A stretch of 64,000 nucleotides of DNA, taken from positions 2,881,463-2,945,462 of the forward strand of contig NC_087382.1 of the NCBI RefSeq assembly GCF_963675165.1, written 5' to 3'. The notes under the pieces were generated by a model. That model had not been told where the DNA came from. It made no database searches and worked only from the letters and a program-made list of their open reading frames with translations. The DNA is from Halichondria panicea (Eukaryota > Porifera > Demospongiae > Suberitida > Halichondriidae). Within the stretch, counting starts at the first letter, position 1; every line of letters starts with the position of its first letter. The translations under genes were made by a program, and so were the position numbers. Of this stretch, positions 1 through 64,000 are shown piece by piece.

Positions 1-959
1 CTTGCATGGTAATTGCATGAGACTGTGTCTAAGTGTAGCATCTTTGAACGGCCAGAACTTGTGTTGCAATGATCCAATTTCAATGAATTATTGAAAGCTT
101 AAAAGGAGCTCTAAAATGAGGTGAAATTTGCAAACATTACCAAATTTCCCATTTTGGCAAATGACCAATTATTTTTGTCTAGTGTAGCATCTTTAAATAG
201 TGTACTTTTACTCTACCTACAAGAAATTCTATATAGCTATGTGTATATACACATATACACATAGCTTAGTGATTATTATGTGGCCTTGATTCCAGGCCTT
301 TTGGGGGGATCAAGGCCACATAATTGGTGTCGATTATCATTGATGTTATTTACGTAAATTAGCGCATTAGCACTATGCATGCACATGCTTAGTACTGTGT
401 GTGTGTGTGTGGAAGATTCTTGTAAGCTTTCAATGTTTTGCAATAGTTACAGCTTTCAAGTTGTGTACCAGCCACCTTCTATATAGGCAGTGTACCTTCT
501 ATATAGACAGCATAATACATGTACCTTCCATATAGGCAGTACATGCCCATGCAGTCTAGGGATTTCTTTAACAGTACATGTAACAACAAGAGTAAATGAT
601 AGCAACCTTTTAGAGCGTGTCGGTGCAGTGTACATGTATAGCAATAGATGATAGCAACAGTACGTGCACTCTTCTATAGAGGTTTCCTTGACAGTATGCT
701 GTATATAGCAACAGTACGTGCCCTCTTCTATAATAGAGGTTTCTTTGACAGTATGCTGTGTATAGCAACAATATAAAATCATACTTCCTGCACTGGACAG
801 TACATGTACAGTCAGCAGTGCACTCCTGGCGCAGTGTGTAGCAACAAGAGTAAACGATATATAGCAACAGAGTATGTACTTGAAGGATGTTTATTATGAA
901 ATTAATCAATTAACAGTATAAACAGTGTGCGATAATATTATAGTACACAACATTTTAAA
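1..959. repeat. Gene-poor left edge with diverged repeats
   Basis: No supportable exon is visible. Bases about 36-195 are a diverged copy of the foldback family described at 22828-23127: a 'gaacggcc' block, then 'gatccaat', then 'gaaagctta'. Bases about 235-267 form a small inverted repeat around tandem tatacacata. Bases 281-315 form an imperfect hairpin (ggccttgattccaggcc paired with a later ggatcaaggcc). Bases about 470-900 are a degenerate minisatellite: a unit near 27 bases built on ccttctatataggcagt, then two copies of a unit near 58 bases built on tagcaacagtacgtg, ttctata and gaggtttc. Open frames here are repeat artefacts. Confidence 0.6.
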
Positions 960-2162
960 TCATAAGATAACTCTATAATTCCGACCTTCATTATTATCCC
1001 AAAACTCTCCTCCTGATACTCGATAGCATACGGCAAACTCTAAATAATGGGAGAGAGAAATATTGAAGGGGATTTGAAACTGAAATTGATCCAATTCTCC
1101 GCTACTCGACTTGTAACAAGCCTCGTTATTAGCGCTGATTTTCCAGCCATTTTGCGAATAGCGTACTAGCACTTGCTTGTCGTAGGCAAGATTACACACT
1201 CTGATAGTTCCTGTGACATAACCGTGTTCTGTGCAGGTGAACGATTGAACCTTGACCTTCGTCTGTACAGTATCGTCCCTTCTTAGACAATGCTCACACT
1301 TGAAACTTGCTGTACTGTAAGTGTTGGGCACGAGCTTGCAGCATAGCAGACATTGCGGTGTAAATTGTAGCAAATCGATTAAGCCTCTAGATGATGATAT
1401 AGCTGCCGAATTGAATTGACAGATTTCGTTAGCTTGTCCTGCTATGGATTTTAAAACGTCTTCTCTTTTGTGTCCATTATCGAAGGCTTTCTTGCAGAGC
1501 GTCCATAACTTGATGGCTTGCTGCACACACACCTTCACTACTCTGACTCTTTCTACCCGGTTCTCTGTTGATGTGTATAGCTCTCTCAGATATTGTGTTT
1601 CTTTGGTCTTTAGTTCAAACTTGTGCTTTAGTTCAGCTATCTTGCGTTGTGTGTCAAGAACAGTTTTCTCTTTTTGTGAGCAATCAATGTTCAGCTTGTC
1701 CACAACACACTGTATCTTTTGTACAGTAGCTTTCAAATTATCTCGAGAAGTATCAGTCCAGAAAATTGGAACCATTCCTTTTTCAAGGAGACTTAATTCG
1801 TTCTCCTTTCTAGTCAGCTTTTTCTTAGCCATAAATAGGGCATTTCTTGCCTTCATAAGTTGCCATTTAGTAGCCTGCAACTTCTTGTGCTGTGTATGTT
1901 GTATGGACTCTGAAATGGACTGTGAGATTTTAAGTTCTCTTTCTTTTTTCCCGAGAACTTTGACGTGATGCGATAAAAAGTGTCCTCGGTTCTTAATCGA
2001 TTCTTCCAATTCTGTCAGTTTCTCATACACTTGCTCTAACTCTGTACATAATTTAGCAGCTTGTGGCTTTAAACCAGTCACTATGGAGATAGCTGTATCT
2101 GTATTTCCCTCTTCCAGAGCAATTAGAGCATCTTGCAATCTTGTAGGCAATTTGTCAGCCAT
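960..2162 (-). CDS. Coiled-coil protein with C-terminal CBM21 glycogen-binding domain
   Basis: Single-exon gene of 400 residues; the ATG at 2162 opens an uninterrupted frame. Residues about 30-250 are charged, Leu/Lys/Glu-rich and helical, consistent with coiled coil. Residues about 271-293 carry two Cys pairs (CLLC and CEHC, about 16 residues apart), a possible zinc ribbon. Residues about 299-400 match CBM21: a GTIRVCNLAYDKQVLVRYS strand block, a Trp in GWK, an F.F.I segment, then LEFAVCYR and a closing FWDNNEGRNYRV block. In animals CBM21 is the glycogen/PP1 targeting module of PPP1R3 subunits. I see no canonical RVxF PP1-docking motif, so PP1 binding is not supported; glycogen or glucan binding is inferred. 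Fusion to a long coiled coil and a Cys cluster is unlike the short vertebrate PPP1R3 proteins. It may lie inside an intron of the CASD1-like gene on the other strand. Confidence 0.8.
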   Translation of the reverse strand: MADKLPTRLQDALIALEEGNTDTAISIVTGLKPQAAKLCTELEQVYEKLTELEESIKNRGHFLSHHVKVLGKKERELKISQSISESIQHTQHKKLQATKWQLMKARNALFMAKKKLTRKENELSLLEKGMVPIFWTDTSRDNLKATVQKIQCVVDKLNIDCSQKEKTVLDTQRKIAELKHKFELKTKETQYLRELYTSTENRVERVRVVKVCVQQAIKLWTLCKKAFDNGHKREDVLKSIAGQANEICQFNSAAISSSRGLIDLLQFTPQCLLCCKLVPNTYSTASFKCEHCLRRDDTVQTKVKVQSFTCTEHGYVTGTIRVCNLAYDKQVLVRYSQNGWKISANNEACYKSSSGELDQFQFQIPFNISLSHYLEFAVCYRVSGGEFWDNNEGRNYRVIL

Positions 2163-2780
2163 TTTAAATGCTTATCAGTGTTCTTTGACTATTGCACAAG
2201 CTTTTGTATGGCCTGTTAACCACCTGTGGTTGATTAGATAGCACCTGATTATAGCAACTTAGCTCTTAGCATGTACGTCTGATCTAGCTAGCTGTTCTCT
2301 ATACTTTCAGTAGCGCTAACTACACTGTGTTCACGTCAAAAAGTGCTCAAAGTATTGCATGTTTTCTATCCGGGCTTTATATAGGGAATACAAAGTCATG
2401 CTTCAATGTGTACAGTGCAGGTGGTTTCTGGTTTTGTAAACAGGATGTGTGTGCTCAGAGTTGAACATGAGTGGTGCACTGTCCCAGACAATGGAAGGCT
2501 TGTACTTGGCTTGTAGCTCCCACAGTATTTACTGGGGGACTGCTACTAAAGGCTATATATTGGAGGGTTGTTTGCCCTGCTACTGTGTAGCTACACATAA
2601 TTATGGTGTCAGACATGTAGTATAAGTTGTCTAGTCAAAACAGTTATCATTGCAAGGTCTGTACACGGCTATATAGTTTTGTGCCTGCATGCTCATTTTC
2701 CCTATCCTGGTTTTGCCCTCAATCGTGTTGAATCAAGCATAACATGTACTCATGTACTCCCCCTTATCTCTCATCACCAG
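2163..2780. other. Spacer or intron between CBM21 gene and CASD1 exon
   Basis: No exon recognised on either strand. This is the upstream region of the CBM21 gene and, if the CASD1-like gene is complete, part of its intron, ending in the acceptor at 2771-2780. Confidence 0.5.
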
Positions 2781-3495
2781 GGTTACCTATTGTTCCTGTA
2801 CACCTGTGAGAATGTACAGGAGTGCTCGAGCATGCAAGCTTACATCGGAATATTACCAGTAAGTTCAAACTCTTAGCTACTGCTTTTTCTAGACACTTAT
2901 GTACAGCTGCATGATAATTGTAGTGCTTCAAGGCCAATAATGTTTGCAAACCTACTGCACCTTATCAGGGCAACACCAATTCCCCAAACAGGTGTTTATA
3001 AATGGTCTATAAATTGATGCCATACATGTGTGTGTGTCTTTGTGTGTGTAATAATCCACCCCTAAAAAGCATCCAGCTGCTGGATCTAGGATGTGTGCAT
3101 ATGATTACTGTGCATGCATGACCTCATTTCCTTCCATTGATCTCATTATATATTCACTTCCTTTCGTTATTCATTTCCTCCTTCTACAGATTCTGGCGTA
3201 TGTGTTTCTACGCAATGGTAGCATCCTGCACCACTTCAGTAGTGACTTCCTAGTAGAAGCTGGTTCACATTCACTATGGCTTTTTGTTAGTCATTTCCAT
3301 ATCCTTAACGCTCTCAATGGCAAAGGTCTTCTCGTGTTTTTCCCCGGCTATTATTACTTGAATGCAGTGGGTGTGGTCACAGTCTACTTGTATGTCTTCA
3401 TGGTGATCCGTCTGAGCGCTCGTACGCTCTCTGATTGGTCGACTGCCAAGGAGATAGCAAAACACAATAGCAAGGACGATGACACTAATGTTTAG
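2781..3495 (+). CDS. CASD1: CASD1-like sialate O-acetyltransferase, last two exons (partial)
   Basis: Two exons, 2781-2858 and 3190-3495, join in phase 0 through donor gtaagt and a cttctacag acceptor. The peptide is hydrophobic. It matches the C-terminal acyltransferase membrane region of CASD1/Cas1p proteins: a Cys-containing loop (YTCENVQECSSMQAYIGIL), then ILAYVFLRN, then a histidine segment (FVSHFHILNALNGKGLLVFF), then PGYYYLN and two more membrane stretches. CASD1 transfers acetyl groups to CMP-sialic acid in the Golgi. The upstream luminal catalytic domain is not in the window; its exons would lie left of base 1, which would make the CBM21 gene nested in an intron. A 3' fragment left by rearrangement is the alternative. 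Confidence 0.72.
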
Positions 3496-4413
3496 TATAA
3501 TAATAATAGCGACATGTTTTATAGTTCTATTTTTGCCCTTACAAACTTACAATCTTATATCGTTTTGTGCAATCGATCAGCAATGATGAATTACTATAAT
3601 TATTATTATTATGTTGTTCAATTTTAATGCACAAAAATAACACAGAACAGAATGGATGGATGGGTGGGATTAAAAACAAACAAAATGACACGATGCCATT
3701 ACACTTAATTATTATGACAGTCATATAGTTATCGCTGTTCTTGTGCTGTGTCGGCATAGCAACCAGCAGGATCGCCTGTAGCAAATAAAGCGGATCATAA
3801 TCATCATAATGCCTACAATTATAAACATCATAGAAAGAGGCCGGGATATAGTGGCGAGGAAAAGGAGGCGTGTCGATCTCTTTGTAGTAATAGTACAGTC
3901 AGATTAAAATAATTATTAGCAATAATTATTATAATTAATAAAAAAACTTGTGTATGTGTATGTATTATTAATTGCAAATGAGGAATTAAGGCAATACAGT
4001 CCCCACGTCATATCACATGTACATGTACAGTGACTAGGCCTGTGCCAAATATTCAAATTTTTTCACCTATTATTCATTCGCACTTGATCAGCTTATTATT
4101 ATTGACACCAATTATTATTTAACATACACATGTACAGCAGCGAAATAAAACACTTATAAATTATATATCACAAAAAATGGGATTAAGTCATTACTTTTAA
4201 TTTCAGCAGCGAAATAAACTTTAGCACAAAAAAATGTGGTTTCAATATTGATTGAACTAACAACAATCAGATTTACTGCCATGTAAAATGTGGGCGTGTT
4301 CCGAGCTACTGCACATGTGCAACTCAATGAATATCATTAAACTATTTTCACAGTGCCTATTGAAAAAGGCTGCCTATTATTCAAAAAATTATTCCGGAAT
4401 ATTTGGCACAGGC
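3496..4413. other. AT-rich intergenic region
   Basis: Between the 3' ends of the CASD1-like gene (plus) and the IgTIR gene (minus). It is very AT-rich with runs of aataattatt; an aataaa lies near 3784. No gene or RNA recognised. Confidence 0.5.
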
Positions 4414-4844
4414 CTACCCCACACACTCACCAAGTATCTGCTGGAGTCGTCCAATCAGATTGCTCTCACTTGTTAGTACTACTGGCCAGTACGTTAGCAA
4501 CTGTCGCACTCTTGCCGGGACCGCCCCCTCACTCGTTGCTATGGGAACTACACATCGGGTGTTGGTGACAGCCAATCGCTTCATCGCTAGCTCCAACTCG
4601 AGCTGACAAAACTTACTCTCGGAAAAACAATCAGAAAACACGAACAAAACCTTGCGACTGTTGTTCACAGCATCTGCAATCTGCTCTGTTATGGATAGTC
4701 CAGCAACGAAATCTCTGAGATGCCAGCACACCCGATAGTGAGGGGAGGATTGCGTTTCTAGGGGGTGGAGGATGTGGGTCTGAACCAGCTCTCTAGTCTC
4801 GTCGTGGGCGCTTATAAATACATCATACTTGAAACCAGTACCTG

Positions 4845-4942
<98 letters not shown>

Positions 4943-7218
4943 GTGGAGGTGTGTGCAGTGTGTGTGTGTAGAGGGTGTGTGCGCTGTAGTGTGATGGTGT
5001 GTGCAGTGTGGAGGGTGTGTGCAGTGTGATGGTGTGTGCAGTGTGGAGGTGTGTGCAGTGTGGAGGTGGTGTGCATGCATGCATATTAATTTGTATTTTT
5101 AGAGCCTGTAACTTGTCCTAGATATCGTCTATTTTGTAGCTCTATATAATCACTGAGACAGAAGATACAAGAAGCTGAATGATAGCTATTAGTTCACTCA
5201 CTCTGTGGTTCTGTGGAGTGTGCTGATGATGGTTGACTGACCCTCTGCCCCACCAGTAGTAACACAACACCAATTGCAATCACCAAGGTACCACTGACAC
5301 TAGTCACTAGTATGGAGACCAGTCTGCCACTGTTAACTGGAGCTGCAGTAGCAAAAGTAACAGTAAAAAATTAATATAGGCATATGCATGATCGACAAGA
5401 GTAGGGGACCCATAGAATACGCATATACGTAACATACATATTATAGGTATACGACTAATAAAGATTATCAGTCTATCTAACCAGCTGCAGGTAAATGGAA
5501 GTAATATGTAAAACGGCAGTAAAATAATTGTAAAATACTATTACTGCAGAATGAAAATGCTGCAGAAGGGACTCCCCATTCTCCTCACTCTCTCTCTACC
5601 TTCTAGCTCCAACTCCACTGACGCCATTTCCTCTCCATATTGACAGACATAGTTTCCCTCCATTGCACTACTACACCTTCTCACAGTTAGTTCATTGGTC
5701 CAGCTACAGTCCCTCTCGTTATAGCGTGGGCGTTGTTGTATGTAGGGGAGTAGCTCTCGGCTACCGTTGCTCCTGACGATGAACCAGTATGGCTTCAGAC
5801 CATACGAGAATGGGGCGTGTACGGTACATGAGAGGGTGTGGTCTTGGCCAATAAGGGGCGTGGCATTCATGGGAGATATGACGATGCTACTATTGCTTGT
5901 ATGATAGGAACAACCTGTGTGTGTGTGTGGGGGGGGGGTGAAGTGAGGGTGTGTGTATGGTGGGAGTGGGTAAGTGTGTGAAGCATGATTGTAAGTAGCT
6001 ACAAATTTAGTACGTAGTTGAACATCTTTCTACAGCCATAACTTGAATTTCGTTGATCCAATGTCAAAATTTTAGTGAAAGCTTAGAAGAGACCTTTCAA
6101 ATGGTACCATCAAAAGTTTATATTTAAATTAATTTGGCCGTACCATGGATTATAGCCCATGATCCAAGGCCGGAAAATGACAAATTAGGGCCCTGACATG
6201 GATTTAAACACAAAATCATTGGTCCTCCAAGTCACGTGTGTGTACCTAACCAACAACTACCAACTAAATTCTTACTTGTTGCTTGCAAGAAGAACAGTCC
6301 GTCATTACTATAATTCTCATCTCCTATCTGATTGGTCGCATGGCATTCATACACGCCCCCATGTTCTCCCGTGTATCCCTCCACTCTCCACTTCCGTCCA
6401 TTCTCGGAAAATACGACATCGCTGGCAAAACTTAATTTCTCCCGACGATCTATGTTCCTGTATCGCGTCCAAGTGTAGCTTGGTGGGGGGTCACTCTGCA
6501 GGGGACAGGTGAGCTCATACGGGCGTCCAATTACAGGACTCCTGTTCACACCAGCTGGCCACGTCGCCATGGGAACAACACGAGGAGGATCTGCGTGGGC
6601 GGGGGCAATGGATTAATGGTAAGAGTCTAGCTAGAGTGAACAATTAATACTAAGTATTTTATAGCAGCTATATAATTATGTGAAAGCTCTGAAATTGTTA
6701 TAAACTATAATCATGTTCTACAAAAGATAACAAAAGATAACATTATATCATACATGTACCTTGTCAGTTTGTTTGTGTATATGAGTGGTATCAAATATTG
6801 GACAGTGTAAACATGAAGTTGAGATAACGAATCTCCAGACCACATAATGTGCTCTGTGGGCTATACTGATAGACTGATAGACTTCCTACAGAAACTAAAA
6901 CACTTCAGGCTATAATATTATCAGACACTTGAGGCTATCAGCTGCATAGCAACTTACAGAGCACTGTTAGTTGATAGCATGGTATATCCCAATGGTTGAT
7001 GGTGGGGATATCAGGGACACAGCAAATGCTTGCACCGCTATCATTCCATTGAGGGTACAAGTGAAGATAGCTGGACGAGTTGCTTAGCAACACCTGCACA
7101 GAAAAACAGTTTACATAATGAAGATGCAAAGAAAGAACTATCAATTGTTTTTAATCAGATTATATCAACCATTAATTGTTCAATTTTTCAGCACTGTAAA
7201 CGTTTTTTCGATAGCACG

Positions 7219-7284
<66 letters not shown>

Positions 7285-7923
7285 CATACACACACGGAGA
7301 GTGGAAAGAGTTAACACCTCTTGAGTGGAATGAAGATAGTAGGTATATGAAAGCCCTTGATGGTCAGAGTGCTTGCCACAGGGTAAAACCAACAGTTGAT
7401 CTTGCCTGCCCACACAACGATATCTGTTATCAACCTCCCCACACCATGGCAACTGCGAGGCTTCCTCAGAGAGCCCTACACGTAGAGAGAAATGGGAGGT
7501 AATCACGGTTAATGGTCCTGAGGCAAGAAATGGCTGCCTATTTTGTTGATGCAGGTTGCAATAGATCGAGTATGCTGCAAATGTAACTTTACGTGCAAAT
7601 ACTTTAACAAACTGACCATTAGTACGCTTGCTATAGCTTGGGTTGTTAGTCATAGTGCATTATACATACGGTAATGCACCGCAAATCATTAGGTGCTGAC
7701 TTATATATAAAATATAAATGCCTGATTGAATGCATGCAGTTGAATGCAGTGGCATGCTCACAACCTCATAGCTAGCTGCTGCATGCAATACAAACAAGCA
7801 ATATACTATAGTAAGCTAGCTAGCTAATAGTGTGTCTTATGCATACCTCCCCTTACCTGCAACAGTGGAGGCCCAACAGCAGCAACAGTGCATGAGCAAC
7901 AGCAACCAGCCAGTAGGGGACAT
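4414..7923 (-). CDS. IgTIR receptor: signal peptide, three Ig domains, TM, TIR
   Basis: Seven exons in transcript order: 7857-7923, 7318-7475, 6958-7093, 6276-6590, 5600-5914, 5202-5342, 4414-4841. All phases agree and the sum is 1560 nt (519 residues). Exon 1 encodes a Leu/Cys-rich signal peptide. Exons 2-3 form Ig1 (Cys in VLPCGK and SICC). Exons 4 and 5, each 315 nt, encode Ig2 (YELTCPLQS, GVYECHATN) and Ig3 (HTLSCTVHA, GNYVCQYG). Exon 6 has the membrane helix (residues about 337-361). Exon 7 is a TIR domain: box 1 YDVFISAHDE, box 2 region LRDFVAGLSI, then LFVFSDCFSESKFCQLELELAM. Box 2 lacks the usual proline of RDxxPG. This matches the IL-1R-like IgTIR receptors described in the sponge Amphimedon, so MyD88-type signalling is plausible but inferred. 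The Ig1 donor (gtgtta) is weak. The gene is head to head with PNPO. Confidence 0.88.
4847..5075. repeat. (TG)46 tract and gtgtgcagtgtgga minisatellite in TIR intron
   Basis: Pure TG dinucleotide from 4847 to 4938, followed to about 5075 by imperfect repeats built on gtgtgcagtgtggaggt. On the coding (minus) strand this (CA)n runs almost directly into the TIR-exon splice acceptor at 4842. The CV- and TH-type reading frames here are artefacts. Confidence 0.9.
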
Positions 7924-8030
7924 GTTTGTATGTATCGTCTAGACTAGAATTCCGTTTTTGGTAAAGATCATTAATCATTCACTGCAATATTGACATCTGG
8001 TTAACATCTCTTTACCTATTTTCATTAAAG
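7924..8030. promoter_or_regulatory. Divergent promoter between IgTIR receptor and PNPO
   Basis: About 100 bases separate the IgTIR start codon (7923) from the apparent PNPO 5' leader (from about 8030), so the two genes probably share a bidirectional promoter. Inference from spacing only; no motif identified. Confidence 0.4.
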
Positions 8031-8133
8031 ATCAAGAGCAGCCTGGAGCTAGCTGGAGCAGGAGCAAGGTACGTATAATATGTATATAGATCTATGTACG
8101 TAGCTATGTCCCCTCAGCCCGCCCTCTGCAATC

Positions 8134-8805
8134 ATGGAAACCATGGAAACCACTGGTGCTGACGTGTCCCAACTCCGTACTGCCTACAATGTTGACACGT
8201 TCACCGAGGATCAGCTCACCTCACACACAGACCCATTCCAACAGTTCCATTCCTGGTTCCAAGAAGCACTGGAATCCATACCCGAACCGCAAGCAATGTG
8301 TATCTCCACGGCAACCAGGGATGGACGTCCGTCAAGTCGTATGGTCCTCATGAAAAAATACGACCAAGATGGATTCCGTTTCTATACCAATTATCTGAGC
8401 AGAAAAGGATGTGAACTAACGGACAATCCTAATGCTTGCATTCTGTTCTACTGGGAAAAGCTCCATCGACAAGTTCGAATTGAAGGCAAAGTGCAGCGTC
8501 TTTCAGAAGAAGAGTCTATCAGTTATTTCTCCACTAGACCAAGACCCAGTCAAGCCAGCGCATGTGCTAGTATGCAGAGCACCACTGTGACAAGTCGGAG
8601 AGAACTGGAGGAGAAGATGCAATCTATTCTAGAATTGTATCCCAAGGGAACTCCCATTCCAAAACCAGATTATTGGGGCGGCTACGTCCTGGTTCCAGAC
8701 ATGTTTGAGTTTTGGCACGGACAATCATCACGGTTACACGATCGTATTGTATTCACCAAGGACGAGCAAACTGGAATATGGGAACGAAAAAGACTATCTC
8801 CTTAA
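8134..8805 (+). CDS. PNPO: Pyridoxine/pyridoxamine 5'-phosphate oxidase
   Basis: A 223-residue single coding exon. PNPO oxidises pyridoxine- and pyridoxamine-phosphate to pyridoxal 5'-phosphate using FMN. Family features in order: DPFQQFHSWFQEAL, AMCISTATRDGRPSSRMVLMK (FMN-contact strand), FRFYTNYLSRKG, ACILFYWEKLHRQVRIEG, YFSTRPRPSQASA, PDYWGGYVLVPDMFEFW, and a basic end close to the usual RLxP. Length fits the human enzyme without its N-terminal extension. Two ATGs (8134, 8143) compete; I take the first. A 5' leader exon ends at 8068 with gtacgt and a 49-base intron (8069-8117) precedes the coding exon. The lack of coding introns, unlike vertebrate PNPO, is unusual among its intron-rich neighbours. 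Confidence 0.95.
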   Translation: METMETTGADVSQLRTAYNVDTFTEDQLTSHTDPFQQFHSWFQEALESIPEPQAMCISTATRDGRPSSRMVLMKKYDQDGFRFYTNYLSRKGCELTDNPNACILFYWEKLHRQVRIEGKVQRLSEEESISYFSTRPRPSQASACASMQSTTVTSRRELEEKMQSILELYPKGTPIPKPDYWGGYVLVPDMFEFWHGQSSRLHDRIVFTKDEQTGIWERKRLSP

Positions 8806-9084
8806 CAACTACACATAATTATTACTGCTCACCCATGCAGTGCGTGGATTGTATATCCGCTACCTGATAAGACTAATGTCTTATGTGTGTGTGTGTGTGT
8901 GTGTGCTATTATTATTAATCATGTTTTAGGTGACTGACGATCCATCCCCTACTGTCAATAGCAGTTAGTTTTAAAGATGATCTTTCCCTCAAAAATACTG
9001 TCATTAATTTATCTCGATTGCAAGCCCTGTTTCATTCGAGGTATTGTCGAGTAGCCAAGAAGACACAAGAAACAGCTACAAGCC

Positions 9085-9475
9085 ATGAGAAGAGCAGGTT
9101 CTAGTAGAAGTATCCAAGCTGAGGAATACGAGCTAGGTAAGCAGAGCGTGTGGGGCAGTGTGCAAGCTCCAGTAGAGCTCTAGCTTGTTGTTTTTGACAT
9201 GTTTTGCAAAATGTGGGAGGGGCTGCTCTGGCAGCCAGGTCTGAAACCATGGTAGCTTTCTGTACCAAGTTGTGTAGCTAACTATTTCAATGCCCCCCCC
9301 CCCACTACTACCCCCTGCAGAGCTGGGAGGCCATCTTGTGTATCCGGGTGGCAAGGTCAATGTGCGCTGGAAAGGAACCTGGTACAATGGCATTGTCAGC
9401 AAAATTGGACCACAACAGCCAATGTGCAGGGTATGAAAAAATTGGCTCTTTATATATAAAACTACTCCACACACT

Positions 9476-9523
<48 letters not shown>

Positions 9524-9536
9524 CACACTCCACACT

Positions 9537-9578
<42 letters not shown>

Positions 9579-9915
9579 GGGAAATGTCGACCAATCAGAC
9601 TCTGCTGCTAGACCATGATGAGCTGAAGCTGATGGAATCGTTTGTCCTACAGAAGCAGTACAACCCCGGGACTAGGGTAGCCTATAACAATGGTGAAAGC
9701 TGGATAGAGGGCGTGGTGGAGGATGGCAGCTGTGTAGGCGCGGCTCTAGTCAGGTACGCATGTAGTGGGTGTGGTTAGTAGTAGTGGGTGTGGTTAGTGG
9801 CAGCTATGGAACTAGGACAATCGTACGCCAGTTGTGATCTATAAATTTGTAGGTAATTACTTAGCTAAAATTAATGTATAGCTGGTGTTTGTTGAATTCT
9901 GCACATTTTCAGAAC

Positions 9916-9959
<44 letters not shown>

Positions 9960-12900
9960 GAGAGCTTCCGTACACAGTATGGAGAACGAGACATGGTTTG
10001 AAATGGCTGATCTTGCTCCAGTGATACAGAACGAAGCCTACCTTGCTGAAAACGACGACTTATTAGTAGCAGGGAAAAGTGGCTTGTTACAGAACGACAC
10101 GATTGAACCACGACCACGAAAAATTGACAATGTTCTATACGAAAGTGACGATTCAGAGCCAGACTTCTTCCCAAGTCCAGGTTCCGTACGGAATGGAGAC
10201 AATGAACCTTTCTATCACGTTCTGGATCAGAATCAGCCACCCCAGCATCGCATTCCACTCACGTCCAACTCTGTTGCCTGCGAGACCATCCCAGAGAATC
10301 GTGCCTTCGGTAAGTGCACGCTACTGCAGTATAGCGGGTATATTTAAAGGGTATAAATGTTTGCAGTTTCGCTGATTAAGCATATACTGTGAACATATTT
10401 AATATCGCATGAATGCAACTCAGTGAACCACGAAAACAGTATACGGTTCTGAATTGTCTATAATGTCAAAGAAACCATTACATTGTTTTGCAGGCAAGAA
10501 GAGACATCGCTCTACCAAGAGCCCACGATCTTCTAAAACGCAAACACTGGAAAAGAAGCATTCACGACGATCACAGCCATCTCCTCCACACATCTACGAT
10601 TACGCCCACCACACTCTCCCTCACGCCCACACCCTACCACACGCCCACTCGTATTTTCCCCCTCCATTTGTTGCTGGCCCTTGGGGCATGTACGAGACGC
10701 TCCCCCACAGTCCCTACATGTACCCCCCACAGCAGCGACCCCCCTACGCGTACCCCCCAGCGAGACCAGTATCCCCCGTCAAGCTACCCCCCAACAGAAC
10801 CCTGGAGCACACCTCGCTACCTGTAGCCTGGTCATACATGACAAACTACCACAACGGTATCCCGCCACATGCAACCTCAAGCTTCTTCTCACAAATGTGG
10901 GGAAAATTTTCAGCTCCGATACGAAATCGAAGCAAAGTTATGCCAAGGAAAATGTCGAACCCTGGTGGTAAAAATATTAGCATTTTGAAAAAATCTCCCA
11001 GTAATATATCGAAGGCTGCCTCTGAGCCAGTTTACAGTGGAGGGCTGCCAGCACACCTTTCAACTGTCGAGACACTTCAGAGAAAAGACGTGTCCGATAA
11101 ATCGCTGCTATCGCGGAAAAGAAAGAAGGATACAAGTCCAAAGAAGAGTAAGGAGGTTCTAGCTTCACTAGAAGAGCAAACTTTGGAAGAGAAAGAGCCA
11201 GAACCATACGAAGTTCCACTGAACATTTACCAGGAGATAGACAAGGTTGAGGTATCTGTGGAGACAGGGAAAACTGGAGGCAAGAAAGAAAAGAAAAAGA
11301 AAGAGAAATCGCCGCCCAAAAGCAAGTCTACTAAAGGGAAGTCAGTAGACAAAGATAGTGGTAAGTTATAATTATTTTTTAGTGCAGTTATGACTTCTCG
11401 AAAGTAGCCTAGTTCTTTTAGAGCTCTAGAATGCATCTCTTAATTTTGAGAATGATTGGTTTTTGGTCCTCCCAAGTTACTGCCCCCCTCCACACATGCA
11501 CACACGCCCACACAGCAAGAGCTCTGACAATAGCCTCGTCCAGTCCGCCTGAAGTGAGTGTAACAAGTGGAGGCTCCACTCTCTTTACATGTCTAGCCAG
11601 CGCTGGGAACAAGGTCACCTACCAGTGGAGCAAAGATGGAGACACTCTACCCAGTAAAGGTAAGTCTTCCATTATCCACTTTCTTTCGATCTAATATCCC
11701 CATAATTATTTTCCAAGTGATGGCTATTTTCGATCCTCGATCTCATAGCCTATAATGCCTAAACTAATAGTTACTGCAATGCATCAACAAGCTATGAGAT
11801 AGAGGATTGATAATAGCCACACCATTTGGGCCTAAGAGGTGGTTATTGTTGTCTAGAGATGGTCAGTACCGACCACCACCACCGACCAGTGTGGACATGT
11901 ACATGCATCCCTGGCTACTATATAATAATAATGGTAGAATATGACCTCAATGAATGCAGCTGCTGGTAGGCTACAGAGCTTGTGTGTGGGAGGGAGGGAA
12001 ATGGGACATTAAGATAGCACATTCATAGCCTTGAATAATGTTAAACTGTTATCTACTTACAACTTTTGAGCAAAATCATAGCCAGGTTAGGATGAGCTTA
12101 ATTTTCCATTATTGCCTACAATGTAAGCTATACTGGTACAGTCTACATGTATGTAGCGATGTCAGTACATCCTCCTTATAAATAATAAATTATATTATAA
12201 TTAGTTGCAGATAAACAACTATTACATATGTAGTTACCAACTTCATATACACACACACATACACCCACACACACCCACACATGCACCAGCCCATAGCAAC
12301 AGCGTAGTCACGGCTCCGGGTATACTGGAGGTACGGAAGTGCACAGCCGAGGACGAGGGTCTCTACACTTGCACTGCCAGCAATAAATGGGGCACAAGCT
12401 CACGGACATTCAGCCTCACCATAGCATTCGGTACATTAGAGTTATTCAAGTTATACAGAATTGTCATAACATACTTAGTTTTCATGACTTAATTTCAACG
12501 ATTTTGTCAATTCGTACATGTATTGCAAGCTTGCTTCCCCCCTTCACACACACGCCCACACCACACACACAGGTGTCCCACGGTCCCCCTCTAAACTCGG
12601 CGGGCTACCTAGTTCCCCTCACATAGCATTGCCAGCTGGAGTGGAGGGACGACTAGGGTCCTCCTTCAATAACAAAGTCACTTACGCGTGAGTGTTACTA
12701 TACTCTCATACAATTGTCTATAAATTATATCGAGTTTCAAATGCGACGTTCTTTTGATTGTGAATTGTGCATAAACCGCAATCAAAAGATACGCAAGAGT
12801 GAGCATGCAATTTGCAATAGTTATATAGAAACGCTATGAGGCTTGTACAGTGTCATTCGCAATCCCTTACTCTTGCCCCCTCCACAGAGAGCTGAACATG

Positions 12901-14535
12901 CCCCCCCTGGAAGTAACCCCTACCCCCCTCAAAGAGCTAAAAACGACCCCCCAGGGAGCAACCCCTGCTCCCCACAAAGAGCTGAATATGATTCCCCAGG
13001 GAGCAGACGGGAATTATGAGCCGGAGACTGTCCAAGCATTCCTCGATAACTTGCTGGAAGAGATGCATATTTCAGATGATGAATTTGGTACTGAGAAAAA
13101 TCAGGTGTGTAAAAAAGTTAGCGTGTGCTCTATTTATCAGTGGCTATAGCAACTACAATGCTATGTGTACATGTATGTACTGCATGGTACGTAGGTTTTG
13201 AAAGTACTAGAGCTATATGTAATTAGAGTTCTGGTGGTTTAAATTCAACGATAATCAAATCTCAGATCAATTTTCGTGATATTTTGTCAAAAATGGCCCA
13301 AAATAGACTTTTGATTTTAACCATCATCTGAAAGGCTTTTCTCTAAGCTTTCAGAAAATTATAAAATTAATGTGATTGGACCAACGTTTTCAAAGATGCT
13401 TATTTAACGCTACGTAGTTGAAGTACACTATCCCCACTCCACACACACTCACATTTATCATCCGCCCCTCCCCACACACACGCCCACACACACAGTTATC
13501 GGAGAGACCTCTGGGAGACGGTAAAGAAAGCTCCACCCACTTGCCCCTCGGAGAAGAAACAGACGTTGTCCCTCCGCTGCCAACCATACTAGTAACCGAG
13601 AGCAAAAGTATGCGAATAAAACACAAACGAATGAGCAGTCCCATAAAAAACGATAACCAAGATTATTTGGAGGGCTACGGGGCCGACTATGGCGCCATTT
13701 CCTCGACAACCGATTTGGAGAAAGAACGACTGCCAAAATACGCAGAAAAAGACATTGCCAAGAAACTCAAGCAAAAGGACAAGAAGAGAAAATTAAGTGA
13801 AGAAAGTACTGAAAAATCGCCGAAAAAAGAAAAGAAAAAATTTGGTCTATTTTCACGCTCTAAAAAGATAGTTGAAGATAAGCCGCCGCAGGGGGAAGGG
13901 ATATTGGACTACAAGGATATGCCGTCACCCTCTAAGTCCATCGTTAGATTTGCGGAAGTTCTTGAAGAGGAGTTGACTAAACGGGACAGTGGTTTAACAG
14001 ATACTAGCCTGGGGGTGAATACATCACTGGGGAGTGAACATTCAGATAGCTCGTACGCTGAAAGGGGGGGTGATCAAAATGGGTGTGGTTTAGAGCTGCC
14101 CACAGAAGAGGAGTCCATTTCAGAGCAAGTTCGGAGATTACAAGCGTCCGTGGAGGAGTACAATCACGAGGAAATGGAGGACAGAAAGGTGAGGGGGCGG
14201 TGTGTGAGGAGTGGAGGGGGTGGGTGTGTGGGTGTGGTCAGTAAACGATTGTCCTGTTTATTAGTAGCTCTCCTTTTTAAATTAGTATAGAGTTCCAAAA
14301 AATGAACTGATTTGTACAACTTTGGGTGTTGGTTTAATATTGTGTAATGCTACACGCCCACACACCCCACAACACACACACTCACACACTCTTAGGTTCT
14401 ATATGTGTAGGCTATAGCTAGCATCAATTGTGATCTCCAAAGTGTATACTTTCGTATCATGCATTCATTTGCTCATGTTGGCAGGTGAAGAAGAGCAGCA
14501 GATTTAAAAAGCTTGCCAAGAGAACTAAGTCCTAG
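9085..14535 (+). CDS. Tudor-like / Ig-like / Lys-rich multidomain protein (973 aa)
   Basis: Eleven exons: 9085-9136, 9321-9430, 9575-9753, 9957-10309, 10494-11360, 11516-11659, 12290-12430, 12573-12687, 12888-13104, 13496-14188, 14485-14535. Phases agree throughout and total 2922 nt. Residues about 18-60 and 80-130 look like small Tudor-type barrels (VNVRWKGTWYNGIVSKIG; GTRVAYNNGESWIEGVVEDG, then ETWFEMADLAPV). Residues about 231-360 are basic, then His/Tyr/Pro-rich; residues 490-520 are Lys-rich. Exons 6-7 encode one I-set Ig domain split by a phase-1 intron (LFTCLAS, YQWSKDGD, DEGLYTCTASNKWG). The tail holds KELN-type repeats, acidic patches and repeated KKxKK blocks, ending in a basic peptide. 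No signal peptide or membrane helix, so the Ig fold is presumably intracellular. Function unknown; methyl-lysine or chromatin binding is only a suggestion from the Tudor-like modules. Confidence 0.78.
9479..9574. repeat. (CA)n tract abutting a 3' splice site
   Basis: CA dinucleotide with interspersed ctccacact, ending in acag immediately before exon 3 of the Tudor/Ig gene. A second (CA)n at 9918-9953 plays the same position for exon 4. Confidence 0.9.
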
Positions 14536-14751
14536 CTGCTAGTGTTTGTGTGACAATGTGTATTAGTCGTGTGTGTGTGTGTGTTCAAATCACTGTTTCC
14601 TGTTGCCAATAGTTACGTAGATTATCTGTCTTCATGCATGATAGTGCTTATTATCCAAATTAAAATATTATTGTAACATTCATTCATGGACTCAGTCCTG
14701 TTGTAATAATTATGTTAGCTCTCACATATCAGATAATGCTTGACTTATTAT

Positions 14752-16242
<1,491 letters not shown>

Positions 16243-16316
<74 letters not shown>
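16243..16316. repeat. (TG)37 at end of copy A
   Basis: Pure TG tract at the junction of copy A with the Penelope-like body; the equivalent tract after copy B is far longer (20793-20975). Confidence 0.95.
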
Positions 16317-16317
<1 letters not shown>

Positions 16318-16378
16318 CTTTACCCACAAGGGTGGGGGATTGGGACCCCACCCTTGTGGGTAAAGGTCCCAATCCCCT
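16318..16378. other. Strong hairpin at the 3' end of the Penelope-like body
   Basis: Arms of 20 bases, 16318-16337 and 16346-16365, pair perfectly with an 8-base loop (core acccacaagggtgggg). A second overlapping inverted repeat joins ggggattgggacc with ggtcccaatcccc (to 16378). It lies between the TG tract and the end of the endonuclease ORF, so it would sit in the 3' untranslated part of the element RNA. Confidence 0.75.
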
Positions 16379-16505
16379 ACATGGGGAACGGTACGTGCAT
16401 GCGCAATCTCAGTATCTGTTTTAGATTTTGCACAGCTATCTTTTTAAATGGATCGAGGTGTATTTACTGCAAGTCATGTGACTTAATTAAAAACACGTGG
16501 ATACA

Positions 16506-18857
16506 TTATGATAATACATTTAGTCCATGTGGAATAATTGTTCTAAGTGTAGCTATCCAGTAGTGTTCTAAAGCTTGGAGTTCTGTGAAGGACGTTGTTG
16601 CGTCAATACACTGTACTTTCAGGTTTCTGACAGAGTGATCGGTAAAGTTGAAGTGGTTGCTTATATACGTTCTTACTTTGTTGAAAATATTGCTACGATG
16701 ATGATTGATTCTAGTTCGAAGCGTTTGAGTGGTGTAACCCACATACTGTTTCTTGCAATGTGAGCATGTAATTAGATATATGAGATATCTTGAATTGCAG
16801 GAAAATTGGTGTCTGATTGGATACGTTTTTTCTGATTTCGATGATCTGAAAAATCTATTACATACTAGGTGTTGACATGTTGCACAGCTCGGTTTCATAC
16901 ACTTACTTATTCGAGTGTGTTGTGTGAGAGTGGGAACGCTTCTTGTAATTGTGTGTTGGTGGACTTGATCAAAGGTTATTTCAGTTCTGAGCGTTTGTTC
17001 TTCGTTTAAACTGATTTTGGCCCTAACGAGTTCTTTACCGAGATTTTGGTGTTTCAGATTGATTATTCTGGGACTGGGTAATAGTAAGCCTTTGTAGTGC
17101 TGTAGTGTGACACTTTTTAGTAATTGGAAATTTGGAGGCGAGAGGCACTTGAAAATGGGTGGTCTTACTCTGGCAGGAGGTTTTTTCATTTTCCGAAGTA
17201 ACTGAGGTCTTCTCTCATATGACACGGAATTGATGGTTTTGTCAATGAGGGTTTGGGGATAGTCTCGTTTTTTAAGGCGTATGCTAAGGAGCTGAGTCAT
17301 GGTTTGAAACTCCTGGATGGTGGTGTTTGTGCGCACAAGTCTGGTACATTCTCCGGTAATGATGGATTTGAAGATGTGTTTCGGATGGTTTGATGTATAA
17401 TGTAGGTACTGGTAGAGATTTTGTTGTTTTTGGAAGGTTTTTGTGTCTAGTTTTCGAGATTTGTGGAAGTGGGGACCTTTGTAAATTGTCATATCTAGAA
17501 ACGAGACTTGTTGAGATGAGTAGGAGTATTTGTAACTTAATTTTTGGTGGGATATATTGAGTTCGGATAGGAAGCTGATTAGCGAGTTTTCATCATGCTG
17601 CCACACTATAAAAATGTCATCTATGTATCTTTTAATCAGGAGAGGTTTAGCTGGTTGTTTTTCTAAAAATCTTCTGATGATTACCGACATGAATATGTTA
17701 GCGATGGTGGGTGAGAACGGGGCTCCCATTGCTGTACCTTGTATTTGTTGGAATGTAACTGGTCCAAACTCGAAATAATTGTGATTAACGCATATTTGTA
17801 GAAGTTGGATGATTAGATTTGGGTCTAGCAGCAACGTGTACCTATGACTTAACATTTCGGTGTATATTATCTGCAGACATTCCTCTTGAGGAATGGAGGG
17901 ATACAATGAGTCGACGTCAATTGCTACTAATAGCGCATTGTCGGGAATTTGTAAGTCTTCTAGAATTAGTGACAAACAAGCGGAATTTTGTAGGTAATCT
18001 TCGTACGTTTAAGCTAGGGGTTGAAGCACATGATCTAAGAGCTTACTAGCTGGCGTTAGTGGAGAATTACAGTTTGCAACTATGGGTCTGACTGGTGGCA
18101 GTTTTTTGAATTGTTTATGAATTTTCGGAATGCCGTAAAATTGTGGAATTTGGAAAATGTCTTTATTGGGGAGAACGAATCGTTTTAGCCGCTTATCGGT
18201 ACTAGTGAGTGTGGTATGGTATTTTGACAGAACTTCTTGGAGTTGGTTGGTGATTTTGGTGGTGGGATACTCGGCGGTTCTTTTATATACCTTATCGTCT
18301 AGTAAGATTAGGAGGCATTGTTGGACGTAGTCTGTGGTGTCCATTATAACTACGCCTAAGTTCTTATCTGCTGGCTTAATGGTGACTCGATTTTTTTGTT
18401 TTTTGAATTTTTGTAGTGCTAAAGATTCTGCGAGTGTGACATTTGTTTTGGGCTTGAAGATTTCGTGTAACTGGTCATTGATATTATCTTTTGTGACGGA
18501 AATGTATTGTTCGACATTTCTGTATCCACTATTGTATGTATCATTAAAAGAAGAGTATGTGGTTGTTGGTAGGAATCGCATTGGTCTATGTACTTTTTCT
18601 GTCGTTGTGGGTATACCACTTTTTACTGGTTTCGGCGTGCGATAATATATAGAGTTAGTGTATATTCTTCTAAGTGACTTTGAGTATTCGTTAAACTCTC
18701 GTAACAGTTGTAATTTGGATTCCGTACTACATAAGTTTTTGGTGAGTGCGAAGCTTAGGCCTTTATTTAGTAATTGTGATTCGGCAGTGGTGAGGGTGAG
18801 TGAGCTCAGATTGTGGACGCACCTGGTGGGTTGTGTTTCGGTTGGGGGCCTTCCCAT
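16506..18857 (-). pseudogene. Penelope-like reverse transcriptase with GIY-YIG endonuclease, one stop
   Basis: Two minus-strand frames, 18857-18009 and 17975-16506, are in the same phase and separated only by a TAA near 18010. Upstream: CVHNLSSLTL, VTIKPADKNLGVVIMD and FYGIPKIHK, the N-terminal RT motifs of this class. Downstream: motif A AIDVDSLYPSIP, motif B GTAMGAPFSPTIANIFM and catalytic motif C RYIDDIFIVW. A Cys linker (KCMKPSCATC) leads to a C-terminal GIY-YIG domain (YLIYLITCSHCKKQYVGYT). The gene copies element RNA into DNA at a nick made by the endonuclease. All catalytic blocks look intact, so the stop is probably young, or a sequencing error. Confidence 0.88.
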
Positions 18858-19477
18858 AAAAAAGGAGTTTGTGATGTTTTGGGAATTTTTTGGGCTATTG
18901 GGTGTTGAGACATTTCTCTACACCGTTTTCTGCGAGTATTGCGTTTCGCACCGAGAGAAAGCCTTGGCGGCCGATGTTTTTTATTTAGTCTGATTTGCAA
19001 CTCAGGTGTGGGGACGTGTCCGTGGATCTTGTTTTCTTTTAGGAATTTTCTGTATTGTATTTGGATATCTGTGTCACGTATTTCAAATTTAAGTAAATCT
19101 CGTTCTGTGTCATTCACAAGAGATTCTAGTGCCGTCTTTGTTTGGGCCAAACTCTGGTTGTTGCTGGTTATTACTGCTTCTAGATATTTTGTGAAGATGT
19201 GGGAGTATTCTGATAGAAATTGTTGATGGAAAGTGTCGTTTTCGCAGGTTAAGTTAGGTTTCGGTATGAATTCTTCCGGGATCGCTCCTAATTTCAGTTG
19301 GTTTTGCCTTTGAATGTTTTCCTCTAGGATAGAGACAGCTGAGCGAAGTTTCTGATACTGAGCCGATTTGGCTTTTAGGAATTCTTTAGCTTGTTTATTC
19401 ATGGCTGTGAAAACATTTAAGTGTTGAAATTCAGTATGTATATAGCCGATATTCAAGTAGCCATTCAGTCTCTTCAA
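18806..19477 (-). pseudogene. N-terminal ORF of the Penelope-like element, frameshifted
   Basis: A 223-residue frame rich in Lys/Gln/Glu, probably helical, overlapping the RT frame by 52 bases but in another phase. The overlap has runs of T and C (near 18845-18865), where a one-base slip would join them. In related elements the N-terminal region is usually continuous with the RT, so this is a frameshift by decay or, less likely, a programmed one. No domain recognised. Confidence 0.6.
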
Positions 19478-19685
19478 ATTAATTGGTTTTCAGTTAAATA
19501 AATTTCAGTTAAATAACCTAGGGTTGTGAGAAGTGGACCACATAAACTAAGGGCAGTGACTTCATATCGAAACCAGATTCCTCGACTGAGCCCGAAACGA
19601 GAGGCCCAGCCACATAAGGCGCAATGCCAGAGGGCATAGACCCAACGCCACAGACTCAGCCCCGTACTCGAGGAGCACGTGTGTG

Positions 19686-22095
<2,410 letters not shown>

Positions 22096-22740
22096 TCAGA
22101 ATTCTGAAGTAGTTCCAAAATCTAAATCTAAATCACTACCCCCTGAGGGGATGGTTTGTTCTGACTCTGCCCCTACAGACTTGTCTAGAATAAGAGCACT
22201 CGATTCGTCGCTTCCGCCACCCCCACCACTGGCATCTTCATCTGATTGGTCGCTTTGTGCTATCTGGGCGGGGTCAACGTACTTGTAGAAGAACGACATA
22301 ATCGCAAAGATGATGGTGACGGCAAAGATGAGAATAGCGAAAAAGAAGAACTCGATTGACTGTGTGTGTGTGGTGTTGTGTGGGCGTGTGTGTGTGTGTG
22401 TGTGGAGGGTTACGATAGATAGAGAAATCAGGACAAGGTAATAATTATTGTACACTACCGTATTTGATGTAATTACAGCGCCAGAAATTATTTTTGCGAG
22501 ACTATGTACATGAATATATATGGTGCTATAAATTTTGAGTTTCTTAAGTGGCGCTGTAGTTACATCAATTACGGTACACACTTGTATGCATGCAGCAACT
22601 ATTAGTGTTACTGACTGCATACATGATTAGTACCTGATCCTCGAAGATCTTTGCCTCTGCTATGATGATGACCACTAGGTTACCAAAGGCAACCGTCATA
22701 AGCCAAGCAGCTTGACACATTGACTTCATACTGATAGGGG

Positions 22741-22818
<78 letters not shown>

Positions 22819-24156
22819 TTGAACTTCTTTGAACGGCCATAACTTGAATTCCGTTGATCCAATGTCAAAAATGTTATGATTTTCTGAAAGCTTAGAAAAA
22901 TACCTTTCAAATGATGTGTTCAAATCTGAAATTTCACCGAGGCCCTAATTTGTCATTTTTCGGCCTCGGACCATGGGCTATTATTCATGGTATCGGCAAA
23001 TTGACAAATACTTTTATCTCTCAAATATGAAGTTTGAACACATCATTTGAAAGGTCTATTTCTAAGCTTTCAGAAAATCATAAAATTGTTGAAATTGAAT
23101 CAACGGAATTCAAGTTATGGCCGCTGAAAGAGTCACTGAACCATATTAACTTTCAACGGCCATAACTTTAGTACCGTTAAATTTTAAACAATCCCACAAG
23201 CACAGAATGTTCGGTCAATAAATCTTTACTAGTTACAGTTAGCAACCATCACCTGTGAGTAAGCGAACTCTAACCCTGTGACTGAGAACATGACCTCTCC
23301 AGCTGTGATGAGCACGTACATGGGAACCTGGAGGAACATGGACACAGAGTTGGGGGCGTCCACGTCCACCACTGTCACGTTCAACTGTGTGTGTGTGTGT
23401 GGGCGGGGTGTGTGTGTGTGTGTGTGTGGGCGGGATATAACTATAACATAATGCTTGAAAGATTAATTTCTAGTCACTATTATTATGACCCTCTGACCAC
23501 ACCCACCCCTTGGCTGATTATAAGTGTGTATGTTGCTCCTCCTAGGAAATCTCTCGAAAGGGTCCCTTCAATCTGCAAGTGTGTGGGCGGGCGTGTGTGT
23601 GTGTGATGTGTGGAGGGGGTACATACCGTATCGTTGGGAGAAGTGCCCAGTTCAGTGATGCGATACTGATACCTGTAATGAAGTAAGATCGTGAGCAATG
23701 ATAAGAAAATGCATAACAAAATGGACATAAGCCTCAGAAGTTGTATTTCGGCAAGCACACCATTGGAAAGGTAATTCTGAGAGCTATTGAATGCATCAAT
23801 TAGTTTTGAAATTGGACAGTCTGAACATAAATTACGGGCTCTCAAAGATAGCTACCAAAACAGCTGAAATTTGGGATAATAATATGTAAATTCCTGATTA
23901 TAAGCACGCTCTGATAGTTATAAGCACGCTCTGATAGTTATAAGCATGCGTGCCTCACTTCCCCACCCCCACACACCCACACACACAAGCACGCGTGCTT
24001 CACCTGCCCACGTCAATCTCCTTCCTCTCTGAGGAGTTTAGAGATGTGAGTGCGGGGGCGTTGAATGATGTATCGGCACATTCTCCCGGGGAGTCCCCAT
24101 CATATCCCAGGACAACATCCAGCACCCTACCCCCTCTCAGTGTGCTCACAATCCTG

Positions 24157-24187
<31 letters not shown>

Positions 24188-25879
24188 GGCGTGGGTGGTG
24201 TGGATGGTGTGTGTGTGTACTCACTGTATACTGGACATTCCACCATCGACCGGTACATCTTCATACTCACTCTGCATAAATAATAATCAAATATGTAACA
24301 CACACGCCCACTCATCCACACACACGCCCACACACCATGATGGGGACTATACTGCCAGTGTTGTTCAGTGCAAACACGATCTGAGTGATGTTCTGCTCCA
24401 AGAGGTCAAGGTCTATATCTTGTATACCAGTCCCGTTGAGAGTGTAGTAGCCAACGGCCAATGGAGGAGTTACACGGCTCTGTGGGGGGTGAGTGGTGGG
24501 GGGTAAGAGTGTGGGGGGTATAAGAGGTGGTGGGGGGTAGTAACTGGCTATAATTATTATAATACAAAGTTATGTTAGAATATGCAATTGCGTGAAATTC
24601 TACAGAATTACGAGAAATAACTACATAAATTATTAGTTAACCTAATGTAATAAATTTATAGCATGCTACATTCCTAGCAAAACAGTATGCTGGAGGCTAC
24701 AAAGGTTTCACAGACGAGTCCGTACCTCCCCTTGCGTCAAGTTATAAGAGTACAAGACGCTGTCATTTCCCTCCATTGAAGTGAGGCTCAACTGCATGTC
24801 CTGAGGGGATGTGTTGACCAGTACTAGCTTTGACTCTCCTGCCTTGAGGTTAATGGCAGCATTTTGTACCGATATCTGAACAACACCAGCCACTATGAAA
24901 GCTAGTCCAGCGATCGCCATGCCAACGACCATGCGCTGTAGAGGCCTGTGTGTGTGTGGGCGGATTACATGTACAAGCATTAATTTAGCAAGGTATACAT
25001 ACTATTAGATATACATAACCATTGATTTAACGAGAGGGGGGTAGTTGAACATCTTTCAACAGCCATAACTTGAATTCCGTTGATCCAATTTCCAAAATTT
25101 GTTGATTTTTTGAAAGCTTAGAAAGATACCTTTCAAATGATGTAATCAAATCCAAAACTTCGTTGGGGCCCTAATTTGTCATTTTTCGGCCTTGGACCAT
25201 GGGCTATTATTCATGGTACGGCCAAATTGACAAATACTTTTATTTCTCAAATATGAACTTTGATGACACCATTTGAAAGGTCTCTTTCTAAGCTTTCAGA
25301 AAATCATAAAATTGTTGAAATTGAACAAACGGAATTCAAGTTACATGTACGCTAACAACAAGACTAGTACATTAGCTACATGTACATGTATATAGTAGGA
25401 AAGAAGCACTGTTACTGTCACATGTACAGTATCACCATTTGTACTCATAACATACTATATAGCAGGTAATTTTTGTTGCCCAAATTTTCATACAAACTAC
25501 CCAATTAAATATTCGTACAGCTCAGGAAGTAACATTAAACCTATTTAAGTAGAATAATTTCGCAGTTTAAATTTTCAGATACTGAAAAATACGAAAATTT
25601 CCACCTTACGAAAATAACGGTATAATATAATGCATCTCAAAATAACCTTTTGAGTAGACGGCATTTTCCAAACAGAGGGTAAACCACAATCTCGAATATT
25701 GGAATAAAGACTAGAATGAGAACAGGGTTGAGTGCTTGCATCTGATCAGGTTGTATGGTAATGGCTCCGAGTTTTCCATTCATTCTGGTGGCTTGTAGAG
25801 TCCATCGTGATCCCTGTGTGTGTGTGTGTGGGGCGTGTGGGTGTGTGGCGTGTGTGTGTGTGTGTGGGTGTATGTGTGG

Positions 25880-25920
<41 letters not shown>

Positions 25921-28900
25921 TATAGAGGCTTTGTTGGTCAGCAATAACTATTTTGATTTAAACAAAAAAACCTATTTTTCAGAATTAGCCATACAATACA
26001 ATATTTCACCTGTTGGTCAAATAGAGCCCAGAATATAGGCAGTGGTAACAGCATCACTAGCACTCGTAGGAACAGTCGCACATCTTCCATGAACTTCACC
26101 TGTGTGTGGGAGAATGAGATTTCTGAAGGTCCACACATCATTATTATTATATACAGGCTTACACTGTATTTAGGGACGGCATATTGTAGCCAGTGTTTCT
26201 GCTCATCATCAGATCGTCCGAGCTTACCTCTCCGATAAACTGCAGTCTGTGTGAGTAACACCCAGCATAATGATACACACACGCCCACACCATACCACAC
26301 ACACACAACGACACACATACGTCCACACCACACCACATACACTCACCCTCACCCACACCACACTGCACACACACACCCACACCACACACACACACTGACC
26401 ACTATAGAGGCGGGCACTTGCAGGTAGAGAGCAGCGTGCTCTCTCTTGGGTTTTTTGATGACATAGAACTTTGTGCCTGCTATGAAGATGACTGTGTGTG
26501 TGTGTGGGCGTGTGTGTGTGTGTGTGGGCGTGTGTGTGTGTGGGGGGGTTATAAATAAAATCAGGTTGCTACATACATACATATAAGTTAGATCAATCGT
26601 ATAACCTGAGTGTTACTCGTGCAATAATTCTTCTGTTCACTTTTCAAAACGGCACTCTTTGTTTTAAGCCACATTTGTGCAGTCAGTTATCCGTAAAGAA
26701 TCATTACGGTTATCGCGAGTAGACCTCCTGCTGTACCAGCTCCATTAATAAAGTCAAACTGAAATTTATAACATTGGATTGCTTCATTGACACCATCGAC
26801 ATCTCGACAATTATCTAAAAGAAACAGTCAATTCCATTCCTACATTCTTCTGTAACCTTGATTATAAAATTCAACCAGAAAGTGGCTAGCAGAGATATCC
26901 ATAATGCTATTGCGAACATTCCAACAGCTCGAACATATCCTGAAGTGACTGGATACCCAAACAAAGAGTATCGCTTCTTGCCATCTTCAATAGTCACTCT
27001 TAAGTCCCCCAATCAAAGTGATGTCAATGATGGCTCTCCAAGCTGCTGTAACTGGCTTATTCACTGACTTTCTATTCACAATTCCAATGACATAAGGAAA
27101 TATTATGTCGATCGCATATAGCAAAACTACTGGAGCGTACAGAAGAATGATGTAGAGCCAGAGACTATATCCCTGAAGAAAGACCATGATCTTAACTCCT
27201 TTATTAAATTGCTTGGATGCTTTGCTTGCATATCTCTTATTGCATGAGTAACCATACTATTGGCTTACGATGCAGTTCTCTGCAGTTTTAAAAGCATTCT
27301 AGCCGCGGCTATTATTCGAAAACAAGCCCAGTGCCATATTAATACGAAAAAAGTTATTAGCACAATTCAGTAAGTTTAATGGTGCTTAAATGAAATAGAG
27401 TGGCTCAGATTACTGACGGGAAAGTTAATTGATGTCTAATTGCCGGAATGTGCTCAATCATTGATCCCGCTGCTTGTATAAAGTACTCCACACATAGTAC
27501 ACCACGTGCACACACTCAGTGGCACACCACACACACACGCCCACACCACACCACACCACACACACACTCACCCAGTGATATCACCATGAGGACAGCGGGT
27601 ACACCAAAGGCCAGGGCAAAGCACTGACAAGTACCAAAACAATTCAAATCATCTGCAAGAGAAGAGAAGAGAATATCATAATAATTATAGTTCATGCACA
27701 CGGTCATGTAGGAAATCTACTTTATTGCAATGTACAGAACAATATCTACTGTGCTCAGAATTATCCCATGCAGAGCATGTGACTAATTGTATTGTATTAC
27801 ACTGTACTTAGATGTATATCAAAACCTGCATACTCACAATACTTTGTGCTAATCACTCGTGCTAATAGCTCATTAAGCTACAGCCATTGAAACAGAATGA
27901 CTTACTTATGAGCACACCATATTGTAGCACTATCAAACAGCTACTAAATACAACTTTTAGTTTGGAAATTGGACATTCCCAACACAAGTTATGAACAATT
28001 AAAGTTAGCTCTGAAAACAGGTCTGATTCTGACAAAACACCCACGCTTTCTCCCAGAAAATGGACAATTTAGGAAATAAATAAATTGCTGATCTAAGCAC
28101 ACCATATTGTAGCACTATCAAAGAGCTACTAAACGTGAATGTTCCCAATGGACCATCAAAGTTACGTGTAGCTCTGAAAACAGGTCTATGCCTTTTTCCA
28201 ACAACTTTCAGAGTGACTTACTTCTCAGCACTGGAGTGAGGAGGGTTGAGATGACACTGCCTGCATTTATAGAGAAGTAGAACATGGAGAAGAACCTTCG
28301 GAGGTTGTCTCCTTGGTCGTCTTTGAACTGGTCTCCTCCGAATGCGGACACACAGGGTTTGATACCACCAGTTCCCATGGCAATCACTATCAGGCCTATA
28401 GCAGCCAGAGCTCTGCAGGGGGTAGTGTGTGGGGAGGTAGTGTGTGTGTGGGGGGTAGGGTGTTGGGGGTAGTGTGTGTGGGGGGGGGGGGGTTAGTTTT
28501 AAACGCCTCAAATACAATAGCAAGTGCTACAGTTGATCCTACTAAAAGTTTATTTGCGTTTTGTTCGGCCCTGGAAATTATGGCTTTATTTATGCTTTAT
28601 GTGGTGGACAAGTATGCCTGGGACTTCTACATGGGAAATGCTAACTTTTAGCTGATTGAAGCTTAAAGCATATATAGATAGAGGTGCTTTTTAACAAGGA
28701 ACCCAATGGTATATTACAATACTTAGTTACACAGTCACAAAACGTATAACGTTACTACTAGCAACTTCTGTTGTGTACATTTCAGCTGGTAGCGAGAATG
28801 GTATGGCAGAGACTGACACGAGGACATTACCAACAGCGTACACCAGCGACAGCGACAGGATGGTCCTGTATAAAAAAATTGAGCACAGGGTTAGAGTATC

Positions 28901-30622
28901 ACCAAATTAGCAAATATCTCAAATTATGAACTTTAATGAAAGGAACACTATTAATTTATTAGCAGATACAGAGATGTACTCATGTACTCAGAACGCTATA
29001 CTATGCTATGGTGGCACGTACATGTATTTCCCTAGACATGAGTCAGCTATGAGTGCCCCAGCGAGTGGCAATAGATAGCAGAGCATGATGAAGGCATGGT
29101 AGATAGCAGTGGAGGAGTTCTCATCTATCTGTAGCTGCTTGACCAGGAACAACACGAGGACGGCTGTAACAGGGGTGGGGTGGGTGAGGCTTAATACACA
29201 CAACACTTATATTTATATTGAGTTGGACTTCCATGAAGTTGTCATAACTTTGTCATACTTCTGAAATTCAAAGTTTCATATACCATTGGATTCCTTGTTA
29301 AAAAGCGCTTCTATCTAAAAGTTACAGTGAGTGGATTGCAGCGCACTTGCAACAGAGAATTGCTCAACAGTAAAACCACAATAAAAGAGCATAAATGGAT
29401 CAAGTCATATGATTGACCACACAACTGCCAAACCAAATGCAAAAATTTAATAGACTTTAGTTTCAAACACCAGAGGCTATAAAAATTTTATATCTCGTTG
29501 CTACGTTTAACATAGTGCAAAGTACATAATTATAGTACCAGGACTGCTGTAGGGGGGGGCGGGTTGTGTAGAATCAATACACACACTTTTAGTTTACAAC
29601 AGATGGTTTCGATTTACAATACCAACTCGGCTATTATTATTATCCGCTAAATACACACGGTGAACTCTGACCTCTCATCCCATAGTACGAGAATCTCTCA
29701 CAGAACTCATTGCCAACGATGAAGAGGACGGAGAATGGGAAGTTGAACTTCCACCACTGCAGGAAAAATTTCAGAGATAGTTACCATGGTTACCATGTGA
29801 GCAAAATGAGGTGCCGTACATTATTTAGACTAACAGAAAACTAACTAAAAACAAGTGCAGTGGTTGTAATACAATCTGTGCATGACGGTATTAAAATGGA
29901 TTTTCTATGTCTTTGTTTTCTTATACTGGGAAATACTCTCATCCTTATTGAAACCATATAGTACAAGAGCAACATCACACACAAAGGAACACTGTTTCCA
30001 GTTTATACGCGCACGCACACACACACACGCACGCACACACACACACACGCACGCACACACACACACACACACGCACGCACGCACGCACGTACACACAACT
30101 TCCAGTCACAGTGTACGACCAGCCACAGTGTACGGCCAGCCACAGTGTATGGTGATATATACACATGCGTAGTTATCATAACAGATGCTACACAGCTAAG
30201 TAACCAGGGGCAACATAATTATGGCTGGCATTGTACACAGTCAATTCACGCTCAATATCAAACATGTAGTAGTAGACTCTGCTTACCTTGCTTGACTTCA
30301 CATCACCACTCTTTTGAGCAACCACTCCGCGATCTGAAGTGTGTGAATAAAATTATGGTAATTAAATTTTTAGCTCGTTGTGGTAGTAATTGTGGTATAC
30401 ACATCGACCGCACTGCACACACACGCCCACTCACCACTGTCATCTGGTGTTAACGTGTCATCTTCGTCTGCACAGAGAGGTATCAGTGTGTTAACATGTT
30501 GTGTGTGCAAGGTGATAAAGTTCAATTTTTACAATTATTATACAGTAAATTTAAAGACAGATCATCTACTCCTCACCATCTAGTAAGGACTTGGTCTCTT
30601 CTTTCTTCCCTTTATCATCCAT
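22096..30622 (-). CDS. SLC15 (PEPT-type) proton-coupled oligopeptide transporter
   Basis: Twenty exons in transcript order: 30577-30622, 30435-30467, 30287-30333, 29672-29756, 29022-29163, 28779-28865, 28222-28412, 27572-27652, 26400-26491, 26163-26246, 26010-26099, 25647-25813, 24726-24945, 24336-24479, 24225-24271, 24004-24153, 23627-23672, 23253-23384, 22634-22741, 22096-22359. Phases agree; 2256 nt, 751 residues. POT/PTR2 signatures: [81 protein letters not shown] and, late, [19 protein letters not shown]. Exons 13-17 encode the large extracellular loop typical of PEPT1/PEPT2. It imports di- and tripeptides with protons at the plasma membrane. The last exon ends in an acidic Ser/Gly-rich tail. 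Several donors are weak (gtcaga, gtacac). Many introns end in (CA)nG. One intron holds a decayed membrane-protein copy. Confidence 0.93.
22743..22816. repeat. (TG)37 next to SLC15 exon 19
   Basis: On the coding strand this is (CA)37 followed at once by the splice acceptor G of exon 19 (22741). Confidence 0.95.
22828..23127. mobile_element. Foldback (MITE-like) element, complete copy in SLC15 intron
   Basis: About 110-base terminal arms pair with each other. The left arm starts at ctttgaacggccataacttg and includes gaattccgttgatccaat, gaaagcttag and acctttcaaatgat. The right arm carries the reverse complement and ends aattcaagttatggccg. The centre holds catttttcggcc and accatgggctatt. A second complete copy lies at 25052-25345. 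Confidence 0.8.
25052..25345. mobile_element. Foldback (MITE-like) element, second complete copy
   Basis: Same family and centre as 22828-23127, also in an SLC15 intron. Partial or diverged copies occur near 36-195, 6020-6200, 13230-13400, 33765-33990, 37345-37465, 42870-43010 and 43370-43460. Confidence 0.78.
26700..27190 (-). pseudogene. Decayed multi-pass membrane protein fragment in an SLC15 intron
   Basis: Minus-strand frames 27187-26987, 27012-26815 and a further frame to about 26700 read as one hydrophobic protein broken by frameshifts. It has helices such as [20 protein letters not shown], then [16 protein letters not shown], a Cys loop ([10 protein letters not shown]) and a last helix ([17 protein letters not shown]). 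The order helix, Cys/Asp loop, helix ending in LYG resembles the middle of the 52-kb membrane protein (its last helix ends in MLYVG). Kinship is a guess from pattern, not alignment. Confidence 0.4.
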
Positions 30623-30901
30623 TTTAATGGCCACTCACTACAGCTAGCTAGTTAGAATGAATAGCTAGCTACCTTAGCTGTAAAGAAGTCATATGATCAA
30701 AACAACTAAGCTCCCAGTACAAGCCGCCCTCATTAGTGGTGTAGTTTGGGGATTCCCCTGAAAGAGGGGTGGGGCTGGCCTTGCAGCTTTGATGTTGGCA
30801 TATGACGTCATCAAGTCGCCCAATGACGTTATCTCGAGGTTAAAACGCGGATTGTCTCTAGAGTGTATAATTATGGTGCGTTCTAATTAGAAACGAACAC
30901 A
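30623..30901. promoter_or_regulatory. Divergent SLC15/VPS25 promoter with CRE-like site
   Basis: The 279 bases between the SLC15 and VPS25 start codons contain a perfect palindromic tgacgtca (30803-30810), the consensus CREB/ATF site, and a second half-type tgacgtt 17 bases on. Site identity is seen; activity is inferred. Confidence 0.5.
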
Positions 30902-32399
30902 ATGTCAATTAATAGTTTGTCTACAAGTCCTCTTGGCTTTGAATGGCCGTGGCAGTATGAGTTTCCACCATTCTTCACTATCCAGCCCAACAGTGACACT
31001 CGGATCAAGCAGTTGGAGGCGTGGTGTGATCTAATCCTGGCCTATTACAGAGCTAGCAAGACTTATATCATGGACCTCACAGAAGTCTCACAATCAAGTC
31101 CACTGTTTTGCAACTCAAAGATAAATCGTATCCTGAGCCATACTCACACGTACTATAGAAATAAGAACTAGCTAGACAATGTGGTTTCTCTATATGTATG
31201 GTACATGGTATACAAGTGATATGTTTCCTTAGCGTTTCAATAGGTAGGCTATCTCCAGAGGCAATACGAACTGTACTGGAAACACTGGAGTCTAAAGGTG
31301 TGTTTTGTGGAGGATATTTTGTTTACTTACTTGAAATTGGTCTTGTGCTGATGTGATCACAATCATCTACATTGTGTATGGAACACTTTACTATTAAACA
31401 CTTGTGTGTGTCCTATGTTCAGGAAATGTTGAATGGCAGGATGGTAAGAAAGACCGATGCTTGGTCATGTGGAGGACTCCTCAAGAATGGGGTCAGCTCA
31501 TCTATCAATGGGTGAGACTTGACCCTACACTATCTGTGTGTATATTGCACCATTACAGTGTAGCTATAATTGTAGTGTGTGTTCAGAGCATTATGTTAAT
31601 TAGAGGCTGAATAAGTTTGTGTGTGCCCGTTTAAAAACTTTGATGAGCATAATTATCATGTGTGATTGGGCTTGTCTAGAGCTATATACAGAATGATATC
31701 TAGTAAAAGTTATACATGACCTCCTCCTCTTTGTGTGTGTGTGTCTCCTCCTCCATGCAGGCTGAGGACAGTGGATTGAGCACCAGTGTGTGTACACTGT
31801 ATGAAATGCATTCTGGAGAAGACACCACTGATCAAGGTACAATGGTACTATAACAGACACCTTTGGGGAACAATATTTTGGCCTTTATACAGAGGTGGCC
31901 TTTGTTGAGAGGTTGTTTTGTACACAAACTGTTCATTTGGACCAGAGTGCCTGGTCGTTACATAGCAGCTGGCCTTTATTCAGAGATGGTTGTTAACAGA
32001 GGTTCCACTGTAGTGACACAGTATGTACATTACATTTATGGTTGATAGTGTTGTAACAAAAATAACCACCTCTTAGGCCTAGTTTTACCAGATGTTAGGA
32101 CAAGCACATTTGTGTTTCAAGATTAAAAATAGTCACCACTTGGTAAACATTCAGCACACTGTAAACTCCCAGTATCTGCTAAGCTATGCCGTTTATTTCA
32201 CTTGATGTACGGTCATTCTCGCTTCTCTGTACAAGTGGTTCATTGCTGTGTTGTTCCTCCCATACATGCAGAGTTCTATGGTATGGAGGTGTGGATGTTA
32301 AAGAGAGCCATACAAGCACTGTCCCGACTGGGCAAGGCAGAACTGATACCAGGAGATAATCCTGATGGCTCTGACGCAGGAGTCAAGTTCTTCTCATAG
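30902..32399 (+). CDS. VPS25: ESCRT-II subunit VPS25
   Basis: Five exons: 30902-31127, 31244-31297, 31423-31511, 31761-31836, 32272-32399 (573 nt, 190 residues), all phases consistent. VPS25 binds VPS22/VPS36 and the ESCRT-III subunit VPS20 to sort ubiquitinated cargo at endosomes. The N-terminal PPXY-like block GFEWPWQYEFPPFFTIQPN is nearly invariant in the family. Then come RIKQLEAWCDLILAYYR, SPLFCNSKI, the second winged helix with WRTPQEWGQLIYQW, and the C-terminal GVKFFS. The N-terminus is about 10 residues longer than in human. A broken copy of the last exon lies near 60862-60985. Confidence 0.96.
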
Positions 32400-33278
32400 C
32401 GAGGACATTATTGACTCTAGTCAACTCTTTTATTGAGCGTTTCTGTTTTGTTTGTTTGTACTTAACATAGTTTAGTCTGGTGCAATTGTCTTTTGAATTG
32501 ATGTCAACTTCAGTTGTTGCCTATAACAGACTTAATCCTTACTTATGGGCCCAGAGGCACAACTGTATGTATTGTTAGCATTTAACTAGCTTTATGCTTA
32601 CGCCATTAATTGTAGTTGTTCTGCAATTAACAAAAACACGCTATTAGAAGTCCACGAGAGACTGGCCAGAGAGAGAGCACGCGGTGAAGACAGAGGATCA
32701 ACTGATGAGCTAGACTCTACTTGCTGCATACAAGAAAGAAATAAGGTAGTTTTGTTTACTGTCTGTGCATGCATGGTGGCTGGTGTTTTCATTTCAAAAT
32801 TACTCCCTTATTAAAGGAAGAAAAATGTTTGGCTAAAATGTACACTGACCATGAAAACTGGGTTCCTGGAACATTATTATACGAGGCCAAAAAGATATCA
32901 GTGCCTATAATCTGATACAAATTTGTTGCTTGCATAAACAACGTCTTCGGTCTTCCACTCCTGTACTTTGAAATGTAAGGGTATAATATGTCTCACATGA
33001 CAGTTATACATATATAATTATGTGTTTTAAAGTATGTATAGTTTATTAAAACACATAATTATATATGAGTTATATGAGTTATATATGAGTCAACGGTAAA
33101 AAAAAAATATGATAAAATACTTTTTAGCAGTTAGCATTAATAATTATGTTACACAATACTCTCAGATATCTCGGTTCCATGCGATTCTTAGTGCTTGAGC
33201 TTAGCTCCTGATACTCTTGTTCATAATTATAAGGTTGCTCAATTCTTTGAGATTTGAGAGAACAATTCACCCTTGACA
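32400..33278. other. Intergenic region with a possible orphan exon and a hairpin
   Basis: Bases about 32647-32745 on the plus strand read as a charged open segment (EVHERLARERARGEDRG) flanked by ttag and gtagtt, possibly an orphan exon; weak. Bases about 33012-33066 form a near-perfect inverted repeat (ataattatgtgttttaa with ttaaaacacataattat). The 3' untranslated region of receptor A also falls here, including out-of-frame tail remnants at 33165-33278. Confidence 0.4.
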
Positions 33279-35074
33279 TTAGTAGCTCTTTTTTTTTTCC
33301 GCTAGTGGTGGTGGTTTTCTATGCTCTGTTGATAATTTGTCACCATCAATTTTTTTTACTGCTCGCGGACCATTCATTAATTGAGATTTGACTCCTCTAG
33401 GTTTTGGAGAAATAGGAGGTGGTTTTCGGAGATCTGTGTAGTCACTTTTGTCCATTCCGTCAGCGTCAATGGTGTGATAATGAATCTCTATAGCGTTGTC
33501 TTGAAGATGAGCAAAGTCCGTATTATTAGCTAGTGATGTACGTAGGGGGTGGTCTAGGGGGGGAATCTCCTCAGCACCAATGTCAACGTAACCATCCGAG
33601 TTTTCCAATACCTGAGAGGGGGTGGTAGATTCGTTGCCATGGATATCAATGGTTGTCTGGAATTGTAAAGGTTCGTTTATATCGTGAATAAGGTCAATTT
33701 CAGTTGATGGCTTTCCTGTAAATAAAAAACAACAACTTATGCATGTAGCGTTAAATAGAGTATTAAACGGCCATAACTCTAGTTCCGTTGGTCCAATAAC
33801 GTTGAGATGTTTTGAAAGAGGCCTTAGATGATATGTTAAAATCCAAAAATCTATTTTGGATTTTGGACCTGTTACAGCCCATGCCAAAAATAGGAATTAT
33901 GGCCTGTTTTAAAATTGAGATTTGAGCATACAATCTGAGCGGGCTCTTTCTAAGATCGTTGAACAGAACTCTAGTTACAGAGCAACTCTAGTGCTTTCAA
34001 AAGAAGTAGTCCTATATTTCTTACCTGAAGGCAATAAGCTAAGCTATTAGCAATTATATAGTGGGTGGAGTCCTAACAATGAAAATGTACCGCCATTATA
34101 ATCATTGGACGACTTACTCTTTGATCTCAGAACGCAGCAGGATATACAGATGAGCAAGGAGAGAAGGGCAACAAAGAATGAGGAGATGGCTACGCCCGCT
34201 ATCACCTGCAGGTAAATATTAGATGTATCAATAAAACGTGTACGGAGATTGTGCATGCATAACGCCCACACACACGCCCACACATCCTATTCACCTGCTC
34301 ACTCAAGGGGGAGGGGCCCACAATGGTAGGTGTCTCGATGTTGCCCACAGGCATAAGAATAGATCCATTGCCAGCAAACATTGATACCTGCTGAGACAAG
34401 GACAGCCCTGTACAGGGGGGGTAATCAGCATACGCATCAGGGGGTAGCACTTTAAACACTGCACTGGATTCATAGGTCGAATTAGCCTCTCCGTAGACTC
34501 CGACCTGACACCAATAATCACTCGGACCTTCTGCTCCTATTAAATCTTTTAGTGAAAGTGTTGAGATTAAATAATCTTCGTTGCTTGAGATGGTTTCATT
34601 TATTGGCATTTCAATATTACCGGAGTTGTTAGACCTTCTAAACCAACGAATAGTGTGATTGGATAGACCCCCTTGCTGGTAGAGAGCACAGATTAGTTGT
34701 TTAGGTCCAACAATGTACGGGTTACAAGAATACTGGCTCACTGGTTGGACAGTGTAGAGTAGGGGACCTTTAGTGTGCATGTGTGTGTGTGTGGGAGAAG
34801 TATTACAATGCATGAGCAATATTACGACTGTATGCAGAGATATATACGATATGTACCAATGAAAAAAATTATATACATCATTAAAAGTCATAAGCTGTGG
34901 ACACTCACTATTATCAGGAATACTTGATGGACTCTCGCTATTATCAGGAGTACTTGATGGACTCTTGCCATCATTAGGAGTACTTGATCCACTCCTACTA
35001 TTATGTTGAGCAGAAGTTACAGAGAAAAGTAGAACCAGTAGAACCGCAAAGGAAAGTGAAAAGTTGAGATCCAT
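33279..35074 (-). CDS. Ig/TM receptor A with ITAM-like tail (array copy 1)
   Basis: Exons 34909-35074, 34295-34767, 34118-34205, 33279-33715; 1164 nt, 387 residues. Exon 1: signal peptide (MDLNFSLSFAVLLVLLFSVT) and a Ser/Pro repeat (about three copies of SPSSTPDNSE) absent from the paralogues. Exon 2: one Ig-like domain (Cys in LICALYQQGG, IRWFRRS, Cys in DYWCQVGVYG), then a stalk. Exon 3: membrane helix (AISSFFVALLSLLICISCC). Exon 4: tail with GYVDIG, the tyrosine pair YHTIDADGMDKSDYTDL (YxxI-x9-YxxL, ITAM spacing) and PISPKPR (SH3 class II type). After ten A bases near 33290-33300 the frame ends early. The paralogues' YQEL segment is still present downstream out of frame, so this tail is truncated, unless the run is misread. 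Exon 2's usual CACAG acceptor is lost; AAAG in correct phase is used in this model. Confidence 0.8.
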
Positions 35075-36710
35075 ATCTTGTGCTGTGTTCAACTGGTCTA
35101 TGCTTTCAGCTATAGTTACAATTAACTGTGTTACTTTGTGTATATACGTTGCTTATACTGTTACAGTATTATGCAATTCTAAAATTTCCCATTCTCCACA
35201 CCCTAACATTCTGCACACCCAGTCAGCATATGGAGTCTACATGCAGTACAGTGTCAGCCAAGCAAAAACATATATAATACTGCATAACCTTTGTTTTGGT
35301 GCAATACCATACACACACAGATCGAGGGGGTGGGGGGTATGAATACTTGGTAGGTACATGCGAACAAGGAAATTTAGGGCGGAACATGGGGCTCAAATGG
35401 TAAACTTATAAGGTGTTTGATAACACAAATATTGGCTGTTCAAACAGCTCAACCAGGGCTTAAAATAGCTGCTGACAAGAAACTGAAGGAAGTTCAGCTC
35501 CGTCTAGTTGTATAGCACTTGTATATAGCTATGCATTCAAGGTTTACTTTAGTGTGAGCTGGCCAATGACTTTTCACACGCTTAAAATATTCTGTCACCT
35601 ACTTGGAGCTAAATTTCCTATTCTCAACCTCATTAATTAATACAACATGGAGCCCAAATTTTCACTCGCTTGGCAAAATCCTAAAAGAAACCCTGGTTCC
35701 ATTGGTAATTGTATTTCCTTGCTCCTCATATTTCACTATAATTATATTGTGCATGCAGAAGGGTTATTAGCATAATTATACACTAGCTGATAAGACATCT
35801 TCATTACTGCTATATCGGGTAATTTTCGTGGGGAAAAATATTCGTGGTTTTCGTGGTTGAAAGTCTGAACACGAATAGTTTACCCACGAATGAAGAAACC
35901 TTGCCTACCTTTACCTGCAGTGCAAGCAGCAACCAAAAAAATATTACCAAGAAATGTCTCAATATTGCTGAACCACGAATATTTTGTCCCTCGAAAATGA
36001 CCCGCTATATATACGGTATCTAGCTAGATTAACTGTATAGGTTATTATAACTCATGCAATAGGGATGTCAGCTAATACAACTCACGCCGAGGGCAAGAGT
36101 TGTATTAGCTGTACAGCACAAGAGTATGACGGACTTATTGCTGATTGTGCATGGAATAATTAATTTTCAAGGATCATTACCTATCAATTGAAAATTGCAG
36201 GATTCTACCCTACTGCATTAGGATTTGCCACAGTTTTCCAGTTTCTTATAAAAACAATGCAAGCTAATAGGTGGTGGGTGGTGCTTTAGGTTGAATCGGT
36301 CTGCATTCTGGGTAATCAATATCATCCAGGTACGTATATTGATCATACCCTGAATGATATTGATTACCTCCAGGGACGCAACAGTACTATAGTATAGTGC
36401 AACGCTTTGATGTCTGACCACACTTGAGCAATATAAAGGTAATAATTTGGTATATTTAGACTGAAAATGATAGCTTATAAGACTATATATCTCAGCTGCT
36501 AAATTTAATGCAATAAGACTAAGGACTTATAAAGCAAGCCAATTAATTTGAGGGTTGATTCCCATAATTGAGGGCAATTAACTTCAAAGGCCTTTGTTTG
36601 CATGCACAACCATACAACCATAGCAATACTCTGCCAAGAAATGAATGGATACGGCTGATAAACTGCTAAACTCAACTTACAATACCAGTCAACAGTAAAG
36701 ATAAAACAAT
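35075..36710. other. Spacer between receptors A and B with a foldback repeat
   Basis: No exon recognised. Bases about 35815-36015 are a foldback repeat: gggtaattttcgtggg at the left, ctcgaaaatgacccgctata at the right, with cgtggttttcgtggttga and ccacgaat blocks inside. Related elements lie near 59935-60145 and 61500-61745. Bases about 36307-36368 form an inverted repeat around gtaatcaatatcatccagg. Confidence 0.5.
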
Positions 36711-38434
36711 TCAGTTAGCATACACACTCTCAGAGCTAGGGCTAGCAGATAGCTCTGCTGGACATGTGTACAGTACTTCCATATAATCCTTAGTGCTTGA
36801 ACTTAGCTCCTGATACTCTTGTTCATGAGGTTGCTGAGATTGAAGCAGCGATTCATCCTTGACATTAGGAGCTCCATTTTTGTCTTTATTCTTTGGTAGT
36901 GGTAGCGGTTTTCTACGTTCTTCCGATGTTTCGCCACCACCAATTCCTTTCACTGCAAATGCTTGCTGACAATTCACTGATTGAGATGTGACTTCTCCAG
37001 GTTTGGGAGAAATAGGAGGTAGTTTTCGGAGATCTGTGTAGTCACTTTCATCCAATCCGTCAGTATCAATGGTGTGATAAATCTCTGTAGCGTTGTCTTG
37101 AAGATGAGCAGAGTCCATACTATTAGCTAGTGATGTACGTAGGGGGTGGTCTAAGGGGGAAATTCCCTCAGCACTAACGTCGACGTAATCATCCGAGTTT
37201 TCCATTTCCTGAGGGGAGGTGGTAGGTTCATTGCCATGAATATCGATGACTGTCAGCGATTGCAAAGATTTGTTTGTAAGGTTAATTTTAGTTGATAGCT
37301 TTCCTGGAAAGGAAAAACAACAACTTTTGCATGTAGCGTTAAACAGAGCATATTTGAACGGCCATAACTTTAGTTTCGTTGATCTAATAAAGTTGATTTT
37401 GAAAGCTTAGCCTTCCAGATGAAGTGTTAAAAATCAAAAGTCTATGTTTATTTTGGGCCTGTTATTGACAAAAGACTATGCATAATATTGCTGAGCTATT
37501 AGCAAGTTTAAAAATCCTAAAATGAACTTTCATTATTGATGACTTACTCTTTGATTTCAGGACGCAGCAGAATATACAGATGAGCAGGAGGAGAAGGGCA
37601 ACAAAGAATGAGGTGACGGCTGCACCCACTATCAAGACCAGTCGGAAATCCTGTAGAGAAAATGTATGTAGCAAAATAAAAGAGTGTATTGCCCACACAA
37701 ACACATACGCACACCGTACGTACCTGCTCACTCGAGGGGGAGGGGCCCACAGTGGTGGGTGTGTCGGTACTGCCCATAGTGGTAGATGTGCCGATGATGC
37801 CCAAAGGTGTAAGAATGGATCCATTGCCAACAAACATTGATACCTGCTGAGACAAGAACAGTCCTGTGCAGGGAGGGTAACCAGCGTACGCATCAGGGGG
37901 TAGCACTCTAAACACTGCACTGGGTTTATAGGTCGAATTAGCCTCTCCGTAGACTCCAGCCTGACACCAATAATCACTCGGACCTTCCGCTTCTATTGGT
38001 TGAAGTATTGAGATCAAATAATCTTCGTTGCTTGGATTAGTTTCGTTTATTATCATCTCTGTTTCAATATTACCGAAACTTCTAATCCAGCGGATGGTAT
38101 GATTGGATAGACCCCCTTGCTGGTAGAGAGCACAGACTAGTTGTATAGATCCATTACTGTGCGGGTTGCAAGAATACTGGCTCACTGGTTGGACTGTGTA
38201 GAGTAGGGGACCCTTAGTGGCTGTGTCTGTGTGGGTGCATGGAGGGGGGGGGAGGTATTTACATACGATACCTGGTCCAGTACAGAAGAGAATTTATGTG
38301 TAGCATAACTATACACACACGTAGAAAAGTTATAAGCTGTACATACATAGGCACTCACTATTGCCTTGAGCAGAAGCTATGGGGACAAGTAGAACCAGTA
38401 GAACAGCAAAGCAAAGTGAGAAGTTGAGATCCAT
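36711..38434 (-). CDS. Ig/TM receptor B with ITAM-like tail (array copy 2, intact)
   Basis: Exons 38359-38434, 37724-38226, 37548-37650, 36711-37303; 1275 nt, 424 residues, all phases consistent and no break seen. Signal peptide MDLNFSLCFAVLLVLLVPIA; Ig-like domain with Cys in LVCALYQQGG and DYWCQAGVYG; stalk with Thr/Pro repeats; helix LVLIVGAAVTSFFVALLLLL; 197-residue tail. Tail motifs in order: DDYVDVSAE, the ITAM-like pair YHTIDTDGLDESDYTDL, PISPKPG (the Arg of the SH3-type motif is replaced), EYQELSSSTKDYMEV, LYTCPAEL and a terminal VYAN. SH2-protein recruitment after tyrosine phosphorylation is inferred from the motifs. No known receptor recognised. Best reference copy of the family. 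Confidence 0.85.
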
Positions 38435-39715
38435 ATCTTTTGTGCAATTGATCAATTCTTTCAGCTATAGCTACAATAATTGTGTTACTTTGCTGTGCTG
38501 TCACAGTTTTATGCAGCTCTAAAGCAACCATGCATTCCAGTATAATTACTGGGAGACCACAAGTACATGCAAGTCCCAGCCAAAGCGTAACTATTATATC
38601 ATGCTTATCAAAACGATGCTACATATAATTATAGCTTTTGTTTTGGTGCAATGCCATATACACACACAGAATGCGAATAAGGATAAATTTTAAAAGGTGG
38701 AACAAGGTGCACATAAAACTGATAAATTTATAAAATCACTGCTGTCTGGAAGCGTACTACATGCATAGATACTATAAATTAGTGTCTATGCTACCTGCAT
38801 ATGATAGTATCAGGTATATAAGGAAGACATGACATCATGCAGGAAGTATTCATGCACTCCTGGTATCAGGTATATAAGGAAGACATGACATCATGCAGGA
38901 AGTATTCATGCACTCTTGGTATCAGGTATATAAGGAAGACATGACATCATGCAGGAAGTATTCATGCACTCCTGGTATCAGGTATATAAGGAAGACATGA
39001 CATCATGCAGGAAGTATTCATGCACTCCTGGTAATACGTCTGCATAAATGAGGCCTAGTACAATATATTACTGCTTGGTAGTGTTTAAATATACCTCTTG
39101 TATCGATGTCATTAAGAGCCGCTCACATTGTAATCAATTAACTTTCCTCTTTGGGTTGCCTTGGTGACACCCGACAATCCGCCACAATTGTCCAATAGGA
39201 TTGTCCCAGTTTGCTGGTCAATTCACAGTTCCACCAGCACCATTGAAATATTCTCTTCTGAGCAAACTTGGTTCCAAAGTTGTCGAAATCTTTCCCTTAT
39301 CACACCTGATAGTGGTTTACACAAAACCTTTGTTATACATTCTCCGCATTCAGTTGCATTGTGTATAGGCAAGAAATTAAATTCAGTGTTCAAATCAATC
39401 AGACTGAAAATGATATATCTTTAAGACTATCTCTCGACTGTTAAATTGAATGCACACTAAAAGCGAGACATAATTAAGGGTTGACCCCATAATTGATGGC
39501 AAAGGCCCTTGTTCGCACGCACAACCATGCAACCATGGAAACCGGGTTCCTGGAACAGATAATAGAGTGCCTGCCTAATACAGATTGTTGCTGGTTTCAA
39601 TCTACCTTTTGCACTTGGAAAATTGTTAAGTGTATAATTATTATGTCTCACATGACACGTATACAGTTACAAACTTACAATACCAAAAATATGAGTCAAC
39701 AGGAGATAAAACAAT
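38435..39715. repeat. Spacer between receptors B and C with 56-base minisatellite
   Basis: Bases 38809-39029 are four near-perfect copies of a 56-base unit (ggtatcaggtatataaggaa, then gacatgacatcatgcagg and attcatgcactc). The rest is AT-rich; bases 39480-39560 resemble 41990-42070 and 36590-36650, so the spacers of the array were duplicated with the genes. Confidence 0.75.
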
Positions 39716-41329
39716 TCAGTTAGCATATACAATGCTCTCAGAGCTAGCAGATACCTCTGCTGGACATGTGTACATATCCACACGATTCTTCGTGCTTGAG
39801 CTGAGCTCCTGATACTCTTGTTCACAAGGTTGGTGAGATTGAAGCAGCGATTCATCTTTGAGAGTAGCTCTATTTTTGTCTTCATTTTTCGGTGGTGGTA
39901 GCGGTTTTCTACATTGTTTAGATGTCTTGCCATCACCAATTCTTGTTACTGCAAATTCTCGCTGACAATTCACTGATTGAGGTTTGACTCTTCTAGGTTT
40001 GGGAGAAATAGGAGGTGGTTTTCGGAGATTTGTGTAGTCATTGGTGTCCATTCCGTCAGCATCAATGGCGTGATAATAAATCTCTATAGCGTTGTCTTGA
40101 AGATGAGCAGAGTCCATACCATTAGCTAGTGATGTACGTAGGGGATGGTCTAGGGGGGGAATCTCCTCAGCTCCAACGTCAACGTAACCAGCCGAGTTCT
40201 CCATTTCCTGAGGGGGGGTAGTGGGTTCGTTGCCATGGATATCGATGGTTGTCAGCGATTGCAAGGGTTCGTTTGTACTGTGAATAATGTCAATTTCAGT
40301 CGATAGCTTTCCTGGAAATAAATGCACATGTAGCGTTAAATAGAGCATCATATGTCACCTTAAGCCTGAGGGGAATATGTACGCTGAGCTATTTAGCAAT
40401 TAAGTATAATAGAGAGTGGTGAAATCCTAAAACAATGAATAATTATAATACTGCTACTGCCACTAATTTAACGACTCACTCTTTGATCTCAGGACGCAGC
40501 AGAATATACAGATGAGCAAGGAGAGAAGGGCAACAAAGAATGAGGAGATGACTACACCCGCTATCAACACCCCTGAGATATTCTGCAGGTAAATATTACA
40601 TGTAGCAATAAAACGAGATTGTGCATGCCTAACGCCCACACATACATGCATCCGCCCACATACCACACATCCTGTTTACCTGCGAGGGGGAGGGGCCCAC
40701 AGTGGTGGGTGTGTCATCACCTACAGGTGGAAGAATGGATCCATTGCCAGCAAACATGGTTACCTGTTGAGACAAGAACAGTCCTGTGCAGGGAGGGTAA
40801 CCAATATACGCATCAGGGGGTAGCACTTTAAACACTGCACTGGGTTCATAGGTCGAATTATCCTCTCCGAAAGTTCCAGCCTGACACCAATAATCCGCTT
40901 CTATTGAATTATTTAGATAAAATATTGATACTAAATATTCTTCATTCCTTGCATTAGCTTCGTTTACAATAATTATTACTGCAGTTGTTAGAGCTTCTAA
41001 ACCAGCGGATGGTGTGATTGGTCAGACCTCCGTGCTGGTAGAGAGCACAGACTAGTTGTATAGATCCATTACTGTGCGGGTTGCAAGAATACTGGCTCAC
41101 TGGTTGGACTGTGTAGAGTAGGGGACCTTTAGTGTCTGTGTGTGCATGGGGGGGGGGGGAGTATTTATAGTATAGAAGATAATTTATGTGTAGCATAACT
41201 ATACATATACTGGTACACGTAAAAAAGTCATAATCTGCATGCATGTCAATTACCATTATCTTGAGCAGAAGCTATGGAGACAAGTAGAACCAGTAGAACT
41301 GCAAAGCAAAGTGAGAAGTTGAGATCCAT
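39716..41329 (-). pseudogene. Ig/TM receptor C, frameshifted ectodomain (array copy 3)
   Basis: Exons 41254-41329, 40680-41135, 40480-40582, 39716-40311. Signal peptide, Ig start (LVCALYQHGG, IRWFRSSNN), helix (VVISSFFVALLSLLICIFCC) and tail are all recognisable. Exon 2 is 456 nt, one base out of phase. The frame is lost near 40980 after SSNNCSNN and resumes in another phase before DYWCQAGTFG, so a one-base indel breaks the Ig domain. The segment before DYWC is also shorter than in the paralogues. The exon 1 donor is weak (gtaatt). The tail frame is open: GYVDVG, YHAIDADGMDTNDYTNL, PISPKPR, YQEL and terminal VYAN. Pseudogene, or an intact gene with a sequencing error. Confidence 0.72.
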
Positions 41330-42196
41330 ATCTTGTGCTGTGTGCAACTGGTCTATTCTTTCAGATATAGCTGCAATAACTGTTTGTGTAGTTGCTTGTG
41401 CTGACGTTTTTATGCTAACTCCCCATTCCCCCTACACCCCAAAATCCCCCATAACTATTCCAGTATGAGACAAAAGTCTGCATACCATATACATGCATGT
41501 ATTGACAAGAACCATGCATGCATGCATTGCATTCCAATATATGACAGGGAGACCACAAGTACAAGTTCCAGCTAAAGCGTAATATTAGAAGTTCCAGCTA
41601 AAGCGTAATATTATATCATATCTTAAAATTAGTGATGCTATATATACATGCATACAGCTTAATTTACTACATATGCATGCTATTTTGGTGCAATGCCACA
41701 CACGCACGCACGCACGCCCACCCGCCCGCCCGCCCGTTAACGTTCAGGCAAATACACTAGCACTTGTAGTGATTCGTGCACGCATGTCGGACCTCCTCTG
41801 ATCTGACAGTGGTTAATTTACACAAAACCTTTGTTAACTGAAAACACATTCTCCACATTCGGTCGCATTGTGTACAGGCAAGAAATTCATATAAATAAAT
41901 TATCTTTAAGACCATCTCTCAGCTGTTAAATAGAATGTACGCTAAGGACTTACCAGCAAACCTGACTCCATAATTGGGCACTTAACTTCAAAGGCCCTTG
42001 TTTGCACGCACAACCATGCATGCAACCATAGCAACACAGGAAATGAATGGAAACCAGATTCCTGGAACAGATCATGAGTGCCTGCCTAATACAGATTTGT
42101 TACTTGGTTTACATCTACCCTTGCACTTTGAAATTAATTATTATGTCATACATGACAGTTACAAACTTACGATACCAAAAAGAGTCAACAGTTAAT
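41330..42196. other. Spacer between receptors C and D
   Basis: No exon recognised. Bases 41701-41735 are a cacg/cccg microsatellite; 41570-41615 is a short tandem duplication (agttccagctaaagcgtaat). Bases 41990-42190 parallel the spacers downstream of the other array genes. Confidence 0.5.
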
Positions 42197-44205
42197 TCAG
42201 TTAGCATACACAATGCTGTCAGAGCTGGCAGATAGCTCTGCTGGACATGTGTACATTTCCGTATAATCCTTCGTGTTTAAACTGAGCTCCTGATAAGAGT
42301 GTTTAGAAGGTTGCTCAATTCTTTGAGATTGAAGCAGTGATTCATCCTTGAGCGTAGGAGCTCTATTTTCGTCTTTGTTCTTCGGTGGTGGTAGCGGTTT
42401 TTTATATTGTTTAGATGTTTCACCATCACCAATTCTTGTTACTGCAAATGGTCGCTGACAATTCAGTGATTGAGATTTGACTCCTCTAGGTTTGGGAGAA
42501 ATATGGGGTGGTTTTCGGCGATCTGTGTATTCACTTTTGTCCATTCCGTCAGCATCAATGGCGCGATAATGAATCTCTATAGTGTTGTCTTGAGGATGAG
42601 CAAGGTCTGTATTATTAGCTAGTGAGGGGTGGTCTAGGGGGGAAATTCCCTCGGCACCAACGTCAACGTAATCTTCCAAGTTTTCCATTTCTTGAGGGAG
42701 GGTGGGTTCATTGCCATGGATATGGATGGCTGTCAGCGATTGCAAGGGTTCGTTGCCATGGATACCGATGACTGTCAGCGATGGAATGGGTTCGTTTATA
42801 TTGTTAATTTCAGATGATAGCTTTCCTATAAATGAAAAACAATGTATAAGATGTAGCGTTAAATAGAGCATCTTTGAACGGGCATAACTTTAGTTTCGTT
42901 GGTCCAATAACGTTGATTTTCTGATTTTTTAAAAGCTTAGAGAGAGGCCTTTCAGATGATGCATTAAAATCACTGGAGTCTATTTTTGGGTTCGTTTTTT
43001 ACAAAATACCATGGGCTATATATAGACTATAGTCTTTTTATTATGTTAGCCATAAATACTGCAATCTGATTGGATGTGTTCTATCCAACTTAGAAAATCA
43101 TGTACATGTACTTACTTAGAAATTCATGTAAACCACTTAGAAAATCATGTAGCAAAGATTAGAAGAACATTCAAATCTGATTGGCTAGAGAGACTCATGG
43201 TTGCTATGATCTAAAATGCTTAGACACTGTTTAGGAAGTTTCCACATGATTTAGAAGCCTAAAGGGCTAGTTGTAGTATCCCGAACGTAGTGAGGGTTCT
43301 ACTAGAAACTATAGAAACTTCCTAAACAGTGTCTATATAATTATTATAGGGAATTGGCCTATTCTGTAATACACATTTGAAATTTTGAGCACCATCTGAA
43401 CGGGCTTCTTCTAAGTTTTCAGGATCGTTGAATTTGGACAAATGACAGAACTCTAGTTAGAGAGCCCGACTATTAGCTAAGCTGTTTTAAATGTAAACTG
43501 CCATTATGACTCACTCTTTGATCTCAGAACACAGCAGGATATACAGATAAGCAAGGAGAGAAGGGCAACAAAGAATGAGGAGATGACTATACCCACTATC
43601 AAGACCAGTGTGAGATCCTGCATGTAGGGAAATAATTACACTAGCAATAATAGCAATTGTGCATGTCTAACGCCCACACATACATGCACCCGCCCACACA
43701 CACATACACCCACACATCCTGTTTACCTGCTCACTCGAGGGGGAGGTTTCGATGATGCCCACAGGCATAAGAAGCGATCCATTGACAGCAAACATTGAGA
43801 GCTGCTGAGACATGGAGAGTTGCGTACAGGGGGGGTAACCAATATACACATCAGGGGGTAGCACTTTAAACACTGCACTGGGTTCATAGGTCGAATTAGC
43901 CTCTCCGTAGACTCCGACCTGACACCAATAATCACTCGGACCTTCTTTTTCTATTACATCTTTTAGTGGAAGTGTTGAGATTAAATATTCTTTATTGCTT
44001 GAGATGGTTTCATTTATCGGCACTGTTTCAATATTAAATATACCGGAGTTGTTAGACCTTCTAAACCAGCGGATGGTGTGATTGGATAGACCCCCTTGCT
44101 GGTAGAGAGCACAGACTAGTTGTTTAGGTCCAACAATGTACGGGTTGCAAGAATACTGGCTCATTGGTTGGACTGTGTAGAGTAGGGGACCTTTAGTGGC
44201 TGTGC
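42197..44205 (-). CDS. Ig/TM receptor D, first exon missing (array copy 4, partial)
   Basis: Exons 43727-44205, 43515-43617, 42197-42825 are open and in phase; no signal-peptide exon is found upstream. Ig-like domain with Cys in LVCALYQQGG and DYWCQVGVYG, then a shortened stalk; helix LVLIVGIVISSFFVALLSLL. The 209-residue tail has an internal duplication of the SLTVIGIHGNEP segment, DYVDVG, then YRAIDADGMDKSEYTDR, where Leu of the second YxxL is Arg (CTC to CGC), HISPKPR, SYQELSLNTKDYTEM and terminal VYAN. Upstream of 44205 the first exon is replaced by a dispersed 'gagcgaaagcaaaa' repeat (about 44290-44375), which offers an ATG but ends in the wrong phase. Probably a truncated gene, unless a distant exon supplies the signal peptide. 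Confidence 0.72.
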
Positions 44206-45085
44206 CTGTGTTCGGGAAGTATTTATAATTATAAACAATGCATGGGCAATAAATTATACAGTATATGTATGAAAATTATATACATCATTACCTGAAAAAC
44301 TAGTGTTAAAGCTGGCGCTGTGCTAATGCCTCTCGCCATGTTTTTGCTTTCGCTCAAAAGTATTAGAGTGTTATATTAGTTTCTATAATGAATTTTATAT
44401 TAAAGTTAGCTTACCTATATAAAGTCACTGAGAAGAAAAGACTTATTTACATGCATCTATTGTTGTTATTTATTGTATTATGTGGCTTACCAGGACCTCA
44501 AGAAAGAAGAAAATTGATTCTTCCAGGATCTGTAGTTCAGTGTATATAATATCAGACCTGTGTACATGCATATTGTTATCTATATTGTTATATGGTAGTG
44601 TTTTGTGGCTTACCAGGCCCTCAAGACAAAGATGATTCTGCCAGGAGGATCTGGATCTGGATTTCTCACACGTGGGGAATGAGCGCGCATGCGCATTACA
44701 TCCACAGGAATAATAAAGGGTGTGTCCAAACAGATCAATGGCTACTGCTAGCTAGCTGTTTTAACAGATATTTTCTGAGTCTTGTAGCTAACAAAAAGCT
44801 AGCGCTTTAGTGCAAGGCTAACTCATATGTTGAATAGAAAGTATGTGCGGACAGATGATGCTATGAAAGATTCTGAAGAGACTGCAACAGCCTTCAATGT
44901 GAGTCAAACTAGCCATAACTCGAGAAAGAAGCTTTAGTTTGCTAATCCACGAATCAAAATCCAAGAGAACGTGGCTAGAAGCTGTTAGTTTTCGTCGCAT
45001 TGCAACCGTTGAGCAGTTACAGCTGGAACAGACACACAGACCATAGATAGAAAAGGGATTATGAGCAAGTAAAATGGCTCTTAGA
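44206..45085. repeat. Repeat-filled spacer
   Basis: Contains a minus-strand copy of the 'cttttgagcgaaagca' repeat (44290-44375), two copies of a 'ggcttaccagg-cctcaag' block (about 44480-44510 and 44600-44650) related to 55690, 56100, 57480 and 57830, and a minus-strand copy of the TGCCTCGAGGC family right half (about 44890-45040). No gene recognised. Confidence 0.65.
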
Positions 45086-46559
45086 CTATAGATAAGCTTC
45101 TAGAGAGTTCGTTATTCTAATGAACTCAGCAATTGCATATGAATATGCTTGTCCATTTCCTGATACCACATTACTAAAGATGTCCCCAAAACGACAGCGA
45201 GAGAGGAAATATTGCTCCCTTTTCATAATTAGATCCTGTCGATCCTTGAGTGGATCGCAACCAAAAAGTCCAAACTCTCTTAGCTGACCACCTTGAGAAC
45301 GGTATGCATCTGCAGCTTCATCAGTACCCGGTACTTCCCCATCTGGAATGGGTATAGTTTCATAACGCTGCACCTGCAAATGATTGGGTACTCCTCGACC
45401 TGTATCACATATTATAATAGCGCATGTGTCATCAATAATAATGTCATTACATTTACCTGGTATAGAATGATGATTCCAAGCTGCAACAAACAATGATAAT
45501 CCATGATAAGCAACATTGCACGTAACAAACGAAACACAAAATTTTGTAGTTTCATCACTCATGTTAATCAGATTAGTAGCTTCCATTGATATCAAGTGTC
45601 GCTTTAGGGGGTAGTTAATACGAGAATTTACTTCAACCCAAATGCGTTCAACAGTGTGGTTCTGTAGAGAGAAAAGTTAATGCATGTAAGCAATATCAGT
45701 ACCCTTACTTCTGTTGAAGGAGATTGAACGTAAGGAAGAATATCCCGAGGGCCAACACGACAACGAAGTGCTTCTTGTACATACAAAAGAAGATAAAATT
45801 CTCTTCCATGGTCGACTCGAATTTGCTTCCAAAGACCATACGTTTTAGTAGATGACCTGATATGGAAATTATACGTGTTACTGATGTAACTATTATTCAA
45901 TGAGTTGAACAATACCTCAAAATACTGTCGTATATAGCCAAATTGTTCTTGACTGGCATTGTACAGTAAGCAATTATCTTGCCTGAATATCCATCCCTTG
46001 CAACTATGTGGGTAGCACCAAACATTGTGATCTTTTCATTTTGGTCAATATGAAGTTTATGCCCAAAGTGGAGAGCCGAGTATTGCAGTGGATTAGTACG
46101 GTCTAAGGTGTCATTCCGCCGCTGATCATATTGCAAAGGGGCCACTCTCTGTAAGGACTCTGAAACTCTTTTCTCAGATACCTTAATACCTTTAGACTCA
46201 AGCACACCCTTTAACATTCTCCGGCCATACACATGTCCAACCTGCAAGTCATAATTAATTTAGAAATGTTTTTTGTGGTACTTAGCTAATTACGCACATG
46301 GACTGTATTCTCCGGTGCTACGGTAATATTCTTAGTATTAAGCCCTATACTACGTTTAGCTTACTTCAGTAACAGCACATTCGACTACAGCATCTACTTG
46401 AGCAGAATCTGGTTTATGAATGCCATTTTCAGAGCAGAATCGCCGAACACTTCTTGCAGAGAAGCCTCTTATTCCTGGAAAGCGGGTCTTGAGTGTATTA
46501 CTTATATCTTCGTGGGTCATACCACTTGTAACCATTTCAAACACTTCATCCACATCCAT
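45086..46559 (-). CDS. DDE integrase-like protein, four exons
   Basis: Exons 46365-46559, 45916-46241, 45709-45856, 45086-45661 (1245 nt, 414 residues), phases consistent. N-terminus: helix-turn-helix-like segment (MTHEDISNTLKTRFPGIRG, SARSVRRFCSENGI), then VSEKRVSESLQRVAPLQYD. The integrase core follows: first Asp in HKLHIDQNEKI, the strand block HIVARDGYSGKIIAYCTM, second Asp in IRVDHGREF and Glu in NHTVERIWVEVNSR, giving a D,D-38-E arrangement. The C-terminus is an uncharacterised domain seen after such cores. Function: DNA strand transfer as a transposase, or a domesticated relative. It is spliced, intact and only 120 bases from a divergent AT-hook/RING gene, with which it may form one transposon. 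I found no terminal inverted repeats by eye. Confidence 0.78.
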
Positions 46560-46679
46560 CCTTCTTAGCCTCGATACACGCCTGGATTCGAATTAGCCGC
46601 ACCCTAGCCTAATAAATATTTTGCGATTGCTTTTTAAATAGATAAATCTACATGTAGATCAACATACGGTCAAAAGCAC

Positions 46680-47975
46680 ATGGCCTGGGCACAAAATTGC
46701 AAGTGTCCTCTCTATTTAGCTCTATGCTGCGCTGATACCGTGAAAGAAGGGCCTAGGAACATGAGTTCGAGTGTAAGCAACTTGTACAACTACAGCCTGT
46801 ATACCATAGAGAAAGATGGCAAAACCGTGAAGCTCAAACCATCACAGCTAACTACTCAAGTTATTGGTAAAGTGTTTGGACTGTTCCCCGATTCCATTAT
46901 TTTGATTTCTGACGATGGGTTTGTGGAAACACCAGACCATGAGGGAAAGTTTCTTGATGTAGATGACCTATCAAAGTGGGTTGTGAACGGGGATTCGCTC
47001 AAGGCAGATGGTTTGCCTCAAGACCAGCAAGTAGCCTCTTTCTCTTACCAGCCTCCTTCACAAGCAACATCACAAGCAACATCACGAAAAAGAGGACGAC
47101 CGCCAAAATGGAGTCCAAAGTTCACGTCAGCCTTGCTAGGTGCAAGCTCTGCCTCAGGACAGAAGCCACCTGGAGTTCGAGCTCGAGCTGAACCGAGTGT
47201 TGATGGTGCAGGCCCTTCCACAATGTCTTCAAGTTCTAGCAGCCGTCCCGAATGGAGAAAGTATATTGAGGTGTGCAAATGGAATGAAGCTGATAAACAA
47301 TGGAAGAAAGTGAGCAATGTCCCCATCGACCTTTCTGAGGAAATTGCCAGCGTTCCAAATGTGTCGAAGATGGTTAGTGACGAGCTATTCAATGGTGAAG
47401 AATGCGTACTTATGGACATAGACTACCTGAAGATACCGAATACTTCTACTACTCGAGGTAAGAAGCTCGATGTATTCATTGTGCTGACTCTTTAATAACT
47501 TGTTAATTCAGCAGTTACTGATTATGCCATTACTAGTGCTTACTTTCTCTATCCAGGATCAAGGTTTTGGAAAACCTCCAAACGTATTCGAGCCGTTAGA
47601 AAATCTGAAGTAAAGAAAGGAAGGGTTATTTCCTTGGACTCGAGCTCTGATAGTGATTTTGATTTTGCCCCACAGCACAGAGCAAAAAAAATGTCTCTAC
47701 CATTGGCACCATCTTCCCTAGGCACTATGGATAAAACTGTATTCGAATGCCTCGTATGCAAGTCTCAGACATCATTCCCAGCTGTGGTGTCTCCCTGTTG
47801 TAATGTTATTTTGGGGTGTGAGGTGTGTGTGGCACAATGGCTGGAGGCCCAGTCAACCTGCCCACATTGTCGTGCCTCTTTGACTCTCAAGGACTGCCCA
47901 AAGTTACCCCTTGTAAGAAGCTTCCAAGAATTTCTTCGAAAGCATACGCCTTCTCCATTGTCAAGCTCTGACTAA
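46680..47975 (+). CDS. AT-hook and RING-like zinc finger protein
   Basis: Exons 46680-47457 and 47557-47975 join in phase 1; 1197 nt, 398 residues. A second ATG at 46761 (MSSSVSNLYNYS) may be the true start. Residues about 35-105 form a compact domain (VIGKVFGLFPDSIILISDDG, KFLDVDDLSKWVV), perhaps ubiquitin- or CIDE-N-like; uncertain. Residues about 136-144 are an AT-hook (RKRGRPPKW). The C-terminus carries a C4C4 RING-like finger: C324-x2-C327, C340/C341, C347-x2-C350, C361-x2-C364 (ECLVCKSQ, GCEVCVAQWL, CPHCRA). Likely DNA-binding with possible ubiquitin-ligase activity. It is divergent from the integrase-like gene 120 bases away, so it may be an accessory gene of the same mobile unit. Confidence 0.72.
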
Positions 47976-50900
47976 TGAACATTTATTGGTGAACTTGTAT
48001 CCCTGTTGTGTTTTCATCAAGAGTATATGTATACTCTTGTTTCATGCATTTATTCTTATTCTTATTCTTATTCTTGTTATTATTATTATTATGTGAACTT
48101 CACAGCCTTTCAACTGAAACGGGCTAACAATTTTGAGCACTGCGGGGGATGTGTAGATATGTAAGCAAGATTGAACCTTGCATAATTATAAGATAGCCAA
48201 ACTCTTATAGACATTGTGACAAAGTCCCAGACCTGGCTGGAAACCGTTGCATGGTCTTTTCTCTCCCTATAACTCTTTCCTTGGCAATCTGTTGTAGAAA
48301 TTACAACAATGGGTAAGGAATCGTTATGATGAATTAGATGAAGTTGTATGTGAGCTCCTCCCTGACAAACAAACTGTAGTCTAGGTAACCGCCTTATCAG
48401 TCAAGTAGGCTAAAAATCTGTGTCCTTTGATGTAAGCTTTGATGTCTCTTTGTGCATATGTAGTTATAAAAAAAAAAAAAAAAAAAAAAGAAACCTTTGA
48501 CTAGCTAGGAAGAGTAGCAGCAGTAGGCAGCAGTAGTAGTAGCAGTGCAAGCAGGACTAGACTAGATTAAAAAGTTGGTGGAAAGAATAACTGACCGTTT
48601 GGACGTCACCTGGCTGCCAGACTTTCATCTGGACTCTTCCCCCTGAGTAGCTGGCCTTTCTCTAAGCCACAAAACTGAGCAAGAAGCTGAAGAAGCAGCT
48701 AGACAGAGACATGTACCTAGCCTTGAGAATTGGGAGGCGTGGCTCAACTAGTTAGCCCAGCCCAGAGGAATTGTTACCGTGGGTACTGAACAACCGTAGA
48801 AGTAGGGCTACCCCTGGCTTTACTGAATTAACTAGCTGTGTCTGCTGTCTAGTTGGACCAGATTTAGCTAGATAATGGGGTAGAGAATAGTTGAGCGGTG
48901 CTGTGTGTAGCTTGAACTGTACTGGCTGGCAAGAATCTAGTAAGCACCCTATGCACTGATAACTCGTCAGAATGGAGGGTATGTTCTAGGGATCTGGACA
49001 GCTGTACATCCAAAGGAGCCAGGGAGTGCCAATCATCTTCTCCCAGTCTCTGACACGCTAAACAAAAGGAGCTAGAACTGGGAGTCCCAGCTAGAATTGC
49101 TAGCCGGATCTAGACTAATAGAATGACTTGGAGGCGTGGTGAGGCCGGATCCACACTAATTGATCGACCTAAAGACGCTCCTGTTCCAGATTTCACGAAT
49201 GGCAAGGAAAGGGATAACTGATTACCAATTTTTTTTGCTGTTCTACCACAAACCCACCACCCTATGTTGCTATGGAAATATACACAATGGTATCAGCACA
49301 TTATCTTAGAAATGTTCCAAACAGGAGATATGACTGGTATACAATTATTCACCTATTGCACAAACTTATAACTGCCACAGGGGTTGTAATGTTAAAATTT
49401 CTCCCCCTCGTGTTTTCAAAATACCAGGAAACGTTGAGTTCTGGAAACTCGCATTAATGGAAATTTAAAGATTTAAGAATCCAGAAATTGGTAAATGCAA
49501 GCACTCCCTAATTTCCTGACTTTTTGGCAAAAAACACAGACATTCTAGAATGGCCGCTTTAATACACTGATCCTGTATCAGGAAGTCGCGTGAGGGTAGA
49601 AGGGTGGTAGAAGGGTGAAAATGAGCGTGGGCATGCTGAGCTAGAGATGTTGGACTGCCCACGCAGAGATCTATGACTTTACCTGCAGCAAGCTGGATAT
49701 GGACTTGGAACTGGAAGTTTGCAAGCACTATAGCTAGCTATACCTTAGGCTTAGCTAGATGATCTACTAGTTATGTGTTCAGATTCTATCAGACTATCAC
49801 CTTTTCTCGTGTCTTTCTACATGCTATTTAAATATATAGTCTACTGATAGTATAGATCAAGAATAGCTTAGTCATCATTATCATATAGCAGGTAGCTACT
49901 GCCACCAGAGCTGGCCACGCTGGTTCGATCTCTGATCTGACTTGTAGCACAGTACAGCTTGGTGGTTGTCTCAGTACAGTCTTATTAACTCTGAATGCGT
50001 GGGAGAATATCTTACGTCACGATTGTGGGCTACATATCACCCACGTTCATAAAAATCCTTGTGGATCACGCGATTTCCCAAACCAGGCCTTACTTTTTCT
50101 TAACTGTACGCCCATTTCTTTCTTTGCTGCCTCACTATGTCTTTCTTATGATTTATGGATGAACCAGTGACAACAGCAAGAAAAAGTAAGGCCTGGGATC
50201 GAGGCTACTAAAATGTAACCATGAATTTATCAGTGCAGTGGTGCGAAATTTACATGTGGCCCGGGCAATACCCGCGAAAGATGCATACCGGAAGTGGGCG
50301 TGTCACCATGTGACTTTTGATCACGCCCCCTTTCGGCCATGGAGCCATGTATCCGTCACGATCCTCCTCCTTCAATGTGTGAGTCAAACTAGCCATAACT
50401 CGAGAAAGAAGCTTTAGTTTGCTAATCCACGAATCAAAATCCAAGAGAACGTGGCTAGAAGCCTATAGAAGCTGTTAGTTTTCGTCGCATTGCAACCGTT
50501 GAGCAGTTACTGCTGGAACACACACACACACACACAGCATAGATAGTAGAGGGGAAGGATTGGAAACATCTCAGGTGACCAATGTATTGCCCTAGAGAAT
50601 TCTGACACCATGCGTGTTGCATTCCGCAAGTGATGATTGCGATTGATTGCGAGCCAGATGCAAAGACAAAGGAGAAGAAAGTGAAGAAAACTGCAGTAAG
50701 CACTGGCAGAGCTAGTCTGTATGTACATTATCCATAGTAAATGTATGGTTTACATAATTTAACTAATTTATTTGATCATCAGACTGAGGTCCATGTAGCA
50801 CTATTTTACATGTATTTAGTTGGGAATTTGATGGTTGGTATGAAACTTTGTGGGGGATATCTTGAGCTAGGAAGTAGTCATGGTTGCTTGAGAGTGATCA

Positions 50901-52124
50901 GAGTGTAGAGGGAGCATTGAAATATGCCTTAGGCATAGCCAAGTTGAGCATTATGCTGTTTATTGTTGGATATTAACATAGAAGTGTGAAAAGAAGAATT
51001 CAAAAGTACATTTGTTTGCGGGGGAGTTACTGGTTAACAATAGATTGTACATCACTATTGTTTAGGTTTATACATATTGCCTAATGATCCCGATGTGCCT
51101 TAAGAAAAGTTTTTCTTTGCTAACCTGTATAGTTTTTCAAATATGCTAATTCAAACTTACCCGTAAATTGCTTTCCCAGGGTACTCAGAACATCTAAGGA
51201 TCTGCCAAGACCCTTTGGAAAAGTTTGGCATGCCAATGACAGAAGGAAGGGACACATGATAACCCCACTGTTATTTATTACGATTGGTCAATTCTTTTGC
51301 AAAAGCTGTGTAGTGACCTGATGATGAAAATACACCACTACCTAAACGTCGTCAGACTTATCTTTTGTGTTTGTAAACATAATTATTTCTCTATGCATCC
51401 TTTGTGAATGTGATTGTGTAAATCATAATGTTAAGAATAAGTATACATCTATATGAACTGTCTATATAGACTCTGTGAGTGCATGCCTTGTTCTTTGAAG
51501 GTTTGTTGAGGACATATAATTCTTCAATGCAACGGAGAAAAATCTCATTCTGATGTACAGCAAACAAAGAAACTAAATCAGATCTATGTATGTAGCTGTG
51601 TTAGCTATGTATGTAGCTACTATCCTGCCAGAGAAAGCCATAACTAGCTGTTCACTCTCTTTTGGCCCCAATTTCCTGTCTATTTCCGGTGCGACACGCA
51701 TGGACCGCGTGAAATCCCTATGTTTCCAATCCCTCTCCTCTAGCCTCTACTATCTATGCACACAGTCAGCTTTACCGTATCCCTCCTGTGCATGGCTACG
51801 CCTCGAGGCATAAACAAGCAAGCCATAACTCGAGAAAGAAGCTTTAGTTTGCTAATCCACAAATCAAAATCCAAGAGAACGTGGCTAGAATCCTATAGGC
51901 ATAATTATGCATGCTTGTCTTGTGCCAACAAATTTAATTAAACAAGGGATATAATTATTATGAGTTATAATTAAGGTATATACATATTATTCATGTCAAC
52001 ACAAGCATAATTATTATTATAGCTTCATAAAGTCATTCATGCTCTAAATTTATTTTGGCTATATATAATCGTTTATATGTATACTGTCAATCCAGAGTTA
52101 ATTACTTTCTATTCTGCATGTATA
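47976..52124. other. Gene-poor region with repeats
   Basis: No exon I can support. Contents: (tattct)n and (tat)n near 48045-48090; an A20 run near 48470-48489; a (gtagca)n stretch 48505-48555; inverted ccaggccttactttttctt (50090) and agaaaaagtaaggcctggg (50180) blocks; minus-strand copies of the TGCCTCGAGGC family at 50380-50530 (with (CA)n) and 51785-51905. Short open frames show no family resemblance. Confidence 0.5.
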
Positions 52125-54264
52125 TTATATTACAACAGTTTTCTTCATCAAAGTTTTCATCGATTCAAATGCGTTCAATTGGGATAATTGCTGTTCATTC
52201 AATTGCACTGCAGCAGCATCCAAGTTGTCTGCAGCAGCATCCAATTTGTCTGCAGCAGCATCCAAGTTGTCTGCAGCAGCATCCAAGTTGTCATCATCCA
52301 ATTGCACTGCATTCAATTGCACTACTGCAGCATCCAAGTTGTCATCATCCAATTGCACTGCATTCAATCGCACTACTGCAGCATCCAAGTTGTCTGCAGC
52401 AGCATTCAACAGCACTGCAGCAGCATCCAATGGCACTTTAGCATTCAATTTCACTGCAGCAGCATTCAATTGCACTGCTTTAGCATTCAATTTCACTGCA
52501 GCAGCATTCAATTGCACTGCAGCAGCATTCAATTTCACTGCAGCAGCATTCAATTTAGCCTCGATTCCAGGCCGCTTGCCTGGAATCGAGGCTACATTCA
52601 ATCGCACTGCAGCAGCAGCAACAGCAGTATTCAATTGCACTACAGCAGTATTCAATTGCACTACAGCAGTATTCAATGGCACTACAGCATCATTCAATTG
52701 CACTGCAGCAGCAGCAGCAGTATTCAATTGCACTACAGCAGCCTTCAATTGCACTACAGTATTCAATAGCACTGCAGCAGCAGCAGCAGTATTCAATTGC
52801 ACTGCATTCATTTGCAATGCAGCAGCATTCCGTGGCACTGCAGCATTCAATGGCGGCACGTTCAATTGCACTGCCACTGCAGCATTCAATTTATGTTGTG
52901 CTGCAACTAATTGAGTGTTTTCATAATTATCCCATTGATTTGCATCCATATTCAATTTCAGTGCAGCAAACCATTTACTAATCAATTTAGCCACCTCCGT
53001 GCTGTGTTCAATCATTACAATCTCGAAATCAGAGTATTTGAATGGAGTGCATTGTTGACCAACCTTTACTTTAGCCCTTAATTTAGCCACTGACATAGCT
53101 ACCGAATGAACTATCGATTGAGCCATCTTAGTATTTTGCTTATCATTGCCATTCGTATTCAATAGAGTATTCAGTTCATTCTCCAATTGAGTTACCAATT
53201 GAGCCTGTGTGATGAGCTTGCGTACCTCATACACGGATTCGGACCCCACATAAAGCATAACTATACACGCAGCACAAACAATGCTTAGAGCAGCTCTCGC
53301 AATATGCAGATAGTGCATAACTGCAGCCATTTTGACATCATCATCGACAGGCACATTACAAAGACAATAGTTTAACGGAAGAAGTTTGTCTGCTAAGAGG
53401 TAGGCTACAAAAATAAACCATATAGCAACACCGAACAAAATAACTAACCATTTGTATTTGTTGCACTTCATGACAATACGGCCAATAGAGTATATTGCAT
53501 AAATATTTGCAATTACAAAAACTGCCCCAAAAAAAGCTTGATCGACTCCTCTGCAAAACATAGTTGGCGTGGATATCATATTGATGCGAGCTACTTGAAG
53601 CAAAGTACTGTAGAAAGCATCAAGGGGAACCAATTTAACAAGCATGTCCGGAACTGGTCCCCACAAATGCTTGGAATCACTATTTGGCTGCCAGTCAATA
53701 TTGCTGATTAGTATAAATGCAAAAAGTGCAGCTACTGCAGATGCTCTCAATCCACTCTGCCATTCGTCCGATAAAACAAGAGCATTATTATCAGTAATAT
53801 TACCCTGAGTTGTATTACTGGCACCAAACAAGTCGACCACCTTGGTGATATTGTTTCCATAATAGTAGAGCAATGGGCCAAACACAGTGCAAAAAACCGG
53901 TTTTAAAAACTTATCCATGAGTTTATTGCAATCATTCTTCACACGTGTACAGTCTTTACAGTCAGAACACTTTGATAGTAGTTCGGTGACACATTTATCA
54001 ATACAGTCACAATAACAATACTCTTTTATTTCTACAACAACATAGAACCATCCTAGTATAAAAGAAATCGTCAAGCCCACCACAAATGCGAAACAAATTA
54101 GCCAAGTTATTGTTGGAGGAAACATTGCATTCATTTCCAAAATAAATGTTAGGATCATATCCATAAGGAGCACGATAACAAATAACCAGTTGCTACCTGC
54201 TGGAGCCTGCAAAATACATTAATACACAATCGTTAAACAATTTTATTTTTGTACTTACAGCCAT
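52125..54264 (-). CDS. Multi-pass membrane protein with long Ala/Val/Leu/Asn repeat tail
   Basis: Exons 54259-54264 (MA) and 52125-54206, joined by gtaagt and a ttgcag acceptor; about 695 residues. Upstream of the ATG the same frame is open and hydrophobic (CYIIALLLILLFDKYSPGQL), so the real start may be different. About six helices: WLFVIVLLMDMILTFIL, ITWLICFAFVVGLTISFILG, ASAVAALFAFILIS, AFFGAVFVIANIYAIYSIG, WLVILFGVAIWFIFVAYLLA and AALSIVCAACIVMLYVG. A Cys-rich loop (EYCYCDCIDKC, then CSDCKDC) follows helix 2. Residues about 430-690 are near-heptad repeats of the form AAAVxLN, later AAADNLD. A 37-base perfect hairpin is inserted in frame at 52557-52593. No known family recognised. Decayed relatives lie at 59.8-62.5 kb. 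Confidence 0.7.
52190..52900. repeat. Coding minisatellite of the repeat tail
   Basis: Variable units of about 21 bases built on gcagcattcaattgcact in the C-terminal part of the membrane-protein gene. The reverse strand is also open (SKLSAAA, FNCTAAA types) because of the repeat composition; that frame is not taken as a gene. Confidence 0.9.
52557..52593. other. Perfect hairpin insert within coding repeat
   Basis: Arms agcctcgattccaggc (52557-52572) and gcctggaatcgaggct (52578-52593), loop of 5 bases. It encodes a non-repeat segment (VASIPGKRPGIEA) in frame between AAAVxLN units. Similar blocks, ttgattccaggcc near 287 and tcgatcccaggcc near 59560, suggest a small dispersed palindrome. Confidence 0.8.
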
Positions 54265-54800
54265 GATAATCAGATCCCACAATTGGCCTGGACTATACTT
54301 GTCAAACAATAATATTAGCAACAATGCTATAATGTAGCAAAAGAAACTACTGATTTTAAGATGCTCGAAATTTCAATTCAGGGAATTCAACTGACAACAA
54401 GAAAGATACAGCACTTATATACAAAAAGACATGCCAGGATGTTTCTCACCCATACATACACCCATAATTATATAGATGTATTTTGTATGGTGTGGGTGGG
54501 TGTATGTGGGATAGTGAAAGTTTATGCATGGTTGACTTATATTTAACCTATAATTATAATAAACTACATGTATTAGTAGGTTAGTACAACCAGTAGGTTG
54601 TACATAGGATTGACAGTGCAGTTGTGTGTGTTTTCAATTATTGCACAAATTTTGACTCGTGTTTAGACTGCTCTATTTCTGCAGGGAAAGGCCACATCAA
54701 GAAACTAACTGGATAGATAGCTTAGTTAGCCTTTTATCTGTGTAAATATGTGATATTATAGTCTATGAATATTCTCATGCAATACTATTGATATTTAAAA
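54265..54800. other. Upstream region of the membrane-protein gene
   Basis: Bases about 54320-54420 (atagtgtagcaaaagaaac-type block, then gaattcaactgaca) recur in diverged form near 59820-59890 and 61315-61420, so this is the 5' region of a duplicated family. No other gene seen. Confidence 0.45.
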
Positions 54801-54820
54801 AATTGCACTATTTTCATATT

Positions 54821-55214
54821 GAACGTTGCTAGGATTGCCAGGAAAAGAAAAGCGCGAAAAAGCGAAGAAACAAGAAATTCGGCGAGTGCATAACTCCAAT
54901 CCGTTACAACGTACGTCATTCACATGTACTGTTTCAAGAAATTTAAGCTATACTTGTTTTGGTACTTTTCCTGGCCAATCCTTTCACATTGCAAGTAATA
55001 ATTATTTAGTTTCACTGTCCAAAGGTGAATTCTTATTTAGTGCAATGACTGTGCATTTACCCAACCTGTATTTTGATTCTATTCTTTATCAACAGTAGGC
55101 CACTCGACTGCACATGTTCATGACGTTGTAACGGATTGGAGTTATGCACTCGCCGAATTTCTTGTTTCTTCGCTTTTTCGCGCTTTTCTTTTCCTGGCAA
55201 TCCTAGCAACGTTC
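54821..55214. mobile_element. MITE-like element with 92-base inverted repeats, copy 1
   Basis: Left arm 54821-54912 (gaacgttgctaggattgcca through ccgttacaacgt) and right arm about 55123-55214 are perfect reverse complements by eye, enclosing about 210 bases without a gene. Same family as 57952-58507. Confidence 0.85.
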
Positions 55215-55255
55215 ACATTGCAAATGTTTTTTAGTTTTGATTCCCTTTCTTTTTA

Positions 55256-55460
55256 TGCCTCGAGGCGTAGCCGCACGAGGGATACGGTAAAGCTGACCGT
55301 GTGTGTGTGTGTGTGTGTGTGTGTCTGTGTGTCTGTTCCAGCTGTAACTGCTCAACGGTTGCAATGCTACGAAAACTAACAGCTTCTATAGGCTTCTAGC
55401 CACGTTCTCTTGGATTTTGATTCGTGGATTAGCAAACTAAAGCTTCGTTCTCGAATAATT
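55256..55460 (+). repeat. TGCCTCGAGGC dispersed repeat, unbroken copy
   Basis: tgcctcgaggcgtagccgca, a (TG)n tract (55299-55323), ctgttccagctgtaactgct, then a block ending near tagcaaactaaagcttcg. This copy shows the arrangement that the Penelope-like insertion interrupts at 14752-21130. Confidence 0.8.
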
Positions 55461-56527
55461 CGAATATTTTTGCATTTAATTATGCATCCACTGGTGCATG
55501 ATAGCACTTATACCTATATTTGTTAGCTACAAGAGTCAGAAAAGATCTGTTAAAACAGCTAGCTATAGTAGCCATTGCTGCATGGACTTGATCTTTGGAC
55601 ACACCCTCTTTACTGTGGATGCAATGCGCATGCGCGCTCATCCCCACATGTTAGAGAATCCAGTGGTAGAATCAACTTTCTTGAGGTTCTGGTATATATA
55701 TAGGTAAGCCACAAAACAAATGATACCATATAGACTAGATAATAATACATTCATGTACACAAGTCTGATAACAATAGATACATGTACACAAGTCTTTTCT
55801 TCTCAGTATTAATTAATATAGATAGATACACACTTTTTGCTTGTTTATATAATACAGTCTGTGCTTAAATTCTCAGTGCCTTTGACAAAGATTTGCTCCC
55901 ACTGTTTGGCTACAGGCCATTTAAATAACATGCAGTTGCTTTGGTATCGTTGATTTAATTCTGTGATTGAATTGTACTTATCTCACAGGCTATATAATAC
56001 TGACTATTATGCCTTAGACAAAGGTTTGCTCCCACTGTTTGGCTACAGGCCATTTAAACCCCACATCCTAACAGAATCAATCTTCTTCTTTCTTGCTTCC
56101 TTGAGGTCCTGGTAAGCACTATACGTATTAAATAATGATACCATATACAATAGTCTAAGATAACATGTATATAAGTCTGACAGTTATAGATATATTATTT
56201 ACATGCAACTTTTTTATCAGCAGATTTTATTCAATTCGTTGTTGCAAAATGATTATAAACTTTTTTGAATTATGCAAACAAACTTTTCCCTCTTCTATAA
56301 CACTCTATTACTTTTGAGCGAAAGTAAATCATGGCGAGAGGCATTTGCAAGCGCCAGCTTGAGCACTAGTTTAATATTGTACTCTGGCACTTGTTTAATC
56401 CCCGTGGTTCCAACTTTAAGACTGTTGACATTTGTGTTAACCTATAACCTACATATATAGCTGTAGGTACAATGTGTGCATCTGCTGTGAGCATTTCTAC
56501 ACAACTGCTCTATCTTTTTCTATGCAG
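55461..56527. repeat. Region of duplicated short blocks upstream of PARP-type exon
   Basis: Two copies (about 55877-55925, 56013-56060) of a block encoding the start of a Cys-pair peptide (KxCSHCLATGH; full form at 57640-57720). Two 'ttgaggt(t/c)ctggta' blocks (55680, 56100) and one 'ttgagcgaaagtaaatcatg' repeat (56313-56372). No upstream PARP exon recognised. Confidence 0.5.
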
Positions 56528-56820
56528 CTGCTCACTTTGGGAGGGGAGTGTACTTTGCAGTGGAGTCTTCCTACTCTGCCCAGGACAAGTATTCAGTACC
56601 TGACTCGAGTGGCCTCCGGTATATGTTTGTGTGTCATGTGATCATCGGAGAGTATACCCTCGGCAATAAAGACATGAAGACAGCCCCTCCACTGACAACT
56701 GGCTCCAATGCAGTTTTTGATACTTTAGTCGATTATATGAAGGCTCCAACTATTTTCGTAGCCTTGACAGATGCCCAGGCTTATCCCGAGTATCTTATTA
56801 CATTCAAGAAACTTAAATAA
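56528..56820 (+). CDS. PARP-type ADP-ribosyltransferase, last catalytic exon (partial)
   Basis: Exon after acceptor ctttttctatgcag; open to the stop at 56818-56820. It encodes AHFGRGVYFAVESSYSAQDK, a YMFVCHVIIGEYTLGN strand, PPLTTGSNAVFDTLVD and, at the end, FVALTDAQAYPEYLITFKK. This is the C-terminal half of a PARP catalytic domain, closest in pattern to the mono-ADP-ribosyltransferase group (PARP7/10-15 type). The histidine-containing donor-loop half is not recognised upstream, so it is an orphan exon, a pseudogene fragment, or has a distant upstream exon. The frame is uninterrupted, which favours function or a recent origin. Confidence 0.75.
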
Positions 56821-57951
56821 AATGTCTCTGTAGGTAAAGTAGGTATAGTAGTGAAACTAATTTCTAGCCTGAGGCCGTTGACTGAATTTACAAGTACAAT
56901 CTATGTTTTCATGCAAGCGCTCTTGATTCATGTAGTATGATGAACAGTTTTTGATAAAAGACTTGTCCATTTTCATATATACTGCAGCTTCCACTTTTGT
57001 ACAAAAAAGCAAACACGCTCTACTAAGTGTGGTATGGATCCTGGAATGACAATTGTCACTGTTATAAGCCTCAGCTATGGCCTCCATTGCCTCAGTGTAT
57101 GTCCTCCCTCTGATTCTCTGCTCATCAACTTGCACCACCTCATATAACCAGCATGGGAGGACATTGAACTATAATTTAATATAGGCAAAACATAATTATA
57201 GGCAAAGCGGACTGGTAAAACACACCAGGGGATAGAATTATATACCCACAGAATCTACCAGTATATTAGTGGAGGACCAAAGTAAATAAACAAAACATGC
57301 AGTATTAATGGCAGACTGGGTACATTTGTATTTTGTGTATTGTACTTTCCAAAGCTAAAGAAGCTAGCTATTACCATTTCTTGTAACTTGCCGACACACC
57401 CCTTATTCCTGCGCATGCGCTCATTACCACGTGTGAGAGACTCCATTTTAACCCAGATCCTGGCAGAAATCAATTCTTTTTGTGGTCCTGGTAAGCCACA
57501 AAACACTACAATGATACCAGAATACTGTAGATATGTGTACACAAGATATAGCCTTTTAGACTGCTTGTTATAGATCTTCTTTCTGTGATTGAATTCTATC
57601 TTTAATACTTATCTCACAGACTAGACTACTGACTGACTATGCCTTTGACAAAGGTTTGCTCCCACTGTTTGGCTACAGGCCATATAAGACGATCAGTATG
57701 CACTAACTGTGGACACCCCTTGTGAAAATGAAAAAAAGAAAATGATTGATTGTTGGTCATGAGTAAATTATGCACTTCCGCTTATAAGTAATTGAAAACA
57801 AAAATCTTCTTCTTTGTTGCTTCCTAGATCCTTGAGGTCCTGGTATAAGCAGCCACAAACACACAACAATGATACCATAATTATACAATTGCAAGTCAGT
57901 TTTAGACAGATTATTTTATACACTTTTCCTCTTCTATACTTCCTCTTCTAT
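56821..57951. repeat. Repeats and a 28-residue Cys-pair ORF
   Basis: A small plus-strand ORF (about 57641-57727) begins MPLTKVCSHCLATGH and ends VCTNCGHPL, with two CxxC pairs like a zinc ribbon. Truncated copies lie at 55877 and 56013. Blocks at 57425-57560 and 57790-57880 repeat 'ttcc..cctggta' and 'aatgatacca' sequences found at 44480-44650 and 55680-55760. The minus-strand frame 56857-57138 resembles no family I know. Confidence 0.45.
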
Positions 57952-58507
57952 ATCCGACTAGAAAAACATTTGCAATGTGAAAAATTGCTAGGATTGGCCA
58001 GGGGAACCACAAAAAAGCGTGGGAACAAGAAATCAGACGAGAGCATAACTCCAATCCGTTACAACGTCAATCACATGTATACTGGTAGTTTTCCCATGTT
58101 TTCCCAGCCAATATGCCACGCAATTTTTACTGGTGGAGTGATGACCAATCCCTATATATATTTATTATACATCCATTTTAGAATGTGGGGCACATAATCA
58201 TGATGATTTGTGATGAATTGATGTTCCTAATACATGCAGTGTTGAGCACAGGTACACACAGTCCATCCATGCGTAGTAACATGCACGGACCGTACTGGTG
58301 ACTGCATGGAATGATGTGGTGGATGGAAGCTGATAGGTGGATCTGGAACACAGTCTATTATTTAATATACTATGTATTGTACATGTTCATGACGTTGTAA
58401 CGGATTGGAGTTATGCTCTCGTCTGATTTCTTGTTCCCATGCTTTTTTGTGGTTCCCCTGGCCAATCCTAGCAATTTTTCACATTGCAAATGTTTTTCTA
58501 GTCGGAT
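57952..58507. mobile_element. MITE-like element with 116-base inverted repeats, copy 2
   Basis: Left arm 57952-58068 (atccgactagaaaaacattt, then gctaggattggcca, then ccgttacaacgtc) and right arm about 58391-58507 are reverse complements with one mismatch noted (gcgtggg against gcatggg). No gene inside; presumably moved by a transposase encoded elsewhere. Confidence 0.85.
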
Positions 58508-59810
58508 TCCCTTTCTTTTTCAGTACAGTTTACGTATCATGACATGCATAAGTGGAACGTCAAGAGGCAGTACAAGAAGAGAAGACAGGACTAATCAGAT
58601 ATCTTCTCGAATATCTCTGGACTAATAATTATAGTATAATGAGTAATAATTTATTGCTTGATAATTATGTTGAATTTGCGAATCAGTATTAAATGACAGC
58701 CATTTTAAGAGCATGATATCTAGCCAGTGCATATAGCATGCCTGTCAGAGAAAGGGAGCTAGAGCTGAACAGTGTGAAGAAAAGGAACACCTCAGGCTCT
58801 GGAAAAGCACTGCACGGTTTATTAGCCACGCCTATCTATTATTATTGGCCACAACGCAATTGCTGAGTCATTAAAGATGGCGGAATTGTCTAGGTAAGAG
58901 AAATAGAGACTGAGAGGTCATCTGCCTCGTGGAAGCAATCGCAAATCTGAAGAAGCGCTTTGTAATCCAGGTTGTAGTCGTTTGGAAACCCTGTGCAGAA
59001 TGTCCTGGAGATGGCTGTACTTGGAGTAAATGCTGGGCAAGAAACTTACTTACTTACTCACTTACTTACTTACTTAGTCAGTCGAGTCAGACAAAGAGCG
59101 GTGAAACGTCGAAATAGTGCAATTTTTAAAATGAAAATATTCATTCATTAAAATGTTTATGGATTATGAAATGAGAGATACAAAGAGAGAAAAGGCTAAA
59201 TAAACTATCTGTTCAGCCAGTTTCTTGATGTGGCCTTTCCCTGCAGAGATAGAACAGTTTGAACATGAGTCAAAATAATTGAAATATTGCTAAACACGGG
59301 CAAACCCACTGCCAATCCTATGTAAAACCTACTGGTTTTACTAATACTTCCTCTTCTATACTTTTGAGCGAAAGCAAATCATGGCGAGAGGCATTAGCAC
59401 AGCGCCAGCTTGAACACTAGTTTCATACAGTAGTACATTAATGATAAGATAAAATTAATGTGACGTTGATTAATTTGTCATCGTCCTGTAATCTTGTTGA
59501 AGATAATATATAAGTGGTCGTTGGACAGAATTATATTATACTCCTCAATAGTCTCGATCCCAGGCCGCACTTCACTCAGGGAATTGAGGAGTTAGCCTCC
59601 TTCACCGGCCTTCTTTTCTCAATAATGAAAGTGAAATACCTATGAGGAACATCAAGAAGCAAGAGAAGTTCAAGAAGAGAAGACAGGACTGCAGTATTTT
59701 ATTCAGTCATTTATCTATGATAAAAATAATGGCAGCCATGTTTATACTGCATGTAGATGTACTTCCAAGTGCAAAAAAATGGAGTTGTATACGATGACTG
59801 CTAAATAATG
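58508..59810. other. Intergenic region with repeats
   Basis: No supportable exon. (ACTT)n at 59046-59080 is followed by a tgaaacgtcg motif (59100-59109). A 'ttttgagcgaaagcaaatca' repeat lies at 59362-59422. Bases 59615-59690 resemble 58520-58600 (gaaga...acaggact). Confidence 0.45.
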
Positions 59811-60359
59811 TAGATTTAGCATGCTTCGAAATTTCTATCACTTGATATTCAGGAAATTCAACTGACAATTAACAAGAGACACTAGCAGCAGACGTTCTAA
59901 CAGTTTTCTGCATGGGTGTTTCTCACATACCATATAGCGGGTATATATTTCGAAGGTATAAATGTTCGTGGTTTTTGCGGATTAGGCGGCATGAACCGCG
60001 AATATTAAAACCGCTAATTTAATATTGCATGCATGCATGCATGCTGCAAAAAGGCCCTATTCCACAAACATTAAATCTGCGAAAACCTTTCTAAAGGCAT
60101 TTCCCGGAAAATTTATACCCTTGAAATATACCAGCTATATATACGATATTCGTATACGTAGATGTGTTCTATATAACATGTGGACATGCAGACTGTAACC
60201 ATAACATAACCATTTATGATCTTTAGCAAAAGCAAAACAGTCTTATAAAAACAATCTTATAGTTAAACAATCTTATAGTTAAATCTTCATAACAGTATAT
60301 GCATACAGCTGCTGTCAACAAGTATAGAGTTCATATGAACTCTATATAGTAAAACTTAT

Positions 60360-60430
60360 GAGACTTGTTGAACTTGTCTTTTTCATTGGCAAGTGCCAGA
60401 TGACGTATAATTATGTTACTGATACCATGC
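60360..60430 (-). pseudogene. Fragment of ODAD2 last exon
   Basis: The plus-strand text (ttggcaagtgccagatgacg, then gttactgata) matches 63172-63210 of the ODAD2 last exon with insertions and substitutions. Orientation matches the functional copy. Too short and broken to encode anything. Confidence 0.6.
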
Positions 60431-60861
60431 AGCCAGTGTTATCAACTCTATATATGCTATGCAGTGTGTAATCACAAGATGTATATGAGTCAGTATATAG
60501 GTATAATACCAGTGTTTCTTTGCTCTCCAAATTCCAACCACACCCAGATACAGTCAATATAGGAGTTGATAGATATGCTCAAAACCAGATACCAATGTGT
60601 TTTATTACTCGCACCCAATTTGACCATAAGGTCAATTCAAATGTTATGTAAAACATGCATGCATCTGTCAGCATACACACAAGTATTATATATATATATA
60701 CCTCCAATTTATCTTTCAATTGAACCACCTGTTTTTCCCCGATTCAGCCGCCTTCGATTTAATTCTCAATTCAGTCCACCAATGCAGGCAATTCGATATT
60801 ATAATAATAATCAGTAAATTGTTCACATAATTTCGAACTTAATGTTATGGGTATAATATAG

Positions 60862-60985
60862 AGAGCCATACAAGCGCTCTCCCGACTGGGCACAAGGCTG
60901 AACCCATATGGCTGAACTGATACCATGCAGGAGATAATTTTCTGATTGTTTTGATGCAGGAGTCAAGTGTTCTTCTCGTATATAT
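60862..60985 (+). pseudogene. Fragment of VPS25 last exon
   Basis: agagccatacaagcgctctc, cgactgggcac, ctgaactgatacca, aggagataat and gcaggagtcaag blocks match VPS25 32305-32395 in order, with insertions that break the frame. It lies about 28 kb from the functional gene. Confidence 0.75.
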
Positions 60986-61499
60986 AGCTACCGACTCTTA
61001 TATAGGCGATTGAATTTGACCAATTTTGTGTCTCATTAATTTTTAAGGTGATTTTTGGATTGATCTTCCGATTTATCATTGGTTTTTTGCTGATTGGGTT
61101 GACTAGGGTTGCTGGATATAATTGAATTGCTTGACTTGATTGGATTGTTGGATCTGATTGGGTTGTTCGTTTTTTGCAGCACCCAGCGATACTGGTAAGA
61201 AGGCATAGCATAAATACTATATAGAAACAGAAAGGGCGCAAAAAAAAGCTTAGAGCAGCTCTCACAGCATGTAGATCAAGTCAGCTAAGCAGTAGCTATA
61301 TACAAGAACAATTCTATAATGTATAGCAAAAGAAACTATATACGCATAAGATTATTGATTGATACTCAAAATTCCAATCACTGGAAATTCAACTGACACA
61401 AGAGACTATAGACAATACAAGCAGACCTATAGGAAGTTTCATGCATGAGTGTCCCACCATAATGACTGTAGATGTGTAGATATAATTGTATCCATAAAT

Positions 61500-61745
61500 T
61501 ATACCGTATATATATAGCGCGAAATTTTGAGGCACTTATATTTCGTGGATCGGCCTCTAAAAGCATTTCGTTGCACAATGTTCGCGGAATGACTGCTTAC
61601 CGGAAGCCACGCCTTTAAATATTTGCACGTTATAGCAGGTAAGTTAGAATTAAAGAACAATTTTCGTGGACTTAATTTTTGTGTAGGATTGCTAACCCAT
61701 GAAATCCACGAAAATTAAGCCCACTCGAAAATTTCGCGCTATACG
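61500..61745. mobile_element. Foldback (MITE-like) element with tatagcgcgaaattt ends
   Basis: The left end (accgtatatatatagcgcga) and right end (aatttcgcgctatacggta) are inverted repeats; inside, tttcgtgga and ccacgaaaatta blocks also pair. Related elements lie near 59935-60145 and 35815-36015. Confidence 0.7.
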
Positions 61746-62487
61746 GTACGTATATAGATGTGTTCTATAATTATGCATGAAAGTAAACATGGACAGACTG
61801 TAACCACAACATTAACATCAGATCTTAATTAAGCGAAAGCAAAACAGAGCAATCTTATAGTTAAATCTTCATACAGCATACAGTTGCTGTCAACAAGTCT
61901 AGAAATCACATGCATGCATCCAATACAATTGTGCCCATAGCTGGTCCCCACCAATATTTGTAGTCACTATCTTTATGCCATGCAGTCCGAGTAAATCTGA
62001 AGCCTATACTTGTACTCCATGCAACGGACGAAAAAAATAAAAATTTGTTTCATTAAGTTTTACATAATGTTAATGTCTTCATAGCAAAAAAAATGACTGA
62101 AGGAGAATAATAATTGTATGGATCAGTAATGCTATTACATGATAATTATAATGACATGTGTCTTGTGCCAGTTTGTGCATGTTGTGTTTATATAATTATG
62201 TCTCTTAATTTTGTCTCAATTTTTTGTGGAATAATCGAATTTTTTTTATGAGAATAGTCACTATTTATTATCTATATACTGTCAAAATCCAGACTAAACA
62301 ACGACAACTTCCTCCTTCCTCTGCTTCTTATTAGAAGAACATGCGTTTTTATAGTAAATACAGTCAAATTAGCAATCGATTGAGCTGCCTTCGAATGAGG
62401 CATCAATAGACCATCTCTTGAGATAACGGTAAAATTCTTTCTCCACCAATTTCGAAACCGATTCAGCCACTGAAGTTGAGTGCTATT

Positions 62488-62529
62488 GTGCCAACACCCA
62501 CCTAATGCCATTAGGTGGGTGTTGGCACT
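62488..62529. other. Perfect 20-base-arm palindrome
   Basis: gtgccaacacccacctaatg is followed within a base or two by its reverse complement cattaggtgggtgttggcac, giving a cruciform or tight hairpin. The flanks (gtgctattgt and ggtgctattgt) are also similar. No gene context. Confidence 0.8.
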
Positions 62530-62600
62530 CAAGGTGCTATTGTAACTATACATATTAGTAATGTGTGCTATCACACACTAGGAGTGCAGTTGTAACTGCT

Positions 62601-63150
62601 ACATGTACCAGAACAATAAAGGTGCTAATATACACTTCTATTAAAGTGCTTGTGGAACACTTTAAATATGATTTATAAACACCCACATACATTAGCATAA
62701 ATTAGTAAGAATTACTATACGTACAAATCTACAGTGTCAAACTAGTTTGTTTTGTCCTATTATAATAATCATATATCAGGGGCGGATCCAGGAATTTTGG
62801 TATAGGGGGAAGAAAATCTAAAAAAAGGTCAACTGTTTTTCAGTGTAGCTATTCATTCTAGTTCTGAGGTAATAGTGTTTTCTGAGTACAGTCATGCTCA
62901 GTATCAAACTGGGTGTGGTCATGATAATAGCAGTATAGCTAGCTCAGCCATAAGGGGGAGTACAGCGAATAAAAAACACTAACTATTCCACACAAAACAC
63001 GTCACACAAGGGGGGAGTACAGCGATGAATGTTAACTTTGTAAATGTATTTTAAACAAAGCAAAACATAACAATCAAAGTATCATCATACAGCATAATTA
63101 TAGTTGTTTTCAACAAGTCTCACAAGTTATATAATTATTATAGATTGAGT
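62601..63150. other. Intergenic region before ODAD2
   Basis: AT-rich; an ataaggggga/caagggggga gtacagcga block occurs twice (62950-62970, 63008-63025). No exon recognised. Confidence 0.45.
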
Positions 63151-63290
63151 TCACATGAACTTTTCTTTCTCATTGGCGAGGGCCAGATGACGTATGTTAC
63201 TGATACAACCAGCGGCAGCTTCTTGCAGGACAAAGTCAGTGGAACCCACCATAGGGAGGAGACACTGTGTGGGTGTGGGTGTGGTGTGTG

Positions 63291-63335
<45 letters not shown>

Positions 63336-63968
63336 TGATACAGTGAAAGTTTATCGGAATGACTTAATACCATAATTGGATATACACAGTGATACTATAC
63401 GTATATTATACTATTATCGTAGTAGGTAATTTACTTACTTGCTTTATAAATATCATTATTTTGGGATTACATGTATACTCTACATCACATGACTCTATAG
63501 TACCATACAGCAAAGGCCTCCACTAAGTGAGTACACGCATGTACCTTGACTACAGCAGCTTCGTGCATGGTGATACAGTTATCAGGATCCTTTGAGAGCT
63601 GGTGTAGAGCACAGGCAGTGGAGCGATGGACATCCAGGTCAGGTGACTTGAGGTAGGAGACAAGTGGAGCTACTGCCTCCGCCTCTCCAAATGCAATACG
63701 ATTGTTACGCCATGTACAGCACCTATAAAAACATAACATAAGTCAATATGACCACTTGGAAAATTGGGTACAGGAAAATTCATTTAGAAAGCTATACAGA
63801 AAATAAAATTACGAGCCCTCAAAAATAGCTACCAAAACGTCTGAAATTCAGAAAAAAGCACAATGCTACTATAGCCTTCGCTTTTGTGCTATAGTGTATT
63901 GCACTAGTAGGGTACTGTCTGTACCTGGCCATGGCATCAGCAAGGTGACGTCGGAGGTGGTCATCCGT
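63151..63968 (-). CDS. ODAD2: ODAD2/ARMC4 armadillo-repeat protein, last three exons (partial)
   Basis: Exons in transcript order: 63925-63968, 63545-63722, 63151-63264, phases consistent; earlier exons lie beyond the right edge. The peptide reads [66 protein letters not shown], then [18 protein letters not shown] and a stop after FM. These are the last armadillo repeats of ODAD2 (ARMC4), needed to dock outer dynein arms on motile cilia, as expected in an animal with flagellated choanocytes and larval cilia. The 63265-63544 intron ends in a (CA)n tract. A broken copy of the last exon lies at 60360-60430. Confidence 0.85.
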
Positions 63969-64000
63969 CTATGCAGGGGGAGGGAAACTAAGTAATTTGT

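Follow-up and report, generated by a model that had tools for sequence, protein, structure and literature searches.

The receptor array

In the window, the 64,000-nucleotide stretch of the Halichondria panicea genome analyzed here, a tandem array occupies positions 33279-44199 on the minus strand. It consists of four related copies, designated A, B, C and D and spaced about 2.5-3.6 kb apart, in which exons for an Ig domain, a membrane helix and a tail (up to 208 residues) occur at corresponding places, with GT...AG borders and intron phases of 1, 0 and 1. A sequence-only reading had described four minus-strand genes with a shared exon plan. The four copies and the phases stand, but the first exon, encoding the signal peptide, is present only in B, C and D, and a pattern search upstream of copy A for an exon of the MDLNF type did not find one. 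Nor are these four complete genes, as copy C is the only one intact throughout.

Copy A (42197-44199) is composed of exon 2, encoding the Ig domain and stalk (43727..44199), the membrane helix exon (43515..43617) and the tail exon (42197..42825). Copy B (39716-41329) has a signal peptide exon (41254..41329), a frameshifted Ig exon (40680..41135), a membrane helix exon (40480..40582) and a tail exon with an open frame (39716..40311). The intact copy C encodes a signal peptide (38359..38434), an Ig domain with a Ser/Thr-rich stalk (37724..38220), a membrane helix (37548..37650) and a tail (36711..37303). In copy D (33279-35074), the signal peptide exon carries SPSSTPDNSE-type repeats (34909..35074), the acceptor of the Ig exon (34295..34767) is uncertain, with no AG near the usual exon 2 start, and the membrane helix exon (34118..34205) precedes a tail shortened by a frameshift (33279..33715). 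Elsewhere in the window, at about 4.4-6.6 kb, Pfam identifies Ig and then TIR exons in order. Scanning the window for tRNAs and against Rfam yielded no hits.

The family extends beyond the four copies originally counted. A second cluster, inverted and about 96 kb away on the same contig, contains four further copies (E to H) and a relict, giving a genome count of eight copies and one relict. Exon order and phases are the same across all eight, apart from the missing exon 1 of copy A; copies C, G and H are intact, and the other five have a visible defect. The possibility that the second cluster is a haplotype artefact was ruled out, as Ig-exon dS between the clusters is 0.26-0.38 and the two are inverted on one contig.

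The Ig fold predicted for exon 2 is supported by a structure model of middling quality, and a B-F cysteine pair and strand-C tryptophan place the domain in the immunoglobulin superfamily. As to a V-set subtype, the array structure models list mostly V-type chains, and a diverged relative (gene R, below) matches constant-region-type chains. A Pfam search of the array proteins returned chance-level families only. An uncharged 19-residue hydrophobic stretch is present in all four window copies, and the best such stretch contains no charged residues in any of the eight, ruling out a CD300/TREM-like receptor with a charged membrane residue.

Tyrosine motifs in the tails

Vertebrate immune receptors use a paired-tyrosine signal, the ITAM, to call the kinase SYK. 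Motifs of this type, defined here as YxxI/L-x6-12-YxxI/L in a cytoplasmic tail, are found in the family. Both tyrosines of a proximal pair and the nine residues between them are kept in 8/8 copies, and the pair has the strict form YxxI-x9-YxxL in six. Such a pair had been claimed for every window tail; it is strict and in frame in B (YHAI-x9-YTNL, 40025..40075), C and D (both YHTI-x9-YTDL, 37029..37079 and 33429..33479), but copy A has YRAI-x9-YTDR (42518..42568), with the second site off consensus, and no strict ITAM at all. Outside the window, copy E is also off consensus (YHPV). The proline motif PISPKP, likewise said to be in every tail, is exact in B, C and D and reads HISPKP in A. A terminal VYAN is present in three of the four rather than all; in D neither it nor YQEL is in frame, and YQEL survives in another frame. 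There is a distal pair as well, a near-ITAM in C (YQEL-x6-YMEV, 36774..36815) and a strict one in E (YQEL-x6-YLEL), and copy G has strict proximal and distal pairs. A strict ITAM arises by chance in 1.3-3.7% of shuffles per tail (eight tails, 5000 shuffles each), although the copies are related and thus not independent. The YVDV, YxxI, YxxL and PISPKP blocks have a pN of 0.072, compared to 0.158 elsewhere, with 264 of 20000 random block sets as low.

The tyrosine pair kept in both clusters is also found in gene R, a diverged neighbour gene on contig C6 whose Ig domain shows 36% identity. When this domain was compared with two of the copies, it scored 88 with G and 57 with D, and 500 shuffles for each gave scores no higher than 48 and 49, respectively. 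Up to an E value of 10 it matches 206 PDB sequences, the best at 2.8e-5; among the 60 of these that were listed, all are named antibody or MHC class II chains. A tyrosine-rich frame downstream (21 tyrosines) contains two strict ITAMs, one of them YETI-x9-YAHL with prolines after it. The Ig exon lies about 7 kb from this frame and probably joins it, to judge by strand and order and by phases calculated across a 22-base exon counted by eye. In five of the eight family tails, the best local alignment with the R tail begins at the x9 ITAM, and was equalled, out of 300 shuffles, by 7 for B, 16 for C, 1 for D, 11 for F and 36 for H.

The system is also less compact than first suggested, the family being one of several Ig arrays in the genome. 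In a second array, on contig C10, all five tails read (one gene and four further tails) contain the near-ITAM YxxI/L-x6-YxxV. Compared to the reference gene, three copies are 88-91% identical in the tail and 65-66% identical in the Ig exon. Diverged Ig matches also occur at C6:3934981, C2:6367101 and C4:6636139.

It may be that these are general tyrosine docking tails on an adhesion or scavenger receptor, recruiting Grb2, Src or, via Yxx-hydrophobic sites, endocytic adaptors, without ITAM logic. Additional tyrosine sites fit such a model: a YVDV-type site occurs in 8/8 tails (once as YVDI and once as YIDV), YQEL or YQAL in all seven that retain the region, and a terminal YAN or YSN in six of eight, YxN being a Grb2-like site; the 21 tyrosines of the R tail are also consistent with it. 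However, paired spacing recurs, as x9 in the array and gene R and as the x6 near-ITAM on C10, and we regard this explanation as rather unlikely.

Candidate signalling partners in the genome

SYK genes are reported from sponges (according to the available text of PMC9486129), and one is present here on contig C4, where exons for the N-SH2, the C-SH2 and the kinase follow one another on the same strand and are presumably joined. The N-SH2 (best match 2.4e-32) and C-SH2 (2e-35) have SYK/ZAP-70 proteins as all of their top 11 and top 12 matches, respectively, and both keep the FLVR-type arginine in their translated frames, placing the gene in the SYK family. The kinase piece matches ZAP-70 at 4.7e-42, with one EGFR-labelled match ranking ahead of 24 SYK/ZAP-70 matches. 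The genome also encodes a SHARK-like kinase on contig C9 (L051) and, on contig C3, two SH2 exons and then a PTP exon, in order. The ITAM assignment is strengthened by these three genes, together with the x9 ITAM of gene R and the x6 pair in the C10 tails.

The SH2-SH2-PTP gene is relevant to a different model, in which the receptors are inhibitory or mixed and the first tyrosine is an ITIM that recruits this phosphatase and not SYK. The pattern [SIVLT]xYxx[ILV] fits the first site in seven of eight copies (C is the exception) and also fits the second site of C and of D, and the PTP piece matches SHP-1 at 9.8e-26, although LAR ranks first (8.7e-31). A constant nine-residue spacing fits a tandem-SH2 kinase more readily than it fits separate ITIMs, and its retention in all eight copies and in gene R makes the inhibitory model unlikely.

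Selection and function

Purifying selection acts on the Ig and tail frames. Pooled over 21 pairs from seven copies (all but B), dN/dS is 0.39 in the Ig exon; in the tail, over 28 pairs from all eight copies, it is 0.60. Positive selection on the Ig exon was sought by stretch dN/dS and not found; the highest value, 0.63, belongs to the C'-E stretch (14 gapped columns), and the other three stretches give 0.27, 0.28 and 0.37; in the stalk, 15 columns are gapped. Although the relict and the defects in five of eight copies could point to a lineage-specific gene family in decay, with little present function, dN/dS well below 1 in both exons and the three intact copies make this improbable.

We favor, with a probability of about 0.66, type I membrane receptors that have one Ig domain and an ITAM-type pair in their own tail for SYK or SHARK docking. 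The Ig homology via gene R, the constant x9 pair, purifying selection and the SYK gene together give good support to the earlier proposal that these are single-Ig receptors whose own tails carry ITAM-like motifs. Once spliced, such a receptor would consist of a signal peptide, one Ig domain, a stalk, an uncharged membrane helix and a tail with the tyrosine pair. When the receptor binds a ligand or clusters, a Src-type kinase would phosphorylate the pair, which would then dock the tandem SH2 domains of SYK or of the SHARK-like kinase, and the proline-rich stretch behind it would recruit an SH3 protein. The role would presumably lie in cell-surface recognition, of self/non-self or of microbes, and "recognition system" is a similarly presumptive label for the array.

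Tandem ITAM-type Ig receptors and SYK in one sponge genome raise the possibility that immune wiring of this kind has an older origin than commonly assumed. Clustered Ig receptors with matching tails, encoded alongside SYK, are concrete receptor candidates for sponge SYK and allow direct tests of how ITAM-SYK signalling arose. On sequence grounds, the C10 array is a candidate recognition repertoire in a group whose allorecognition mechanism is counted as unsolved in the available text of a 2025 review (PMC12065747). More tentatively, there could be a large, undescribed sponge repertoire of clustered single-Ig receptors with own-tail ITAMs leading to SYK/SHARK, including the rapidly diverging Ig domains on conserved tails of C10, as the sponge equivalent of the allorecognition loci of cnidarians and tunicates. 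If so, ITAM-SYK recognition would be placed near the animal root.

Comparison with known receptor systems

Drosophila Draper has an own-tail ITAM used by the SYK-family kinase Shark. Its tail arrangement and the SHARK-like gene (L051) resemble the situation here, but its ectodomain is EGF-like rather than Ig. The Alr genes of Hydractinia are Ig-like. A full-text search of open-licence papers, a body of literature distinct from most subscription papers and preprints, found no report of ITAM/ITIM Ig receptors in sponges. The sponge Ig-TIR receptors (PMC6208332, available text) are a sponge Ig receptor class with a TIR tail in place of tyrosine motifs. The Geodia cydonium receptor tyrosine kinase is a sponge membrane receptor with an Ig-like domain, but has its kinase in the same chain, and the word ITAM is absent from the available text of the paper (PMC12018476). 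As described in the accessible part of PMC11999971, oyster CgIgIT2 is an Ig receptor whose own tail carries an ITAM, and has five Ig domains rather than one.

Cnidarian and tunicate recognition loci contain ITAM/ITIM receptors, and the receptors of the different systems are termed unrelated in the available text of the same review (PMC12065747). In Hydractinia, candidate allorecognition genes with ITAM and ITIM motifs lie in one locus, with signalling molecules encoded in the same genome (PMC12065747); the likeness to this different phylum, Cnidaria, is one of description. The fuhc locus of the tunicate Botryllus schlosseri similarly contains Ig-superfamily receptors in a recognition locus (PMC12065747), and here too the likeness is by description, with hemITAM and ITIM motifs in Botryllus and a full ITAM pair in the sponge.

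Receptor copies and gene models

The four receptor genes on the minus strand of the window, from A at the 5' end of the array through D (33279-44199), consist of signal peptide, Ig domain, membrane helix and tail. Gene models with GT...AG borders and intron phases 1, 0, 1 bear out the exon plan and phases proposed in the sequence-only reading, apart from copy A, upstream of which a pattern search found no first exon. That reading described a four-copy array; the four copies are present, but the family in the genome comprises eight copies and a relict. Across 131 Mb in 39 contigs, an Ig-exon search gave 11 matches, every one on C6, the contig in which the window spans positions 2881463-2945462. 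They comprise copies A-D of the window and a second cluster, inverted relative to them (C6:3021714-3042474), which holds copies E, F, G and H and the relict; B and the relict are each matched in two pieces. A tail search gave eight matches, the same copies A-H. Copies C, G and H are intact as gene models. Copy B has a frameshift in the Ig exon, the tail of D is shortened, and E lacks the VYAN motif. In D and F there is no AG near the usual exon-2 start, and an AG at the first codons would preserve the frame.

Pooled over all pairs, dN/dS comes to 0.39 in the Ig exon (21 pairs, B left out) and 0.60 in the tail (28 pairs), indicating that the reading frames are preserved by selection; the Ig exon is more conserved than the tail.

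Several other elements adjoin the copies. A 56-base unit is repeated in tandem between B and C (window 38751-39086), and fragmented integrase-core frames (rva_4, 1.2e-8) adjoin copy A on the minus strand (window 45086-46259). Weakly SPO16-like fragments (SCRE, 4.3e-6, just under the cut-off), several of them broken, lie beside receptor copies at window 39109-39393 and 41780-41890 and at C6:3020903-3021238, 3024273-3024568 and 3036205-3036530.

Tyrosine motifs of the tails

Every tail had been said to carry YxxI-x9-YxxL-type spacing. Both tyrosines of this proximal pair are present at invariant spacing in all eight copies, but the strict motif occurs in six (B, C, D, F, G and H), the second site of A being YTDR and the first site of E YHPV. 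Of a distal, x6-spaced pair, E and G keep a strict form and A and C a degenerate one; B, F and H have lost it, and it is missing from the shortened frame of D. Tyrosine and proline blocks jointly vary less than the remaining tail (pN 0.072 versus 0.158), a value matched or undercut by 264 of 20000 random block sets. Taken alone, the proximal pair (eight codon columns) shows no reduced change (pN 0.098, pS 0.049), the distal blocks are more variable (pN 0.200), and 1.3-3.7% of shuffled tails contain a strict ITAM by chance. The case for an ITAM from this family by itself is therefore moderate.

The case is stronger when a diverged neighbouring gene, R (C6:3049166-3058905, minus strand), is included. 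Its Ig frame starts at C6:3058288, about 16 kb past copy H in the opposite orientation, and its Ig part shares 36% identity with the array Ig (E 0.0018), with alignment scores of 88 against copy G and 57 against copy D (maxima of 48 and 49, respectively, in 500 shuffles). The Ig part leads into a mucin-like stalk, then a hydrophobic stretch, and further downstream on this strand lies a tyrosine-rich open frame of 446 codons. A 22-base exon between the Ig and tail frames would fit the phases and could join them. The 436 residues taken as tail include 21 tyrosines and two strict ITAMs, YETI-x9-YAHL and YSKL-x8-YSRL; of 5000 shuffled versions, 306 contain one or more strict ITAMs and 21 contain two or more. 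Aligned locally with the tails of B, C, D, F and H, this tail matches best from the x9 pair into the proline-rich stretch (7, 16, 1, 11 and 36 of 300 shuffles did as well); with A, E and G the best alignment lies elsewhere (113, 22 and 22 of 300).

SH2 and kinase genes

An SH2 search of the genome gave 71 matches and a tyrosine kinase search at least 156, the latter a lower bound because 129 of 1749 candidates were scored. On contig C4, two SH2 regions and then kinase exons are ordered on one strand. The first 11 matches of the N-SH2 are SYK or ZAP-70 (best 2.4e-32), followed by PTPN11 (4.2e-15), and the first 12 of the C-SH2 likewise (best 2e-35), followed by GRB7 (3.1e-15). The top match of the kinase piece is EGFR-labelled (1.6e-56, two stretches), and the next 24 are SYK or ZAP-70 (best 4.7e-42). 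Contig C9 has SH2, ankyrin repeats, SH2 and kinase in the order described for SHARK/HTK16 (PMC9486129). Two SH2 exons and a PTP are found on C3, and C2:7249317-7256049 holds three open frames, each combining SH2 and kinase, that could be of Src type.

Other Ig clusters and elements

V-set matches mark further Ig clusters on C10, C9, C4 and C6. At C10:1635933-1939391 they are interspersed with tyrosine kinase open frames, probably an array of Ig receptor tyrosine kinases. A separate array at C10:5.04-5.16 Mb was sampled as one gene, with a first exon truncated at the edge, plus four further tails; all five tails have YxxI/L-x6-YxxV, near-ITAM rather than strict. The gene has an apparent frame break, judged by eye, in the membrane stretch. 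Relative to it, three copies with tail and Ig together are 88-91% identical in the tail and 65-66% in the Ig exon, and the ectodomain therefore diverges faster than the tail in those three. A fourth, split copy (C10:5142449-5143171) does not follow this pattern, with tail pieces at 77 and 87% and main Ig pieces at 87 and 89%.

Within the window, Ig and then TIR exons lie in order on the minus strand at 4417-6612 (Pfam Ig_3, 8.9e-9; TIR, 1.5e-14), probably a sponge-type Ig-TIR receptor gene whose exons we infer to be joined. A reverse transcriptase and GIY-YIG element at 15130-20866, which we take to be Penelope-like, is flanked by two 1.19-kb direct repeats, 99.9% identical, and looks like a young insertion. 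A minus-strand open frame at 52125-54218, which appears to contain membrane stretches and numerous degenerate repeats of the LNAA type, has no Pfam match and a 71% identical stretch 70 kb away.

Comparison with known systems

Any function or ligand proposed for the window family would be putative. Sponge IgSF proteins are assigned to adhesion and recognition in PMC11999971, which also describes an ITAM in an Ig receptor of the oyster. Sponge immune receptors are treated in PMC6208332, from which the word ITAM is absent. Allorecognition systems are described as using receptors that are unrelated to each other but feed convergently into shared signalling, and the Hydractinia Alr and Botryllus fuhc receptors have ITAM/ITIM-type motifs (PMC12065747). 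Given these reports from Hydractinia, Botryllus and oyster, the kind of receptor is already known; the phylum and the family appear new within the open-licence literature searched.
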